Shown in pieces: positions 1-64,000 of a stretch of DNA of 64,000 bases (its first letter is position 1; every line of letters starts with the position of its first letter). The stretch is from Candidatus Neomarinimicrobiota bacterium (lineage in GTDB: Bacteria; Fidelibacterota; SORT01). The notes under the pieces are model-generated. The model saw nothing but the letters and a program-made list of their open reading frames with translations. It did no database searches and had not been told where the DNA came from. Made by a program: the position numbers and the translations under genes. Where the stretch lies: contig JACZTG010000002.1 in assembly GCA_022573815.1 (NCBI GenBank), forward strand, positions 1 through 64,000, written 5' to 3'.

Positions 1-1
1 T

Positions 2-55
2 GTTATGGGTCAGTATAAAGATTTAATGAAGAAATACCCTAAGGTGGTGGCATGA
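2..55 (+). CDS. 3' end of an upstream gene (partial)
   Basis: An open frame enters from the left edge and ends at the TGA at 53-55, leaving 17 readable residues (ending KKYPKVVA). The stop overlaps the ATG of the next gene in an ATGA arrangement, which suggests translational coupling and one transcript. Too little is left to say what the product is. The compact coupled layout of this and the next two genes resembles phage or plasmid operons more than the rest of the window. Confidence 0.5.
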   Translation, partial: VMGQYKDLMKKYPKVVA

Positions 56-276
56 AATCATACCTTGAACTTTGTGAATCAGTAATGCTGAATCCAGCAT
101 GGCCTTTGGAAGGTCCATTGAAATCACTGACATTGGAAGTGGAGAAGGGTATACGGACAGGTGATCTTTGTGTTGAGTATTGTCAAGAGAAAATTGACAG
201 CTTGCAGAAGTGGTTGAATGATATTAAGCTTGCTCACCATAGAGAGCATATTGAATTGGAGGAAGCAAAGAAATGA
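52..276 (+). CDS. Small hypothetical protein, phage-like operon
   Basis: A 74-residue protein that I do not recognise. It is soluble, with no signal peptide or membrane segment, and is predicted by eye to be mostly helical (a helix around residues 24-55 and a charged tail rich in E, K and H). Its ATG lies inside the stop of the preceding frame and its own TGA overlaps the ATG of the next gene by four bases. AAGGTGGTGG just upstream can serve as ribosome binding site. Such tightly overlapped, short, helical proteins are typical of phage or mobile-element operons, which is an inference from layout, not from homology. Confidence 0.55.
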   Translation: MKSYLELCESVMLNPAWPLEGPLKSLTLEVEKGIRTGDLCVEYCQEKIDSLQKWLNDIKLAHHREHIELEEAKK

Positions 277-1250
277 CAATAACTGATGACAAAACGCTGA
301 GCGACCTGCAGGGTGATGTCATAGACAGCAGGGATCTGATTGCTGCTATGGATTACTGGAGTGGTGAGGTGGATAACCTGCAGGAAACAATAGATGATCT
401 GAACGATGATACATCTGCAGAGAAACCAACAAAGGAATTGCTTGATGAACTCGAAGAGGCAAAAAATTTTATTCATAAAAAGATTGTAGAGATTTTACTT
501 CCGAATAATCTTAGAACAAACAAGAAACTGCTCGAAAATGCTTTATCAAAAATCGATAAAGGTGACACAATTATTACATTTAACTATGACCTGTTATTAG
601 AACAGGGATTGTTAAAAAGAGGGCTTTGGAATCCTAAAGATGGATATTGCATAGGAGAAGTAAAAGAGGACGAATTAGATATAATAGCAAATCTAGACAA
701 ATCTGATGTAAGAGTATTAAAAATGCATGGATCTATTTCTTGGGAATCTCCTTCATGGCACGACAGTAATTTAAGGATATTATTAAAAGATCCGTATAAT
801 GATTTACCGTTTTTTGATGAAATTGATACACCGAAAAACGATGTTGAAAAAAAATATACGTCTTATCAGAGTCACCATGTAATTCTACCTACTTTTATGA
901 AATTCTATAGACATAAATGGGAAATTGAACTAGTGAAACTGGCTGCTAATGCTCTTTCTAAAACAGAAGAAGTGTATATTGTTGGATACAGCCTACCGGA
1001 AGCAGATGCAATGGCAAATTTTCTTTTTTCATCAATTAAGCAAGATATTGTAATAAAAATTATTAATCCGAATGCAGGTGAATTAAGAGAGAGATTAGTA
1101 AGAATATTTGGATTGTCGCGGAGCAAGATAATAGATGAAAGTAGCAAGTTGGAAGTTTGGCTGGAAAATGATTGTAAATACATAGAACATGAAAAAACAC
1201 TCAAAAATGAAGAAATGATTAATCGTATGATTGAAGAGATGGATAATTAA
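273..1250 (+). CDS. Chimeric protein: phage-like N-terminus joined to a truncated SIR2-like domain
   Basis: 325 residues. Residues 1 to about 65 are acidic and contain a VIDSRDLIAAMD stretch, which I recognise from short phage/plasmid proteins. From about residue 66 to the end the protein matches the SIR2-like family used in anti-phage defence: FNYD at 103-106, MHGSISW at 151-157 and VGYSLPEAD at 237-245. SIR2-like proteins usually begin with a Rossmann strand carrying a GAGxS-type glycine motif and have 80-120 residues before FNYD. Here that segment is absent and the foreign leader stands in its place. The DNA also becomes visibly more AT-rich after about position 465. NAD binding is therefore probably damaged, so this may be an inactive remnant or a deletion product. 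Family assignment of the C-terminal part is fairly secure; activity is doubtful. Confidence 0.7.
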   Translation: MTITDDKTLSDLQGDVIDSRDLIAAMDYWSGEVDNLQETIDDLNDDTSAEKPTKELLDELEEAKNFIHKKIVEILLPNNLRTNKKLLENALSKIDKGDTIITFNYDLLLEQGLLKRGLWNPKDGYCIGEVKEDELDIIANLDKSDVRVLKMHGSISWESPSWHDSNLRILLKDPYNDLPFFDEIDTPKNDVEKKYTSYQSHHVILPTFMKFYRHKWEIELVKLAANALSKTEEVYIVGYSLPEADAMANFLFSSIKQDIVIKIINPNAGELRERLVRIFGLSRSKIIDESSKLEVWLENDCKYIEHEKTLKNEEMINRMIEEMDN

Positions 1251-1282
1251 ATCAGACGGTTAATATGAGCCTAAATCGTATT

Positions 1283-3193
1283 CTACTCTTCCAAAGTAGA
1301 GAGATCGCCTTCATCTTCGCCTAACGCTCGCGCTTTAAGCACTCGTCGCATTATTTTTCCGCTTCTGGTTTTGGGGAGCGAGTCCACAAACTCTATTGAC
1401 TCAGGTCTGGCAATTGGGCCGATTTCATCCCGAACGTGCTGGGAGAGTTCGTCCCGAAGCTCATCGGAGCTTTCCAAGCCGGCATTCAAGATTACGAATG
1501 CGTGAATAGCGTTACCCTTTAGTTCATGAGGCAGACCGATAGCGGCAGCCTCTGAAACTGATTTATGGCTAACGAGAGCGCTTTCAATTTCCGCTGTTCC
1601 GAGCCGGTATCCGCTGACTTTTATGACATCGTCAATGCGTCCGATAATCCATACGTAACCATCAGAATCAATGCGCGCGGAATCGCCCGTTTTATACCAT
1701 CCCTGTTTCTCGTAATCTTTCCAGTAAACCTCTTTATATCGCTCGGGGTCGCCGTAAATTGTGCGTGCCATTCCGGGCCAAGGAGCTTTCAGGACCAGTT
1801 TTCCCTCTTCCCCCACTCCGACATCATTGCCATCATCGTCAACCACTCCGACTTCATTTCCGAAGAAAGGTTTGGTAGCGGAGCCGGGTTTCAGCGGCGT
1901 AATTGGAAGAGGAGTAATCACAAAACCACCCGTTTCCGTTTGCCACCAGGTGTCCATGATAGGACACTTTCCTTTGCCTATAACACGATGATACCATTTC
2001 CACGCTTCGGGATTTATTGGTTCACCCACTGAACCCAAAAGACGAAGCGAGCTGAGGTCATATTTTTCCGGCCATTCATCGCCGAAACGCATAAGTCCTC
2101 GAATGGCAGTTGGGGAGGTATAAAGAATGTTTATGCCGTATTTCTCAATCATCTGCCACCAGCGGCCCGGGTCAGGATGGTTTGGCGCTCCTTCATACAT
2201 CACAATTGTGCTGCCGTTGATGAGCGGGCCGTAGACGATATAGCTGTGTCCCGTTATCCATCCGGGATCCGCCGCGCACCACCAAACATCTTCGTCCTTA
2301 ATGTCGAATACATATTTGTGGGTCACGGATGTATAAAGAGTATATCCGCCATGAGTATGAAGCACGCCCTTTGGTCTTCCGGTGGTACCGGAGGTATAAA
2401 GAATAAACAGCATATCCTCGGCGTCCGTTACCTCTGTTTCACATTCACTGCCGGCATTTTCAAAGAGCTCGTGATACCAGAAATCTCTACCATCCTGCAT
2501 TTCCACATCATGCTCGGTGCGCTTAACCGTGATGCAGGTTTGAATGGTGGGTGCACGTTTCATTGCTTCATTTGAAATCGCCTTTAGGTCGGTGATTTTT
2601 CCTCTTCTCCAGCCGCCGTCGGCTGTGATCAGTAGTCGGCTTTGAGCATCGCCGATCCGCTGAGAAAGCGCTTCAGCGCTGAATCCGCCGTAAACTACAC
2701 TATGAGCGGCACCGATTTTTGCGCAGGCGAGCATAGCGAAAGCCAATTCGGGAATTTGCGGCATATAGATGGTTACGATATCGCCTTTATTTACGCCCTT
2801 ATCTTTTAGAATGTTGGCGAATTTTGAGACTTCTTCGTTGAGCTCTTTGTAAGTGAATTTGCGCGAATCACCCGGTTCACCTTCCCAAATGATAGCGGTT
2901 TTTTCAGCAGTTTCATTTTGCTGATGCCTGTCAACGGCATTAGCAACGATATTAATTTTTCCTCCGGTGAACCACTTATAAAACGGCTTCTCTGATTCAT
3001 CTAAAACGGTATTCCATTTTTTATACCAGCTGAGTTTTTCAGCCTCATCCGCCCAAAAACCCTCTCTGTCTTCAATAGATTTTTTATACAGGGCATCGTA
3101 GTCCTTAATAATAGCTTGATCTACAACTTCGTCAGACGGGTTGAACAGCTCGCTGTGTTCAGCAGTAGTTGTTATTGAATCATCATTAGCCAT
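1283..3193 (-). CDS. acsA: Acetyl-CoA synthetase
   Basis: 636 residues, the normal length for AMP-forming acetate-CoA ligase, which makes acetyl-CoA from acetate, ATP and CoA in the cytoplasm. The adenylate-forming core motif YTSGTTGRPKG is at about residues 266-276. The TGD and GRIDDVIKVSGYRLGT hinge motifs are in the C-terminal third, and PKTRSGKIMRR near residue 610 carries the lysine that is acetylated by Pat-type enzymes in this family. The ATG is preceded by GGAGGAACAG, a clear ribosome binding site. It lies 89 bases downstream of the TRAP transporter genes on the same strand, so acetate could come from the imported substrate; that link is only inferred. Confidence 0.96.
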   Translation of the reverse strand: MANDDSITTTAEHSELFNPSDEVVDQAIIKDYDALYKKSIEDREGFWADEAEKLSWYKKWNTVLDESEKPFYKWFTGGKINIVANAVDRHQQNETAEKTAIIWEGEPGDSRKFTYKELNEEVSKFANILKDKGVNKGDIVTIYMPQIPELAFAMLACAKIGAAHSVVYGGFSAEALSQRIGDAQSRLLITADGGWRRGKITDLKAISNEAMKRAPTIQTCITVKRTEHDVEMQDGRDFWYHELFENAGSECETEVTDAEDMLFILYTSGTTGRPKGVLHTHGGYTLYTSVTHKYVFDIKDEDVWWCAADPGWITGHSYIVYGPLINGSTIVMYEGAPNHPDPGRWWQMIEKYGINILYTSPTAIRGLMRFGDEWPEKYDLSSLRLLGSVGEPINPEAWKWYHRVIGKGKCPIMDTWWQTETGGFVITPLPITPLKPGSATKPFFGNEVGVVDDDGNDVGVGEEGKLVLKAPWPGMARTIYGDPERYKEVYWKDYEKQGWYKTGDSARIDSDGYVWIIGRIDDVIKVSGYRLGTAEIESALVSHKSVSEAAAIGLPHELKGNAIHAFVILNAGLESSDELRDELSQHVRDEIGPIARPESIEFVDSLPKTRSGKIMRRVLKARALGEDEGDLSTLEE

Positions 3194-3282
3194 CTGTTCC
3201 TCCGGTCAACTGCATAAATTTATTAAAAAGTAGGATAGATATTAACAAAAATTCAGCCGAAAATGCAAGTTTTATCACTAAA

Positions 3283-5103
3283 TCAATACCCTAACAATCT
3301 TCCGAGTCCAAGTGTTAATATCGGTACATAAGTAATAGCAATAACGCCTATCAATAGAATAATCAGGTATGGAATAGCAGATTTGTAAACCGTGATGAGG
3401 TCTTTATCGAATCGGTACGAAGCGAGAAAGAGATTCATTCCTACAGGTGGAGTGAGAAAACCTAATTCGAGATTTGCCAAAAATATGATCGCAAGATGAA
3501 CAGGTTCAATTCCGAAAGCGAGCGCCATCGGAGTTATAAGTGGAACGACGACAACTATAGCGGAGAATATATCCATCAATGTTCCTACCACGAGCAGGAG
3601 CGCATTGAGCGATAATAAGAATACCCAGCGGGATTCGACATGCTCCTGAACCCATTCGAGGGCGAGCATCGGCACTTCAGCGTCAACAAGATATGCGGTA
3701 AGTCCCATAGCAACGCTGAGAATAATAAGAACTCCGCCGATGAGAATAGAGCATAAGACAATTACCCGCGGGACATCTTCTGTTAAACTTAAATCCTTAT
3801 GGATAAATACTTCTACTACAAGGGCATAAAGAGCGGCAAGAGCGGCTGTTTCGACAAGAGTCGTAAATCCACCATAGATTCCGACGAGAACGACAACCGG
3901 AAGCATTACTTCGTACTTTGCCAACCAAAGGGCTTTAAAAGCAGTATTGAAATCAAACGAAGTTCTCGGAATATTTGATATTATGCCTTGCCGAACTCCC
4001 CATGCTCCAATGAACAGCATTAAAATAATGCCCGGAACAATTCCCCCGATAAAAATTTCGTTTATCGGAGTGTGTGAAATAACGCCGTAAAGTATGACAG
4101 CAAGGCTCGGCGGAAAGAAAAGTCCCAGCGAACCGGAGGCTGTTAACAGACCTACAGAAAATTTCTCCGGATAGTTATCCTTTATCAGCATCGGGAGTAA
4201 AAGCCCCCCTAACGCGAGTATAGTAACTCCGGAACCGCCGGTAAATGTTGTGAAAAAAGCGCACACTATAACCGTTACAATAGGCATACCACCGGGAAGC
4301 CACCCAAACCATGCTCGGAATACACCAACAAGCCGATGAGCCGCATTGCTTTCTGCAAGAAAATATCCGGAAAGAGTAAAGAGCGGAATAGTTGGAAGCG
4401 TGGGTGAAACAACGATCCGTAAGCTTTCGGCAGGAATGGAGGCTATCGGTTCGAAATCGTGCCAGAAAAGCAGCAAGGCAGCTCCGCCGAGTCCCACAAA
4501 TATAGGAGCCCCGAATGCGATGGAAGCAAAGAGAAAGATGAACCCTAAAATAAAAATGTTTGATTCCTGGAACATTTCCGAATTCCCAATCAGAGCAAAC
4601 AGAAGAACAGCGCCAATTATAATCAATCTGATTTTAAGACTGGGCGACGATTTCAGCATAATACGCACAGCGATCACACCCATTGAAATTGGCATTATAA
4701 GTTCTACGAGCCAGTTAGGTACGCCTAAAATTATGTCAATCGGGTATTCGAAATCCGCCTTCACCATATTCCAGCTCGCCCATAAAAGTCCGACAGAAAC
4801 AGCAGTGCCTATAGCGGCGGCGAAATAGCGGGAGTATTCATTGAATTTTCCCTTGAAGACAGCCTTATCTGATGTAAGAGAGAGTAACCGCCCTTCTCTC
4901 GCGGCTAAGGACGCTCCGGCAAATGCCACGAACAGCGTTAAATACTGAACAATGACCGAGGAGCCCGGAATACCTCCGGTGGCGATATTTCGATATACGA
5001 TCTCTATTAGAGGAAGAATAGCCATTCCCAGTAAAATGGCAACTAAGAAGTAGTCCTCCGCCTTGTGAATATATTTGAAAATGGATTTCGAGCCGGAAAT
5101 CAT
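3283..5103 (-). CDS. TRAP transporter, fused small and large membrane subunits (DctQM)
   Basis: 606 residues of mostly hydrophobic sequence. The first 160 or so residues are a four-helix DctQ-type small subunit and the remaining 430 are a DctM-type large subunit with about a dozen helices; FTGGSGVTILALGG and GLFFPPSLAVILYG are typical of DctM. TRAP systems use an ion gradient, not ATP, to bring in organic acids and similar solutes together with a periplasmic binding protein. The gene follows the binding-protein gene with a gap of 25 bases, so the two are surely co-transcribed. The fusion of Q and M is common. The substrate cannot be read from the sequence. Confidence 0.93.
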   Translation of the reverse strand: MISGSKSIFKYIHKAEDYFLVAILLGMAILPLIEIVYRNIATGGIPGSSVIVQYLTLFVAFAGASLAAREGRLLSLTSDKAVFKGKFNEYSRYFAAAIGTAVSVGLLWASWNMVKADFEYPIDIILGVPNWLVELIMPISMGVIAVRIMLKSSPSLKIRLIIIGAVLLFALIGNSEMFQESNIFILGFIFLFASIAFGAPIFVGLGGAALLLFWHDFEPIASIPAESLRIVVSPTLPTIPLFTLSGYFLAESNAAHRLVGVFRAWFGWLPGGMPIVTVIVCAFFTTFTGGSGVTILALGGLLLPMLIKDNYPEKFSVGLLTASGSLGLFFPPSLAVILYGVISHTPINEIFIGGIVPGIILMLFIGAWGVRQGIISNIPRTSFDFNTAFKALWLAKYEVMLPVVVLVGIYGGFTTLVETAALAALYALVVEVFIHKDLSLTEDVPRVIVLCSILIGGVLIILSVAMGLTAYLVDAEVPMLALEWVQEHVESRWVFLLSLNALLLVVGTLMDIFSAIVVVVPLITPMALAFGIEPVHLAIIFLANLELGFLTPPVGMNLFLASYRFDKDLITVYKSAIPYLIILLIGVIAITYVPILTLGLGRLLGY

Positions 5104-5128
5104 CAGCCGTCATTTCGTAAAGATTTTA

Positions 5129-6160
5129 TCACTGACCAAACGTATTTCCGGAATTAATGGAATGAAGACTATCGCTAATAGCCACTGCCCTGTCGAATAT
5201 ATCTGCGGGGACGAAGTCGCCACGAAGGTCGGGATAGAATTCTCTGGCAGTATTTCTCCATAATGCGACAGTTTCAGTATTTGCCTCATGCACGGTGAGG
5301 CCGTGCTCTACCATAGCGTCAATAAATTTTTGATCGTCATGTCGAAGTTCTTTTTTAATTTTTTCACCGACCGCAGCAGCGGCGGCTAACATCGCAGGCT
5401 TGAATTCATCGGGAATTGAGTTCCATGTCTTGAGGTCCATGACGAATCCGCCAATGAAAGGAGCAAAACGCATATCGAGCATATGGTCAGCAATCCCAAA
5501 CCACTGTGATGAAAGTGCTCCGAAGGGTGGAGCCGCGAAAGCATTTATCAGCCCCGTTTGAAGACCCGTCAGAATATCTATAGGCTGAAGCGGGACAGCG
5601 CGAAACCCTGCGTTTTTCCACATACGGAGTGATGTTTCGTCCCCTGCCCATGTAAATATCTTCATATTCCTCAGATCATCAGGTGTAATAATAGGTTTTG
5701 AACCGAAAAATCGCACCCAACCGACATCCGCCCACGCAAGAAGAATGAATCCTTTAGATTCAAGCCGTCTGCGAATTTCCGAGTCCATCATTTCCCGCAC
5801 TTTGTCGAGCTGCTCATAATTATCGTAAAGCATTGGGATAGCGAAGGCGTTGACCGACGGGTCGATATACGCAAGTCCGTTAAAAGTCAACGCAGCGGCT
5901 TGAAACTGACCGATTCGAATTTTCCTTATCATTGCGTCTTCGTCACCCGCCACTCCATCAGGATATATTTTCATACGCAATCTACCGTTGGTAATTTCAC
6001 GCCATTCTCTTCCCATTTTTTCTAAGACTTCGTGCCAGGGGGAACCTTTCGGCGCCAATGTCGCCATTTTCACCTTGATTCGTTTCTGCCCAAATGCAGA
6101 ACTGATTATCAGGGTAAATGAAAAAAGAAATATAACCGTGTTATATATTAATTTTTGCAC
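5129..6160 (-). CDS. TRAP transporter substrate-binding protein (DctP family)
   Basis: 343 residues with a cleavable signal peptide (hydrophobic core residues 7-22, cleavage near SSAFGQ). The mature start KVKMATLAPKGSPWHE and the later GMQxG-like segment LTGLQTGLINAF are typical of DctP periplasmic solute receptors, and family length is normal. It should capture the solute in the periplasm and hand it to the DctQM permease encoded 25 bases downstream. The gene just upstream encodes a TatT-type lipoprotein, the fourth component known from Treponema TRAP systems, where the binding protein pairs with a TPR protein. Substrate unknown. Confidence 0.92.
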   Translation of the reverse strand: MQKLIYNTVIFLFSFTLIISSAFGQKRIKVKMATLAPKGSPWHEVLEKMGREWREITNGRLRMKIYPDGVAGDEDAMIRKIRIGQFQAAALTFNGLAYIDPSVNAFAIPMLYDNYEQLDKVREMMDSEIRRRLESKGFILLAWADVGWVRFFGSKPIITPDDLRNMKIFTWAGDETSLRMWKNAGFRAVPLQPIDILTGLQTGLINAFAAPPFGALSSQWFGIADHMLDMRFAPFIGGFVMDLKTWNSIPDEFKPAMLAAAAAVGEKIKKELRHDDQKFIDAMVEHGLTVHEANTETVALWRNTAREFYPDLRGDFVPADIFDRAVAISDSLHSINSGNTFGQ

Positions 6161-6184
6161 TGAAATTCTCCGATTTGTATCATA

Positions 6185-7102
6185 TTAAAAGAACAGATCA
6201 TCGATAGTCTCAAGAAGCCAGCGCGCTCTGTTTTGAGCGATAATATTCGCCAGTCTATCCTCCGAAGGATTATCGATATTTACGGCTAAGGCTTTATTAA
6301 GCATTTCAATAAACATTTCCCGGTCTTGTAGTAATACGCCGACATTTTCGGCGTACGCTACATACGGTCCGGCACGTTCGCCATTTGAAAGTCTGATAGC
6401 ATTGTCGAGATGTTCTTTTGCTCTTACCTGTGAACCGCCCAATGCCTCAGATCGTCCCCCATCGTAAGAAACCAAAAATTCGTAAAGCGCTCCTCTATCC
6501 CAGTTCGCATCAAGCTCCAAAGCTCTGTTGATAAGAATTCCAACCTGCGGCAATTTGGCTATTTCCATCGGATCGTCAATAGAAAGAGATATTTTTAGTC
6601 CCAGAGCAGCTGCATACCAATACATAAGAGGCACATCTTTCTTTTTTAAGAAAATAATTGTTGAATCCGGATTTGAATCGAAAGCGTCAAGGAATCCACG
6701 ATGATTCACCTCAAGACCCCGACGGGCATAATTGATTGCCCTGCTATAAAGTTTTCTTGCCCTCTTCCGAATTTTAAGAGCTTCGTCAAAATCCTCTTCC
6801 TCAATAAAATCTGCGTCTTGCTCAATAAATCCATAACTATATTGTGTGAAACCTTTGGCTGCGGTTAAGAGGAGACCAATGTGATTCGGTTTTTCTTCCA
6901 ATAGTATTTCAATAGTTTTAAGACTGAAAGGCACTGCTTCACGAATTAGTTCAGGGTCATCATCAGCCGCGAATGCAGTTCCTGACGCGCTCATGGCGTC
7001 CGCTAATGAATTGATAGCCATTCCATTTATCAGAGAGCATCCGGAGGATACGAATCCGAGAAGGATAATTATGAATATCAATTTTGTTGAAGTTTTAGAC
7101 AT
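6185..7102 (-). CDS. TatT-like TRAP-associated TPR lipoprotein
   Basis: About 305 residues starting at the ATG at 7102, which places MSKTSTK directly before a hydrophobic stretch ending in a lipobox-like VSSGC. A longer frame reaching 7195 would put 31 hydrophilic residues in front of the signal and is unlikely. The mature protein is helical, with TPR-like repeats (NHIGLLLTAAKGFTQYSYGF and later helices) characteristic of the TatT family, the lipoprotein that forms a ring with the binding protein of some TRAP transporters. It sits 24 bases upstream of the DctP gene on the same strand. Known role in Treponema: probable handling of hydrophobic ligands in the periplasm; here by analogy only. Confidence 0.83.
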   Translation of the reverse strand: MSKTSTKLIFIIILLGFVSSGCSLINGMAINSLADAMSASGTAFAADDDPELIREAVPFSLKTIEILLEEKPNHIGLLLTAAKGFTQYSYGFIEQDADFIEEEDFDEALKIRKRARKLYSRAINYARRGLEVNHRGFLDAFDSNPDSTIIFLKKKDVPLMYWYAAALGLKISLSIDDPMEIAKLPQVGILINRALELDANWDRGALYEFLVSYDGGRSEALGGSQVRAKEHLDNAIRLSNGERAGPYVAYAENVGVLLQDREMFIEMLNKALAVNIDNPSEDRLANIIAQNRARWLLETIDDLFF

Positions 7103-7311
7103 AATCAGGTCACAGAATATAACATTTTCATAATAAAATAAAATTCTTTTTATATTTTTCCGGATCAAGTTATGATGAATTAAAAAATGATTCAATTTGA
7201 ATTAGATAAAACTATCGGGCAACAATTGCAGGCGGATTTACGTATGAATATATAATCTGACACCATTTAATAATTGTCAGAAAGGATATAACTACAAGGG
7301 AAGCACTATAG

Positions 7312-9069
7312 ATGCCAAACATTACAATATATAGTAGAATATTCGCATTTTTCATCGCAATAAGTTTTTTGGATCCGGCATTAATATACTCTCAGGATAA
7401 TACTCTTGTTGAGATAATAGACATATATCCTAAAGATTTGCGTGTTGCTGGTTTCGCGCTGACCTCAAAACAAGAGATTGCAATTGAAGCAATCGGTTTT
7501 AGTTACAGATCTTATGATTACAAGCTGTTTATGGGTAATGCCTGGATACTTGACTCCGAGTCAAGAGAAGTAGTCTGGGACCTGTCGGAAAGTTCCTCAA
7601 GAAGAAGCAAAAGGGGGACCTTGGAATTTATGGATAAAGTGTCGCTTCCGAAGGGGATATATGAGGTTTATTATGCCTCATATCCTCTAAGCCGGGATTT
7701 TGATTTAGAGGATATTGGAGATATACTCGGTTCATTTTTCAGAGATTGGTTTAATGGAGATCGGAGATCATCGAGAAGAGAGATGAGAGGTTTTTATAAA
7801 GAGTTTCAAGTAGTTATAAAAGGAGACGGTAAAAGTCTGTCCAGAAACGAAATTTATGACATTCACGAAAAATTAAAAAATGAATCATTAGTCTGGATTA
7901 GCGGATACAAAAAGAATTTGTATAAAAGTGTAGGGTTTGTTGCCAACAAACCGGTAGAACTTGAAGTCTATTCTATAGGAGAATTTGATGATAGAGAACA
8001 ATTTGACTATGGATATATCCAGGATGCGATTTCCAGAAAGAAAGTCTGGGATTTGTCCTATAGGAAATCGAAGTACGCAGGCGGAGCAGAGAAGAATCGT
8101 ATGAGAAAAGATACTATAAAATTGCCAGCCGGTAAATACGCAGTCATTTACGCCACAGATGGAACTCATTCCTCGAAGAAATGGAATGCTCAACCACCAT
8201 ATGATCCTGAGTTCTGGGGAATATCCGTCGTATTGAAGAATAAAAAAGATAAAAAGAATATTGAATTTTTCGAGTACGAGGATTTTATGGAACTCAGAAC
8301 AATTGTAGATATGACACGGGTAAGAAACAATGAGTCAAAGTCTTATGGTTTTACACTTAAAAAGGATATGGATATAAATATATATGCAGTTGGCGAGGGG
8401 CGGAGAGGAGAAATGTTCGACTTCGGCTGGATAATTGATGCAAACAACCGAGAGAGAATTTGGGAGATGGAATTTAGAGATACAGAACATTCCGGCGGAG
8501 CCAGCAAAAACAGAGTTTATGATGATGTCATAAGTCTGAAAAAGGGAGATTATATCGCATATTATGTTACCGACGGTTCTCATTCTTATCGGATGTGGAA
8601 TTCTTCTCCTCCTTCGGATCAGAAAGCTTGGGGAATGAGACTGATCGCGGTAGATACCGATTTCAATAGTAAGGATGTATGGGAATATAAAGAAGATGAT
8701 AAGAATATTTTAGCGAGGATCGTCAATATAGGTGATGATGAACTGATCTCTGAAAGATTTAGACTAAGAGAGAGGACAAGAATACGAATATATGCTATTG
8801 GTGAGGGATCCGGGGGAGAGATGTATGATTACGGCTGGATCGAGGATTCCCGAACCGGAAGAACAGTATGGGAAATGTCTTATAGAAGAACAGAGCACGC
8901 GGGAGGTGCAAAGAAAAATCGAATGTTTGATGGTACTATCGTATTAAAGCCGGGCGAATACGTTATCAAATATGAAACGGATGGTTCGCATTCGTTTAAT
9001 GATTGGAACGATTCACAACCATATGACCCATTCAATTGGGGAATAACGGTAACGGCGGTGAGTGAATAA
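7312..9069 (+). CDS. Secreted protein with four copies of a beta-rich repeat
   Basis: 585 residues, signal peptide at residues 1-28. The rest is a tandem array of one roughly 115-residue unit: a divergent copy at about 46-168, then closer copies at 198-310, 328-447 and 468-583. Each good copy has IYAIGEG or similar, then YDYGWI-DA/DS, then VWEMSYR, then EHAGGAxKNR, then KPGEYVIxYxTDGSHS and a final WNxxPPYDPxxWGI block. The pattern of alternating hydrophobics, Gly and Trp suggests beta sandwiches. I do not know a named family for it. It ends 21 bases before the DUF5916 gene on the same strand, so both probably act at the cell surface. Adhesion or carbohydrate binding is possible but unproven. 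Confidence 0.8.
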   Translation: MPNITIYSRIFAFFIAISFLDPALIYSQDNTLVEIIDIYPKDLRVAGFALTSKQEIAIEAIGFSYRSYDYKLFMGNAWILDSESREVVWDLSESSSRRSKRGTLEFMDKVSLPKGIYEVYYASYPLSRDFDLEDIGDILGSFFRDWFNGDRRSSRREMRGFYKEFQVVIKGDGKSLSRNEIYDIHEKLKNESLVWISGYKKNLYKSVGFVANKPVELEVYSIGEFDDREQFDYGYIQDAISRKKVWDLSYRKSKYAGGAEKNRMRKDTIKLPAGKYAVIYATDGTHSSKKWNAQPPYDPEFWGISVVLKNKKDKKNIEFFEYEDFMELRTIVDMTRVRNNESKSYGFTLKKDMDINIYAVGEGRRGEMFDFGWIIDANNRERIWEMEFRDTEHSGGASKNRVYDDVISLKKGDYIAYYVTDGSHSYRMWNSSPPSDQKAWGMRLIAVDTDFNSKDVWEYKEDDKNILARIVNIGDDELISERFRLRERTRIRIYAIGEGSGGEMYDYGWIEDSRTGRTVWEMSYRRTEHAGGAKKNRMFDGTIVLKPGEYVIKYETDGSHSFNDWNDSQPYDPFNWGITVTAVSE

Positions 9070-9090
9070 AAAAAAGGATACGGTGGTATA

Positions 9091-9825
9091 ATGAAAAACA
9101 ATATTCATTTGGTATTAATGAGTTTGATAATGGCTACGAGTACAGCTTATGCAGGTGAGTCAATCTTGGGCGATGAAGTAAAATTTATTCCTAACATTCA
9201 GCCTCGACTTGAAATTTCAAAGACATCAGCAAAGATTATAATTGATGGAGAGCTAAATGATGCCGGCTGGGTAGGCGCCAATCCGGCGACAAATTTTACA
9301 CAGTTTGAACCGGTTGATATGACCAAACCGTCATCAAGAACAGTTGCTATGCTGACCTATGATGATGAATATCTGTATGTAGCAATCAGCGCATACGATG
9401 ATAATCCCGATGCTATACGCTCAACTCTTCGCGACAGAGATAAAATAGGGTCTGATGATTTAGTTGGCTTCATACTTGATACTTATGGAGACGCATCATG
9501 GGCTTACCAAATTTATTCCAATGCAATGGGAATACAAGGTGATGCCCGATGGACACAGAATGGTGAAGATGAAAGTTTTGATATAGTATTTGCGTCAGCA
9601 GGGAAAATTACGGAAGACGGATATCAGGTTGAATTCGCTGTTCCTTTCGCAAGCCTGCGGTTCCCGGAAAAAAATGTTCAGGACTGGAAAATTACTTTCT
9701 GGAGGGTTCGCCCGAGGGAAAGCAGAGAGGAATATTCATGGGCTGCAATAAGCAAAAACGACCCTAATTTTTTAGGTCAATTCGGAACGCTCGTCGGAAT
9801 GGAAAATGTGAAATCGGGGAAATGA
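9091..9825 (+). CDS. DUF5916 outer-membrane protein, N-terminal part (split by in-frame TGA)
   Basis: Encodes residues 1-244 of what should be a 756-residue protein: a signal peptide (cleaved after AYA), then a CBM9-like domain (KIIIDGELNDAGW at about residue 49, DDEYLYVAI and ADNP-like segments) that in this family precedes a DUF5916 beta-barrel. The frame ends at TGA 9823-9825, but reading straight through in the same frame gives FDILPSFTSSQTGTRD and continues without a break to 11361. In relatives the codon before FDILP is usually Arg, so a C-to-T change of CGA to TGA explains the break. The gene may be a recent pseudogene, read through, or a consensus error. Confidence 0.8.
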   Translation: MKNNIHLVLMSLIMATSTAYAGESILGDEVKFIPNIQPRLEISKTSAKIIIDGELNDAGWVGANPATNFTQFEPVDMTKPSSRTVAMLTYDDEYLYVAISAYDDNPDAIRSTLRDRDKIGSDDLVGFILDTYGDASWAYQIYSNAMGIQGDARWTQNGEDESFDIVFASAGKITEDGYQVEFAVPFASLRFPEKNVQDWKITFWRVRPRESREEYSWAAISKNDPNFLGQFGTLVGMENVKSGK

Positions 9826-11361
9826 TTTGATATTTTACCGTCATTTACCTCCTCACAAACAGGCACCAGAGATATTAGCGATCCGAATTCATCGTTCCAA
9901 AATTCAGATGTGGTAGGTGACGCATCAGTAGGAGTCAGATACGGCATTTCGTCCAACACATCACTTGAAGGAACGATCAATCCCGATTTCAGTCAGGTAG
10001 AATCAGATGCGGGTCAGATAGATGTAAATAACCAATTTGCCCTGTTTTTCCCGGAAAAGAGACCCTTCTTCCAAGAGGGAAGCGATCTGTTAAATTCATT
10101 TTTTAGTTTAGTATACACTCGATCTATAAATGATCCATCATTTGCGACAAAATTAACAAGTAGAAGCAACAAACTAAGTTACGCATATATCGGAGCTGTG
10201 GACGAACGTTCACCATTGATAATTCCCGGTGAAGAAGGTAATAACATTGTACAGAACCTTGGGAAAAGTTATTCTAATATTTTAAGGGTCAGAAGATCAT
10301 TCAGAGAAGATTCTCATGTCGGGGCATTTATTATAGATAGGAGAGTTGTAGGGGGTGGGTCCGGCAGTATCCTTTCCATTGATTCGAATATCAGATTTAA
10401 AAAAGTTTACAATTTTGAGCTCCAGGGAGTCTTCAGCAATACTGCTGAAGTAAACGATACAACTCTCACAGAAGGGCTGAATCAAACAGTATTTGATAAT
10501 GATGGACACACGGTAGGATTAGATGGAGAATCATATACCGGAAATGCTGTTCATGCGAGTATAACGCGACGTTCCAGAGGTCTCTTTTATAATTTAAATT
10601 ATCAGCATATATCTCCTTCTTACAGAGCTGATAACGGTTTCCAGACTGCTAACAATAGAAGGTTCGGCTTGTTCAACGCTAATTATTCAATATACCCGGA
10701 TAATTCTTACATTGACAGAATCAGAACGGGATTATTTGTATTTAGGATGTGGAACTTCGATGGTCAAATAAAAAACAATGCGTTACGTGGCGATCTGTTA
10801 GTTGACCTTAAGGGGCAAACATCTCTGTTTGCGCAGTATGGAATTGGCCCGGAAACTTTCCGTGGTAGAAAGTTCAATGATCAATGGACTGCATTTTTTA
10901 GAGTAAACTCCAACTATCTTGATGAAATCGGATTTTCAGCATATTTTTTCCGGGGATTATTAATCGCGCGATTTTCAGACCCAATTCAAAATGGGGATAT
11001 CACTAATTACGGATTTAGCGCAACAATTAAACCGATTGATAGACTGGTCATAGAACCTAATTTGGATATTTTTAAACTGGTTACCGTTGAAACTAAAGAC
11101 ATAAGCGAAGGATATATATTCAGAACACGGGCGGACTACCAGTTTACGAAAGAACTTTTTGTGAGACTTGTAGTTCAGTATAACGATTTTAACAGGCGGT
11201 TGGATTTGGAGCCGCTCCTGACATATAAAATCAATCCATTCTCTCAGTTCTTTATCGGCTCAACTCACGGCTCTTTTGACGATGCAAGCAATAGAGGGCT
11301 CAATTTTGTCCAGGCGGACAGACAGTATTTTATGAAGTTTCAATATCTCTTTAGAATCTGA
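9826..11361 (+). CDS. DUF5916 outer-membrane protein, C-terminal part
   Basis: Same frame as the preceding fragment, directly after the TGA. The first usable start in this half is the GTG at 9910, so independent translation would give 483 residues without a signal peptide, which could not be exported. It contains the conserved DUF5916 block NPDFSQVESDAGQIDVN and FFPEKRPFFQEGS, followed by about 400 residues of alternating beta-strand pattern ending in aromatic FQYLFRI, typical of an outer-membrane barrel. No further stops or frameshifts are seen, which argues that the break is recent or not real. The pair should be treated as one gene, 9091-11361. DUF5916 proteins sit in the outer membrane; their exact role is not known. 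Confidence 0.8.
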   Translation, partial: FDILPSFTSSQTGTRDISDPNSSFQNSDVVGDASVGVRYGISSNTSLEGTINPDFSQVESDAGQIDVNNQFALFFPEKRPFFQEGSDLLNSFFSLVYTRSINDPSFATKLTSRSNKLSYAYIGAVDERSPLIIPGEEGNNIVQNLGKSYSNILRVRRSFREDSHVGAFIIDRRVVGGGSGSILSIDSNIRFKKVYNFELQGVFSNTAEVNDTTLTEGLNQTVFDNDGHTVGLDGESYTGNAVHASITRRSRGLFYNLNYQHISPSYRADNGFQTANNRRFGLFNANYSIYPDNSYIDRIRTGLFVFRMWNFDGQIKNNALRGDLLVDLKGQTSLFAQYGIGPETFRGRKFNDQWTAFFRVNSNYLDEIGFSAYFFRGLLIARFSDPIQNGDITNYGFSATIKPIDRLVIEPNLDIFKLVTVETKDISEGYIFRTRADYQFTKELFVRLVVQYNDFNRRLDLEPLLTYKINPFSQFFIGSTHGSFDDASNRGLNFVQADRQYFMKFQYLFRI

Positions 11362-11372
11362 GAGATTTATTT

Positions 11373-11397
11373 AAAGCCCGCCGCCGGCGGGCTTTTT
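11373..11397 (+). terminator. Rho-independent terminator after the DUF5916 gene
   Basis: A perfect 10-base stem (AAAGCCCGCC at 11373-11382 with GGCGGGCTTT at 11386-11395) closes on a three-base GCC loop and runs into a T tract. It lies 12 bases after the stop of the DUF5916 frame, which supports that whole frame as the end of a functional transcription unit. Confidence 0.9.
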
Positions 11398-11525
11398 CTT
11401 ATTGAGTATTCTTATTACCGTTCCGGACTGTTCTGATATACAAAGTTTCCAATCAATCGAAAAATGTTATATATTTACGGCTCGAGAGAAATCAAAATAA
11501 TAGATCATTAGTGTTGTGAGTCGAC

Positions 11526-12404
11526 TTGAAAACTAAAAAAAATAAAATCGGTCTGATATTTAAAATCGTGCATGGCATTATGAGAACCACTTCAAAAATA
11601 CTTTGTATGCTTTCTCCAAGCCTCGCAGCCCGTTGGGCAGATATATTATTTTTTATACCTATTGGGTTACCGCGGCCGTCATCAGAGCTGCCGTATTACG
11701 ATTCCGCAATCCATTCAAGTATTGAATATAACAGTAAAAAAGTCGCTCTTTATACGTGGGGCGAGGGTGAAAAAACTATAATTATGGTACACGGATGGGG
11801 AAGCCGCGGAACACGTATGGGACATCTTGCAGAGCCTTTAAACAAACTCGGCTATCGGGTGGTGGCGTTTGACGCTCCTGCTCATGGTGACTCGGAAGGA
11901 AAAACAACAAACCTGTTAGAGGTTTCTGAAATAACTGCTCTGATATTCAAAAAATTTGAACCTGTCCAAGCTATAATAGGGCATTCTTTTGGCGGAATGG
12001 CTCTGGCAAACGCAGTTCACCGGAACGATTTAAATGTGAGTAGGGTTGCCGTTATCGCATCTCCGTTTTCTATGGATTATATCATAGAGAGTTTCAGGAA
12101 AATTATAAATATTAATTCAAAGGTAACAAAGATGATGGTAGATCGTATTAAAAGGCGATTTTTAAAAGAGCAAAATTTAGATGTTTTCAGCCTGTCGCTT
12201 GATTCTTTTGCGGCATCTTTTAAAACACCTATTCTTATTGTTCATGACAGAGAAGACAGAGACGTTGCTTATGAACAGGGAGAAGAATATGCGGAAAATT
12301 TTCCAAACGCCGAATTTATCAGTACAACGGGCTTAGGTCACCGAAGGATTTTAAAAGATGCGGGAATTATGGGTAAAATAATTGAATTTATCAGTTCTTC
12401 TTAA
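11526..12404 (+). CDS. Alpha/beta hydrolase
   Basis: 292 residues. The alpha/beta-hydrolase fold is shown by MVHGWGSRG (oxyanion region, near residue 88), AFDAPAHGDSEG, the nucleophile elbow GHSFGG near residue 147, ILIVHDREDRDV with the acid residue near 240, and GLGHRR with the catalytic His near the end. The start is a TTG at 11526; an internal ATG at 11580 would remove a hydrophobic N-terminal helix that could attach the protein to the membrane. Substrate unknown. Its 3' end overlaps by 14 bases the end of the convergent asparaginase gene. Confidence 0.85.
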   Translation: MKTKKNKIGLIFKIVHGIMRTTSKILCMLSPSLAARWADILFFIPIGLPRPSSELPYYDSAIHSSIEYNSKKVALYTWGEGEKTIIMVHGWGSRGTRMGHLAEPLNKLGYRVVAFDAPAHGDSEGKTTNLLEVSEITALIFKKFEPVQAIIGHSFGGMALANAVHRNDLNVSRVAVIASPFSMDYIIESFRKIININSKVTKMMVDRIKRRFLKEQNLDVFSLSLDSFAASFKTPILIVHDREDRDVAYEQGEEYAENFPNAEFISTTGLGHRRILKDAGIMGKIIEFISSS

Positions 12405-13428
12405 AAATCCGCACGATAGGTTTTTCGCCCTGTCGATAATAGCCGCGATACATTCCATCGGTGTTAAAGGTCATTGATACGTTTCCGTTGTAATCCATTG
12501 CTATGACACCTCCCGTACCTCCCGCCTTAGTAAGCTTATTTGTGATTACTTCGCTTGCGGCTTCATGTACATTCATATCTTTATATTCCATTAATGCTGA
12601 GACATCATAGGCGATTAATCCACGCATAAAATATTCGCCAATACCCGTTCCTGAGACTGCGCAACTGTTATTATTGGCGTAAGTTCCAGCTCCGATTATA
12701 GGAGAATCGCCCACCCTTCCATACATTTTGTTCGTGAGTCCTCCCGTGGAAGTTCCGGCAGCAAGATTACCCTCCGAGTCGAGAGCAACAGCTCCTGTAG
12801 TTCCAAAATAATTATCGAGTTTGATAGAGCTGCTTGAGAGATCATTCTTGGATTCAGCATCTAAAACGTTTTGAAGAGATTTCCATCTCCTTTCCGTGAA
12901 AAAATATTCGTCCGGAACTAATCCGATTCCGTGCTCTTGCGCGAGAAGCTTTGCTCCATTCCCGATGAGCATAACATGCTCGGTTTTATCCATAACAAGT
13001 CTCGCCAACTCAATCGGGTTTTTTATGTTCCGGACGGCGCCAACTGCTCCGGCTTTTAAAGTTCTTCCATCCATGATGGAAGCATCTAATTCGTTCAATC
13101 CATTGTGAGTAAAAACCGCACCCTTGCCCGCGTTGAATAGAGGAGAATCTTCCATAATCGTGATTGCAGCTACTACAGCATCAAGGCTCGTCCCCCCGTT
13201 GGCAAGAATTTCATATCCCGCCTTCAAAGACTCGGACAATATTGCACGGTATTCGGCTTCAATTTCAGGAGACATATTCTCTCTGAGAATAGTTCCTGCT
13301 CCGCCGTGGATTGCGATGGCGAATTCGAATTCTCTTGAAATCGAAAAATCGTCTTTGCTGCATGAAATGGAAAATATAATTATCATTAAAAGAACGGATA
13401 CATGTATAAGATAAATTTTATTTTTCAT
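12391..13428 (-). CDS. Isoaspartyl peptidase/L-asparaginase (Ntn-hydrolase), lipoprotein
   Basis: 345 residues from the ATG at 13428, which is preceded by GGAGGTAG at good spacing; a longer frame to 13467 lacks such a site. A hydrophobic N-terminus ends in FSISCSKDD, a lipobox-like site, so it is probably anchored to an envelope membrane facing the periplasm. The plant-type asparaginase family is clear from AIHGGAG near the mature start, ledsplFNAGKGAVFTHNG-like residues, ELDASIMDG, and the autocleavage region FGTTGAVALD in which the first Thr becomes the N-terminal nucleophile. GTSTGG and GRVGDSPIIGAGTYA follow. Known role: hydrolysis of beta-aspartyl dipeptides and asparagine. Confidence 0.92.
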   Translation of the reverse strand: MKNKIYLIHVSVLLMIIIFSISCSKDDFSISREFEFAIAIHGGAGTILRENMSPEIEAEYRAILSESLKAGYEILANGGTSLDAVVAAITIMEDSPLFNAGKGAVFTHNGLNELDASIMDGRTLKAGAVGAVRNIKNPIELARLVMDKTEHVMLIGNGAKLLAQEHGIGLVPDEYFFTERRWKSLQNVLDAESKNDLSSSSIKLDNYFGTTGAVALDSEGNLAAGTSTGGLTNKMYGRVGDSPIIGAGTYANNNSCAVSGTGIGEYFMRGLIAYDVSALMEYKDMNVHEAASEVITNKLTKAGGTGGVIAMDYNGNVSMTFNTDGMYRGYYRQGEKPIVRIFKKN

Positions 13429-13524
13429 AGTTAGGCTACCTCCATCATTCAATTGAAATTTACACAAAACTGTTTACACAATTTACATAAGCTTAATGTC
13501 GAATTAAAAACTCTTCAGGAAATA

Positions 13525-14745
13525 TCAGCTGATAACACCCATCCGTTTGCCGACTTTCTCAAAGGCATTTAAGGCTCGGTCAATATCTTCTCTTTCATGC
13601 GCAGCAGAAATCTGAGCTCTCAGCCTCGCTTCTCCTTCAGGCACAACGGGGAACCAAAGTCCTTTGATGAAAACTCCTTCATCAAGCAGCGATTTTGCCA
13701 TCTCCTGCGCAAGTGATGCGTCTTTAAGCATTACCGGAACTATAGGATGGACACCCTCAAGAATTTCGAACCCGAGAGAGTGAATTTCTTTGCGGAAATA
13801 AGAAGTATTATCTTTTAATTTTTGTAGAATCGAGGGGTCAGAGTCGAGAAGCTCAAACGCTTCAATCGCAGCGACAATGATATTCGGGGGCAACGAATTT
13901 GAAAATGTGTATGGTCTCGATTTCTGCCTGAGATATGTGATAAGGTCGGAATCACCGGAAATAAATCCACCGGCTGCTCCTCCCATGGCTTTTCCAAGAG
14001 TGCCTGTGGTGATATCCACTTTGCCGTGAACCCCGAGCTCTTCCGCAGTTCCGCGTCCGCTGCTTCCCAGCACTCCAAGAGAATGTGAATCATCCACCGT
14101 CAACGTTAATCCGTATTGACTGCTCAGCTCGGTCAATTCGGGCATAGGCGCTAAGTCGCCCTCCATACTGAATACACCGTCTGTGACCAACAACCTGAAC
14201 CTGTAATCTTTATCTTTATCTTCCTCTAACATATTGCGAAGATCGTCCATATCGAGATGTTTGTAAATTCTTTTAACCGTGTTTTTCTTGCGGCAAAGCC
14301 TCATTCCGTCAATTATACTGGCATGATTAAGTTGGTCAGAATAAATCACGTTCTGCCATTCTTCGCTGCCCAGCGGTTCGTTGAAGAGGCTCGCAAAAAG
14401 ACCCTCATTCGCGGAGAAGCAGGATGAAAACAGTATTGAATCGTCAGTGCCGAGGAATTCGGCTATCTTTTTTTCCAGGTCTCTGTGAATTGTTTGTGTG
14501 CCGCAAAGAAATCGAACAGACGCAACACCGTGTCCGTATTCCTTTATACCCCGAATTGAAGCTTCTATAATGCGAGGATGGTTTGACAATCCGAGATAAT
14601 TGTTTGAGGCGAGCATCACGACATCGTTACCCCCGACATTTACTCTTCCTGATTGAGGAGATTCTATTTCTGTTTCAAATTTAAATGTATTGGCGTTGTG
14701 AATCCTGCCAAGTTCTTCTTTGATGATAGAGAGCATATTGTTCAT
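13525..14745 (-). CDS. kbl: Glycine C-acetyltransferase (2-amino-3-ketobutyrate CoA ligase)
   Basis: 406 residues, a PLP-dependent alpha-oxoamine synthase. LASNNYLGLSNHP near residue 46, YSDQLNHASIIDG, DDSHSLGVLG (PLP pocket Asp-x-x-His) and TGTLGKAMGG with the PLP lysine at about residue 252 are all present. It splits 2-amino-3-ketobutyrate with CoA into glycine and acetyl-CoA. The gene begins 22 bases after the threonine dehydrogenase-like gene on the same strand, the classical tdh-kbl order for threonine catabolism, which makes Kbl more likely than related enzymes such as BioF or SPT. AGGA upstream of the ATG is a plausible ribosome binding site. Confidence 0.93.
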   Translation of the reverse strand: MNNMLSIIKEELGRIHNANTFKFETEIESPQSGRVNVGGNDVVMLASNNYLGLSNHPRIIEASIRGIKEYGHGVASVRFLCGTQTIHRDLEKKIAEFLGTDDSILFSSCFSANEGLFASLFNEPLGSEEWQNVIYSDQLNHASIIDGMRLCRKKNTVKRIYKHLDMDDLRNMLEEDKDKDYRFRLLVTDGVFSMEGDLAPMPELTELSSQYGLTLTVDDSHSLGVLGSSGRGTAEELGVHGKVDITTGTLGKAMGGAAGGFISGDSDLITYLRQKSRPYTFSNSLPPNIIVAAIEAFELLDSDPSILQKLKDNTSYFRKEIHSLGFEILEGVHPIVPVMLKDASLAQEMAKSLLDEGVFIKGLWFPVVPEGEARLRAQISAAHEREDIDRALNAFEKVGKRMGVIS

Positions 14746-14767
14746 GAAAAAGATTCCTGTATTTAAT

Positions 14768-15946
14768 TTATTCAGGTTTGAGTAAAACTTTTAGAGCGTT
14801 CCCTGCCGCGATTTCCTCAAAAGCGTGGTCAACCTCTGATATGCCAAGATTATGAGTGACAAATCCATTATCAATAAAAGTATCGCTGAGTCCGCTTTCT
14901 AATAATTCTATCATTAAGTCCCATGTCTCCCAAATCCGCCGACCGATAATTCCCTTTACTGTCGCACCTTTAAAAATTATATCTCTGGCAAAGTCCATTT
15001 GAAAATCACCACTCGGTAATCCGAGAAGAGCGAATACGCCTCCCGCCCGAAGAACTTTAAAAGCGTCTTCATAGGCTTTATAATTTCCGGACATTTCAAG
15101 GATGCCGTCAACCCCGATTCCATCAGTTTCGTCCATGACGAACTCGAAAAATTTTTGTCTGTTATCAGGAATTGCCATGTCGAAGCATGCATCCGCTCCA
15201 AATTTTTTAGCCATTGCGAAGTGAGAGTCCTCAAGTTTTTCAGGAGTCATCCCCACTTTAGGATGAGAAGCGTCCGTGACAAATATTTTCTTCGCTCCAA
15301 GCTTGTGAGAAATTGCGGTAGCCATCAAGCCCTGAATCCCACATCCAAGAATAGCGATTGTTTTATCCTTTTTGTTGATAGTACTCGTCGTATGAACGGC
15401 GTTTCCGAAAGCGTCCATAAACGACATAATTTCCATAGGAATTTTTCCACGCTGAATGAGTACAAGATTTTCTGCCGGAACGGTAATGTACTTTGTGAAC
15501 GCTCCGTGTTCATGAATACCTTTTATGATAGTGTTCTTACAAACGTGTTTTTCTCCTATTCGGCATTGCAGACAATTTCCGCAGGTGATGTGCATTTCTG
15601 CGGTGACGTCATAGTCGTTGAAAAGCTTATTTTTGAAATCAGAATTGACCGGAGAATTCAATTTTGTCCCGAGAAATTCTAAAGCGCCGTTTCCTACATC
15701 TACCAATCTGCCGGCAAATTCGTGTCCGATTATTATCGGATCAATATCTGCGGCGAGCATCATCTCTCTTTTTATTGATTCTTTTGAATTATAGATTCCA
15801 ACGTCTGTACCGCATATTCCGCCTGTTGATACTTCTATCAGAACGTGATTATCATCGGGCAGGGTGGCTTCCGGCATATCGGTAACGTTAAATCCTTGAG
15901 TCCACTCTTCGTTTTCATGGGGTTTGGGTTTTGTGACAGCTAACAA
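14768..15946 (-). CDS. Zinc-dependent threonine 3-dehydrogenase-like alcohol dehydrogenase
   Basis: 392 residues of the medium-chain zinc dehydrogenase family. CGTDVGIYN (catalytic Cys) near residue 46, GHEFAG, the four-cysteine structural zinc loop CGNCLQCRIGEKHVC, and a Rossmann motif LGCGIQGLMATA are seen. It is about 50 residues longer than classic Tdh because of an insertion between GHEF and the structural zinc loop. The immediate downstream kbl gene strongly suggests it oxidises L-threonine to 2-amino-3-ketobutyrate with NAD. Another secondary alcohol substrate cannot be excluded from sequence alone, so I give no gene symbol. Confidence 0.85.
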   Translation of the reverse strand: MLAVTKPKPHENEEWTQGFNVTDMPEATLPDDNHVLIEVSTGGICGTDVGIYNSKESIKREMMLAADIDPIIIGHEFAGRLVDVGNGALEFLGTKLNSPVNSDFKNKLFNDYDVTAEMHITCGNCLQCRIGEKHVCKNTIIKGIHEHGAFTKYITVPAENLVLIQRGKIPMEIMSFMDAFGNAVHTTSTINKKDKTIAILGCGIQGLMATAISHKLGAKKIFVTDASHPKVGMTPEKLEDSHFAMAKKFGADACFDMAIPDNRQKFFEFVMDETDGIGVDGILEMSGNYKAYEDAFKVLRAGGVFALLGLPSGDFQMDFARDIIFKGATVKGIIGRRIWETWDLMIELLESGLSDTFIDNGFVTHNLGISEVDHAFEEIAAGNALKVLLKPE

Positions 15947-16116
15947 TTTATTTCCTTTTAAGCGTTAGATTATTGACTGTTTACAGCGATTATCTAAAAT
16001 TATAGAGAACTGAAGCTAAATAGGAGATTATGCATAATCAACTTTTTTATTTGCCCTTTCCTCGACAAACTGTTTATATTTTTCAATAATAACAATCTAA
16101 ATAAAGATTATATCAA

Positions 16117-16518
16117 ATGTATAAAGTAAGCAAAGCCATAGAATTTTGTTATGGACACCGTCTTTTGAATTACGATGGAAAGTGCAGGCACCTGCACGGC
16201 CATAACGCACGGGCAGAAATTGAATTAAATTCCGAAGAACTTGACGATCGGGGAATGGTGTTTGATTTTTCTGATATAAAAAAAGCGGTAAAAAGCTGGA
16301 TAGATGAAAATCTTGACCATCTGATGATACTCAACGAAAAAGATGAGATTATCCCAATGCTTGAAAAAGCGGGAGAACGGTATCTTGCTGTCCCGGCAAA
16401 TCCCACTGCCGAATTTATCTCTAAACTGATTTATGATCATGTTAAATCGTTGGGTTTTCCGGTGGTCTCGGTGAAGGTATGGGAAACACCGGACTCATAT
16501 GCCGAGTATAGTGATTAG
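16117..16518 (+). CDS. queD: 6-carboxytetrahydropterin synthase (QueD family)
   Basis: 133 residues, normal length. CYGHRLLNYDGKCRHLHGHN near residue 10-29 supplies the zinc-binding histidines and the CxxxHGH pattern that distinguishes QueD from eukaryotic PTPS; later Asp-His (NLDHLMIL) and Glu residues complete the active site. The enzyme converts dihydroneopterin triphosphate to 6-carboxytetrahydropterin in the queuosine/7-deazaguanine pathway. No queC, queE or queF is seen in the window. The next gene starts eight bases after its stop, so it may be co-transcribed with the thiolase by chance of arrangement. Confidence 0.88.
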   Translation: MYKVSKAIEFCYGHRLLNYDGKCRHLHGHNARAEIELNSEELDDRGMVFDFSDIKKAVKSWIDENLDHLMILNEKDEIIPMLEKAGERYLAVPANPTAEFISKLIYDHVKSLGFPVVSVKVWETPDSYAEYSD

Positions 16519-16526
16519 GATACAGG

Positions 16527-17714
16527 ATGGCGGAGCAAGAAGTATATATAGCAGAACCTCGTAGGACACCGGTTGGAGCATACGGCGGAGTATTTAAAAA
16601 TGTACCGGCTGTGGAGCTTGGAAAGTTTTCTGTTAGGGGTACATTGGAGGGCAGCGGAATTGATATCGGCTCTGTTGACGAGGTGATACTCGGACACGCT
16701 CGACAGGCTGGAAACCGTCCAAATCCCGCAAAGCAGGTCGTGAGGTTATCAGGATTGCCCGATGAAGTACCTGCGTGGACCATAAACCAGGCGTGCGCTT
16801 CGGGACTGAGGAGCATAGTCTCCGCGGCGCAGGCAGTGATGCTTTCTGATTCGGATGTGGTAATTGCAGGTGGAATGGAATCAATGAGCACTACTCCTTA
16901 TCTGCTGATGAATGCCCGATGGGGCTATCGCTTAGGGCATAATAAGATACTTGATGCGCAATACTGGGATGGGTTTATCTGTCCGCTTTGCGAACAATTG
17001 ATGGGCGAAACGGCTGAAAATCTTGTTGAAAAATACAATATCACGCGGGAAGAACAGGATAAATTCGCCGCTGAAAGTCAGCAAAAGTGCGAGGCAGCGG
17101 CAAAAAATGGCAAATTTGACGATGAAATCGTAAAAGTGGAAATGAAAGATAGGAAGGGTAACCTGACGATAATTGATTCCGACGAACATCCCCGAAAGGG
17201 AATTACCGCTGAAGACCTTTCTAAATTGAATCCTGTCTTTAAAGATAATGGAATCGTCCATGCGGGAGCATCTTCAGGTATAACCGATGGCGCAGCTTCG
17301 ATGCTTGTATTATCAGAAAAAAAAGTGGAGAAATTAGGAATTGACCCCATTGCGAGAATAGTCGGATATTCGGTCGTCGGGCTTAAGCCGGAGCATATGG
17401 GATTGGGGCCCGTACCGGCGTTAAAGAAACTTGAAGAAAAAACAGGCGTTAAAACAGAAGAAATCGATTTGATAGAAATTAACGAAGCATTTGCGGCTCA
17501 GGTGATAGCTTGTCAGCGGGAGTTGAATATTGACCCGATAAAGCTTAACGTAAATGGCGGTGCGATTGCCCTCGGACACCCGATTGGTTGCTCGGGTGCG
17601 AGAATCAGTGTTACGCTGCTACATGAAATGAAAAGACGAAAAGTAAAATACGGTGCGGCTACACTATGCGTTTCGGGAGGAATGGGAATTGCAGCGCTTT
17701 TTGAAAGAGTTTGA
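16527..17714 (+). CDS. Acetyl-CoA C-acetyltransferase (thiolase)
   Basis: 395 residues. All thiolase signatures are present: the nucleophilic Cys90 in [17 protein letters not shown] near residue 325, [16 protein letters not shown] near 350-365 and the second Cys in LCVSGGMG near the end. It condenses two acetyl-CoA or cleaves acetoacetyl-CoA (or longer beta-ketoacyl-CoA) in the cytoplasm. It opens a run of acyl-CoA-related genes on the plus strand (a small unknown protein, an enoyl-CoA hydratase-like enzyme, a flavin reductase-like protein), so participation in an acyl-CoA degradation route is likely. Chain-length preference cannot be read. Confidence 0.93.
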
Positions 17715-17734
17715 ATTTAGAATGAGGAAAATTA

Positions 17735-18103
17735 ATGGCTAAGGCATTGAATGATGAACCTGATTATGAAGCGGTTATCAAATCGCTTTACGAAAAGACC
17801 AAAAAGGGAAAAATTGCATGGGAGCAAGGCGATGAACCTACGAAATTTCGTGCAACATTAGGCGACTCTGTTTCGTTCGTTGTGTTTCTCTATGTAATAA
17901 ATGCCGAAGAGCAGGAATCGGCGTTTATTCTAAGGATGCATGGCGCTGATGATGTACCGATATTTGCAGTCAGCACAACCACGCCTGATCTTGATGAAGA
18001 ATATTACGATATGATAACAGAGATATACCGACTTGCCGGTCGGATTGCGAAAAGGGTCGATGACCAAATAAACGCAGCGCTCAAAGCACTTAAAAAAGCC
18101 TGA
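17735..18103 (+). CDS. Conserved small hypothetical protein
   Basis: 122 residues, soluble, no signal. The pattern SLYEKTKKGKIAWE near residue 18, a central beta-rich stretch (FVVFLYVINAEEQESAFILRM) and a C-terminal helix (DMITEIYRLAGRIAKRVDD) resemble a widespread family of small uncharacterised proteins that I cannot name. It stands 20 bases after the thiolase and 22 bases before the enoyl-CoA hydratase, so it is in the same operon. A role connected to them is only inferred from position. Confidence 0.7.
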   Translation: MAKALNDEPDYEAVIKSLYEKTKKGKIAWEQGDEPTKFRATLGDSVSFVVFLYVINAEEQESAFILRMHGADDVPIFAVSTTTPDLDEEYYDMITEIYRLAGRIAKRVDDQINAALKALKKA

Positions 18104-18125
18104 GAAAAATAATTCTTTTATACAG

Positions 18126-18896
18126 ATGAATTATAAATCAATATCGCTGGAAATTGATTCTCCGGCAGCCACAATCAGACTTAACAGCCCCCCATATAAT
18201 GTCATTGATATTCCAATGATGGAAGAGATTTTCGGCGCTCTTCAGGTACTTGAAGAAGATAATAACATTCAATTTGTGCTGTTTCGGGGAGCGGGTGATA
18301 AGCTGTTTTCAGCAGGCGTTGATATTGCAGACCACACAGAAGATAAAATAGAAATGATGCTGACAAAATTTCACGATATATTTCGGCTCATATATAAATG
18401 GGATAAGATTTCAATTTCAGTGGTACACGCGCCGGCGATTGGCGGCGGTTGCGAACTCGCGGCTTTATGCGATTTTGTGATAGCCGCAGAATCCGCTACA
18501 TTTTCGCAACCCGAAATAAACGTCGGATGTTATCCGCCCGCAGCCGCAGCCGCGTTTCCGCGGATAATTGGTCCGAAAGCGGCAATGGATATGATTCTTA
18601 CGGGACGTGAACTATCGGCAAAAGAGGCAAAAAAATTGGGATTAGTTACACGTGTGGTTCCCGATGACAATCTCAATGAGGCTGTGGACGAGCTAATAGC
18701 CACTCTTAAAGGGAAGAGTCGGGCCGTACTCTCACTGGCGAGGAAATCTATTAAGGCAGGGATTGAGTGGGAATACAACCTTGCTCTCACAAAAGCTGAA
18801 GACATATACTTTGATGAACTTATGAAAACTGAGGATGTAAAAGAAGGCGTCAGCGCCTTTCTGGAAAAACGTAAACCGGATTGGAGACATAAATGA
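18126..18896 (+). CDS. Enoyl-CoA hydratase family, cyclohexadienecarbonyl-CoA hydratase-like
   Basis: 256 residues of the crotonase fold. SAGVDIADH near residue 61 and IGGGCELAALCDFVIA (oxyanion hole) near residue 103 are standard; the Glu of QPEINVGCYPP is the catalytic position. The particular wording FSAGVDIADHTEDKIEMMLTKF-like and the PPAAAA run resemble enzymes annotated as cyclohexa-1,5-diene-1-carbonyl-CoA hydratase of anaerobic aromatic breakdown. No benzoyl-CoA reductase or ring-opening hydrolase is visible here, so the aromatic link is uncertain and a general hydratase/isomerase is possible. Its stop overlaps the ATG of the next gene (ATGA). Confidence 0.82.
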   Translation: MNYKSISLEIDSPAATIRLNSPPYNVIDIPMMEEIFGALQVLEEDNNIQFVLFRGAGDKLFSAGVDIADHTEDKIEMMLTKFHDIFRLIYKWDKISISVVHAPAIGGGCELAALCDFVIAAESATFSQPEINVGCYPPAAAAAFPRIIGPKAAMDMILTGRELSAKEAKKLGLVTRVVPDDNLNEAVDELIATLKGKSRAVLSLARKSIKAGIEWEYNLALTKAEDIYFDELMKTEDVKEGVSAFLEKRKPDWRHK

Positions 18897-19477
18897 AAGT
18901 AGATCCTGCTAATCTTGACGTGAAGGAATCGCATAAGATTTTAACAAGTATAATTATTCCGCGCCCAATAGCTTGGGTAACTACCTTAAATGAAGACGGC
19001 TCGGTGAATGCCGCTCCGTTCAGTTTTTTTATGGGAGTATCTACTAAGCCTCCGAGATTGGCAATATCGGTATCGGCAAAGGGGGGAGAGATTAAAGATA
19101 CATCGAGGAATATTATTAAAAATTCCGAGTTTGTAGTAAACATGGTTACGAATGCAAACGTTGAGGCAATGAACTCAACAGCGGGTTTATATGACTACGG
19201 CGTTGAAGAGCTGAAGATTGCAGGATTATCGACCAGTGAGTCGGAAAAGATAGCTCCGCCGTGTATCAAAGAATCTCCTGTAAGCATGGAATGCAAATTA
19301 GAGAAAGTTGTTGAAATAGGAGATAAAAATCATTTTCTATTCATCGGTGAAGTAGTTTTATTTCACATAAATGACGATATGTTTGAAAATGGGGCTGTAG
19401 TTTCACAGAAAATTCATGCGGTGGGAAGATTAGAAGGCTCTTTCTATTCACATGTAAGTGATATCTTTGAATTGTAG
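18893..19477 (+). CDS. Flavin reductase family protein (FMN-binding split barrel)
   Basis: 194 residues. IIPRPIAWVTTLNEDGSVN near residues 20-40 and NAAPFSFFMGVSTKPP are the hallmark of the flavin-reductase-like FMN-binding domain, followed by KDTSRNIIKNSEFVVN. Such proteins bind FMN and either reduce free flavin with NAD(P)H for a partner oxygenase or have unknown redox roles. It is translationally coupled to the hydratase gene by a four-base overlap, which ties it to acyl-CoA or aromatic metabolism. Partner and substrate are unknown. Confidence 0.87.
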   Translation: MKVDPANLDVKESHKILTSIIIPRPIAWVTTLNEDGSVNAAPFSFFMGVSTKPPRLAISVSAKGGEIKDTSRNIIKNSEFVVNMVTNANVEAMNSTAGLYDYGVEELKIAGLSTSESEKIAPPCIKESPVSMECKLEKVVEIGDKNHFLFIGEVVLFHINDDMFENGAVVSQKIHAVGRLEGSFYSHVSDIFEL

Positions 19478-19557
19478 CGGCAATCCATCGGTGAAAAATA
19501 AAAAAATACGATCACACAACTGAAATGTGAATGTTTTATAAATATGGTAACTGATAA

Positions 19558-20595
19558 TTGAGTAAGATGATGAGAGCCGGATTCCTTGTGGAACCCGGAA
19601 AAATAGAGCTAAGAGAGATTCCTGTGCCCGAACCGTTTCACGGCGAAATAATAGCCAAAGTTCATACCGCTCTTACCTGTGGAACAGACTTAAAAACGTA
19701 CAGGCGTGGTCATCCGAAAGTCTCTCTCCCTTCGCCGTTCGGTCATGAATTTTCCGGAACAGTTTCAGCGTTAGGAAATGGGGTAAGTGGATTCAAAGAG
19801 GGTGACACCGTTATGACGGTGTTTTCTGCACCTTGCGGCGAGTGCTACTACTGCTTGCGCGGAGAAGAACATCTCTGTAAAGAATTAAAAAATTCTCTGA
19901 TGTTCGGGGCGTATGCCGAATATATAAGGGTTCCAAAACAGATAGTATCGAAAAATATGTTTGCTAAGCCGCATTCTCTTTCATTTAGACAAGCCGCAAT
20001 GCTGGAGCCACTCTCCTGCGTGGTTCATGGAGTTGATGAAGCGGCTGTTGGAAAGGATGATTCTGTACTGGTTATGGGAGCCGGTACGATAGGATTGTTA
20101 TTTACGGCAGTCCTAAAAACTTTAAACCTGCGAAATCTCATAGTTGCTGCTCGTGGGGAAGAACGTATTGACTTAGCAAAAAAATTAGGCGCAGATAATG
20201 TTATTGATGCCTCATCTGAAAATATTTTGGAGCGGGTTATGGAATTGACGGAGAATATGGGGGTAAATATTCTGATTGAATCAACCGGAGCCCGTGAGGT
20301 CTGGGAAGATTCGGTAAACTACGTTTCAAAGAATGGTGTGGTTATTTTATTCGGGGGATTATCTAAAGGCGCTAAAGTAACATTCGATGCAGAGCGCTTG
20401 CATTATGATAACATTAGGCTGCAGGGACTGTTCCATTACCGCAGAAAGGATGTGGTGGAAGCTCGCGAACTTTTAGTAGGCGATAAAGTTTTTTTGGAGC
20501 CGTTGATTACAGGTGAATATCCGCTTGGCGAGCTTAAGCAGGCCTTTCAGTTATTGGACAATAAAAAAGGAATTAAATACGCAATTTTGCCTTAA
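19558..20595 (+). CDS. Zinc-binding alcohol dehydrogenase
   Basis: 345 residues from a TTG at 19558; ATG codons at 19567 and 19570 are equally possible and would only trim three or four residues. Catalytic zinc site TCGTDLKTYRRGHP and GHEFSG, structural zinc loop CGECYYCLRGEEHLC and the Rossmann motif VMGAGTIGLL are intact, so this is an active medium-chain dehydrogenase using NAD(P). The substrate is not clear: sorbitol-, threonine- and hydroxyacyl-CoA-acting enzymes all share these motifs. It lies between the crotonase-family gene and the molybdenum-hydroxylase maturation genes, all on the same strand with short gaps. Confidence 0.87.
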   Translation: MSKMMRAGFLVEPGKIELREIPVPEPFHGEIIAKVHTALTCGTDLKTYRRGHPKVSLPSPFGHEFSGTVSALGNGVSGFKEGDTVMTVFSAPCGECYYCLRGEEHLCKELKNSLMFGAYAEYIRVPKQIVSKNMFAKPHSLSFRQAAMLEPLSCVVHGVDEAAVGKDDSVLVMGAGTIGLLFTAVLKTLNLRNLIVAARGEERIDLAKKLGADNVIDASSENILERVMELTENMGVNILIESTGAREVWEDSVNYVSKNGVVILFGGLSKGAKVTFDAERLHYDNIRLQGLFHYRRKDVVEARELLVGDKVFLEPLITGEYPLGELKQAFQLLDNKKGIKYAILP

Positions 20596-20629
20596 TAATT
20601 TATAGTATGAAAAAGATTCGGAAATAAGA

Positions 20630-21247
20630 TTGGATGTGTACGGAATAATGCTTGCTGCCGGAAGCTCAAGCAGAATGAACGATAGTTTCCCAAAGTTGAC
20701 GTTGCCCTTTCGACAAAAACCACTCCTTTGGTGGTCGTTGAAAGCGGCTTTAAAATCAAATTTAAAATCTGTACTGCTTGTTGTCGGCGCGAATAAGAAC
20801 AGAGTATTATATGGAATAAAAAATATCGGCGGAGAAAATAAATTCAGGTTGGTTGAGAATGAAAATTGGGAAATCGGGCGATCATCTTCAGTGACTTGTG
20901 GCCTTCGAGAACTTCCAAAAAATGCCTCCCATGTGATGTTTTTGCAAGGAGATCAACCTCTTATCGGTGTTGATCTTATCAACAGAGTCATTGAATATGC
21001 TGTAAAGAATCCCGAATCGCCTATGCTTTATCCATCATTAAAAGGAAAGAAGGCCAACCCGGTGGTTTTCTCAAAAGAGGGATTGATTGAACTGTCAAAA
21101 ATAGAGGGAGACACATCCGGCTTCGGACTTTCGGATAAATTTAATAAAAGAGCGGTGTCTTTTGAGCTGGAAGATAATTCAACACAGCTGAATATAAATA
21201 CGAACAGCGATTACAGAAAGTTGATTGAGAATTATGAAAAAGAGTGA
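20630..21247 (+). CDS. Nucleotidyltransferase of molybdenum cofactor maturation (MobA/MocA-like)
   Basis: 205 residues. LAAGSSSRMN at the N-terminus is the nucleotide-binding loop of MobA-like NTP transferases, followed by KLTLPF, LVVGANKN and the metal-binding QGDQPLI. In the MocA/YgfJ group this enzyme adds CMP to molybdopterin to make the MCD cofactor of xanthine-dehydrogenase-type hydroxylases. The start may be TTG 20630 or GTG 20636. Its 3' end overlaps the XdhC gene by 14 bases and YqeB follows, which is the known arrangement of accessory genes for (selenium-dependent) molybdenum hydroxylases. Confidence 0.85.
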   Translation: MDVYGIMLAAGSSSRMNDSFPKLTLPFRQKPLLWWSLKAALKSNLKSVLLVVGANKNRVLYGIKNIGGENKFRLVENENWEIGRSSSVTCGLRELPKNASHVMFLQGDQPLIGVDLINRVIEYAVKNPESPMLYPSLKGKKANPVVFSKEGLIELSKIEGDTSGFGLSDKFNKRAVSFELEDNSTQLNINTNSDYRKLIENYEKE

Positions 21248-22016
21248 GATGTTTAAGAGAATATCGGAGCTGTTAGATGAGGGAAAATCTTTTGCCGTAG
21301 GAACGCTTTTGGAAGTCAAAGGTTCTGCTCCTCAAAAAGTCGGTGCGAAGATGATAATTTTTGAAGACTCTTCAATTGAATTCACAATCGGGGGCGGACC
21401 GTTCGAGGCGCAGGTAATACAGGATTCTGTAAAAATCCTAAAAAACGGCAGCGGGAGCAAAATCGAAAGCTATGAACTCACAGAGGATTCACTTGGGATG
21501 TATTGTCAGGGAGTATCAAAAGTTCTAATTGAGACTTTTAAGCCGGAGGCGCAATTGGTTGTATTTGGGGCGGGACATGTAGGCTCTGCAATTATAAAAT
21601 TAGCGGAACAAACGGGGATATTCAATTTAACAATAGCCGACGACAGAACTGAGTATGCGAACAAAGACAAATTCACTGATTCGGTGAGTGTTATCCTGAC
21701 AGATAGAGATTATAAAAACGGCCTTCCGGATGTGGGTCCGAATTCGTTTATCGTGATTGTGACCAGGTGTCATCCCACGGACAAGGAACTGGTGAAAAGA
21801 TATGCCGGATCAAACGCGGCCTATATCGGTATGATAGGAAGCAAAGCAAAGAAAAAGATACTTTTCAAGGAATTGGAAAAAGAAGGTACTTCTAAAGCGT
21901 TCCTTGATAAAGTTCATTCACCAATCGGGATACCGCTTGGGGGCAAGGAGCCGACGGAGATTGCTGTGAGTATTCTCGCGGAGCTCATTAAAGTTAAGAA
22001 CGAGATTTTTGGATAA
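21234..22016 (+). CDS. XdhC/CoxI family molybdenum hydroxylase maturation protein
   Basis: About 260 residues from the ATG at 21234 (a TTG at 21225 is the alternative). The N-terminal XdhC/CoxI domain (VKGSAPQKVGAKM, IGGGPFEAQV and LGMYCQG, where relatives have MxCGG) is followed by a Rossmann domain with VVFGAGHVGSAIIKLA and ends with IGIPLGGKEPTEIAVSI. XdhC binds the cytosine-dinucleotide molybdenum cofactor, helps its sulfuration and delivers it to xanthine dehydrogenase-like enzymes. It overlaps the genes on both sides (MocA-like upstream, YqeB downstream), so the three are one translationally coupled unit. Confidence 0.9.
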   Translation: MKKSEMFKRISELLDEGKSFAVGTLLEVKGSAPQKVGAKMIIFEDSSIEFTIGGGPFEAQVIQDSVKILKNGSGSKIESYELTEDSLGMYCQGVSKVLIETFKPEAQLVVFGAGHVGSAIIKLAEQTGIFNLTIADDRTEYANKDKFTDSVSVILTDRDYKNGLPDVGPNSFIVIVTRCHPTDKELVKRYAGSNAAYIGMIGSKAKKKILFKELEKEGTSKAFLDKVHSPIGIPLGGKEPTEIAVSILAELIKVKNEIFG

Positions 22017-22797
22017 TCTTATTCTCTTCCGCGGGGCAGGCGAGCTTGCCTCGGGAGCAATACGCAGGTTAACACTGGCAGGTTTTCCGGTAATAGCGCT
22101 TGAAATAGCCAAGCCGCTCTGTGTTCGCAGGACGGTTTCTTTTGCTTCGGCAATATATGATGGCGGAATAGAAATTGAGGAGATTAAGGGAATATTCTGT
22201 AATGATATCGATGAAGCAGCGGAGATTACAGCCGGACGGGAGACAGCAGTTTTGATCGACCCTGAAGGCGCTGCAATTCAGGAGTTATCACCGAAGATTT
22301 TAATTGATGCCCGAATGATGAAGAATAACCCTGATACAAATTCTGATATGGCTCCTGTGGTCATAGCATTGGGACCGGGTTATGCGGCTCCCGAAGACGC
22401 ACATTATGTCATAGAGACGTCACGGGGGCACGATCTCGGTCGGGTCATCACAAATGGGAATGCGTTAAAGGACACGGGTGTGCCCGGCGAAGTGGGAGGC
22501 GAAACCATCAGGCGGGTGATTAGGTCTCCGATGAGCGGGAAATTCGAGTCAAATGCAAATATCGGAGATATGTTAAGCGCTTTTCAAACGGTAGGAAAAG
22601 TAAACGGAAAAGAAGTAATAACTGAAATATCAGGATTGCTTCGAGGTTTATTGTATGACGGAGTTGAAATTTCAAAGGGAACTAAAATCGGGGATGTGGA
22701 CCCGCGTGGCAACTCCGATTTTCTGCATACAATTTCAGATAAAGCAAATGCTATTGCAGGGGGGGTTATGGAGGCGGTGCTAAGATCAATTCAGTAA
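22009..22797 (+). CDS. Selenium-dependent molybdenum hydroxylase accessory protein, YqeB family
   Basis: 262 residues starting with TTG at 22009, eight bases inside the end of the XdhC gene. ILFRGAGELASGAIRRL and ALEIAKPLCVRRTVSFA at the N-terminus and ISDKANAIAGGVMEAVL at the C-terminus are characteristic of the YqeB/EF2563 family, which comparative genomics links to hydroxylases carrying a labile selenium in the molybdenum site. Together with the MocA-like and XdhC genes it forms the usual maturation trio. No hydroxylase subunits and no selD are present in the window, so the enzyme it serves must be encoded elsewhere. Confidence 0.85.
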   Translation: MDNLILFRGAGELASGAIRRLTLAGFPVIALEIAKPLCVRRTVSFASAIYDGGIEIEEIKGIFCNDIDEAAEITAGRETAVLIDPEGAAIQELSPKILIDARMMKNNPDTNSDMAPVVIALGPGYAAPEDAHYVIETSRGHDLGRVITNGNALKDTGVPGEVGGETIRRVIRSPMSGKFESNANIGDMLSAFQTVGKVNGKEVITEISGLLRGLLYDGVEISKGTKIGDVDPRGNSDFLHTISDKANAIAGGVMEAVLRSIQ

Positions 22798-22891
22798 AAC
22801 AGCTGCAAAATAATTCTTTCCACCGTCGGCATAAATAACTAACTTTCCATTCGGAACAAATTAAAATTACGTTATTTGGGGATCCAACTAA

Positions 22892-24127
22892 ATGTACGAG
22901 CACGAACCGCAATTTATAGTCGATTATTACGACAAGAAATATGACGTCAAGGGATATTTCGTGGTGGATACTCTTATAAACGGAATAGCAGGAGGCGGCA
23001 TACGAATTCGCAAGGACTTGACGGTTGAAGAGGTTGTTCATCTCGCAAAAAAAATGACTCTCAAATTTACTTTTATAAATCCACATATCGGCGGCGCGAA
23101 ATGTGGTCTTGATTTTGACGTTAACGGTGCCGGAAGCGATGAAATTAAAGAAGAAGTATTGGATCGTTTCGTTCAATTCCTCGAACCGTTTCTACGGGGT
23201 TTCTATGCGACGGGGCCCGATATTAATACTTCCGGAAAGGAAATAATGAAGTCAGTTTTGAAGTTAGGAGTTCCTCATCCTCAATATGCTCTTGCGAAAA
23301 AATCGCCTATGGGTTTGGAGAAAGCTCTCGACAGGCTTCAAAAAGGAGTGAATATTCCGGTCAGAGTACTCGGTAAAGAGACTATATTAAATGATGTTGT
23401 AGCCGGATTCAGCGTTATGGAGGCGGCAAAAACAGCTTGTTTCCTTGACGGCTCATCGTTTGAGGAAAAGAAGATAGCCATTGAGGGATTTGGTTCTGTG
23501 GGCGGCAGCGCGGCTCATTTTCTAACTCAGGAAGGCGCTTCTGTGGTTGCTATTTCGGACATCGACTGCACAGTTTATCATCAAGGCGGAATAGATTTGT
23601 CTCTTGTTACCGGAGAGAATTCCGGACATATAAACATAAATAATTTACCTGAAAATTACACCGTTATTCCGGCAAGCGAAGGCGATATATATAGCGTGGA
23701 AGAAGATATTGATGTATTTATTCCCGCGGCCCGTTCGGATTATATAACAGCTGAAAAACTGGATCTTCTCATGAAGAATTTGAATCCGCAATATATTATT
23801 CCCGGGGCTAATCATCCATTCTTGGTATCAGGCGATAAGGATGAAGGCTATATTGAGAATTGGCTGTTTTCGAAAAATGTTATCGTCATTCCGGATTTTA
23901 TAGCTAATGCCGGAGCCGCGGCTTTGTTCGGAATTCTTACATGGAATGAGAAGATAAATCTCACAGCTGATTCCCTGCTGCGCGCTGTAGCGGTGATGAT
24001 AAGGGAATCGACAGTTAAGGTAATGGCTTCAAGCGAAACAGAAAGACTGAGTCCATTTGAAGTTTCGATTGCTCAATCACGGAAGAAGATAGTGGAATAT
24101 TACAGTGATTATTCATCCAAGTTTTAA
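22892..24127 (+). CDS. Glu/Leu/Phe/Val dehydrogenase family enzyme
   Basis: 411 residues. The N-terminal domain has GGIRIRKDLTVEEVVHLAKK and the catalytic region NPHIGGAKCGLDFD, in which the Lys of GGAK binds the amino-acid substrate; the Rossmann domain starts around IAIEGFGSVGGSAAHFL. NAGAAALFG is the variant of the usual NAGGV motif. Length matches glutamate dehydrogenases, but the departures from consensus (AGG to AGA, GGAKGG to GGAKCG) leave open whether glutamate or a branched-chain amino acid is used. The next gene follows 18 bases later. Confidence 0.87.
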   Translation: MYEHEPQFIVDYYDKKYDVKGYFVVDTLINGIAGGGIRIRKDLTVEEVVHLAKKMTLKFTFINPHIGGAKCGLDFDVNGAGSDEIKEEVLDRFVQFLEPFLRGFYATGPDINTSGKEIMKSVLKLGVPHPQYALAKKSPMGLEKALDRLQKGVNIPVRVLGKETILNDVVAGFSVMEAAKTACFLDGSSFEEKKIAIEGFGSVGGSAAHFLTQEGASVVAISDIDCTVYHQGGIDLSLVTGENSGHININNLPENYTVIPASEGDIYSVEEDIDVFIPAARSDYITAEKLDLLMKNLNPQYIIPGANHPFLVSGDKDEGYIENWLFSKNVIVIPDFIANAGAAALFGILTWNEKINLTADSLLRAVAVMIRESTVKVMASSETERLSPFEVSIAQSRKKIVEYYSDYSSKF

Positions 24128-24145
24128 TTAGAAAGGATTTTATAA

Positions 24146-25411
24146 ATGGGGATGACTCTAACAGAAAAAATACTCGCGAATAAATCGGGGAATTCAAGCA
24201 TAAAACCGGGTGATCTAATTTTTGTGAAAGTCGATTTATCTATGGCGACTGATATTGCCTCCCCGCTGACCATAAAAGTGTTTGAAGAAATTGGAATGGA
24301 TAAAGTGTTCGACCCTGATAAGATCGCATTGGTTAACGATCACCTCACACCCGCAAAAGATATAGATGCTGCCGGTTTCTCCAAGATGATGAGAGAATTC
24401 GCGAAAAAACACGGTATTAAACACTATTATGAAGTTGGTCGAACAGGAATTTCGCATGTTCTCCTTCCTGATGAGGGGTTGATCGCTCCCGGCGATATTA
24501 TATTAGGCGCTGATTCGCATTCCACGACTTATGGCGCATTCGGTTGTTTCGGAGCGGGAATGGGCGCTACCGATATTGCGGCAATATGGGCTGAAGGGGA
24601 GATTTGGCTTAGAGTACCGGAGACTATAAAGATAGAATTCAAAGGGAAATTACCTAAATATGTGATTGGAAAAGACCTTGTGCTTCTTGTATGCCGCGAC
24701 CTCGGAATGGAGGGGGGTAATTATAAGGCATTAGAATATTGCGGAGAGACCGTTGATAATATGACAATGGATGATAGGTTGACTCTTACAAATATGGCGA
24801 TTGAAGCTGGCGCAAAAAATGGCGTTATCGCAGCCGATGATACGACCATGAAATATCTTGAAGGAAAGCTTAAAAAAGACGATTACCAAATATTTGAAAG
24901 TGACGATGATGCTGAATATCACAGTGTTCTGGAGTATGATGTAACAGATATGGAGCCGCAGGTGGCAGTGCCTTTCTTGCCGAGCAACGTAAAGCCGATA
25001 TCTCAAGTAGAGAATGTTAAAGTTGATCAGGTAATGATCGGTTCATGTACCAATGGACGATACTCCGATTTTGAATTAGCGGCGGAAGTTTTAGGTGATA
25101 ATAAATTTTCAAAGGATACAAGGGTACTAATAACACCGGCAACCACAGAAATATATCAAAAAATGTTAAAATCGGGTCTTATACTTAAGTTTTCTGAAGC
25201 GGGCGCTGCCATAACCACACCGGGCTGCGGGGCGTGTATCGGCGCACATCTTGGAGTTATGGGTGATAAAGAAGTAGGAGTTTTCACCACCAACCGAAAT
25301 TTCCCTGGCAGGACAGGCGCACGTACGGCGGAAGTGTATCTCAGTAACCCTGCGGTAGCAGCGGCATCGGGTATTACCGGCAGACTAACTGATCCGAGGG
25401 AGTTGAGTTAA
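24146..25411 (+). CDS. leuC: 3-isopropylmalate dehydratase/homoaconitase large subunit (LeuC family)
   Basis: 421 residues, the short LeuC2-type length. DLSMATDIASP replaces the usual substrate-binding segment, GADSHSTTYGAFGCFGAGMG supplies the first 4Fe-4S cysteine, and GSCTNGRYSDF and TPGCGACIGAHLG supply the others. With a separate small subunit it would isomerise 2- to 3-isopropylmalate in leucine synthesis or homocitrate in lysine synthesis. No small-subunit gene (leuD) is adjacent: the next gene is a convergent deacetylase. The subunit must lie elsewhere; the exact acid substrate is uncertain. Confidence 0.87.
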   Translation: MGMTLTEKILANKSGNSSIKPGDLIFVKVDLSMATDIASPLTIKVFEEIGMDKVFDPDKIALVNDHLTPAKDIDAAGFSKMMREFAKKHGIKHYYEVGRTGISHVLLPDEGLIAPGDIILGADSHSTTYGAFGCFGAGMGATDIAAIWAEGEIWLRVPETIKIEFKGKLPKYVIGKDLVLLVCRDLGMEGGNYKALEYCGETVDNMTMDDRLTLTNMAIEAGAKNGVIAADDTTMKYLEGKLKKDDYQIFESDDDAEYHSVLEYDVTDMEPQVAVPFLPSNVKPISQVENVKVDQVMIGSCTNGRYSDFELAAEVLGDNKFSKDTRVLITPATTEIYQKMLKSGLILKFSEAGAAITTPGCGACIGAHLGVMGDKEVGVFTTNRNFPGRTGARTAEVYLSNPAVAAASGITGRLTDPRELS

Positions 25412-25461
25412 AACCTGTTTAACGGTTGCAGCAGTTGTGTTATAGGATATTGACCCGCCAG

Positions 25462-26154
25462 TCAATTAGCGGCAATTTTTTCATCTCCGCTAATTAATTC
25501 GCTCAGCGTCACAAATTGGTAACCTTTTGCCTGTAATTTCTCTATAATTATAGGAACAGCTTCGATTGTTTGATTTCGGTCAAAATTTCCCCAAGTACCG
25601 CCATCGTGCATGATAATAATAGAGCCGGGTTTGACACGCGTTAATACTCGCTTAATGATTTTATCTTTGCCGGGTCTGTTGGGGTCCCTTGGATAGACTT
25701 CACCGATAACAGTTTGAAGACCATTTGATTCAATAATGTCGAGTATAGCAGGGGTAAAAAGTCCCATCGGCGGTCGAAAATACACGGGTTTAGTTCCAAC
25801 AGCATCTTTTATTATCGAATTTGTGGATTCTACCTGTTTATGAACCTCTTTACGGCTTACAAGAGGCAATACCGGATGTGAATAAGTGTGGTTACCAATC
25901 TCATGGCCTTCGGCATGTATTCTTCGCGTAATATCCGGTTCTTCTGAAACGTTTTTGCCAATAAGGAAAAAGGTGGCTTTGGCATCATAATTTGATAGAA
26001 TATCGAGAAGTTTCGGAGTGTATTCCTCATTTGGACCATCATCAAATGTAATGGCAATACGTTTTAAACTTGTGTCTGAAGCCCAGATTACCCGATTTGA
26101 GAGCAGGTGACCATATTTTTCAAGCAAAATCAGGTCTGTGTAATAAATACCCAC
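25462..26154 (-). CDS. NodB-type polysaccharide deacetylase, start uncertain
   Basis: 230 residues from a GTG at 26154. The NodB domain is complete: ITFDDGPNEEYTPKLL (metal-binding Asp-Asp), GNHTYSHP (zinc histidines), FRPPMGLFTPA and IIIMHDGG. It removes acyl groups from a polysaccharide, probably peptidoglycan or surface glycan. The GTG falls in the middle of a hydrophobic helix: reading upstream in the same frame gives a basic patch (KKLNRL) and LLILIIALFVGIYY, a clear membrane anchor, but no ATG, GTG or TTG before the stop near 26236. Either an in-frame ATA at 26229 is the start, or one A is missing from the A6 run near 26210, which would join the ATG at 26225. Confidence 0.85.
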   Translation of the reverse strand: MGIYYTDLILLEKYGHLLSNRVIWASDTSLKRIAITFDDGPNEEYTPKLLDILSNYDAKATFFLIGKNVSEEPDITRRIHAEGHEIGNHTYSHPVLPLVSRKEVHKQVESTNSIIKDAVGTKPVYFRPPMGLFTPAILDIIESNGLQTVIGEVYPRDPNRPGKDKIIKRVLTRVKPGSIIIMHDGGTWGNFDRNQTIEAVPIIIEKLQAKGYQFVTLSELISGDEKIAAN

Positions 26155-26251
26155 AAAAAGGGCTATTATTAAAATCAGGAGAGAAGGGACGGTTAAGCGA
26201 TTTAATTTTTTCCAATTATTTCCATCTATATGGTATTAAACGGTTCAATAA

Positions 26252-27691
26252 TCACTCCGAAGCGCCCATAACCTTCAAATAATCATCTTTAAATTCGTCT
26301 AATCGTCGAATGATGCTATTTCTCTCAAGTTTTAGTTTTTTGACTATATGTCTATTTGTTAATAGTGTAAGTGAAAACTGCCAGACTCTCCAACGATATT
26401 TCACCTTTTTTCGATACGCAAGTGCGCCGAAGCCAAGAAACGGCAAGCTTGTCATGAATGCTACGCCAATCATAGGATCGAATAAATTCCAAATAAGTAA
26501 GGTTTCTAAGAAGTAATATGCCAAAAATCCTATCCCCCCGCCGATCATAAGAGCAGACGATGTTTTCGTTTGATCGTATCCGATTTTTTTACCTACGAAT
26601 TCGGCAAACCGATAAGGAGGATAGTTAGTTATAACGCCGGCTATCCATAGCGGAAGGCCGATTATGCTCCACATAACCATTTTCCAACTGCGTTTTGTGA
26701 CTTTGGATTCAGTGATATCCGTTTGTAACAAAGAATCGTGAAGATTGAGCCTGTCAATTTTCATTCTGTAATATTTTACATCGTGCAGCAATGCCGTAGC
26801 TTTTTCCGGGTCGTTCTCCATATAATAACTAACTGCTTCAGCAAGATGTTTGGTTAAAAACATTTCTTTAAAAACTTCATCATCGGAAATAAGAATTTCG
26901 TCCTTTTCGAGTTTGTCTTTTAGCGGAGCTCTATATATTTTCTCCAAATCAGTCACAAAATCGTTAAATTCGTCCTTTTGGATATTTAGTGTAAGTTTAC
27001 CCAATTCTATTGAGATTTTATCAGTTAGGCGGTGCACACCCTCGTATTCATCAGTCAGATAAGTTTCTTTGAACTCTGAGACAATTATAGGTTTTCCAAA
27101 ATTTAGCAAGACATTGCTTCTGAATCGATGCCGGGCTGTAAAATAAAGTCCAAGTGGAATAATGGTAACGCCCAATTTGAAATCGTTTTGTCTCTCGGCT
27201 CCGAGTGCAATTCGAGCTGTTCCGGTTTTCAGTTTAAGGACTTTTCGGTCCGTTTGACTCGTTCCTTCCGGGAAGATACCGATGCATTTTCCTTCCTCGA
27301 GAATAGTATAAGCCGCGCGGAACATATCGTCGTTTTTATTCATTTTATCGGGGTTGTCAAATCTCCGGTAAACAGGGATGATACCCATAGCGTAAAGAAA
27401 TTTCTTACTTATCGGGTTGGAAAAAAGCCCCGAATGACCGATGTAGTGAATTTTACGAGGAGTTTTAACGCCAAGAACAAGGGCATCCATAATACTTGAA
27501 GGATGATTGGCGGCTATTAAAATCGGACCTTCTTCCGGCACGTTTTTCAGATTGTGAATTTCTACCTCGTCAAAGAATAGATTTATGGAGATGCGGAGAA
27601 TCAATTTAACTGAATTATAGAATATCATAAGTGTAGTAATAATAATTAAGCAGGACTCAATATAGCGTAGAATAAAAGGGAATTCAAACAA
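26252..27691 (-). CDS. Membrane 1-acylglycerol-3-phosphate acyltransferase-like protein (PlsC domain)
   Basis: 479 residues. A PlsC acyltransferase domain occupies about residues 40-240: ANHPSSIMDALVLG holds the catalytic His and Asp, followed by GIFPEGTSQTD, the glycerol-phosphate binding motif. Hydrophobic helices occur at the N-terminus (about 12-30) and as two or three segments in the C-terminal third (MVMWSIIGLPLWIAGVI and later). This longer architecture is a distinct group within the lysophospholipid acyltransferases and is common in FCB bacteria. It should transfer an acyl chain to a lysophospholipid or glycerol phosphate at the inner membrane. The deacetylase gene lies downstream with about a hundred bases between annotated frames. 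Confidence 0.87.
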   Translation of the reverse strand: MFEFPFILRYIESCLIIITTLMIFYNSVKLILRISINLFFDEVEIHNLKNVPEEGPILIAANHPSSIMDALVLGVKTPRKIHYIGHSGLFSNPISKKFLYAMGIIPVYRRFDNPDKMNKNDDMFRAAYTILEEGKCIGIFPEGTSQTDRKVLKLKTGTARIALGAERQNDFKLGVTIIPLGLYFTARHRFRSNVLLNFGKPIIVSEFKETYLTDEYEGVHRLTDKISIELGKLTLNIQKDEFNDFVTDLEKIYRAPLKDKLEKDEILISDDEVFKEMFLTKHLAEAVSYYMENDPEKATALLHDVKYYRMKIDRLNLHDSLLQTDITESKVTKRSWKMVMWSIIGLPLWIAGVITNYPPYRFAEFVGKKIGYDQTKTSSALMIGGGIGFLAYYFLETLLIWNLFDPMIGVAFMTSLPFLGFGALAYRKKVKYRWRVWQFSLTLLTNRHIVKKLKLERNSIIRRLDEFKDDYLKVMGASE

Positions 27692-27754
27692 GAAAAGAAT
27701 GTCAAGGTACGCTTAATGCTGTAGAATGGAGAAAGTAGAATCGGCACAAATCCG

Positions 27755-27785
27755 TTGACAATATTAAAGTTACAACCTAATTTCA
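27755..27785 (+). promoter_or_regulatory. Possible promoter upstream of rdgB
   Basis: TTGACA at 27755-27760 followed after 17 bases by TAATTT, in the 267-base space between two divergent genes. The -35 hexamer is perfect, the -10 is weak for a sigma-70 consensus but tolerable for the TAnnTTTG type used by Bacteroidota-related sigma factors. The leader to the rdgB start would be about 170 bases. I saw no tRNA or other RNA in this spacer. Confidence 0.3.
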
Positions 27786-27958
27786 CCGAGCTATACTTTT
27801 AGTAAAACTTTGTTGGAACAATGAGAAAAGATGTTTTTTGATGTAATAATAATACCGTTTGTAACGAATGGAACGACACATTTCAAGATCGTATTCAACG
27901 ACCAATATTTTGGGAAACAATTACCGTAGAAATGAGTAAAAGAAGAGTGTCCTGAACT

Positions 27959-28546
27959 ATGCAGATAGTAATTGCGACCAGAAACGACGATAAATATAAA
28001 GAAATTAGGGATATATTGCGGGATAAGGACATTGAAATCCTTTCTTTAAAGGATTTTCCTGATGCGCCTGAAGTAGAAGAAACGGGAGCTACTTTAGATG
28101 AAAACGCGCTACTTAAGGCTAAAAGCGCAGCTGAAGCAACCGGTTTGCCTGCAATTGCAGATGATACAGGATTAATGGTAGATGAGCTCGAGGGAGCTCC
28201 GGGTGTGATGTCCGCACGATTTGCGGGCGAAAATGCCACTTATGGAGATAATTGTTCTCTATTGCTTTCAAAGCTGAATGGCGTTCAGGATGAAAAAAGG
28301 ACTGCACAGTTTGTATGTATAGCGGCGCTGGTTGATGCAAGCGTTTCTATTATTACAAGGGGAGAGGTGGGTGGAGTCATTTTAAAGGAACCAAGAGGAG
28401 AAAATGGTTTTGGATACGATTCGATTTTTCTACCGGATAATTCGGAATTGTCTTTTGGGGAGATGACGATTGAAGAAAAAAAGTTGATCGGACACCGTGG
28501 TAAAGCGTTTAACGAGATGTTAAAAATAATAACGGATATATATTAA
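27959..28546 (+). CDS. rdgB: XTP/dITP diphosphatase (RdgB/HAM1)
   Basis: 195 residues, standard length. IATRNDDKYKEI at the N-terminus (substrate-binding S/T-x-N-x-x-K), EETGATLDENALLKA, ADDTGLMVDELEGAPGVMSARFAG and GENGFGYDSIFLPD followed by GHRGKAFNEM are all characteristic of the family. The enzyme removes non-canonical purine nucleoside triphosphates such as dITP and XTP from the nucleotide pool. It is the first gene of the plus-strand run that continues with sprA, but the spacing of 98 bases suggests separate regulation. Confidence 0.95.
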   Translation: MQIVIATRNDDKYKEIRDILRDKDIEILSLKDFPDAPEVEETGATLDENALLKAKSAAEATGLPAIADDTGLMVDELEGAPGVMSARFAGENATYGDNCSLLLSKLNGVQDEKRTAQFVCIAALVDASVSIITRGEVGGVILKEPRGENGFGYDSIFLPDNSELSFGEMTIEEKKLIGHRGKAFNEMLKIITDIY

Positions 28547-28644
28547 TAATTAAAATAGAGGTGACTTATAAGATAGAAGAGATACGATGACTTGGGAATA
28601 AAACCTTAGTCAAAATTATTTAATGAAAAAACATACATTTATTA

Positions 28645-31600
28645 ATGATAAACAGCGACAGCAGAGAATATATTATAGCTAGTCGCCGTTTCATTCTATT
28701 GCTGTCGCTACTTGTAGCGCAAATTACCTCCCTTTATGCTGAGTCCGGTAAAGAACCGTCAATTTATTCGATACCGGGCTTTGTTCCAATTTTAAAGAAG
28801 TCATTTCAGGGACTTTACTGGTCTGATTCTGATTCAAATATCGTGCTGGACGGCGCGTTTCTACCGCTCAGGGTCGGATTTTTCAAATCTATTGTCGAGT
28901 TAGATTCATCTGCGAAATATTTTACTTTTAGGAAGCAATATCGCGGGAAAGATATACAGGCTCCTACAGTCATCAGTGTTAAAGATTATTATCTGCTTGC
29001 AATGGAAAAGTCACTATTGGAAGATTGGACTTTGCGTGTGGAAGATGTTCTCAAGAGAGAAAGGGAGCGAGGAAGAGGAGGAGCAATAGAAATTATTGGC
29101 GGTTCAATCGCCGGACAGGATGTTGCCTTACGGGTAACCGGAAATATTAATATACGCGGTGGATTGCGGAATGAGAATAGAAGTACAGTAGCCCAAAATT
29201 TTGCAGAGGCGCGGAATACTTCTTTTAAGCTTGACCAAAAGCAACAATTCAATATTGAAGGAACTATAGGAGACAAAATAAGTATCCTCGTGGATCAAGA
29301 TTCCGAGAGAGATTTTGAATTTGAGAACGCTTTGAAGATTCGGTATCTCGGCGATGAAGATGAGATTATAAAACGAATTGACGCAGGAAATATTGATCTA
29401 TCGCTGCCCGGAACTCGATTTGCCGTTTCGGGAGGGAGAAATCAGGGACTTTTCGGAATTAAATCACTAATGAGAATCGGCGGTCTTGATATTACGACTA
29501 TTGCCAGCGTTGAGCGTGGCAAAAAGGAAAAATTGACCCTTGAAGGAGGCGCCACATCGCAAGCAAGGATAATCAATGATTATGATTATGTAAAAGGTAC
29601 ATATTTTTTCCTCAGTAATACATACAAAGATGCGCTATATCCAACAATCAGAACACAATTTGTAAGGAGGGCAAGTCGAATCAAAAATATTGAGGTATAT
29701 GTAACCGCTGCAGGAAACGAAACAGGAAATTTTGAAGCGATGGCAGTGCCTGAACCGGACGATGTAAATGATCCGGGATTTGATTTAGCTTTGAGTGGAG
29801 GAGAAAAAGGACGCTTTAAGCGATTGACCAAGAATGTCGAATACGAGATAAACGAAAATCTCGGATTTATAAGAATGAATACTTTCCTAAACAGTAACGA
29901 TATACTCGCAGTAACCTTTGAAAATGATATTGGAGTCACTGTTGGAGGACAAATAATCACACAAGGCGAAAATCAGGATACATTGGTGGTTCTGAAGATG
30001 ATTAGAAGCAGGAACCATGTTCCAACTCATCCTACGTGGGATTTGGAATTTAAAAATGTTTATTTCCTCGGAGCTACCGGCATTAATAAAGAAGGGTTTG
30101 AGTTGACTGTGGTTTTTGATAGAGGAAGCGCCGAGCCGCAGGAACGGGACAGCAACGGAACGAACTATCTACAAATATTCGGTTTGGATTCTCTTGACGT
30201 TAACGGAAAAATAGGGTCGGATGAAATTTTCGACATTGAGACATCATCAATTATCAATCTTGCAAGAGGAGAATTATGGTTTCCAGCTTTGAGACCGTTT
30301 GAAGCTCCGAGAACTCTCCCCCCAACTTTTTATTCACCTCAATTGTACGATACAACAGCCATAGAGGCTATTCAGGCAGCAAGCAAATTCAAGATAATGG
30401 TTTCGTACAAAAACAGATCATCAATCTTAAGTCTTGGAATAAACGTTATTGAAGGAAGCGAAGAAGTAATTTTAGATGGGGTTCTTTTATCAAGAGGCAC
30501 TGATTACTCCGTAGATTATTTCACCGGGCAGTTAACACTGCTTAAAGATGGAGCGACAGACCCGGGAGCGAATCTTGAGATAAAATATGAAAAAAACCAA
30601 CTCTTTCAATTGGACAAGAAATCTCTTCTTGGAACAAGGGCGGAATATAGATTTGGCGATAGCTCATATTTAGGTGGGACATTTCTATTTTTCAGTAAAA
30701 GTACTATTGACCAAAAAATTCGGGTTGGAGAGGAACCGATCAAGAATATGTTGTGGGATATTAATGGAAAAATTGATCTTAAACCAAATTTCATTACACG
30801 GGGAGTCAATGCTCTTCCGATGTTTAAAACGGACCAGGCGTCGGCAATAAATATTGAGGGAGAAATAGCACAAATAATTCCGAATCCAAACACTCTCAAC
30901 AGTATTGAGACGGGAGATAATAATGGCGTTGCATATTTAGACGATTTTGAAGCAAGCAAAAGGATAACATCGTTATCCATAATCCGTCGCCATTGGTTTA
31001 GAGCATCTCCTCCGGACCCACAAAATTTTAAAGGCGAAGAAGAAAGAGCGTTTACCTACTGGTATAATCCGTTTGAAAGAGTGCTAACTCAAGAAATTTG
31101 GGAAGACAGAGATATTGGTAGCCAGGCGGGGAATTTATTTACTGATATTTTGAATATTACAATAGATGCTAAAAATAATAGGTTTGATAAACCCGATTCC
31201 ACCATTCCCAGTGAACAAAGATGGGGTGGTGTTATGAGGGCGCTACCGGCGAGTTTCTTCGATCAAACTCAAACTAAATTTATTGAAATATGGGTAAATG
31301 GAAACGAGGGTCTGCTGAATATAGACATAGGTCATATTAGCGAGGACGCTAACGATGACGGAGAATATAATACTGAGGATGTTCCTGTGGGAGGTACAAT
31401 AGGAAATAATCTACTTGATGAAGGAGAAGATTTAGGAATTGATGGTTTAATCGATGAAGAGGAACCCGGTTATGATGCTATTTCAAATAAAGATCCCAAT
31501 GCCGATAATTGGCGTTTTGATCCGAACCAGAGGGAAATTGATTATCGAAGAATAAACGGAACGGAAGGTAATCGAAGAGATGAGGGCGGTTTCATTCCGG

Positions 31601-34600
31601 ACACTGAAGATTTGAATAGAAATACCTTTCTTGACACTCGAAACGATTTTTTCAGGTATTCATTCTGGCTCGACGGAAGAGATGATCAATTAATCGCCGG
31701 CGGAAGAGGGAATGATAAGGGGTGGCGTCTTTACAGACTACCTCTAAAGGAATTTAATTTTAAATCGGGACCGGGCGCCTCGTTTCAGGATATACAATAT
31801 GTACGGATTTGGGCAACCGGATTAAACAAGGAAAAGAGCATAAAAATAGCGACTATTGAACTCGTCGGAAACGAGTGGCAGGAAATAGGTGTGTTGGGAA
31901 AGGGCGCTACTGATTTTGATAAAAATGATTCGTCATTTACGATAACGGTTGTAAACACTGAAGATAACAGTGATATATATGATGGAAAGAGGGAAAACGG
32001 AGACCCCGATCTACAGCCGCCGCCAGGCGTAACAGGACAAGAGGACAGATTAACGAGAGTGCGCGCAAAAGAACAATCGCTGGTTCTTAAATTTAATGAC
32101 CTTGCTCCCGGAGCTTTTGGCGCAGCTCGAAAAGTATTCTTTAAAGAAATTGATATCGCACGATATAAAAAATTAAAAATGTTCGTACACGGCGATAAGC
32201 ACTTCGGAAAGGACTCTTCATCGGTAGAGTTTATCATACGAATAGGTCGAAGTAATGAAAGCTATTATGAAATAAGCGAACCGATTTATCCGGGTTGGGA
32301 TGACAGGAATCACATAGATATTGATCTTGAAGCGTTAACCCGGCTAAAGCTAAAAGATGGAGAAGTATTCAATTTAGGAAATGGGAAGAAGGCGAGGATA
32401 GTAAATTCTCCCTCGATTACACGGCTACGACAATTAGTTGTAGGTGTGAAAAACAATCGTAAGGTCATTCCAATATCAGGACAAATATGGTTAGATGAAC
32501 TTCGAGTTTCGGATATAAGACGTGAAAGTGGCATCGCTGCCCGTGGAAGCGCATCAATAAAATTCGCAGATATTGGAAATATGAATTTCAATATTGATAG
32601 AGTTGATGCAAATTTCCATAAAGTGGAAGATAAATTAGGAAGTACGGGATCCAGTACAGAACGAGTTTCTTACCGGTTTAACAACACGTTTCAATCCAAT
32701 AAATTGTTACCTGCCCGATGGGGACTATCAATACCGATAACTTTTAATATAAGTCGGCAGTTTAGTAAGCCGAAATTTTTCCCCGGAACAGATGTTCTCG
32801 TTCAGGGTAGCGCTCCGGATTCTATAAAAAATATAGGAAGGCAAAGCAAATTTGGAATTTCGTTTAAAAAGAACAGTAAATCCAGGAGACGAATATTAAA
32901 ATATACTATAGATAAGTCAACGGGAAATCTTTCTATTCTAAATCAAAGCGGAAGCAACTCACAAATATTTGAAAAATCATTATCAGCTTATAACGGCTCT
33001 TTTGCCTATAAACTTCCCGTGAAGAAAAGATCAAAACTAAGACCATTCTTCTGGACCAAGTCTATACCTTGGTTGGGCGGCAAATTGAGCGACCAAAAGT
33101 TCAATTATTATCCAAACTCTTTTAACTGGAATTTAAAAGCTACTGAATCAAAAAGCAGATCGATTCCACGAAGAGGCAAGCCTTCTGAATCATATAAATT
33201 TAATATGGTAAGAAATCTAAAAACAGGATTCCCAATATTTAAATCAATGAATTTAGAATATGGAAGAGGATGGACTAACGATTTAAGTGATTTAAGAGGA
33301 TCTAAATCAGATATCTTCTCCGGCGATTTTGGAGCGCTCACCAATGCTAATGAAACTTTTTCTGCAAGGTGGAATCCAAAGGTTTTTAATTGGCTCCAAA
33401 CAGGCTTTGGTTATAACAATAATTATCGACTTCAGCTGCAACGCGCGAGGCAGCTGCAAAGCAATGATGTTTCGAGTCAAAAACAAATGAACGCTAATTT
33501 GAATTTTAATTTGAAGAAATTCATGTCATTTTTAACTCCGAAAAAGAGTGATAAGGAAAAGGCGGCTGCGAAAAAAACTGCAAAAAAAAGAAGGCCGGGT
33601 AGAAGAGCAAGAAAGAAACCTAAACAAAAAGAGGAAGCAATAGAAAAAAAGGGTAAGAAAAATCCCACACTTGGGGAATTAATTACAAAACTTTCACAAA
33701 AACTCCAACCGGTTACTTTTTCTATATCAAAAAGCACAAATATAACTAATCCTGCGGTATTCGGCGCACCGTCATTGGCGTACAAATTGGGATTAACAGA
33801 CAATCCGAATTTGGTAAAAGATTCTCTTATAGTGGCTGAGAATAGAAAAAGCGAAAACACCAACATAACTGCAAAAAGCGGCTTGAATATTAGCCGAAAT
33901 TTGACTGTGAATTTTTCATATGGACAGAACGAAAGAAAAAGCAGAACGTCGGCAAGCAATTTGAATATTACTAAATCCAGAGACTTTTTCCCGCTGGGCG
34001 AGCTCGGTAATGAAGGAATTCCTTTTCCGACATGGAATGTTCGCCTTTCGGGACTCGAAAAAATTTCCTTCTTCTCCAAAATAGCAAAAACAGTAAGTTT
34101 GGAACATGGATTCAGCGGAAAAGAAAACGAGAAGATATTAGAGACAATAGTACTGACGAATGATTCAAGAATTGATTCCATAAGTAGTGAAGTTACCGGC
34201 AAAAATTATTCAAAATCCTGGCAACCGTTAGTGGGTCTGAACTTAAACCTTAAAGGAGATGTGTCGGTCACTATCAGGTATAACAGTTCATCTTCAATAT
34301 CAAATTTTTTTGGAATCAGAGATGGAACGCAGATAATTAACACTTCAAATTTATCTGTGACAGCCAATTATTCACGGCGCGGAGGATTCAGGTTGCCCAT
34401 CTTTTTCTTCAGGGATTTCAAACTTGATAACCAGGTAACATTTTCTTTAAATTATAATCGTGGGAAGAATTTGACCCGTTCGCGGACAGGACCAACAACA
34501 AATGAATTTGCGACGATAAATAAATCAAATAGATGGACACTACAACCACAAATGAATTATTCTTTTAGCTCAAAACTTAATGGTGGTGTATTTTTTGAAA

Positions 34601-34680
34601 TTGGAAAAACAGAAACTATAAACGGAACCACCAGCTTCCAAGATTTTGGCTTAACGGTTAACATAACCATCAGAGGATAA
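28645..34680 (+). CDS. sprA: SprA, type IX secretion system outer-membrane translocon
   Basis: 2011 residues, the size expected for SprA, whose 36-strand barrel is the exit channel of the type IX secretion system. A signal peptide (RRFILLLSLLVAQITSLYA) is followed by the SprA N-terminal region. A repeated segment near residues 590-650 (FKIMVSYKNRSSILSLGIN, GVLLSRGTDYSVDYFTGQL) is typical, as is an acidic, D/E/N-rich stretch at about 905-945 and long beta-strand patterns to the C-terminus. It uses ATG 28645; no strong ribosome binding site is visible. Odd feature: a 40-residue, strongly Lys/Arg-rich segment at about 1632-1672, in the middle of barrel sequence. PorV/PorQ-like genes of the same system lie at 47-49 kb. 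Confidence 0.93.
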   Translation: MINSDSREYIIASRRFILLLSLLVAQITSLYAESGKEPSIYSIPGFVPILKKSFQGLYWSDSDSNIVLDGAFLPLRVGFFKSIVELDSSAKYFTFRKQYRGKDIQAPTVISVKDYYLLAMEKSLLEDWTLRVEDVLKRERERGRGGAIEIIGGSIAGQDVALRVTGNINIRGGLRNENRSTVAQNFAEARNTSFKLDQKQQFNIEGTIGDKISILVDQDSERDFEFENALKIRYLGDEDEIIKRIDAGNIDLSLPGTRFAVSGGRNQGLFGIKSLMRIGGLDITTIASVERGKKEKLTLEGGATSQARIINDYDYVKGTYFFLSNTYKDALYPTIRTQFVRRASRIKNIEVYVTAAGNETGNFEAMAVPEPDDVNDPGFDLALSGGEKGRFKRLTKNVEYEINENLGFIRMNTFLNSNDILAVTFENDIGVTVGGQIITQGENQDTLVVLKMIRSRNHVPTHPTWDLEFKNVYFLGATGINKEGFELTVVFDRGSAEPQERDSNGTNYLQIFGLDSLDVNGKIGSDEIFDIETSSIINLARGELWFPALRPFEAPRTLPPTFYSPQLYDTTAIEAIQAASKFKIMVSYKNRSSILSLGINVIEGSEEVILDGVLLSRGTDYSVDYFTGQLTLLKDGATDPGANLEIKYEKNQLFQLDKKSLLGTRAEYRFGDSSYLGGTFLFFSKSTIDQKIRVGEEPIKNMLWDINGKIDLKPNFITRGVNALPMFKTDQASAINIEGEIAQIIPNPNTLNSIETGDNNGVAYLDDFEASKRITSLSIIRRHWFRASPPDPQNFKGEEERAFTYWYNPFERVLTQEIWEDRDIGSQAGNLFTDILNITIDAKNNRFDKPDSTIPSEQRWGGVMRALPASFFDQTQTKFIEIWVNGNEGLLNIDIGHISEDANDDGEYNTEDVPVGGTIGNNLLDEGEDLGIDGLIDEEEPGYDAISNKDPNADNWRFDPNQREIDYRRINGTEGNRRDEGGFIPDTEDLNRNTFLDTRNDFFRYSFWLDGRDDQLIAGGRGNDKGWRLYRLPLKEFNFKSGPGASFQDIQYVRIWATGLNKEKSIKIATIELVGNEWQEIGVLGKGATDFDKNDSSFTITVVNTEDNSDIYDGKRENGDPDLQPPPGVTGQEDRLTRVRAKEQSLVLKFNDLAPGAFGAARKVFFKEIDIARYKKLKMFVHGDKHFGKDSSSVEFIIRIGRSNESYYEISEPIYPGWDDRNHIDIDLEALTRLKLKDGEVFNLGNGKKARIVNSPSITRLRQLVVGVKNNRKVIPISGQIWLDELRVSDIRRESGIAARGSASIKFADIGNMNFNIDRVDANFHKVEDKLGSTGSSTERVSYRFNNTFQSNKLLPARWGLSIPITFNISRQFSKPKFFPGTDVLVQGSAPDSIKNIGRQSKFGISFKKNSKSRRRILKYTIDKSTGNLSILNQSGSNSQIFEKSLSAYNGSFAYKLPVKKRSKLRPFFWTKSIPWLGGKLSDQKFNYYPNSFNWNLKATESKSRSIPRRGKPSESYKFNMVRNLKTGFPIFKSMNLEYGRGWTNDLSDLRGSKSDIFSGDFGALTNANETFSARWNPKVFNWLQTGFGYNNNYRLQLQRARQLQSNDVSSQKQMNANLNFNLKKFMSFLTPKKSDKEKAAAKKTAKKRRPGRRARKKPKQKEEAIEKKGKKNPTLGELITKLSQKLQPVTFSISKSTNITNPAVFGAPSLAYKLGLTDNPNLVKDSLIVAENRKSENTNITAKSGLNISRNLTVNFSYGQNERKSRTSASNLNITKSRDFFPLGELGNEGIPFPTWNVRLSGLEKISFFSKIAKTVSLEHGFSGKENEKILETIVLTNDSRIDSISSEVTGKNYSKSWQPLVGLNLNLKGDVSVTIRYNSSSSISNFFGIRDGTQIINTSNLSVTANYSRRGGFRLPIFFFRDFKLDNQVTFSLNYNRGKNLTRSRTGPTTNEFATINKSNRWTLQPQMNYSFSSKLNGGVFFEIGKTETINGTTSFQDFGLTVNITIRG

Positions 34681-34684
34681 GAAC

Positions 34685-35596
34685 ATACATACTGTTTCAA
34701 AACAGATAATATTCTCGATTCTCCTTACAACTGTTGTATCATGCGGTAATACAAAACCTGAATTTGATAGTGCAAACGCGTTTAATATTTTGGTTGAGCA
34801 ATGTGATTTCGGCCCAAGAAATCCGGGTTCAACCGGGCATAAAAACACTCTTGAGTATCTGGCATCGAAACTTAGCGCATTAGCGGATACTCTGAAATTA
34901 CAAACATTTTCATACCTTGATAGCTCTACAGGAAGGAAATACCAGCTAACAAATATTATAGCATCATTTAATTTGTCAAACCCCAAAAGGGCATTATTGG
35001 GGGCGCATTGGGATACGCGACCACGTTCGGAGAACGATTTAGACCCGTTAAAGAGAAACGACCCCATGTTGGGCGCAAACGACGGCGCAAGCGGTGTGGC
35101 AGTGCTATTGGAGCTTGCCAGAATTTTTAACTTAAATACTCCTCCTATTGGTGTGGATATAGTTTTATTTGATGGTGAAGATTTCGGGGAGGAAGGTGAT
35201 TTAGAAAGGTATTTTTTGGGATCGAGGTATTTTAGCCAGAATTTTAAAGGTGACAAACCTGAATGGGCGCTGATTATAGATATGGTAGGTGACGCAAACC
35301 TCGAGTTGCCTATTGAAAGATATTCCTATGACCGGAATAAAAAATTGGTTAATGAAGTTTGGAGCGCAGCCGAACGCGCAGGAGCATATCAATTTAAAAG
35401 ACGGCTTGGCCACTATGTCGAAGATGACCACACGATGCTTTTTGAGCATGCGGGAATTCCCGCTATAGATATTATTGATTTTAACTATGTACAGAGAGGG
35501 GTCAATCTCTGGCATACTTCTCTTGATACTCCCGACAGATGCAGCCCTGCGAGCCTTGATGCGGTTGGTAGAACGTTAATCGAAATGATATATTAA
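34685..35596 (+). CDS. M28-family peptidase / glutaminyl-cyclase-like lipoprotein, apparent ATA start
   Basis: The catalytic part has AHWDTRPRSEND, ANDGASGVAVLLELAR, LFDGEDFGEEGD and a late His (NLWHTSLDTPD), the zinc-binding pattern of M28 peptidases and bacterial glutaminyl cyclases. The first conventional start is a TTG at 34790, but it falls inside the conserved FNILVEQCDFGPRNPGS block. Reading upstream gives a lipoprotein signal (QIIFSILLTTVVSC followed by G) with no ATG, GTG or TTG before the stop at 34664. An ATA at 34685, eight bases after the purine-rich AGAGGA, would start the protein as HTVSKQIIF. The gene begins five bases after sprA and may mature or trim proteins exported by the same system (inferred). 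Confidence 0.83.
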   Translation: MHTVSKQIIFSILLTTVVSCGNTKPEFDSANAFNILVEQCDFGPRNPGSTGHKNTLEYLASKLSALADTLKLQTFSYLDSSTGRKYQLTNIIASFNLSNPKRALLGAHWDTRPRSENDLDPLKRNDPMLGANDGASGVAVLLELARIFNLNTPPIGVDIVLFDGEDFGEEGDLERYFLGSRYFSQNFKGDKPEWALIIDMVGDANLELPIERYSYDRNKKLVNEVWSAAERAGAYQFKRRLGHYVEDDHTMLFEHAGIPAIDIIDFNYVQRGVNLWHTSLDTPDRCSPASLDAVGRTLIEMIY

Positions 35597-35807
35597 CTAA
35601 TCATTATTTATCTCTGTTTTCATCTGAACTCACCAGTTATTATATTCCTTCAGATAAAAAGTAAACAAAAGAAATATTATTTTAACTTCTTTCAGAAAAG
35701 ACATTGCAAGCTATGCGATAAGAAAATTCTCGCACGCTGAAGTTGATTCCAATTCTCCTATTTCCATCGGGAAAAGTATTGAAGAAAGTTCGGGAATACT
35801 GATATGT

Positions 35808-36260
35808 ATGCCTGAGGATGAAAAACAGTTCAGGATTGCAAGATACGTATTTAAGAGCGTATTCGCGGCTGAAGTTTCTAATCGGGTTACTATTATACTC
35901 ACGGAAAAAAACGCGAATTCTTTTCAGCAGGAAACAAACGCTCGGAAGATAATATTAAAAAAATCGGATATCGGTTTTTGGAGATTACCTAAATCCCAGT
36001 GGATTAGCGATCAAGGATTTTCCAAATACGACCTTACTGTGGATTTGAACACAAATTTCTGTTTATACTCGGCATATTTGTGTAAGAAACTCGGTAACAG
36101 ATTGCTTGTCGGATTCGCATGGGATAATTCAGACGAATTCTATAATGTAGTACTTGAAATGCAGGGAATTCATACCAACTTAGAAAAAGTTTACAGAATT
36201 GTCAGAGATGAATACACAAATCTTATCCCTGTTGAGCTGATACAAAAAACAAGACGATAA
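35808..36260 (+). CDS. Heptosyltransferase-like protein (short), start unclear
   Basis: 150 residues from the ATG at 35808. ILICMPEDEKQFRIARYVFKS-like start, a Rossmann pattern, YDLTVDLNTNFCLYSAYLC and LLVGFAWDNSDEFYNVVL resemble the N-terminal half of glycosyltransferase family 9 (heptosyltransferases), but the C-terminal catalytic half is absent, as in a group of short relatives. The frame is open upstream to a TAA at 35655 and those 50 extra codons look like protein (KSIEESSG before ILIC), yet contain no ATG, GTG or TTG; candidates are ATT at 35676 or ATA at 35796. Function unknown; the GlmU-like gene follows 85 bases later. Confidence 0.65.
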   Translation: MPEDEKQFRIARYVFKSVFAAEVSNRVTIILTEKNANSFQQETNARKIILKKSDIGFWRLPKSQWISDQGFSKYDLTVDLNTNFCLYSAYLCKKLGNRLLVGFAWDNSDEFYNVVLEMQGIHTNLEKVYRIVRDEYTNLIPVELIQKTRR

Positions 36261-36345
36261 TCAGCTCCGGGGATTGAAGACATTGCATTAAATGAAACAA
36301 ATGGATTTAAATATCCGTTACGATATATCGGAGGAATAATAAGGA

Positions 36346-37572
36346 ATGATGAGATCGGTGTTATTCGAAGACGAACATACAAGACGTCTGAACCCGTTAG
36401 TTCACCTACGTCCTGTATACGACTTGAAATTCGGTATACGGACTATCAGAGAAAAATATCAAAAAATATTTAAAGATGAATTTGAAACTCTTCATTGCCG
36501 CGAAGAATTGGCAGCTGTTTTGACGAATCAAAACCCAAAGGCGGAGATAAACAGCTATTCCGCCGATAAATATATTTTTATTAACGGCAGAAGTATCATC
36601 ACAGAATCTGCTCTCAAAACTATAGATGAATCGGAGGATGCACTTTACTTAAAAGATGGCGTTGTTGCAGCGGCGGTGCTGTCGGGGGGTAATATCGATC
36701 TTATAAGGGCGGTAAAGGGAATGCTGTTAAGCCGAAAGGATTTTCCCGATCTTCCTGAAAAAGAGATAGAATGTACTTGGATTAATTTTCCCTGGAATCT
36801 ATTTCTTGAAAATGGAAATGAAATAACCCGGGAATTTGAAGGCCCCGGAATCCACGGCAAGGTTCACAATGGCGTTAATATGCTCAACGAGGAAAATATC
36901 TATATCGCAGAAGGAGCAATAATAAAACCGGGTGTATCGCTTGATGCAGAAGAAGGTCCGATTATTATAGACGCAAATGCGCACATAATGGCAAATGCGT
37001 ATCTACAAGGTCCTCTTTATATAGGTGAGAACAGCATCATAAAAGCCGGAGCTAAGATTTACGAAGGCACGACTATCGGCGAATTTTGTAAGGTCGGCGG
37101 TGAAGTGGAAGAATCTATTTTTCACTCTTATTCAAATAAACAACACGATGGTTTTTTAGGTCACGCTTATTTGGCAATGTGGGTCAATCTTGGGGCTGAC
37201 ACCAACAACAGCGATCTGAAAAACAATTATGGAAACGTACGTTTCCATGTGGAGGGTGAGTCAATAGACACCGGTACAATGTTTTGCGGGCTTGTAATGG
37301 GCGACCACTCAAAATCAGGTATCAATACAATGTTCAATACGGGCACACACGTAGGTATTGCGAGCAATGTTTACGGAAGCGGTTTTCCACCGAAGTTCAT
37401 ACCATCATTTTCGTGGGGCGGCGCTGAAGGAATGACAAGTCATCAAATTGATAAAGCGGTTGTTACTGCCCGATTGGTGATGGCGCGGCGAAATGTGGAA
37501 TTGTCATCTGAAGAAGAAGCGCTGCTTAAAGATGTATTTGAAAAAACCGCTTCTGACAGGGCTGCGTATTAA
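36346..37572 (+). CDS. GlmU-like sugar nucleotidyltransferase/acyltransferase family protein
   Basis: 408 residues. The N-terminal half (about 1-190) starts with FEDEHTRRLNPLVHLRPVYDLKFG, as in the GlmU-family proteins of Bacteroidota whose nucleotidyltransferase domain lacks the usual G-x-G-T-R-M loop. The C-terminal half is a left-handed beta helix made of hexapeptides (IYIAEGAIIKPGVSL, PIIIDANAHIMANAYL), followed by NNYGNVRF and GDHSKSGINTMFNTGT, typical of the acetyltransferase fold. It likely handles an activated amino sugar for cell-wall or surface glycan; exact activity is uncertain because the NTP-binding loop is not conserved. A ribosome binding site (AAGGA) precedes the ATG. Confidence 0.85.
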   Translation: MMRSVLFEDEHTRRLNPLVHLRPVYDLKFGIRTIREKYQKIFKDEFETLHCREELAAVLTNQNPKAEINSYSADKYIFINGRSIITESALKTIDESEDALYLKDGVVAAAVLSGGNIDLIRAVKGMLLSRKDFPDLPEKEIECTWINFPWNLFLENGNEITREFEGPGIHGKVHNGVNMLNEENIYIAEGAIIKPGVSLDAEEGPIIIDANAHIMANAYLQGPLYIGENSIIKAGAKIYEGTTIGEFCKVGGEVEESIFHSYSNKQHDGFLGHAYLAMWVNLGADTNNSDLKNNYGNVRFHVEGESIDTGTMFCGLVMGDHSKSGINTMFNTGTHVGIASNVYGSGFPPKFIPSFSWGGAEGMTSHQIDKAVVTARLVMARRNVELSSEEEALLKDVFEKTASDRAAY

Positions 37573-37581
37573 GGTGCCGAG

Positions 37582-39870
37582 TTGGATAATATTAGAAAGC
37601 AGCTGATAGTATTTTTATTATCAGTTGTCATTTCCGATTCGGTTTCGGCTACGAGGATGGAATCAGATTTTTCAGAAGCCGGTGACGGTGTTTCAATCCA
37701 TGGTACTATAACCGATGCCGGTTCAGGGGAGTATATCTACGGCGCAAATATAGTCCTGAAGGGTACTCGATTCGGCGCTGTAAGTAATATCGAAGGCTTT
37801 TATTCCGTTCCCAAGATCGTTCCTGGACAATATACTCTTTTAATAACGTTTATCGGATATGCTCGATTTGAAAAAATAATAAATGTGCAGCCAGGCTATA
37901 GTGGTCGTGAAGATGTTGAATTAGCCGCGAAAGATTTAATAGGTAGGGAAGTTGTGGTGACCGGTGAAAAATCCGAGTTTGAGAAAACCATCAAGACTTC
38001 GACTGTGTCGGTAAATCCCATAAAGATAAAAACTCTTCCCCAAATAGGAGAAGTTGACCTATTCAGGGCGCTACAATTTCTGCCCGGTGTAATGTCTCAA
38101 AACGATTTTTCAGCGGGGTTATTGGTACGCGGAGGAAACACAGATCAAAACCTGATATTGCTTGATGGAATCACGGTATATAATCCCTCTCATCTTGGCG
38201 GATTCTTTTCCACATTTATTACCGACGGACTTCGTGAAGCAGAGCTTATCAAAGGCGGCTATACTGCTGAATATGGTGGACGTCTTTCTTCCGTACTTGA
38301 TATTAAGACAAAAGACGGTAACAATAAACGTATAGCAGGCTCAGGCGAAATCAGCCTAATATCATCGAAAATGTTAATTGAAGGTCCCATTGCTAACGGC
38401 GGGTGGTTGTTTGCCGCCAGAAGAACCTATATAGATAAAGCGCTTGACGGAGCTCGCAAACTTGGCATCAGCGATTTTGATTTTCCATATTATTTTTTTG
38501 ATATTCAGGCGAACATTTATCAGGATTTAACTCCGAACGACAGGCTGAGGATTTCAGCCTATTTCGGAAGCGATGTACTTGATTGGAGAGCAGCCACAGC
38601 TTTTATAGACTGGGGAAACGAAACGTTTTCTACCCGCTGGCGACATCTGTTTAGTAACAGACTGTTCTCTACATTTATGATAGCACGCAGTAAATTTGAG
38701 GCCAACTTCAACTTCGGTGGAGATGATGCATTTATAGGGTTGGACAAAGTCAGGGATTGGACCCTGAAGGCGGATTTAACATATTTCAGAACTGAAAATC
38801 ATCAGATTAATTTTGGAACAGAAATTAAAGACCTCAACGTAGAATTTAAGCAGACGTTTGATGAGAGGGAGTTAATTCGTATTATACAGAAACCGATATT
38901 TTCAGCAGTGTATTTCAATTCTAAGTGGAATCCCGACAGCTGGATTATTCAATCTGGTCTCAGAAGTACATTTTACAACGATGCTGTTGATAAATTAACA
39001 TTTTCGCCCAGATTATCTGTCAAAAAACTACTGAATCCACTAACGGCGCTGAATTTTTCAATAGGTCGGTATTACCAATATATTTATACATTTAACGATG
39101 AATTTTCATCATTTACAATAATTGATCAATGGTTTGCAATCGATGAATCCGTTCCGCTACAATTTGCCGATCAGATTATGTTCGGTTTTGAAACCAAGCT
39201 GACTGAAAATATAAATTTTACTCTCGAACCGTATTATAAAAATATGCATAATCTTTTGGTTGGACGTCCTCAATTGGCGACTTTTGATGAACAGTTAATC
39301 AATCCTACCGTAAGTGATGTATTTGTCGAAACTGATGCCGAAGCATTTGGAGTAGAATTTTTCCTTGAAAAGACTTCCGGCAGACTAAACGGAAATCTTT
39401 CCTATACTTATTCTTATGTAATAAAACAGATAGAGAACGAGCCAAAATATTGGGCAAATTGGGATAGAAGAAATGTTTTCAAGGGGGTATTGAACTTCAA
39501 TAAATCAACAAATACCGAATTCGGATTCGCCTGGACTTACAGCAGTGGGCTTCCGTTTACTCAACAAATAGGAACATATCCATATTGGGAGCCCGGATAC
39601 ACTGTTCCGGAATATCAGCTAATTCCCGGAACAAGAAACAACGCACGGTTACCATTCAGCAATAGGCTCGATTTCAGCGTTACCAAGCACAAGCGATTCA
39701 GTAGTTGGAAGATGGATTATTATTTCCAGATAGTGAATGTGTTCAACAGAAAAAACATATTCGCCGTTTTTTGGAATACAGATGAAGTCGAAAAGGGAAA
39801 TCCTGCAGAGAGAAGTGATTTACGAGGGTTTCCTTTGATTCCCACGTTCGGAATAAGGGCTGAATTTTGA
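37582..39870 (+). CDS. TonB-dependent receptor with carboxypeptidase-like domain
   Basis: 762 residues, starting with TTG at 37582. After a signal peptide comes a carboxypeptidase-D-like regulatory domain (SIHGTITDAGSGEYIYGANIV, residues about 37-130), a plug domain (LPQIGEVDLFRALQFLPGV, GGNTDQNLILLDGITVYNP) and an outer-membrane barrel ending in GIRAEF with terminal Phe. It imports a large ligand across the outer membrane using TonB energy. Its stop overlaps by four bases the start of a DUF4249 lipoprotein, a partnership known from other FCB bacteria in which the lipoprotein is probably the surface receptor. The ligand is unknown. Confidence 0.92.
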   Translation: MDNIRKQLIVFLLSVVISDSVSATRMESDFSEAGDGVSIHGTITDAGSGEYIYGANIVLKGTRFGAVSNIEGFYSVPKIVPGQYTLLITFIGYARFEKIINVQPGYSGREDVELAAKDLIGREVVVTGEKSEFEKTIKTSTVSVNPIKIKTLPQIGEVDLFRALQFLPGVMSQNDFSAGLLVRGGNTDQNLILLDGITVYNPSHLGGFFSTFITDGLREAELIKGGYTAEYGGRLSSVLDIKTKDGNNKRIAGSGEISLISSKMLIEGPIANGGWLFAARRTYIDKALDGARKLGISDFDFPYYFFDIQANIYQDLTPNDRLRISAYFGSDVLDWRAATAFIDWGNETFSTRWRHLFSNRLFSTFMIARSKFEANFNFGGDDAFIGLDKVRDWTLKADLTYFRTENHQINFGTEIKDLNVEFKQTFDERELIRIIQKPIFSAVYFNSKWNPDSWIIQSGLRSTFYNDAVDKLTFSPRLSVKKLLNPLTALNFSIGRYYQYIYTFNDEFSSFTIIDQWFAIDESVPLQFADQIMFGFETKLTENINFTLEPYYKNMHNLLVGRPQLATFDEQLINPTVSDVFVETDAEAFGVEFFLEKTSGRLNGNLSYTYSYVIKQIENEPKYWANWDRRNVFKGVLNFNKSTNTEFGFAWTYSSGLPFTQQIGTYPYWEPGYTVPEYQLIPGTRNNARLPFSNRLDFSVTKHKRFSSWKMDYYFQIVNVFNRKNIFAVFWNTDEVEKGNPAERSDLRGFPLIPTFGIRAEF

Positions 39871-40802
39871 TGAATAATAAATCCACTATCGCAATAAGCA
39901 TACTTTTTTCACTCTTAACGGTTTTGTCATGTGAGTCTCTGCTTGATTTACCGGACCCAAAGCAGTTTGAAGAACTGATAGTGCTAAATGCCAACCTGGA
40001 GTCGGGTGCGGATAATGTGCAGATAACGCTGAATTTGTCGGCCTCAATAGATGACCTGTTCGATGAGCAGACAACCCTACTTTCGGGGGCAACAGTTATA
40101 TTAAAATATAATTCAATTTCTGACACTTTAGTGGAGACTGTTCCGGGTATTTACTCATCCACAGACACGGCTTTTGAAGTAAAGAGTGGAGCAACATACA
40201 GCGTAGAAGCGTATGATAATGAACATACAACAGTGACGGCTTTTACAACTGTTCCGGCTCCGATTGAATTGTATGATCTGAGCCCTGTTATAAATCCCAA
40301 TGATTCCCTTGTATATGTTCCGGCCGGAGAAGACGCGCAATTTCTTTATCCATATATGTTTTCATTTAAGGTTCGAACGCTGAACGGAGGATCGTTTCCG
40401 GCGATGATCAGACTCGTAAACGAGGCTTTGGATGCGCGCGCAGAAACTATGGTAACGGAAGACAATACTCTTAAAGCCTTTCTATTTAAATGGGAAGGGA
40501 TCGGGGATGATAGTCCTTTGGACATCACGAACAGAATCCTGACAAAAAGCGAAATTTCGTTCAATAGCGTTGATACGGACGCAATCTATAAATTGGGCTG
40601 GATATATTATACATTTTACGGCCCTCAGCGACTTGAAGTATTCGCATTAGATCAAGGATATTACAATTATCATGTTTTAAACCTCGAAGGTCCCCCTACA
40701 GATCCGAATTATCTGCCTGAAAGTAACATAACCGGCGGATACGGGCTTTTTTCTTCCTCCTATAAAGTAAGTTTGGATTATTATCTCTTACGCCCGAATT
40801 AA
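39867..40802 (+). CDS. DUF4249 lipoprotein, partner of the TonB receptor
   Basis: 311 residues; signal peptide with lipobox LTVLSCESLLDLPDP. The mature start, then VLNANLESGADNVQITLNLS and a terminal YKVSLDYYLLRPN, match DUF4249, a family of beta-rich surface lipoproteins. ATGA overlap with the receptor gene shows translational coupling. Such pairs are comparable to SusC/SusD, with the lipoprotein acting as lid or ligand-binding protein; that role is inferred from arrangement. No enzyme gene follows that would reveal the ligand. Confidence 0.87.
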   Translation: MMNNKSTIAISILFSLLTVLSCESLLDLPDPKQFEELIVLNANLESGADNVQITLNLSASIDDLFDEQTTLLSGATVILKYNSISDTLVETVPGIYSSTDTAFEVKSGATYSVEAYDNEHTTVTAFTTVPAPIELYDLSPVINPNDSLVYVPAGEDAQFLYPYMFSFKVRTLNGGSFPAMIRLVNEALDARAETMVTEDNTLKAFLFKWEGIGDDSPLDITNRILTKSEISFNSVDTDAIYKLGWIYYTFYGPQRLEVFALDQGYYNYHVLNLEGPPTDPNYLPESNITGGYGLFSSSYKVSLDYYLLRPN

Positions 40803-40998
40803 TCACCGAGCGGGTTATTTAATTAAAAACATTAGCAAAATAGAGTAAAGGCGCCAAATAACACTCTATATGGACATAATTCCTTCCGGAATAACCGCTT
40901 TAGCACAATAATAGCCCCCATTTGCAAAAAAATCGTTAATCCTATTCAGAATATCTTCTCCTTCCCGATAAATATTTATAGACGAGACAGTGATTAAA

Positions 40999-41259
40999 AT
41001 GAGTAAAAAAAATAAAATAATAACATTGATGAATAATTCCGGGCATAATATGGAATTATCAGAAATAGATGATTTAATTCCCGTTCATTATTCAAGCATG
41101 AATAATAACAGACCGGAAGGGGAATTGAATTTTGAACAATTTGAAAGGGCCGTTGCTTTGATATGGAGCGCCATAATGGATGGTTCGGAGAATTTATCCG
41201 GGCATTCCTCTCAAGGCAGATCGAAGAAGGTGGATCCAAACCCGGTATCAGATGCCTGA
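40999..41259 (+). CDS. Small hypothetical protein
   Basis: 86 residues from the ATG at 40999 (a GTG at 40990 is the alternative). Sequence begins SKKNKIITLMNNSGHN, is acidic in the middle and predicted helical at FEQFERAVALIWSAIM, with a Ser/Lys/Pro tail. No signal peptide or membrane segment, and I do not recognise it. It stands alone between the DUF4249 gene and etfB and is followed by a weak terminator, so it may be monocistronic. The last 30 codons overlap another open frame of 96 codons; I take this one as the gene because it has the better start context. Confidence 0.45.
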   Translation: MSKKNKIITLMNNSGHNMELSEIDDLIPVHYSSMNNNRPEGELNFEQFERAVALIWSAIMDGSENLSGHSSQGRSKKVDPNPVSDA

Positions 41260-41335
41260 GGGTACCAAACGGAATTGTTACCTTATTAGGGATTTGGGCC
41301 CTCACTGAGCGCCTCTGTTTGACTTATGACCAAAT

Positions 41336-41354
41336 AGGGGCGTTGCCCTTTTTT
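41336..41354 (+). terminator. Possible terminator before etfB
   Basis: AGGGGC and GCCCTT (with one G-T pair) form a six-base stem around a GTT loop, followed by a run of six T ending at 41354. It separates the small unknown gene from the etfBA transcript. The short stem makes it weak. Confidence 0.5.
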
Positions 41355-41477
41355 GGCCGGTATTATGTTAATATTATAGCATTTTATTCATTATTCTCAG
41401 CTTGCAATTCACCGAGTATTTTAAGTAATTTTCAATGGCTTTTAACGTATTAGATTAAAGAGAAATCGGAGAATTAG

Positions 41478-42230
41478 TTGAATGTTATCGTTTGTATGAA
41501 ATCTGTGCCGAGTACAGAAACAAAAGTAATTGTTGGGGATGACGGTAAATCAATTGACCAAACTGACATTGTCTATGAGATAAATCCATATGATGAATTT
41601 GCGATTGAAGAGGGAATTAAAGCGAAGGAGGCACATGGCGGAAAGGTCACAATTATAACTCTCGGATCGGGAACAGCAACCCAAAATATCAGGAAAGGGT
41701 TAGCAATGGGCGCAGATGAAGCCATTCATTTAGTTTGCGATGGCTCGAGTCTAATTGATTCATCTGTAGTTGCCAAGCTTCTTGCGGATACAATAAAAGA
41801 ATTGGAATTCGATTTGATATTATGCGGGAAAAAATCTGTCGATAGTGATAATCAGCAGGTTCCGAACAGAATTGCCCATCTTTTAGGGATTCCTGCGGTT
41901 ACGGCAATTTCCAAACTTGAGCTCTCATCCGACAGCGCGATAGCGACAAAGAATATTGAAGGTGGATCAGAGACTGTTAATCTGAATCTGCCTGCACTTT
42001 TCTCGGCAGAAAAAGGGCTGAACGAACCTCGATATGCTTCTCTTCCGGGGATTATGGCTGCCAAGAAAAAGCCTCTTGAGGAAAGAGAAGTTTCACTTAC
42101 GGATAGGAAAATTGAATTAAGCTCGCTTGAGCTTCCGCCTCCGAAGCCTGAAGGTCGCATAATCGGGGAGGGACCCGAAGCAGCAGAAGAATTAGTTAGG
42201 GTCTTAAGAGAAGAAGCGAAAGTAATTTAG
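41478..42230 (+). CDS. etfB: Electron transfer flavoprotein beta subunit
   Basis: 250 residues from TTG at 41478, with CGGAG eight bases upstream; the first residues NVIVCMKSVPSTETKV are those expected at the N-terminus of EtfB. INPYDEFAIEEGIKAKEAHGG, LGSGTATQNIRKGLAMGAD and QQVPNRIAHLLG are family motifs. With EtfA it forms a cytoplasmic FAD/AMP heterodimer that passes electrons from acyl-CoA dehydrogenases to the respiratory chain. etfA follows 14 bases later. An acyl-CoA dehydrogenase that could feed it is at 55.4 kb. Confidence 0.95.
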   Translation: MNVIVCMKSVPSTETKVIVGDDGKSIDQTDIVYEINPYDEFAIEEGIKAKEAHGGKVTIITLGSGTATQNIRKGLAMGADEAIHLVCDGSSLIDSSVVAKLLADTIKELEFDLILCGKKSVDSDNQQVPNRIAHLLGIPAVTAISKLELSSDSAIATKNIEGGSETVNLNLPALFSAEKGLNEPRYASLPGIMAAKKKPLEEREVSLTDRKIELSSLELPPPKPEGRIIGEGPEAAEELVRVLREEAKVI

Positions 42231-42244
42231 GAGGAGTATAGATA

Positions 42245-43213
42245 GTGGCATCAGGTGTGTTGGTATTCGCGGAGCAAAGGGAGGGAGTTTTAAAATCCAC
42301 TTCTTTCGAATGTGTGTCTCTTGGAAGAAAATTGCTTTCGGATATTGGCGGTGAATTAAGTGTGGTTTTGATAGGTTCCGCTGTTTCGGACATGGCAAAT
42401 GAATTTGAGCCGTACGGAGTCGATAAGATATATATGGCTGATGATAGCGGCTTAAATTACTATGACGGCGGAAGGTATAGCGAAATTATAGTAAGTATTA
42501 TCAAGGATATTAACCCATCAGCGTTCATTGCCTCGGCATCGTCTATGGGGAAAGATATTGCTCCACGTGTGGCGTCTTCTCTGGATGTTGGATTGGCTGT
42601 GGAATGCACAAACGTTGAATTTTATAACGGCAAAATCAGCGCTACGAGACCGATATTTGCCGGAAAAGCAAATATTAAAGTTGATTTCCAAAATGAATTG
42701 CAAATGTTGACAATCAGACCGAATGTTTTTGCCTCTGAACCGGCTGATACCAAGACACCGGAAGTTATCAAGGTTGATGCGGGAAGTAGTAAAGAGCCGG
42801 TAAGCAATGTAGGACATATTCAAGATGAACGACCGGAATTGACGGAAGCTTCAATCATAGTATCCGGCGGCAGGGGAATGGGGGGTCCGGAAAATTTCAG
42901 TGTTACGGAGAAACTTGCCGATGAGTTGGGCGCTGCGATAGGAGCAAGTCGAGCAGTAGTTGACGCAGGATGGAGACCACACTCAGAACAAGTTGGACAG
43001 ACAGGTAAAACGGTGTCTCCTAATTTATACATTGCCTGTGGAATATCAGGAGCAATACAGCACATTGCGGGTATGTCAACATCAAAAGTTATTGTGGCTG
43101 TAAATAAGGACGCTGACGCGCCTATCTTTAAAATCGCAACGTACGGCATCGTCGGAGACCTTTTTGAGGTTGTGCCTAAGATGATTGAGCATATAAAAAA
43201 GTTAAAAGGATGA
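42245..43213 (+). CDS. etfA: Electron transfer flavoprotein alpha subunit
   Basis: 322 residues from GTG at 42245 with a strong GGAGGAG site upstream. The C-terminal FAD-binding region is intact: SGGRGMGGPENF, GASRAVVDAGWRP, QVGQTGKTVSPNLYIACGISGAIQH and NKDADAPIFKIATYGIVGD. It binds FAD and docks to acyl-CoA dehydrogenases and to the ETF oxidoreductase. Directly follows etfB in the usual order. Confidence 0.96.
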   Translation: MASGVLVFAEQREGVLKSTSFECVSLGRKLLSDIGGELSVVLIGSAVSDMANEFEPYGVDKIYMADDSGLNYYDGGRYSEIIVSIIKDINPSAFIASASSMGKDIAPRVASSLDVGLAVECTNVEFYNGKISATRPIFAGKANIKVDFQNELQMLTIRPNVFASEPADTKTPEVIKVDAGSSKEPVSNVGHIQDERPELTEASIIVSGGRGMGGPENFSVTEKLADELGAAIGASRAVVDAGWRPHSEQVGQTGKTVSPNLYIACGISGAIQHIAGMSTSKVIVAVNKDADAPIFKIATYGIVGDLFEVVPKMIEHIKKLKG

Positions 43214-43246
43214 TATTCAGCAGGATATAAATCCGGGGAAATTAAT

Positions 43247-43588
43247 ATGGAATACAGTCAAGAATTAAAAGGAAACAGTTTGATATTCAGGATAGAAGAA
43301 CAGAAATTAAATACATCTGTTTCTGTGGACGTGAAAGATATATTACTTAATCTTCTGGAAAATGCGGATATCATCAATCTATTTTTCAATCTTTCTTCCG
43401 TACAATCAATTGATAGCAGTGGCCTAAGCTCGTTGCTTTTCGGCAGAAGACAGGTTACCGAAAGAGGAGGAAAGTGCTCTTTGATAAATCCTCAGCCCAA
43501 AGTTGTATCGCTGTTGAAGATTGCAAGACTGGATAAAGTATTTGAATCGTTTGACGATGAAGGAGATGCTTTAAAATCCGTATCATAA
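43247..43588 (+). CDS. STAS-domain anti-sigma-factor-antagonist-like protein
   Basis: 113 residues, a single STAS domain. SVQSIDSSGLSSLLFGRRQ contains the Ser that is phosphorylated in SpoIIAA-type proteins; the following KCSLINPQPKVVSLLKIARL is also typical. Such proteins compete for an anti-sigma kinase in partner-switching control of transcription or of an envelope process. No kinase gene is close: the anti-sigma gene at 45 kb is of the zinc-finger type. It trails etfA by 33 bases and is probably co-transcribed with it. Confidence 0.87.
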   Translation: MEYSQELKGNSLIFRIEEQKLNTSVSVDVKDILLNLLENADIINLFFNLSSVQSIDSSGLSSLLFGRRQVTERGGKCSLINPQPKVVSLLKIARLDKVFESFDDEGDALKSVS

Positions 43589-43600
43589 TAATTTAAATTT

Positions 43601-43640
43601 CCATTAAAAAGCCTTCCATAACGGAAGGCTTTTTTAATGG
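43601..43640. terminator. Strong bidirectional terminator
   Basis: A 17-18-base inverted repeat (CCATTAAAAAGCCTTCC and GGAAGGCTTTTTTAATGG) closes on the loop ATAAC. A-rich on one side and T-rich on the other, it can end transcription of the STAS gene on the plus strand and of genes arriving on the minus strand. It is the strongest hairpin seen in the window. Confidence 0.92.
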
Positions 43641-43798
43641 GAGCAGGAGTACGTATCGAAATATGTGTGGGGGAAACACCTATTTCACGAAACCCCTGCT
43701 GTTTATTACTAAAGTTGTAACAAATATAAATTTATACGCTTCGTTTGTCAAGGAAATTTTTAGAGCAGCCGATTATTCGGATAATGAGAGAAGTAAGA

Positions 43799-44983
43799 TT
43801 AATATTCTGTATATTTGATTTTCTTAAAGAAATCTTCGTTTGAGATTTTCCCTTTGTTGTAATCAACTAAGACACTTTTCCGCACTCTCATAACGAGAGA
43901 GTTTTGTGTTGCACCGGTGCGCCTAAAATTTGTAGGATTCTGCCAGTTGGTCGTAACACAGATCCATTCATTATTTTTAACCAAACGAAGTGTATTGCCG
44001 TAATTGCCAAGAAGTCTGGAAAATGATTTTTTAAAGTTTTTTATCCTTTTTAAATAAATTTCCTTCTGCCTCTCTAATTCCTTTTTTTGATTATAGATTC
44101 TCTTTCTGTTTTCATCAGCGGAAACGCCTTCGAATATTTCAATTTGAGTTCCATTAAATTGATTTGCGGATAAATTCAATAAATTAGGACCGAGAAGGAT
44201 AAAATTATTCCCGAAATTACCATAAGAAGTTTTAATAAGAAACAATGCTCCGAAATTTTCCAGGTAAAGTCCATTGACACTTTGGCCAGAATATCCGATA
44301 CCATCATGCCTATGTCCTGATTGCGTTTTCACCGCGGAATCCAATACATACGCTAATATATCAATTTGCGATCTCATTTCATTTTTATCTTCAAGTGATG
44401 TTACGAGAATCAACGAGTTAAATTGTTCTACACTGAGTTTACCCGACCTGAATTTAGTTATATTCGACTTCGATACGCTATGAAGCTGTAACGGCGCACG
44501 GTTAGAATAATCATAAATATAGATTGAAATTTTGTCGTTAGGTTTCAACTGACCGATGGCATCTGCGTAAATTCCGAGAAAGTCCTGTATCTTTAAGGAG
44601 ATTTTATCCAGAATTTCATTTTCCTGCCTTTTATTTTTCCCGCCGTCAAGCTCATTCATTTCAAACGAATACGAAATCCCGTTGGTATTGGGCACTTTGG
44701 GCAGTGAAGGAAAAACAAATAGAGGTCCTGATGCGGATTTGGCTATCGGTACTGAAAAAATTAAACCGTATTCGGGAACGTAAAATCCCTTTGATCGGGT
44801 GATAGACGGCCATTTGTTCGGTACGACGGAACCGATAAGCTTGTCAATTATTCCTTCCATTATTGACAGGTCGTCATTTAACCTATTGAAATCAATGTAT
44901 CCGTTCTGCTTCGCAACTACCGTGTTAAGCGAAAACGCTAAAATAACGCAAGTGGCTATTATCTGACTAAATCTCTTCATCAT
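43799..44983 (-). CDS. Exported protein of unknown function linked to a sigma/anti-sigma pair
   Basis: 394 residues, signal peptide with cleavage near NTVVAKQNG. The mature part starts with GYIDFNRLNDDLSIMEGIID and includes FYVPEYGLIFSVPI, a central domain of alternating strands and helices, a basic coiled stretch at about 300-330 (RKRIYNQKKELERQKEIYL) and a C-terminal YNKGKISNEDF. I do not know a named family. It lies eight bases after the anti-sigma gene and is the last of three co-directional genes, so it is probably a target or sensor of that module. Confidence 0.75.
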   Translation of the reverse strand: MMKRFSQIIATCVILAFSLNTVVAKQNGYIDFNRLNDDLSIMEGIIDKLIGSVVPNKWPSITRSKGFYVPEYGLIFSVPIAKSASGPLFVFPSLPKVPNTNGISYSFEMNELDGGKNKRQENEILDKISLKIQDFLGIYADAIGQLKPNDKISIYIYDYSNRAPLQLHSVSKSNITKFRSGKLSVEQFNSLILVTSLEDKNEMRSQIDILAYVLDSAVKTQSGHRHDGIGYSGQSVNGLYLENFGALFLIKTSYGNFGNNFILLGPNLLNLSANQFNGTQIEIFEGVSADENRKRIYNQKKELERQKEIYLKRIKNFKKSFSRLLGNYGNTLRLVKNNEWICVTTNWQNPTNFRRTGATQNSLVMRVRKSVLVDYNKGKISNEDFFKKIKYTEY

Positions 44984-44991
44984 TTCTATAC

Positions 44992-45696
44992 TTAATTTCC
45001 TTCGATCTTTCTTGAGCTTCCTTGATAGCCGGGTTGGTATGAAGAGAGCCTAAACAGCTCATTTAGCATCCGGTTTGTCTGCAGTTGACGGTCCTGATTT
45101 CTTTGAGCCAGCTTATTGATTGAGCTGCCTATCAAGAAGAGGTCTTGTTGTCTTTGCTTAGCAAATTCGTTCGCCAGAATACTTACCGAGTTCATATTTT
45201 CTTCCCGGAGCCTTCTTTCGCTGTTAAGGAGAATACTGTTCATAAAGAGAAGATTTTCCTTCTGAAGTTTTTTGAATTCAGCAAGAACAGCATTTTCATT
45301 TCTGATTTCATCTCTCTTTAGTTTGTCGCCGAATGATATTTCCCATTCGCCGTTTTGATATACAGCGTCCGTTCTCATAATTCCCGTGAACAAAACCAAT
45401 ATAAAGATAAAAGTTAAAGCTCCAAAAACAAACCTTTGCGGAGTAATTCCAAACTGATCGAGCTTACCTATCAACCGCTCCATAAGCGGAACCTTTTCTT
45501 CAATAAATACGAGGTTTATTTCAGGCTGTTCCTCAGTCCATCGGGCAAGCGCTGTAGTAGTTTCTTTTAATTTATTATATTTTTTCGCGCAGGATTTGCA
45601 AGACAGGAGATGATACTTGGCGAGCTCTTCATCTTCCTTGCTCACTTCTTCATAAATCAAATCCACGAAAACTTCTTCCATCTTTTTACAATTCAT
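44992..45696 (-). CDS. Membrane-bound zinc-finger anti-sigma factor
   Basis: 234 residues from the ATG at 45696, preceded by AAGGAGGT at ideal spacing; a longer frame to 45717 has no such site. The N-terminal zf-HC2 motif KYHLLSCKSCAKKY (H-x3-C-x2-C) binds zinc and the sigma factor, a single membrane helix FVFGALTFIFILVLFTG sits at about residues 90-106, and the periplasmic part is a coiled coil rich in E, R, N and Q. It overlaps the end of the sigma gene by 11 bases, so both are translationally coupled. It should hold the sigma factor at the membrane until an envelope signal releases it. Confidence 0.88.
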   Translation of the reverse strand: MNCKKMEEVFVDLIYEEVSKEDEELAKYHLLSCKSCAKKYNKLKETTTALARWTEEQPEINLVFIEEKVPLMERLIGKLDQFGITPQRFVFGALTFIFILVLFTGIMRTDAVYQNGEWEISFGDKLKRDEIRNENAVLAEFKKLQKENLLFMNSILLNSERRLREENMNSVSILANEFAKQRQQDLFLIGSSINKLAQRNQDRQLQTNRMLNELFRLSSYQPGYQGSSRKIEGN

Positions 45697-46288
45697 ACTG
45701 AAAAACCTCCTTATCAATCTCGAGGTCTGCCAATGCCTTTCGCAGTGCGGTTAAACCATAATACATTCTTGATTTAACGGTATTCAACGGCTCCTCTAAT
45801 ATCTCTGCTATTTCTCTGAATTTTAATCCCTGATATTCTTTCATAATAATTACTGTGCGCTGCTCAACGGGAATCATATTCAAGCCGCGCCGAATTATTT
45901 CCACAACTTCACCCTGATATAGCGAATCTTCTGGTGACGCTGAGTCATCCGAAAGAAAGTCAGCGAGTTCCATTTCCTCTCCGTTGCTCGTTCTTATTTT
46001 GCCATGAATGGACGTTGAAGGAGCGCGTTTATCCTTTCTCATTTGGTCCCGGCAGATATTCATAGCGATTTGATATATCCATGGTGAAAATTTATTCGGA
46101 TTCTTTAGTTTTCTAAGGTTCTTGTAAACCTTAATAAACGTCTGCTGCGTAGCATCCTTTGCATCTTCTCTTTTCCCGAGTACTTTAAAAATAAAATTAT
46201 ATATTTTCAGTTCCCAGCGGTTCACTAAATGATTAAACGCACGCACGTCACCGCTTAAATATTGATTTATAAGACCGCCGTCTTCCAT
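45686..46288 (-). CDS. ECF-type RNA polymerase sigma factor
   Basis: 200 residues from ATG 46288, which has GGAG nine bases upstream; a GTG at 46303 is less well placed. Region 2 is seen in VNRWELKIYNFIFKVLGKREDAKDATQQTFIKVYKN and region 4 in IPVEQRTVIIMKEYQGLKFREIAEI-like sequence ending TVKSRMYYGLTALRK, the DNA-binding helix-turn-helix. It directs transcription of an envelope regulon and is presumably bound by the anti-sigma factor of the overlapping gene. A promoter of its own may lie in the 211-base region before 46499, but I cannot identify it with confidence. Confidence 0.93.
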   Translation of the reverse strand: MEDGGLINQYLSGDVRAFNHLVNRWELKIYNFIFKVLGKREDAKDATQQTFIKVYKNLRKLKNPNKFSPWIYQIAMNICRDQMRKDKRAPSTSIHGKIRTSNGEEMELADFLSDDSASPEDSLYQGEVVEIIRRGLNMIPVEQRTVIIMKEYQGLKFREIAEILEEPLNTVKSRMYYGLTALRKALADLEIDKEVFQYEL

Positions 46289-46499
46289 AATATTGTACTC
46301 CACACCTTTATAGACTGAGTTTTCATTGAAAAAGTTCTATCAGCAACTGATTATTATGATATTCGTATAAGCATATACGAAAATAATAATGGTAAGTTCA
46401 AAAACATAGAAACCTTTTTGTATAATTTGCTGTCAAATGAATGCAACCGGGATTAAGGAAAACGAGATGGGAGCCACTGAATAACGGATACGGAGGAAT

Positions 46500-46901
46500 A
46501 TGATGAAGCAAGCAATGAAAGCCAGGGTCATGCCAGCCATATTGATGGCGGGGATGGTATTGGGAGCGGTCACCATCGTTGCGGCGGAAGAAAACGATAC
46601 AGTAAGACTAATCGAAGCACTGAATTCAGAGAATCTTGGGCAAAGAATATCGGCGGCGCATCTTCTTGGCGAATATGAAGATACCTCGGCAGTTAGGCCT
46701 CTAATTGCAATGCTGCAAAACGATAGTGAATATTCTGCAAGGACATCAGCTGCAATCGCTCTTTTGAGAATAGGTGATATAAGAGCCATTGCCGCATTGA
46801 AAAAGTCATCACTGAATGACAGCAACAATATTGTAAGAAGCGTGGCAACCGAAGCATATATTATGTTACAAGTTTCAATGGTGAAATTTACGTCGGAATA
46901 A
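46500..46901 (+). CDS. Small exported HEAT-repeat protein
   Basis: 133 residues, with GGAGG immediately upstream of tandem ATG codons at 46500 and 46503. A signal peptide (MAGMVLGAVTIVAAEE) precedes three HEAT-type helical pairs: IEALNSENLGQRISAAHLLG, VRPLIAMLQNDSEYSARTSA and IRAIAALKKSSLNDSNNIV. HEAT repeats bind other proteins. It is divergent from the sigma/anti-sigma operon, so it may be one of its targets, which is only inferred from position. Confidence 0.75.
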   Translation: MMKQAMKARVMPAILMAGMVLGAVTIVAAEENDTVRLIEALNSENLGQRISAAHLLGEYEDTSAVRPLIAMLQNDSEYSARTSAAIALLRIGDIRAIAALKKSSLNDSNNIVRSVATEAYIMLQVSMVKFTSE

Positions 46902-46995
46902 AAACGGCTGAACCACAATTATTCAGCCCGTGAAATAAACACGGCTTTTGATTATACTTCCGTTTTTGCCGCTGAGATAGTAATATCCTGTCCTT

Positions 46996-47412
46996 ATGGA
47001 CAACAAGGTTTTAGAAATCAGACGGGCCTGTCCGACCGATGCCAGGCGGGCAATATTCGATTTCGCGCTGCTGTCTATCCTGATTCAGCTGTTCCTGGCT
47101 TTTGTATATCCCGACAAAATATATTATTATCTCTATCTTTCGTTGCCACATCTTGTAATTGCAATATCATCTAAATTTAAACAGGACTTTGTCTATCTGT
47201 TCGGAATTGCTCTGGCGTTTACTTCGATACTAATAGGTATTTTTCAGGGTATATATCTTGTTTCTCTAAAAGAGTGGGGAATTTTCTTCAAGCTGGGATA
47301 CTCTCTTCATTTTTCCGAACTATCTGATTTTCTGCTGTTCCTGAACCTTACAGGAATAATTTACTTTTCACTGAGAGGCATTATTTTGAAAAGGGGTTTG
47401 AGTAAACGTTAA
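46996..47412 (+). CDS. Small membrane protein of unknown function
   Basis: 138 residues with four hydrophobic helices (for example FALLSILIQLFLAFVYP, LYLSLPHLVIAISS, YLFGIALAFTSILIGIFQG and FLLFLNLTGIIYFSL), consistent with an inner-membrane protein. The N-terminal residues RRACPTDARRA are encoded by a palindromic GC-rich element (47024-47051) unlike the rest of the gene, so the start may have been altered by an insertion. I do not recognise the family. Its stop abuts the stop of the convergent PorV-like gene. Confidence 0.55.
   Translation: MDNKVLEIRRACPTDARRAIFDFALLSILIQLFLAFVYPDKIYYYLYLSLPHLVIAISSKFKQDFVYLFGIALAFTSILIGIFQGIYLVSLKEWGIFFKLGYSLHFSELSDFLLFLNLTGIIYFSLRGIILKRGLSKR
47024..47051. 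repeat. GC-rich palindromic element inside a gene start
   Basis: GCCTG at 47026-47030 pairs with CAGGC at 47043-47047, within a 28-base GC-rich stretch in an otherwise AT-rich gene. It falls in frame and adds the residues ACPTDARRA. The look is that of a REP-like palindrome, but only one copy was noticed in this window. Confidence 0.35.
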
Positions 47413-48318
47413 TCAAAAACCGATTCTGAAGCTGATCTGATGAGTATCACTGAGATTGAAATCGAACGGAAGATAGGCATAATCAAACCGATACCGTTTT
47501 CTGTTTATGCCGAAGCCGGCAGTGTAGCCGGAGGAGCTTTCCGAGTTTTTCCGGTAGCCGGCCCGGAGATTCAACGTTTCGTTCAACGCTAATTCACCGC
47601 CGAACCGCAGGAATGCGGAAGAGTCAAAATATTTCCCGGCATCCAAAGACCAATTAATAGTTGAAGACGAATAGGGTAAAAAATCGCCGCTGATGCCGCC
47701 CGTTACGCGGGCGGGAAGTTGAGTGGACTCAACGTTCAGGGAAGACATCCCACCGATGTCTTTCACTACAACGGCGGCGCTGATATCGTGGAAACCCAGC
47801 TGTTTTTTAATGCCGAGGTCAACGGCAAATCCGTTTGCCGAGTAAGTAAATATCTTTTCGTATAGAAATTTTAAGGTGACTCCAATCTGAATATCATTAC
47901 CCTGTGCTTTCGCAGCGGACAGAGAAAGCGCCAACGAGTTGGCGCTGAAATATCCTAACGGTTCTATTGTCGGGCGTTCATCCCGTCTTTCTATATCGCT
48001 GACACCCGAGAATGCGGCGCTGAGACCAAAAGAGATTTTGTCTCCCGGAAAAGTAATTCCGAGCTGTTGGTTAATAGAGCCTGCGAGCCATTCCTGATGT
48101 GAGAAGATGGCTTCGGAGGATTCGTTGTTTGCGAGTCCGGCAGGATTCCAGTAGATAGCTGAAGTCCCGGAAGAATTGGCTACTGCAGCTCCGCCCATAG
48201 CGGTTGATGCGGCGTCTCCTCCAATCTTAAGGAACGCCATACCGGTGGAAGAAGCGTCTCCCGCGTAGAGCGGCTCAGTGAAAAAAAGCGTAATTAAGGA
48301 TAATAAAAATATTTTCAT
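47413..48318 (-). CDS. PorV/PorQ family outer-membrane protein
   Basis: 301 residues, signal peptide to LYAGDAS. The start of the mature protein, TGMAFLKIGGDAASTAMGGA followed by SAIYWNPAGLA, is the N-terminal signature of the PorV/PorQ (UPF0164) family of FadL-like barrels. These proteins carry type IX secretion substrates at the outer membrane and shuttle them to attachment or release. It is the last of four genes in the same direction and lies immediately after its paralogue at 48319-49245. Which of the two acts as PorV cannot be told by eye. Confidence 0.87.
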   Translation of the reverse strand: MKIFLLSLITLFFTEPLYAGDASSTGMAFLKIGGDAASTAMGGAAVANSSGTSAIYWNPAGLANNESSEAIFSHQEWLAGSINQQLGITFPGDKISFGLSAAFSGVSDIERRDERPTIEPLGYFSANSLALSLSAAKAQGNDIQIGVTLKFLYEKIFTYSANGFAVDLGIKKQLGFHDISAAVVVKDIGGMSSLNVESTQLPARVTGGISGDFLPYSSSTINWSLDAGKYFDSSAFLRFGGELALNETLNLRAGYRKNSESSSGYTAGFGINRKRYRFDYAYLPFDFNLSDTHQISFRIGF

Positions 48319-49245
48319 CTAAAAGATAAACTCCCAACTGAACAGATGTGTTCCACCCTCGCCGCTAAATTCCTGCTGAAACGCATAATTAATCTCAGTT
48401 TCAAGGTTGTCGGAAACCGAATAAAACAGACCGCCTCCGAATGCTATCCTGTCATCGTTGGTGCCTACTCTCAAGGTGTACAAGTCATTGCCGTGGTATT
48501 CCACCCCGAGCCTGAATTTCTCCTGCAGAAGCTGGTTGAATTCCAATGTTGTGGAAATAAGGAATATGTCATTAAGAATATAAGAGGCACCCAGATTGAC
48601 TGTGTAAGGAATGGAATCAACGGAAGTAGTTCCCCGTGTAAAAATGTTCTGCGTATCCCAGCTCAAGCCGCCATTTAAGTCCTTTAGCTGAATAGCTACC
48701 GTTAAATCTTTCAGCGGAAGTACCATAAGACCCATATCAAAAAACAGGTCATCAGCGGAGAGATCATCAGAAACGAGATCAAGATTATGTCTAATGACTT
48801 TTACCGTTAATCCTATCGAAACTTTTTCATGAAATCTGTTTGCGAAGGAGAGTCCGAAAACGTTCACGGATTCAGATAGATCAAATGTGTGGTTACCCGA
48901 AAGATCTCTTCCGTCAATCTTATCGGTTCCGGCGCTAAGCCAAAAAATAGAGAACCCTGCCTGCGGTTTTAAACTTTGGGAGTACGAGATGTACTGTATT
49001 TTCCTATCCAGAGAGAGTAAAGAATAGGTAGTGGAGAAATGTTTTTTATTGAGAAACGGTAATCCGGCGGGATTGTAAAATGCCGCAAATCCATCATCTG
49101 CCACAGCCGTTTGCGCTCCGCCCATGGCGATAGCCCGCGCCCCGAGACCCATCCTGAGGAAAGCTCCGGCGAGACCACCCTCTCCCTGGGCTGATGCGGT
49201 AACAGGCAGAATCAAAAACAGTAATAGGAAAACTATTCGTTTCAT
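48319..49245 (-). CDS. PorV/PorQ family outer-membrane protein
   Basis: 308 residues from ATG 49245, which follows the TAA of the upstream gene within one or two bases; a TTG at 49254 is also possible. Signal peptide ends ASAQGEG; FLRMGLGARAIAMGGAQTAV and AAFYNPAGL are the PorV/PorQ signature. The rest is a beta-barrel with a terminal aromatic (FSWEFIF). The gene abuts its paralogue with no spacer and follows the probable type IX secretion substrate, which supports a shared job in export or surface display of that substrate. Confidence 0.87.
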   Translation of the reverse strand: MKRIVFLLLFLILPVTASAQGEGGLAGAFLRMGLGARAIAMGGAQTAVADDGFAAFYNPAGLPFLNKKHFSTTYSLLSLDRKIQYISYSQSLKPQAGFSIFWLSAGTDKIDGRDLSGNHTFDLSESVNVFGLSFANRFHEKVSIGLTVKVIRHNLDLVSDDLSADDLFFDMGLMVLPLKDLTVAIQLKDLNGGLSWDTQNIFTRGTTSVDSIPYTVNLGASYILNDIFLISTTLEFNQLLQEKFRLGVEYHGNDLYTLRVGTNDDRIAFGGGLFYSVSDNLETEINYAFQQEFSGEGGTHLFSWEFIF

Positions 49246-49246
49246 T

Positions 49247-50833
49247 TTATTCAATCACCATAACCTTTCCCCACTGAACTTCGCTGCCACCGGAGTCGTG
49301 ATTGATGATGATTTTATAAAAATAAGTACCATTCGCTACGATGGCTCCGAAATCGTTTCTTCCGTTCCAGACGTCGTCCCACTCACGTTTAAATCGCGGA
49401 ACATCGCTTACGGCTTCGGTTACAAGCGTCATTGAAAAATCATATATTTTGATCGTAACAGTAGAGGATTGATCTACCGAGTAGTGAAATCGTACATGAC
49501 CGTCTCCGCCGATAGTGTTATGCCGGGCAGGAGAAAACGGGTTAGGATAAGAATAGCTTTTTACGCCTCCTGAAGTAGAAATCGGAGCCGTCGCCCTGAG
49601 GAGTGTCCAATCAGCGCCGTTGTTTTCAGTATAAATAATACCGTCTGCCGTTCCTCCCCAGAGTTTTCCGTCCGCTGCGCCCCTCACCGAAAAAAAAGTG
49701 GAAGTATAAAGCGGTAATCCTGTAGTTAGATCACTGATTGGAGGAAAGGAAGCCCAGCTAAATCCACCGTCAATGGATTTAAAGAGTCCGCTGTCCGCGG
49801 CGGCGTAAATCACTGAATCAAACGATGCGAAGTTCCATACTTTCTCGCCCGGCAAAACGGAATTCCAGCTGTTTCCGCCGTCGTTACTAAATGTGACGCC
49901 GGTTTGCTCTATAGGTGAGCTCGGTCGTGTAGCCGCGAGTATAACCTCTTCTCCTTTCCACGAATGTCTATGCATAGCAACCGCCCAACTGCCGGTTATC
50001 CCATTGTTTAAGCCATTATATTTGTACCAGGAAAGTCCGCCGTCTGTAGATTTGTTGATTCCTCCGGCAGTTCCGATATAGACAGTGTCGCCCCATGCGA
50101 TGACAGAAAACGGCCGGTGGTTTAAATTTCCCAATACGTTGAATTTAGTGTTGTCAACCGGGCTGAGATCAAAATTATGGTCAGATGTAAGTGTGAGAGA
50201 GTCTGCGAAATCAGGCGGGAGAACAATCCGCTTCCAGGTTTTTCCAAGATCAGTGGATTTTCTTGCTCCGCCTGCGAATGAAGTAATATATATTGTGCTG
50301 TCATTTAAAACAGCGGCGTCAAAGGTTACATTATCCACCGCGAGAATAATGGGCAAAGCGTCTATTCTATCTCCGAATACCGTTACAAAATCAGCATCCG
50401 CTGAATCAATAGGCTGACTAATGTGGAGCCAGGTTGCGCCGTTGTCTGTGGATATGCTGATACCGCTTCCGGTGGCGTTTGATTCTTCCACATCCGGATC
50501 GTCAAACGCAGTAGCAACAACTATGGTATTCCCTGAAACAGCTAATGCCGAGACTCCCCCGAGTCCGATATCTATTTCATCAGGGGAATACTCTTCGAAT
50601 GTATTGCCGTTGTCCGAAGTAGAATTTAGTCCCTTACCTGTTCCTATCCACATTGTATTCAGAACATTTATCCGAATATCCGTGACTGAATTTCCGAGGA
50701 GGCGGCTGCTTTTTCGTAAAATTTCCTGATCGTATAATCGATAATCCTGAACAATCTGTCCAAAAGAATTTTCAACCATAAACAGAGTCAAAAGTGTAAT
50801 CATAAAAGGAAATAAATTTAATTTAATTTTCAT
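49247..50833 (-). CDS. Exported BNR/propeller protein with FlgD-like C-terminal sorting domain
   Basis: 528 residues with signal peptide (cleaved near NSFGQIV). The body holds repeated sialidase/BNR-type segments (STDNGATWLHIS, STDGGLSWYKYN, SNDGGNSWNSV, SIDGGFSWASF), so a beta-propeller of Asp-box type. The last about 85 residues (YSYPNPFSPARHN, FHYSVDQSSTVTIKIYDF, VWNGRNDFGAIVANGTYFYKI) are the FlgD-like Ig fold that acts as type IX secretion signal. It should be exported by SprA and displayed or released at the cell surface; its function is unknown. Operon with two PorV-like genes downstream. Confidence 0.85.
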   Translation of the reverse strand: MKIKLNLFPFMITLLTLFMVENSFGQIVQDYRLYDQEILRKSSRLLGNSVTDIRINVLNTMWIGTGKGLNSTSDNGNTFEEYSPDEIDIGLGGVSALAVSGNTIVVATAFDDPDVEESNATGSGISISTDNGATWLHISQPIDSADADFVTVFGDRIDALPIILAVDNVTFDAAVLNDSTIYITSFAGGARKSTDLGKTWKRIVLPPDFADSLTLTSDHNFDLSPVDNTKFNVLGNLNHRPFSVIAWGDTVYIGTAGGINKSTDGGLSWYKYNGLNNGITGSWAVAMHRHSWKGEEVILAATRPSSPIEQTGVTFSNDGGNSWNSVLPGEKVWNFASFDSVIYAAADSGLFKSIDGGFSWASFPPISDLTTGLPLYTSTFFSVRGAADGKLWGGTADGIIYTENNGADWTLLRATAPISTSGGVKSYSYPNPFSPARHNTIGGDGHVRFHYSVDQSSTVTIKIYDFSMTLVTEAVSDVPRFKREWDDVWNGRNDFGAIVANGTYFYKIIINHDSGGSEVQWGKVMVIE

Positions 50834-50835
50834 AT

Positions 50836-51645
50836 TTAATCTGTTAAGGTTACCGGAACCAGAAGCTCGTCGCTTTTTAGACCGGAGAAATCTTCAGCCG
50901 TAATAATAAAAGTAAATACTCCGGTGCTTCCGCCTTCGCTGGTAGGGTTCGTTGCTTGTTTCACGGAATATACAGCGTCACCTGCTATCTTATCGCCGAA
51001 AGCTCCATCGTCACGCAAGAAAAATAGCGGGCTTTTAACAGTCAGCGTGTCATTAGGAGGAAGAACCTCATAAGTAATTTTAAAGATGTCAGCCAGACCG
51101 TTCGAATCTGAAGCCATCACTTCCAAAAAAATTGTGTCACCTGCCGTGACTATATTAGTGACCGAAACTAATCTTAACCTTGGCGCGAAACTGATAAGAT
51201 TGTAAAGGAATTCGGCTGAATCGCTGATATTTGACTCTAAGTCAACAGCGGAAAACAGGAACTTTATTTCGCCGAAACCTAATCCCGGCGGTAACGGAGG
51301 GATTAGCGCGGAGTAAAGACCGTCTTTTATGATGATATCGCCATCACTGCCGTCATCGTTAAGAGTTCCTGTTGCATAAAGTCCGATGCTATCAGGTCCA
51401 AAAAACTCGTACGACACGCTATCGATGTCAGATTGACCCTGTGGGTCGCTGATCTCCGCCGTAAGAAAAAACTGCTGTGTAGTCTGATTTAAAATAGCAT
51501 TGACCGATACTATAGTGGGCGCTACTTCTCCTGTGTCACTGTCAGGCTCGTCCGGAAATTTTTCCTCGCACGCTGAAAGGAAGAATAGAAGCGCTACTAT
51601 CAGAAAAGATTGCAGCGTCAATGAACTAAAATATGTGTTTTTCAT
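50836..51645 (-). CDS. Lipoprotein with Ig-like domains
   Basis: 269 residues from ATG 51645, directly before the signal KNTYFSSLTLQSF and the lipobox ALLFFLSACEEK. The mature protein has two to three beta-sandwich units of the kind seen in bacterial surface proteins: FLTAEISDPQGQSDIDSVSY, LNDDGSDGDIIIKDGLYSA and the similar later FLRDDGAFGDKIAGDAVYS, ending in a terminal VPVTLTD. The repeated D-D-G-x-x-x-D motif may bind calcium. It is the first gene of the minus-strand operon with the propeller protein and the two PorV-like barrels, one base-pair triplet before the next gene, so it probably belongs to the same surface complex. Confidence 0.8.
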   Translation of the reverse strand: MKNTYFSSLTLQSFLIVALLFFLSACEEKFPDEPDSDTGEVAPTIVSVNAILNQTTQQFFLTAEISDPQGQSDIDSVSYEFFGPDSIGLYATGTLNDDGSDGDIIIKDGLYSALIPPLPPGLGFGEIKFLFSAVDLESNISDSAEFLYNLISFAPRLRLVSVTNIVTAGDTIFLEVMASDSNGLADIFKITYEVLPPNDTLTVKSPLFFLRDDGAFGDKIAGDAVYSVKQATNPTSEGGSTGVFTFIITAEDFSGLKSDELLVPVTLTD

Positions 51646-51806
51646 CGTAAAAATTACGGGGAAATATAAACGCATATGTTGGATTTGTCAAGTACGTAAG
51701 ATTTTATGGGAAAGAAATAGTTAAAACAATTTGAATGCAAATTTGAATAATCTTGATAAATTGCAACTTAGAGCTTATTATTTCTTAATTGCCAAGAGAT
51801 ATTTCA

Positions 51807-52154
51807 ATGATAAAGAAACTTATACATATCGCATTTATTCTCATAATCACAGCTATGGGTGCGCTGCAATTTCTCGATCATCATTCTGTATTGGGAGTTG
51901 AGGAGTTATCACTTTCCTCTTGTGATAACGAAGAACATAGCCATCAGTCTTACAACGGTGTACATATATGTCTCCTCCTGAGAAAGCAGCAAACCGATGC
52001 TTACTTGAATTCCGAAAAATTCGCCTATAGCATTGATGCTGTCGGGCGACTGGTTTATGTCGAAACTCTGATTTTCGATGATATTTTTTCTATAGCTCTC
52101 TTTGAAGAGCGAGCTCCCCCGCTTAGTTTTACCCTAATATCTACACAAACATAA
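51807..52154 (+). CDS. Small exported His-containing protein of a metal-uptake cassette
   Basis: 115 residues from ATG 51807 (a TTG at 51789 would add six). A hydrophobic N-terminal segment (LIHIAFILIITAMGALQFL) suggests an exported or membrane-anchored protein. It has a cluster of possible metal ligands: DHH near residue 24, and CDNEEHSHQSYNGVHIC in the middle. The C-terminus FEERAPPLSF resembles small proteins found beside heavy-metal transport genes in Bacteroidota. It is 58 bases before the outer-membrane gene of a zinc-uptake cassette, so a role in metal binding is likely; there is no direct proof. Confidence 0.65.
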   Translation: MIKKLIHIAFILIITAMGALQFLDHHSVLGVEELSLSSCDNEEHSHQSYNGVHICLLLRKQQTDAYLNSEKFAYSIDAVGRLVYVETLIFDDIFSIALFEERAPPLSFTLISTQT

Positions 52155-52212
52155 TCTGATTTTTAAATTAGCTGCGGTAAGTACCGCAGTAACATCAATG
52201 GGAGTATAATCA

Positions 52213-53406
52213 TTGAAAAGTTTAACACTAATTATGGTAATCTTAATTTTAAGCTCACTGGAGCTAAATGCCCAACAGGCAGAGACAGAGAGCTCGGCAA
52301 AAGACAGCGCGGACGCTGCGCTCGAGGCAGAGTTGGCGAGAATGCTGGCGGGGGACGATAAAAGTCCATCGCCCGCTCGGCAGTCGAACACACCGATTCC
52401 AGCAGCATCGACAGGCGGTATCAGCAATATGAACCCTAATATCGGATTGATAGCAAAATTTACCGGAGATGGGCTTGTGAACGGTGAATCCGGCGAAGCA
52501 GGCTCGCTGGAAGGATTCAATTTTCATGAGGTGGAGTTCTCCTACCAGATGATAATCGACCCATACGCCCGAGCGGACTTTTTTGTGGCGCTCCTGCCTG
52601 AAGAAGAAGCGATTGAATTAGAGGAAGCATTCATCACTATATTTTCGCTCCCCCTCGACCTCCGTGCAAAAGTAGGTATAATCCGTTCGAAGTTCGGAAG
52701 ATTGAACCCAATCCATCCGCCTGAGGTAGTCTTCGTGGACTATCCGCTCCCGTTAGAAATGTATTTTGGCGGTGAGGGATTGGTCGGAACGGGAGTCTCT
52801 ATAAGCTATCTGATACCGAATAAGTGGGACCTATTCTGGGAGGCAACATTCGAAGTAACAAACGGAGATAACGAGGAGATATTTAACGGAAGAGCAACGA
52901 ACGATTTAGCGTATAACGGACACATCAGTTCCTTTTTTAGCGTGGGAGATAACTCGGCGTTTCTGCTGGGCGGTACGGCTATCACAGGAGTTAACGATGA
53001 GTTGGGACTTTATAGGACTAACGTTTATGGCGTTGACCTGACTTACAAATGGAAACCTTTAAGAAGACAACTTTACAAGTCTTTTACCTGGCAAACTGAA
53101 TTCTTTTTCCTGGATAAGGAAGTAGCCGGGGTAGAAAATATTCAGGCTACAGGTTTCTATTCTTACGCAGAATGGCAAATTGGAAGACGGTGGTTTGTTC
53201 TCGGCAGATATGATAGAGCGGAGTTGCCCGATAATTCAGGTGATGCGGGTCAGAAATATATCGCCGCCTTAACTTACTTCCCGAGCAATTTTCAGACAAT
53301 AAGATTGCAGTCCACTACAAGCAGGAGCTTTGAAGGAGAAAGCAGCACTCTATTATCGCTGCAGTGGAATTTTGTAATTGGCTCTCACGGGGCACACATA
53401 TATTAA
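52213..53406 (+). CDS. Outer-membrane protein of a zinc-uptake cassette
   Basis: 397 residues, starting at TTG 52213 with GGGAG upstream. Signal peptide (LSSLELNAQQ), a short Ala/Glu/Ser-rich spacer (residues about 22-75), then a beta-barrel of alternating strands with FNFHEVEFSYQMIIDPYARAD and ending with WNFVIGSHGAHIY. The barrel resembles porin-like proteins found upstream of znuA in FCB bacteria, called zinc-regulated porins. It likely lets metal ions pass the outer membrane. The next gene overlaps or begins within a few bases, so they are co-transcribed. Confidence 0.8.
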   Translation: MKSLTLIMVILILSSLELNAQQAETESSAKDSADAALEAELARMLAGDDKSPSPARQSNTPIPAASTGGISNMNPNIGLIAKFTGDGLVNGESGEAGSLEGFNFHEVEFSYQMIIDPYARADFFVALLPEEEAIELEEAFITIFSLPLDLRAKVGIIRSKFGRLNPIHPPEVVFVDYPLPLEMYFGGEGLVGTGVSISYLIPNKWDLFWEATFEVTNGDNEEIFNGRATNDLAYNGHISSFFSVGDNSAFLLGGTAITGVNDELGLYRTNVYGVDLTYKWKPLRRQLYKSFTWQTEFFFLDKEVAGVENIQATGFYSYAEWQIGRRWFVLGRYDRAELPDNSGDAGQKYIAALTYFPSNFQTIRLQSTTSRSFEGESSTLLSLQWNFVIGSHGAHIY

Positions 53407-53417
53407 AAAAATGGAGT

Positions 53418-54344
53418 ATGAAATTGAAATTAATTAATAAATTATCAGTAATAATTATACTAATTTTCGGAGCTTCACAAGTTCACGCACAGCTGCGTGT
53501 CGTCTCGACGCTACCAAACTTTACAGCGATAGCTAAAGAAATAGGTGGAGATAAGGTAAACTTATCCACTATAGCGAAAGGGTATCAAAATCCACACTTT
53601 ATTGATCCGAAACCGAGTTTTATAATTAAAATGAAAAAAGCCGATATATTGATTTGGGCTGGTTTGGATCTTGAAATTTATTGGCTGACACCGCTGCTTG
53701 AAAACTCCCGTAATCAGAAAATTATCTGGGGCGCATCGGGAAACGTTGACGTATCCAAAGGAGTATCTCTTCTTGAAATCCCGAACATCCCCGCAGCTCA
53801 ATTGAGAGCGGGAGGTGACATCCACGTTTATGGGAATCCACATTATTGGCACGATCCGTTGAACGGGAAGATAATTGCGCAGAATATTTACAACGCCCTG
53901 GTGGACGCATCTCCGGAAGATAAGGAGTATTTCAAGGGGAATTTAGAGGATTTCAATTCAAGATTAGACGCATCCATTAAAAAATGGTTGAAAATGATGG
54001 AGCCATATATAGGATGGAAAATAATCGCCTACCATAATTCCTGGCCATATCTGGAGAAACGGTTCGGGTTCGAGATCGTCGATTTCGTAGAGCCGAAACC
54101 GGGAATCCCGCCAAGTCCAAATCATCTTGTACGTCTAATTAAGAAGATGCGAAACCAGGATATTAAAGTGATTATTATTTCTCCGTATTTCAATGACAAA
54201 CCGGCGAACGTTATCGCCGACAAAGTAAACGCAAAAGTCGTTTTGGTAGCCCCAAGCGTGGGCGCGTTTGACGGTGTTGACAGCTATTTTGATATGTTCG
54301 ATTACAACCTGAATTCGTTGGTGGACGCTTTCAAATCCAAATAA
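53418..54344 (+). CDS. znuA: Zinc/manganese ABC transporter substrate-binding protein (ZnuA-like)
   Basis: 308 residues from ATG 53418, which places KLKLINKLSVIIILIFG in front of cleavage at SQVHAQ; a longer frame from 53364 overlaps the preceding gene and lacks a signal. The mature start LRVVSTLPNFTAIAKEIGGDKV is typical of cluster A-I metal receptors, and the metal ligands are the His of NPHFIDPKP, the His of GNPHYWHDP, the His of IAYHNSWPYL and a C-terminal Asp. It captures Zn or Mn in the periplasm for the permease encoded downstream. No His-rich loop is present, as seen in high-affinity zinc receptors. Confidence 0.9.
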   Translation: MKLKLINKLSVIIILIFGASQVHAQLRVVSTLPNFTAIAKEIGGDKVNLSTIAKGYQNPHFIDPKPSFIIKMKKADILIWAGLDLEIYWLTPLLENSRNQKIIWGASGNVDVSKGVSLLEIPNIPAAQLRAGGDIHVYGNPHYWHDPLNGKIIAQNIYNALVDASPEDKEYFKGNLEDFNSRLDASIKKWLKMMEPYIGWKIIAYHNSWPYLEKRFGFEIVDFVEPKPGIPPSPNHLVRLIKKMRNQDIKVIIISPYFNDKPANVIADKVNAKVVLVAPSVGAFDGVDSYFDMFDYNLNSLVDAFKSK

Positions 54345-54403
54345 TCAGAAAAGTAGATTTTATTAATTATAACCTGAATTAAATAAAGTAGGAGAAAGAA
54401 AAG

Positions 54404-55237
54404 ATGTTTGAACTTATTTCATTACCGTTATTCGCCGGATTCCTTCTCGTTTCAATTCACTCCTATCTCGGTATCCACATAGTTGAGAGAAAAGTGATAT
54501 TCGTCGATCTTGCGTTAGCGCAAATTGCGGCTGCCGGAGCAGGAGTGGGGGTGCTTATGGGCTACGAGCTCGGAGGGATAGAGACTTTCCTCACAGCGCT
54601 GTTTTTTACGTTTATAGGTGCGGCGATATTCTCGTTCACAAGAGTGAAAAATGAAGTAGTTCCACAGGAGGCTATAATAGGAATAGTTTATGCAGTATCG
54701 GCTGCGATTTTCATACTTCTTATGGATACCGCTCCTAATGGAGCCGAGGAAGTGAAAGGAATGCTCGTAGGATATATTCTGCTGATAAGTTGGGATGACA
54801 TTCTGCGTATTATTCCTCTTTATTTGCTGGTAGGGATATTTCATTTTATCGTGAGAAAAAAAATGATTTTTATCTCTCAGAACCCGGAAGGCGCGTTTAA
54901 AGAAGGGATAAACCTTCGACTGTGGGATTTTTTGTTTTACATTTCCTTCGGAGTCGTAGTAACGACCGCTGTTCAGATTGCCGGAGTCTTACTCGTGTTC
55001 GCATATTTAATCGTACCTGCCGTCAGCGCAATACTGTTCACGAAAAATTTCAGGAAGAGACTAATTATCGGATGGTCGCTCGGATTGCTCGGAAATTTTC
55101 TCGGAATGTATTTTTCTGTTCAGTTCGATTTACCTACAGGAGCGGCTATCGTCACTACATTCGGGCTGATTATCGCAGTTGCGGGTTTGGTCAAGTATAT
55201 ATACAGCAAATTCTTCATGCAGCAAACGGAAAGTTAA
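54404..55237 (+). CDS. Metal ABC transporter permease (ZnuB/MntB family)
   Basis: 277 residues with eight or nine hydrophobic helices; LALAQIAAAGAGVGVLMGYE near residue 38 and the later LLVFAYLIVPAVSAILF with the coupling residues of the family identify it as the permease of a cluster 9 metal ABC transporter. It forms the inner-membrane channel for the ion delivered by ZnuA. It follows the receptor gene by 59 bases. The ATPase gene that normally accompanies these two is missing here. Confidence 0.9.
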   Translation: MFELISLPLFAGFLLVSIHSYLGIHIVERKVIFVDLALAQIAAAGAGVGVLMGYELGGIETFLTALFFTFIGAAIFSFTRVKNEVVPQEAIIGIVYAVSAAIFILLMDTAPNGAEEVKGMLVGYILLISWDDILRIIPLYLLVGIFHFIVRKKMIFISQNPEGAFKEGINLRLWDFLFYISFGVVVTTAVQIAGVLLVFAYLIVPAVSAILFTKNFRKRLIIGWSLGLLGNFLGMYFSVQFDLPTGAAIVTTFGLIIAVAGLVKYIYSKFFMQQTES

Positions 55238-55394
55238 ACTAATTATATCTCACTGAGATATGGTTCCATTTGACTTGAATTTATAGAGGCGAGAATCTTA
55301 AATTCATATTGAGAGTGCCGGGGGAATATTCATTCAAATTCCGGAGCATATGTGGCTATCGCATTTATTGATATTAATACAAGGATAATCAGAG

Positions 55395-56546
55395 ATGGAT
55401 TTTAGTTTACCTGAAGAAATTGAAATGCTCCGTGATACGGCAAAAAAATTCACCGATAAAGAAATACGTCCGTTGGCGGATCAGATTGACCGGGAAGAAA
55501 AAATCCCGAAGGAACTTATCGAGAAACTCGCAAAAACCGGGCTGATGAGCGTTATTATACCGCCCGAATACGGCGGAGGAGGATTCGGCGAGCTCGGTTA
55601 TTGTGCAATGCAGGAAGAGATAGCGCAAGGTTGCGCTTCCACCGCCACATTCCTCGGCGCACACCTCTCTCTCGGTTCACAGACCATCGTACTTTTCGGC
55701 TCCGAAGAAACCAGGAAAAAATATCTCCCGCGACTTTCAACCGGAGCGCTGATTGCCGCATACTCTCTGACAGAGGCAGGTTCGGGTTCGGACGCCAGCG
55801 CAATGAAGGCAAAGGCGGTATTCGACGGTGAGGATTGGGTTTTAAACGGGACTAAAATCTGGGTCACGAACGGTTCTCTGGCTGACGTGATTGTTGTGTA
55901 CGCATTGATGGAAAAAGACGGCGAAGATTTAGGCCCCGGCGCTTTCGTCATCGAAACTGCCGACAAAGGTTTCAATGTGGACAAAATTGAAGAAAAAATG
56001 GGAATAAAAGGTTCCGAGACGGTGGCTATCAGTTTCGCTGATTTTCATATTCCGAAGGAAAATCTCCTTGGAGAGCCCGGACAGGGATTCAAGATAGCGC
56101 TAACAATTCTTGATATCGGCAGATTGGGTTTGGGCGCTTCCACATTGGGACAGGCTAAAGAAGCATTGCGACTGAGCGCTACATATGCTCAACAGCGCGA
56201 ACAATTCGGGCAACCGATAGCAGAATTTCAGGCTATACAGTGGATGTTAGCAGACATGACCAACGACATTTATGCAATGGAAAGCATTTTGTACCGCACT
56301 GCCGCATCTTATGACGAAGGCAAGCGAGTCACACGCGATGCCTCATGCGTAAAGTTATTTTGTTCTGAAGCATTAGACAGGATTGTGGATAAAGCAGTAC
56401 AAATTCACGGTGGTATGGGATATTCGCGAGATTTAAAAATTGAACGGATGTATCGTGATGCCCGTATAAACAGGATTTTTGAAGGAACAAGCGAAATTCA
56501 ACGACTCGTCATAGCCAGAGAAACCCTCAGGCGGGGAGGGTATTGA
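55395..56546 (+). CDS. Acyl-CoA dehydrogenase
   Basis: 383 residues, normal length. N-terminal helical domain (PEEIEMLRDTAKKFTDKEI), the FAD-binding YSLTEAGSGSDASAMKAKA near residue 125, GFKIALTILDIGRLG, and the C-terminal IHGGMGYSRD and FEGTSEIQRLVIARETL segments are all typical. The Glu in the late region serves as catalytic base. It oxidises an acyl-CoA to the trans-2-enoyl-CoA and passes electrons to EtfBA, encoded at 41.5 kb. Chain length cannot be inferred with confidence. The upstream 157-base region has no gene. Confidence 0.94.
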   Translation: MDFSLPEEIEMLRDTAKKFTDKEIRPLADQIDREEKIPKELIEKLAKTGLMSVIIPPEYGGGGFGELGYCAMQEEIAQGCASTATFLGAHLSLGSQTIVLFGSEETRKKYLPRLSTGALIAAYSLTEAGSGSDASAMKAKAVFDGEDWVLNGTKIWVTNGSLADVIVVYALMEKDGEDLGPGAFVIETADKGFNVDKIEEKMGIKGSETVAISFADFHIPKENLLGEPGQGFKIALTILDIGRLGLGASTLGQAKEALRLSATYAQQREQFGQPIAEFQAIQWMLADMTNDIYAMESILYRTAASYDEGKRVTRDASCVKLFCSEALDRIVDKAVQIHGGMGYSRDLKIERMYRDARINRIFEGTSEIQRLVIARETLRRGGY

Positions 56547-56582
56547 TTTTAAAAAAAATCATCTAAGGGGTAATCCGTCATA

Positions 56583-56613
56583 GGTGCTAATCAGGGCTTG
56601 CCCTGAAAGCGCC
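56583..56613. repeat. Extended hairpin after the acyl-CoA dehydrogenase gene
   Basis: TCAGGGC and GCCCTGA form a 7-base stem on a TT loop, extended by GGTGCT pairing with AGCGCC. It has no following T run, so it is not a classical terminator; a REP-like element or processing site is more likely. It lies in the gap of 127 bases before the next gene. Confidence 0.4.
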
Positions 56614-56673
56614 AACCCCGCAAGGTTTATCCTATCATAAAACAGCAGTTTTATTGACATTCGGTGAGTCTTT

Positions 56674-57300
56674 ATGTATGTTTTGACGATGAAATATTTT
56701 CTTTTCGCAGCTGTGCTTTTACTTTTTTCTGGGTGCGACTCTCTTTTTGGTACGAGGGATGCCGAAGATCCGAATGACGATGTTGTCAGAAGCTTATGGC
56801 AGCAGCCGACTACCCCTGAAATTGTACTGGTTAATATGTCCAACGCCTTTTTGGAGCGCAATTCTGAAAATTATATGCGTTGTTTGACAGATCCGTCCGT
56901 GTCGGGAAGAGACTTTTTGTATATCCCCGATCAGGAAACGGCAATCAGTAATCCCGGCTCATTCACAGAGTGGGGGCTTGATGAAGAGCGGCTTTACATA
57001 AACTTCATATTTGCAAAATCATCACTTCCTGACGGAGCTTTATCCCGTTTAGTGTTCACTTCTTTTGAAGAGCCTTCTATTCCATCGGATACGGCTCTGT
57101 TCGATGAAGTATATGATCTGCAAATTGAGCATGAATTAATCAACGTACCAACAAATATGAGAGGGATTTCGAGAATACGAATGTCTGAGGATTCTAATGG
57201 AAATTGGTCAATTTACCGTTGGGAAGATCTGACTTTCAGCGGCGAGCCTGATACATTAGATTTACCCACATGGAGCGAGATGAAGGCGCGGGCGCAGTGA
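56674..57300 (+). CDS. Lipoprotein of unknown function
   Basis: 208 residues from ATG 56674 (ATG 56689 is an equally good start), with a signal ending in LLLLFSGCDSLFG, a lipobox. The mature part has an NTF2-like pattern (VNMSNAFLERNSENYMRCLTDP, GRDFLYIPDQ), ends with a W-rich segment (WSIYRWEDL), and shares this layout with the next gene. The TGA overlaps the GTG start of the next gene, so they are translationally coupled. Presumably an envelope lipoprotein; function unknown. Confidence 0.75.
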   Translation: MYVLTMKYFLFAAVLLLFSGCDSLFGTRDAEDPNDDVVRSLWQQPTTPEIVLVNMSNAFLERNSENYMRCLTDPSVSGRDFLYIPDQETAISNPGSFTEWGLDEERLYINFIFAKSSLPDGALSRLVFTSFEEPSIPSDTALFDEVYDLQIEHELINVPTNMRGISRIRMSEDSNGNWSIYRWEDLTFSGEPDTLDLPTWSEMKARAQ

Positions 57301-57839
57301 GAAAAATATCCATAATTATATTATTCCAGCTATTTGCTTGCGTGAATCCTTTTGCGCCCGAGCTTGGCAACATAGATGCGAACGCAAGCGCTGTATTAAC
57401 GGAAAGAACGAACCCGGAAGAAGTTTTAGAAAATTTCCGGTTCGCTTACATCTTCGGAGATTCGCTGGTTTATAGCGAACTTATTGATACCGGATTTGTG
57501 TTCATATTTTTCGATCCAACTGTGGAGGGTACAGGTAGATTCGACAGTTGGGGAAGAGATGTGGAGCTTAAGGCAACAGCAGGGCTGTTCCGGGCGGTGA
57601 AAGGGATAACGCTGGAATGGAACAGCACTATCGAGGAGTCTTATTGGACGCCGCAGCCGGACTCTGTGGAAAGTATAGCATATTTTGAAGGAGCAAAAAA
57701 GGCAAGAATATCAAAAGGCTTTCAGTTGAAGCTCGGAACAGAAATTCAGCTGAGCGGAACATCTGTTTTTACATTTTCAAAAGAACGCTTCGGGAATGGA
57801 TGGAGAATCAACAGGTGGATAGATGAATCGATATTTTAA
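57297..57839 (+). CDS. Lipoprotein of unknown function, related to the preceding one
   Basis: 180 residues from GTG 57297, which overlaps the previous TGA (GTGA); earlier in-frame starts would lose the signal peptide RKISIIILFQLFAC with its Cys. The body has VLENFRFAYIFGDSLVYSEL and a late WRINRWID, the same pattern as the upstream protein, so the two are probably diverged duplicates. It overlaps the following deacetylase start by 17 bases. All three genes are likely one operon for envelope or peptidoglycan processing, but the role of the lipoproteins is unknown. Confidence 0.75.
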   Translation: MRKISIIILFQLFACVNPFAPELGNIDANASAVLTERTNPEEVLENFRFAYIFGDSLVYSELIDTGFVFIFFDPTVEGTGRFDSWGRDVELKATAGLFRAVKGITLEWNSTIEESYWTPQPDSVESIAYFEGAKKARISKGFQLKLGTEIQLSGTSVFTFSKERFGNGWRINRWIDESIF

Positions 57840-58887
57840 GAGGATAATTCTTATCTGGATCGCGGTATGGCTGATAATCGACATTATAATTATTGTGAGA
57901 AATCATTATGCAGGCTTTGAAAATGAAATTTCGGTTCTCACAGCGGAAAATTTAGAAACTTATTTAGAGAAAAACTTTATCAGATCATTGAACGCGAACG
58001 GATTGCCGTTGCGATTAAATGGAAGTGGAAATGATGTTTATTATAGCTATCCTGATGGATTCGGAAAATATTGGATTCAAAAACAAATAAGAAAAGAGTT
58101 TGAGGGAGTGGGAGCCAGCGCCGAGATCATTTGGAATTCCAAAAACAGCGGATTTGACATTACCATAAACAACACGGACATAAAAAGCTATAAAGTACAA
58201 TTTAGAAAAAAGGGAAATATCAACTCAGGATTAATTGCGATAATAATAGATGATTTCGGATACTTTTGGGATGAACGAGTAAACGATCTGATGGAGATAA
58301 GAATTCCAATGGCGTTCGCTGTAATTCCCGGGCATGAGCATTCCGAACGTATTGCGTATGAATGTTTGAAGAACCAAAAAGAACTGATACTCCATTTACC
58401 GATGGAATCAATTAAACAACAGGGACGTGAGGAGAATTTTCTTTTGAAGGGAAATATGTCTGAAAATGAAATGCGCAAAATAATTGAAGCGGCTCTAACG
58501 GGAGTTCCGGGAGCATCAGGAATCAATAATCATCAAGGTTCAAAAATGACGGGAGATTTGAAAGGTATTAAGAGATTCCTTGCTGTAATACGCCCGCTAA
58601 ACTTATATTTTATCGACAGTGTGACTCACGCTTCAAGCGTGGCTTATACGGAAGCGCTGCAAATGGGAATTCCGGCATCAAGGCGAACTATATTTCTTGA
58701 TAGCTCGGAAGATATTAAGACTATCGAATATAGATTGGACGAGCTGAAGAAAAAAGCGCGTGATGAGGGTTGGGCAATAGGTATCGGGCACGTCAATGCC
58801 GAAACGATATCAGCTTTAAAAAGGGCAATTCCATCTATGATTGAAGATGGATTTCAATTTGTTTTTCCATCACAGCTTGTAAATTAA
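57823..58887 (+). CDS. Divergent polysaccharide deacetylase family protein
   Basis: 354 residues. One N-terminal hydrophobic segment (IILIWIAVWLIIDIIIIV) anchors or exports the protein. The C-terminal half from about residue 130 (LIAIIIDDFGYFWDERVNDL) has the divergent deacetylase (YibQ/DUF610) pattern: IIIDDFG for metal, LHLPMES, GINNHQGSKMT and FIDSVTHASS. Proteins of this group sit at the cell envelope; their substrates are not proven. The start ATG overlaps the preceding lipoprotein gene by 17 bases, hence a coupled operon. Confidence 0.87.
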   Translation: MNRYFKRIILIWIAVWLIIDIIIIVRNHYAGFENEISVLTAENLETYLEKNFIRSLNANGLPLRLNGSGNDVYYSYPDGFGKYWIQKQIRKEFEGVGASAEIIWNSKNSGFDITINNTDIKSYKVQFRKKGNINSGLIAIIIDDFGYFWDERVNDLMEIRIPMAFAVIPGHEHSERIAYECLKNQKELILHLPMESIKQQGREENFLLKGNMSENEMRKIIEAALTGVPGASGINNHQGSKMTGDLKGIKRFLAVIRPLNLYFIDSVTHASSVAYTEALQMGIPASRRTIFLDSSEDIKTIEYRLDELKKKARDEGWAIGIGHVNAETISALKRAIPSMIEDGFQFVFPSQLVN

Positions 58888-58907
58888 CTGAATAATCAGA
58901 GGTTTTT

Positions 58908-59597
58908 ATGTCATTATTAGAAGTAAAATTAGATCCTGTAGCGAAGATGAGAGACACTATCTCCGAGTCCATGGATCCGGCCACATTTGCTATGGCAGCC
59001 GAATTAGCCGGTGCGGATAGCATAAGAATTACGCTTACGGAAGACAGGGAAGAGGAACGGATACGGGATTTAACGATATTACAGGAAGTAGTACATTCAA
59101 GGCTAAACCTTGTTATAAATTCTTCGAAAAGACTGGTGGATAAAGCCCTGTCCATCAATTCCGAAATAGTAACTTTGGACGATGAATTAGGACTAAAAGA
59201 TTCTAGGGTTGCAACGAATATGAAAGAAGCGATCTCTGTATTGAAGAACAACAAGAATTTGGCGCTGTCAATTCGAATAAATCCTGAAGTGGCAGATGCC
59301 AAAACAGCTTCTCGCTTAGGGGCAGATTATGTGGACATAAATACTTCTCGTTTTGCCGGAACGCAAAACTATCACGACAGAACATTGGAACTTGAGAGGA
59401 TTGCCTCCGTAGCCCGCGCGGCATTCAAATTTGATCTTGGAGTCATTGCCGGAGGTGGATTGACTTTTCAAAACGTGGCATACATCGCAGAAATTGAGCA
59501 GGTTGACACTGTCACGGTAGGCGGAGCCTTAGTTAGCCGGGCGATGATAATTGGATTGGAGAGTTCTGTTCGGGATATGTTAGACTTAGTCAAATGA
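58908..59597 (+). CDS. PdxJ-like protein lacking catalytic residues
   Basis: 229 residues, a TIM-barrel of the PdxJ family (pyridoxine 5'-phosphate synthase) by overall alignment: DPVAKMRDT, AAELAGADSIRITLTEDREE, SRLNLVIN, LSIRINPEVADAKTASRLGA, GVIAGGGLTFQNVAYIA and VSRAMIIGL. Glycines that hold phosphate remain, but the residues that act in E. coli PdxJ are changed: His-x-x-x-Asp-Arg-Arg-His becomes TLTEDREEER, NLEMA becomes NLVIN, HTG becomes NTS and AGHGL becomes AGGGL. It therefore probably does not make PLP by the usual reaction. It is 20 bases after the deacetylase and 37 bases before the asparaginase gene. A real pdxJ, if any, must lie elsewhere. Confidence 0.75.
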   Translation: MSLLEVKLDPVAKMRDTISESMDPATFAMAAELAGADSIRITLTEDREEERIRDLTILQEVVHSRLNLVINSSKRLVDKALSINSEIVTLDDELGLKDSRVATNMKEAISVLKNNKNLALSIRINPEVADAKTASRLGADYVDINTSRFAGTQNYHDRTLELERIASVARAAFKFDLGVIAGGGLTFQNVAYIAEIEQVDTVTVGGALVSRAMIIGLESSVRDMLDLVK

Positions 59598-59634
59598 ATT
59601 TCTCTCAATGTCCTTTTCAAGAGGAATTTAGAAG

Positions 59635-60594
59635 ATAAAAATATTAGTATATCGGAATGCCGATATTGAAAGTGTTCATTCGGTAAGCGCAGCTGTCATC
59701 GGTCCTTCGGGAGAACTGATTGCAGAGTACGGCGATTCAGAACTGAGATCATTCATCCGCTCGGCCGGAAAACCATTTCAGATTCTTCCTTTCCTAAATA
59801 ACAATGTGGATGTGAAATACGATTTCACGGATAAAGAGATTGCTGTCTGCTGCGCATCTCATTCAGGAGAAGAAATTCACGTCGAAACGGTAAAAAGTAT
59901 CCTTAAAAAAACCGGAATAGATTCATCGACCCTCAAATGCGGTATTCATACTCCGTTAGGAAGAGAAGTTAAGAATAAATTGAGACAATCCGGAACTGAA
60001 CCATCTGTGTTGCAGAACAATTGCTCGGGAAAACATTCCGCTATGTTGGCTATTGCAAAAGCTATGGACGAAGAATTGGATAATTATCTGAATCCCGACC
60101 ATCCTGTGCAGCAAAGGATACTGAATGTGATTAAAGAACTGACCGGTGAAGAAGATGTCACCGTCGGAGTTGACGGCTGTTCGGCACCGGTATTTTATCT
60201 AACTTTGAAAAATATGGCGACGCTTTACCATAAAATAGCCGCAGCCGAAAACGGAACTCATTTGGAAAGAATATGGAACATAATGACATCAAACCCTGTG
60301 CTTATTGGCGGAACAGGTCGATTTGATACGCTGATGATGAAAGCCGGAAACGGAAAATTACTCTCAAAGATGGGGGCTGAAGGCATACAATGTATGGCAT
60401 TTCACAGTGAGGACGGCCCTATTTCATTAGCGCTTAAAGTGCACGATGGAAGTCGGAGGGCGGTAGTGCCGGCAGTTCTGCATATCTTGGATAAGTTGGG
60501 TTTGACGCCTAACGTAGATTTGGAACGATTAAAATTTCCGATATTGATAAATCATATGGGAATTGAAATCGGAAAAATTGTGATTCAGGCTTAA
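59635..60594 (+). CDS. Asparaginase (PF06089-type), apparent ATA start
   Basis: About 319 residues if translation begins with ATA at 59635. The N-terminal domain (VYRNADIESVHSVSAAVIG, FIRSAGKPFQILPF) and later ASHSGEEIH, CGIHTPLGREV, NNCSGKHSAML and GVDGCSAPVF are characteristic of the asparaginase II family, which removes the amide of asparagine. The first conventional start, GTG 59806, would delete about 57 residues of this conserved domain. The frame is open from TAG 59629 with no ATG, GTG or TTG before 59806. AAGAGGA lies nine bases before ATA 59635, and the resulting start KILVYRN is exactly where relatives begin. Confidence 0.87.
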   Translation: MKILVYRNADIESVHSVSAAVIGPSGELIAEYGDSELRSFIRSAGKPFQILPFLNNNVDVKYDFTDKEIAVCCASHSGEEIHVETVKSILKKTGIDSSTLKCGIHTPLGREVKNKLRQSGTEPSVLQNNCSGKHSAMLAIAKAMDEELDNYLNPDHPVQQRILNVIKELTGEEDVTVGVDGCSAPVFYLTLKNMATLYHKIAAAENGTHLERIWNIMTSNPVLIGGTGRFDTLMMKAGNGKLLSKMGAEGIQCMAFHSEDGPISLALKVHDGSRRAVVPAVLHILDKLGLTPNVDLERLKFPILINHMGIEIGKIVIQA

Positions 60595-60704
60595 AAAGTA
60601 GGTTGATTCATATTGACAAGAAATCAATCAATAGTTAAATTGGTGAGCCGGTAATTTTAATGCCTAACATAAAAAATAGAGACAATAAACTATATTAAAC
60701 GAAA

Positions 60705-60881
60705 TTGATTTATAAAATAATTTTTGTAAGCGCATTGATTATTGCACCTTTATCCGTTTCAAAGGGGCAGTATCGGCGAAGCGAATATGGATTGAAAAAA
60801 GCGGTTATTGAGGTAGAGAAATCTACCAATATCGGCAACAATCGCGTTCTTCGATACAAGCTTTCTACTGATATTGAATAA
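60705..60881 (+). CDS. Possible small exported protein
   Basis: 58 residues from TTG 60705 to TAA 60879-60881, followed directly by TAG. It has a hydrophobic N-terminus (YKIIFVSALIIAPLSVSKG) with a signal-peptide look, then 35 polar residues (RRSEYGLKKAVIEVEKSTN). No good ribosome binding site is seen. The flanking 440 bases between 60595 and 61034 hold no other open frame worth reporting. It may be a real small secreted protein or the remnant of a larger gene. Confidence 0.35.
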   Translation: MIYKIIFVSALIIAPLSVSKGQYRRSEYGLKKAVIEVEKSTNIGNNRVLRYKLSTDIE

Positions 60882-61034
60882 TAGAATCAGCTCCAAAATC
60901 TCGACAGGATCTTCCGAATAAATTTTTCGGGAGCAAATCCTGTTCAGTAGCGTATAAAGTGAGTCTCTTTTGCTTGTGTTTCAGAGAGATAGTTGTTTAT
61001 ATTAAGTTTAATTCATCTTAAGGAGTTCCAAAAT

Positions 61035-61790
61035 ATGCTTGTAAAGATGAGAATTTTTGTTTTTTTTCTACTTTTACCATCAGTTCTTCCCGCGCAGGAC
61101 ATAACATTATTTGAACAGCGAAACCTCATAAACAGGCCTACTGCCGGCTCATTAGCCAGAGGAAGTTATGATTTTGAATTAAGAGTTTATCCGGGCGGTG
61201 GATTGCTGGGAGGTGTGGCGGTTGGACTCACCGACAGGATAACTTTTGGAGCCACTTACGGAGGTTTAAACATCATTGGTGAAGGTGATGTTGAATGGAA
61301 TCCCAGGCCTGAAGTGAATATTAAGTACAGGCTTATGGAAGAGAGTTATTCCGGCCCTGCAGTTTCGATTGGATTTAGCGGCCAGGGATACGGCTCATGG
61401 TCGGAAGAATTAATCCGCTATCAGATTAAATCGCCCGGAATCTATGTCGCACTGAGTAAAAATTACAGCATGATCGGTAATCTCGGATTTCATGGCGGAG
61501 CAAATAAAAGTTTTGAGGATGATGACGGCGACAGCGACCTGAATCTGTGGGTGGGTTTCGATAAGAGCATCAACGAGGAGATATCATTGCTTGCGGAATA
61601 TGATTTTGCTCTCAACGACAACAGTGATAATACGCTCGGCTCGGGGAACGGTTATTTTAACGTTGCTCTTCGATGGTCGTTCGTGGAGAAGTTAGTAATT
61701 GAGTTTGACGTGAATAATATTTTAGGAAACAGAGTTGATAGGGATGCGGCAAGCAGAGAGATAAAAATAATATACGTAGAATTTTTCTAA
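61035..61790 (+). CDS. Outer-membrane beta-barrel-like protein
   Basis: 251 residues from ATG 61035, which has AAGGAG at ideal spacing; a frame from 60993 has no such site. Signal peptide (RIFVFFLLLPSVLPAQ) and a mature body of alternating strands (YDFELRVYPGGGLLGGVAVGL, RITFGATYGGLNIIG, WVGFDKSINEEISLLAEYD) ending in IIYVEFF, an outer-membrane barrel pattern. It resembles small barrel proteins of FCB bacteria without a named function. The next gene is 20 bases downstream. Confidence 0.78.
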   Translation: MLVKMRIFVFFLLLPSVLPAQDITLFEQRNLINRPTAGSLARGSYDFELRVYPGGGLLGGVAVGLTDRITFGATYGGLNIIGEGDVEWNPRPEVNIKYRLMEESYSGPAVSIGFSGQGYGSWSEELIRYQIKSPGIYVALSKNYSMIGNLGFHGGANKSFEDDDGDSDLNLWVGFDKSINEEISLLAEYDFALNDNSDNTLGSGNGYFNVALRWSFVEKLVIEFDVNNILGNRVDRDAASREIKIIYVEFF

Positions 61791-61810
61791 TCAAAAGGGA
61801 ATATGAAATT

Positions 61811-62641
61811 ATGCCGGGATACCTGAAATCAGTGATGATAGTCAGTATGCTGTTGGTACCATTGGGATTATACGCCCAAGATATGGGTGGAGAAGATTCA
61901 CTAATGATGGATAATGATACGACCATGCATGAAATGCATATGGAGATGAGCGCAGCCGAAAAGTTTGAATCTGAAGGAGATGCATATAGAGATTCGTTTA
62001 ATACTGAAATGGCGCTTCAATCCTATTTGAACGCAAATAAGGAAGATTCATCCAATGTTACTTATATCTGGAAGATTGTCAGGGAATACACTGACATGGG
62101 GTTTTTCGCGGATAGTAAAGATGAAACCAAGGCTCACTACGCAGATGCGGAAAAATGGGCGAGAGATTGTGTGAGTATATATCCGGACAATGCAGATTGC
62201 CATCTCTTTCTTTCGGTTGCAGTGGGGCGAGTCGCGCTATTTTCCGGCGGTAAGAAAAAAGTCAACCTATCAAAAGAAGTGAAAGAGGAAGCTACAAAGG
62301 CAATTGAACTGAATCCGAATTTGGACGGTTCCTATCACGTACTGGGAAGATGGAACCGGGAAGTAGCAAATTTATCCTGGTTTTTGAGAGCCGCTGCGAA
62401 AATAATATATGGCGGGCTTCCTTCAGCCTCAAATGAAGACGCTGTTATGAACTTTGATAAAGCAATAGATCTTCGGCCTGACAGGATGCTGCACTATTTT
62501 GAGCTTGGCGTAACCTACAAGAAATTAGGCGAAAAGGCGAAAGCAAAAGAAGCCTTTGAAAAATGTTTATCTATGGAAGTAGTAGAGCGTCAGGACGCAG
62601 GGCGACAGGAGGATTCTAAGGAGTTTTTGAAAAAACTCTGA
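61811..62641 (+). CDS. Exported TPR-repeat protein
   Basis: 276 residues with signal peptide (SVMIVSMLLVPLGLYAQ). The mature protein has a Met/Asp/Glu-rich start (DMGGEDSLMMDNDTTMHEM) and then TPR-type helical pairs, best seen in ALQSYLNANKEDSSNVTYIW, ADCHLFLSVAVGRVALF and YFELGVTYKKLGEKAKAKEA. It probably scaffolds other proteins in the periplasm. It follows the barrel protein gene by 20 bases on the same strand, so the two may work together. Confidence 0.8.
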   Translation: MPGYLKSVMIVSMLLVPLGLYAQDMGGEDSLMMDNDTTMHEMHMEMSAAEKFESEGDAYRDSFNTEMALQSYLNANKEDSSNVTYIWKIVREYTDMGFFADSKDETKAHYADAEKWARDCVSIYPDNADCHLFLSVAVGRVALFSGGKKKVNLSKEVKEEATKAIELNPNLDGSYHVLGRWNREVANLSWFLRAAAKIIYGGLPSASNEDAVMNFDKAIDLRPDRMLHYFELGVTYKKLGEKAKAKEAFEKCLSMEVVERQDAGRQEDSKEFLKKL

Positions 62642-62664
62642 GTTTTTGACATCTCGTTCAGATA

Positions 62665-62691
62665 ACAGGGGCATCTTCAAGATGCCCCTGT
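62665..62691. terminator. Perfect 27-base palindrome after the TPR gene
   Basis: ACAGGGGCATCTT and AAGATGCCCCTGT form a 13-base stem on a one-base C centre, just after the gene's stop. The following bases are TCCGTTTCCG rather than a plain T tract, so termination is likely but not classical. Confidence 0.55.
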
Positions 62692-62790
62692 CCGTTTCCG
62701 ATAAGTTGTTGATATTAAGGGGAAATTCGTTAAATACTGCTTGAATTCGCCTCAATAATTTCGTATATTCAATGTTCGAATATAAACGGA

Positions 62791-64000
62791 ATGATGGTGG
62801 CAGGTAACAAGATAACAGTACGCGGCGCGAAGGAACACAATCTTCAAAACGTAAACGTAGATATACCGAGAGAAAAACTCGTTGTACTCACAGGACTATC
62901 CGGTTCAGGAAAATCTTCACTGGCTTTTGACACAATCTATGCTGAAGGACAGAGGCGATACGTAGAATCGCTATCCTCCTATGCGAGACAGTTTCTTGGG
63001 CTTATGGAAAAGCCTGATGTTGATTACATTGACGGTTTATCGCCGGCGATTTCCATAGAGCAGAAAGGAACATCAAAAAATCCCCGATCTACGGTGGGAA
63101 CCGTAACAGAAATTTACGATTACTTGAGGTTGCTTTACGCCCGCATCGGTGTACCGCATTGCTATAATTGCGGTAAAATAGTCGAACGGCAGACGGTACA
63201 GCAAATTGTTGATTCCATTCTAAATATACCCGAAGGTAAGCGCATACACGTACTATCACCTTTAATAAGAGGGCGAAAAGGCGAGTACAAGGAGCTGTTC
63301 AAGGAAGTTCAAAAGAAAGGATTCGTCCGAATGCGAATTGACGGCGAACTCCACGACTTGGAAAATATTCCGAAGCTTCATAAAAATAAGAAACATGACA
63401 TTGAAGTCGTTGTGGACAGATTAGTAGTCAAGCCGACCATAAAAGAGCGACTGACTGATTCTGTTGAAACCGCGTTACATTTAAGTTCCGGATTGATTTT
63501 CGTCGATGTGCTGGGAGGAGAAATGCATACGTTCAGCGAACAATTTGCCTGCACAGATTGCGAAATATCTTATGAAGAATTAGCTCCAAGAATGTTTTCT
63601 TTCAATAGTCCTTATGGCGCATGTCATCTCTGCCACGGTCTTGGTACACAAATGGATGTAGATCCTTACCTGGTTGTGCCTGACCCGTCACTCTCCCTTG
63701 CTCAGGGAGCTATAGAACCGATTGGCGGTCAACCGAGGGGAAATTGGTTTTCCTCAATTCTGAAAAGCGTAGCTGCGGAATTCAATTTTGACTTCGTTAC
63801 GCCATGGAAGAACCTTTCGAAAGAGTCGCAAGATATTCTTTTATACGGATCCGGTGATCTGGAGATAACCGTCAAATACGTCCATAGTAATGGAAAGGCA
63901 AAAGGGGAATATCAGACGAAATTTGAAGGGGTATTACCGAATCTAAAAAGACGATATTCACAAACCGGTTCAGCCGGGATTCGTGGTTGGATAGAAAAAT
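62791..64000 (+). CDS. uvrA: Excinuclease ABC subunit A (5' part, cut by window edge)
   Basis: 403 residues are visible from ATG 62791 to the window edge. The N-terminal Walker [20 protein letters not shown] near residue 32, [20 protein letters not shown], the zinc-binding CYNCGKIV followed by a second Cys pair ([10 protein letters not shown]) and CHLCHGLG are characteristic of UvrA. The enzyme is the damage-sensing ATPase of nucleotide excision repair. About 550 further residues including the second ATPase domain lie beyond the window. Confidence 0.97.

What the first reader, a model, noticed from the sequence alone, without database searches (positions are those of the whole stretch)
273..1250. 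Chimeric SIR2-like gene with the NAD-binding start replaced by a phage-type leader
The first about 65 residues belong to a phage/plasmid-type small protein while the rest is a SIR2-like defence domain starting in mid-fold (FNYD at residue 103). The Rossmann glycine motif that normally comes first is missing, and base composition shifts near position 465. This is either a deletion that fused two genes or a recombinational exchange in a defence locus.
Basis: partly seen in the sequence, partly recalled or inferred. Interest (0 to 1): 0.55.

Follow-up and report, generated by a model that had tools for sequence, protein, structure and literature searches.

The report
Beheaded SIR2 defence gene, phage-like front
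Right at the end of an assembled contig, a bacterial anti-phage-type SIR2 gene has lost its NAD-binding front third and is joined in frame to the start of an unrelated phage-type gene, most likely a dead defence-gene remnant in a variable gene island, or possibly an assembly join.

Summary
The ORF at 273-1250 (325 aa) is a two-part join. From about residue 58-60 it is a SIR2_2 protein orthologous to a gene at the same place, beside acs, in the related genome MT.SAG.2. That orthologue and two intact homologues (396 and 393 aa) carry about 120-135 further N-terminal residues with the GAGxS glycine motif, which the window gene lacks. It keeps the FNYD and HGS motifs. Residues 1 to about 60 are the N-terminus of a phage small-protein family (18-21 bits; shuffles reach at most 13) but lack that family's conserved C-terminal core. 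So both genes are broken at the join. No relative with this architecture was found in 245 phylum genomes or in the collections scanned. The queF-acs interval is variable in this family, so a real recombinational loss is plausible; a contig-end chimera cannot be excluded without reads. Either way the product has no NAD-binding glycine loop and is probably inactive. Low interest.

The parts
52..276 (+). 74-aa ORF upstream of the fusion, overlapping its start by ATGA (phage-like small-gene arrangement); no family found
   Evidence: Pfam, PHROGs, PADLOC and tblastn give nothing above noise
258..264 (+). GGAGGAA, Shine-Dalgarno-like, 8 nt before the ATG at 273
   Evidence: read from the sequence
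273..449 (+). residues 1-59: N-terminus of a phage small-protein family (GDVIDSRDLI motif); that family's conserved C-terminal core (TLIRxSYFxEYAEEL...) is missing
   Evidence: profile scores 21.3 and 18.3 bits against best shuffles 11.9 and 13.0; 79 of 80 viral relatives match the core pattern
446..462 (+). junction zone: DNA alignment to the MT.SAG.2 SIR2 gene starts at 446, GC breakpoint at 460, protein homology from residue 58-60
450..1250 (+). residues 60-325: SIR2_2 protein without its first roughly 120-135 residues (no GAGxS strand and loop)
579..590 (+). FNYD, residues 103-106; N104, Y105 and D106 correspond by motif to the catalytic Asn-Tyr-Asp of ThsA and DSR2
   Evidence: literature passages
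726..734 (+). HGS, residues 152-154; H152 corresponds by motif to the catalytic His
   Evidence: literature passages
1283..3193 (-). convergent acetyl-CoA synthetase-like gene (acs), the syntenic anchor shared with MT.SAG.2 and G004; the name is assigned by reading the sequence, no family search was run on it

Best explanation
A remnant of a SIR2-like NADase-type defence gene in a variable island between queF and acs of a Marinimicrobia genome. The 5' third of the gene, coding for the first Rossmann strand and the GAGxS loop, was lost and replaced by phage- or plasmid-type DNA through a non-homologous join around 446-462. The join happens to be in frame with the start of a small phage-type gene. 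Shown: the two-part make-up, the loss of the N-terminal third relative to an orthologue at the same locus, the truncation of the phage-type gene, the variability of the locus among relatives, and that the window starts at the contig end. Inferred: that the join is in the organism's DNA and not made in assembly, and that the product cannot bind or cleave NAD and therefore gives no defence.
For: Orthologue in MT.SAG.2 (SORU01000001.1) beside acs, 60-65% identical, matching only from residue 58-59. Intact homologues L015 and L016 match from residue 60 and have the GAGxS start. The missing N-terminal part is not found elsewhere in the 96%-complete genome. The phage-type leader is supported by two profiles. 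The interval is variable: queF-M14-acs without SIR2 in G004, M14+SIR2 in MT.SAG.2, and in the window genome queF followed by Vsr and a restriction-like gene at the end of contig C18. The retained SIR2 part has kept 61 of 64 positions that the three relatives share, so the break is recent if real.
Against: The foreign piece is exactly the terminal tail of the contig and has no second copy. In 245 phylum genomes the phage family profile's best hit is the window itself; the five other hits at E 0.001-0.009 are short stretches in reading frames of 422-1126 aa and look like coiled-coil noise. No sequenced relative shows the join. That C18 and C2 are neighbours is inferred from synteny, not seen.
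Confidence: 0.55

Rival explanations
1. Contig-end chimera: the assembly, or an amplification or library artefact, joined about 450 bp of co-occurring phage or plasmid DNA to the chromosome inside an otherwise intact SIR2 gene.
For: Window base 1 is contig base 1; the tail has no second copy in the genome; no relative has the architecture; both genes are cut in mid-body; an in-frame join is about a one-in-three chance and needs no explanation (inference).
Against: No direct or inverted repeat of 12 bp or more in 1-1300, and no inverted copy of the tail elsewhere in the genome as a self-chimera would leave. A tail of 450 bp would need several reads or a chimeric molecule (inference). The intact 5' part is absent from the rest of the bin.
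Confidence: 0.38
2. A functional fusion: the phage-type N-terminus and promoter or ribosome-binding site now drive a shortened SIR2 protein with a new role, for example a partner or inhibitor of full-length SIR2 proteins.
For: Open frame over all 325 codons with a GGAGGAA site 8 nt before the start; retained part conserved, 61 of 64 shared positions, pairwise dN 0.22 against dS 0.91 with MT.SAG.2 over 133 codons.
Against: The pairwise dN/dS reflects mostly history before the break. The GAGxS strand and loop are missing, no second instance exists, and there is no other SIR2 homologue of this family in the genome for it to act on.
Confidence: 0.05

Closest known systems
Pfam SIR2_2 (PF13289) defence-type SIR2 proteins; stand-alone homologues L015 (396 aa) and L016 (393 aa)
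   Same: Residues 60-317 align over their whole C-terminal part; FNYDLLLEQ and HGS motifs kept.
   Different: Lacks the N-terminal third with GAGxS; has a 59-residue foreign leader instead.
ThsA (Thoeris) and DSR2 SIR2 domains
   Same: Asn-Tyr-Asp and His of the catalytic pocket are present by motif (passages of PMC7272460 and PMC11263360 read); PADLOC ThsA and SIR2 profiles match weakly.
   Different: No SLOG or helical sensor domain recognised; N-terminal third missing; no partner gene visible on the contig.
phrog_25535-like phage small proteins (one member annotated 'antirestriction protein ArdA' in Citromicrobium phage vB_CbaS-RXM)
   Same: N-terminal GDVIDSRDLI stretch and acidic linker.
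   Different: The conserved C-terminal core is missing; PHROGs did not call phrog_25535 on the leader itself.

Membership tests
SIR2_2 (PF13289) | Profile score above the curated cut-off | tested here: met
   34.5 bits against 24.5
Functional SIR2-type NADase effector | N-terminal Rossmann strand and GAGxS glycine loop | tested here: not met
   Absent; present in the MT.SAG.2 orthologue, L015 and L016
Functional SIR2-type NADase effector | Catalytic Asn (in NYD) and His (in HGS) | tested here: met
   N104-Y105-D106 and H152; roles from passages
Functional SIR2-type NADase effector | NAD cleavage or anti-phage activity | not testable with these tools
   needs an enzyme or plaque assay
Thoeris ThsA | C-terminal SLOG domain | tested here: not met
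   Only SIR2_2 found in P0001 by Pfam
Thoeris ThsA | Adjacent thsB (TIR) gene | tested here: inconclusive
   Downstream neighbour is acs; the upstream side runs off the contig
phrog_25535-like phage small protein | N-terminal IDxRD motif region | tested here: met
   21.3 and 18.3 bits against best shuffles 11.9 and 13.0
phrog_25535-like phage small protein | Conserved C-terminal core (TLIRxSYF...) | tested here: not met
   Present in 79 of 80 viral relatives, absent from P0001

The most novel reading that the evidence does not exclude
The fusion is real, expressed from the phage-type start, and the beheaded SIR2 half is retained as a useful protein (for example a dominant-negative or phage-borne decoy of SIR2 defence), carried by the phage-like DNA that invaded the locus.
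Probability: 0.04. Interest if true: 0.5.

Novelty: new member of a known kind. Interest (0 to 1): 0.13.

Why it matters
If real, it is one more example of a defence gene broken by recombination with mobile DNA in a variable island, and it maps such an island (queF-acs) in a little-studied Marinimicrobia family. If an assembly join, it is a warning that fused ORFs at contig ends enter databases as apparent new domain architectures. Neither changes ideas about SIR2 defence.

Tried and rejected
Rejected: a self-chimera of the same genome (tail 1-470 has no second copy). Rejected: the missing SIR2 front lying elsewhere in the assembly. Rejected: that the two-part architecture is an established family (0 further instances: 5 genomes of the family; 245 of the phylum; viral contigs; plasmids and phages; one relative without the leader in genome contigs).

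Led nowhere: AlphaFold2 model of the chimera from a two-row alignment had mean pLDDT 44.3 and pTM 0.28, so it was not used for a fold search; phmmer against PDB gave only weak or irrelevant hits; a degenerate DNA pattern for the leader found nothing in viral contigs; close-relative searches with the leader and with the 74-aa protein found nothing; paper searches gave no paper on the MT.SAG genomes and the listings (titles and abstract starts only) named none on this fusion. Looking for the M14 gene in the own genome gave only C-terminal sorting-domain matches.

Full report
WHAT IS THERE. The ORF 273-1250 (+) is real and open over 325 codons, with a Shine-Dalgarno-like GGAGGAA 8 nt before its ATG. 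It overlaps the stop of a 74-aa ORF (52-276) by ATGA, as small phage genes often do (general knowledge). Pfam calls SIR2_2 at residues 99-244 (34.5 bits, cut-off 24.5) and PADLOC calls several SIR2 profiles.

THE CONTIG END. The window starts at base 1 of contig C2 of the genome (167,322 bp). So the leader and the 74-aa ORF are the contig's terminal tail. The tail's DNA (1-470) has no second copy in the 2.39-Mb, 96%-complete genome; the other 11 matches listed are chance stretches of 15-32 bases.

THE SIR2 PART HAS LOST ITS FRONT. In 5 genomes of the same family, one other genome (G003, found again by name as Candidatus Marinimicrobia bacterium MT.SAG.2, SORU01000001.1) carries the orthologue, beside acs as in the window. 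It is 60-65% identical and matches only from residue 58-59. In 245 genomes of the phylum, 5 have a match: the window genome, MT.SAG.2, G198 and G221 (both 37%, residues 60-317), and G216 (a short piece, residues 224-290). The G198 and G221 proteins (396 and 393 aa) are open from an ATG through MSRLFIIGAGVS and MNKVFIFGAGFS. The alignment shows that the MT.SAG.2 protein and these two have about 120-135 residues, including GAGxS, before the point where the window protein begins to align. The catalytic motifs remain: N104-Y105-D106 and H152 match by motif the N112/Y113/D114 and H152 of ThsA and the N133/Y134/D135 and H171 of DSR2, residues shown or argued to be needed for NAD cleavage (passages read in PMC7272460, and PMC11263360). 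Note that Pfam SIR2_2 starts mid-protein in the intact homologues too, so the Pfam start alone would have been a poor argument.

THE LEADER. The best database lead was a weak tblastn hit (E 0.8) to a protein annotated antirestriction ArdA in Citromicrobium phage vB_CbaS-RXM, which belongs to phrog_25535. A profile from 10 phage members scores the leader 21.3 bits against 11.9 for the best of 2000 shuffles. A profile from 70 distinct proteins taken from 80 IMG/VR loci scores it 18.3 bits against 13.0 for the best of 5000 shuffles, and the SIR2 part -1.1. 79 of the 80 proteins match the family's C-terminal core pattern; the window protein does not have it. So the phage-type gene is truncated as well. 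PHROGs itself did not name phrog_25535 on the leader (best phrog_32584, E 0.008), so the assignment rests on these profiles. In the window genome the family profile hits only this place. In 245 phylum genomes it hits 6, of which 5 are short stretches at E 0.001-0.009 inside reading frames of 422-1126 aa and look like noise.

THE JUNCTION. Local DNA alignment to the MT.SAG.2 gene begins at base 446; the best GC breakpoint is 460 (0.417 to 0.305). 5 of 2000 shuffles reach that gain, and 7 of 251 placements of the same contrast along the window are as large. The phage profile's alignment runs to residue 62 with low confidence, overlapping the start of SIR2 homology, so the exact base cannot be fixed. 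There is no repeat of 12 bp or more in 1-1300.

THE LOCUS. MT.SAG.2 reads queC-queF-M14 peptidase with sorting domain-SIR2-(convergent) acs-TRAP transporter (names by reading the sequences). G004 has queF-M14-acs without SIR2. In the window genome queF lies 1.5 kb from the end of another contig, C18, followed there not by the M14 gene but by a Vsr endonuclease (Pfam 73.4 bits) and a restriction-enzyme-like gene (PADLOC E 0.005), both read on the opposite strand to queF. An M14 orthologue was not found in the genome, only sorting-domain matches. G001 and G002 contigs end inside the M14 gene, and G001's acs piece is on another contig. So the interval between queF and acs is variable, and the window gene most likely stands at its acs edge. 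That C18 and C2 adjoin is inferred from synteny.

STATE OF THE GENE. The retained SIR2 part keeps 61 of 64 gap-free positions at which MT.SAG.2, L015 and L016 agree (36 of 37 and 25 of 27); MT.SAG.2 does equally well in the mirror test. Pairwise dN 0.22 and dS 0.91 over 133 codons. If the join is real it is recent. The MT.SAG.2 copy is itself damaged in its record: no ATG, GTG or TTG before the GAGxS strand, and a frameshift in an A-rich tract; these may be sequencing errors.

VERDICT. Best reading (0.55): a SIR2 defence gene beheaded by recombination with phage- or plasmid-type DNA in a variable island, now without its NAD-binding loop and probably inactive. Close rival (0.38): a contig-end chimera. 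A functional fusion is unlikely (0.05). The AlphaFold2 model was too poor to use (mean pLDDT 44.3).

Noticed in passing
L043:258-1410 (contig C18 of the window genome, 1.5 kb from its end): Vsr mismatch endonuclease and a restriction-enzyme-like gene next to queF, where relatives have an M14 peptidase gene: probably the other side of the same variable island.
   Followed up: partly
L003:1145-2316 / L005:3632-4803 (MT.SAG.2): The orthologous SIR2 gene has an intact GAGxS front but no usual start codon (ATA where homologues have ATG) and a frameshift in an A-rich tract: a second damaged copy, or sequencing error.
   Followed up: partly
L049:372-3644 (G004): queF-M14-acs interval without SIR2: the state of the locus without the insertion.
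   Followed up: yes
window 1-51: End of another small ORF (VMGQYKDLMKKYPKVVA) overlapping the next start by ATGA, so the tail holds three coupled small genes.
   Followed up: no
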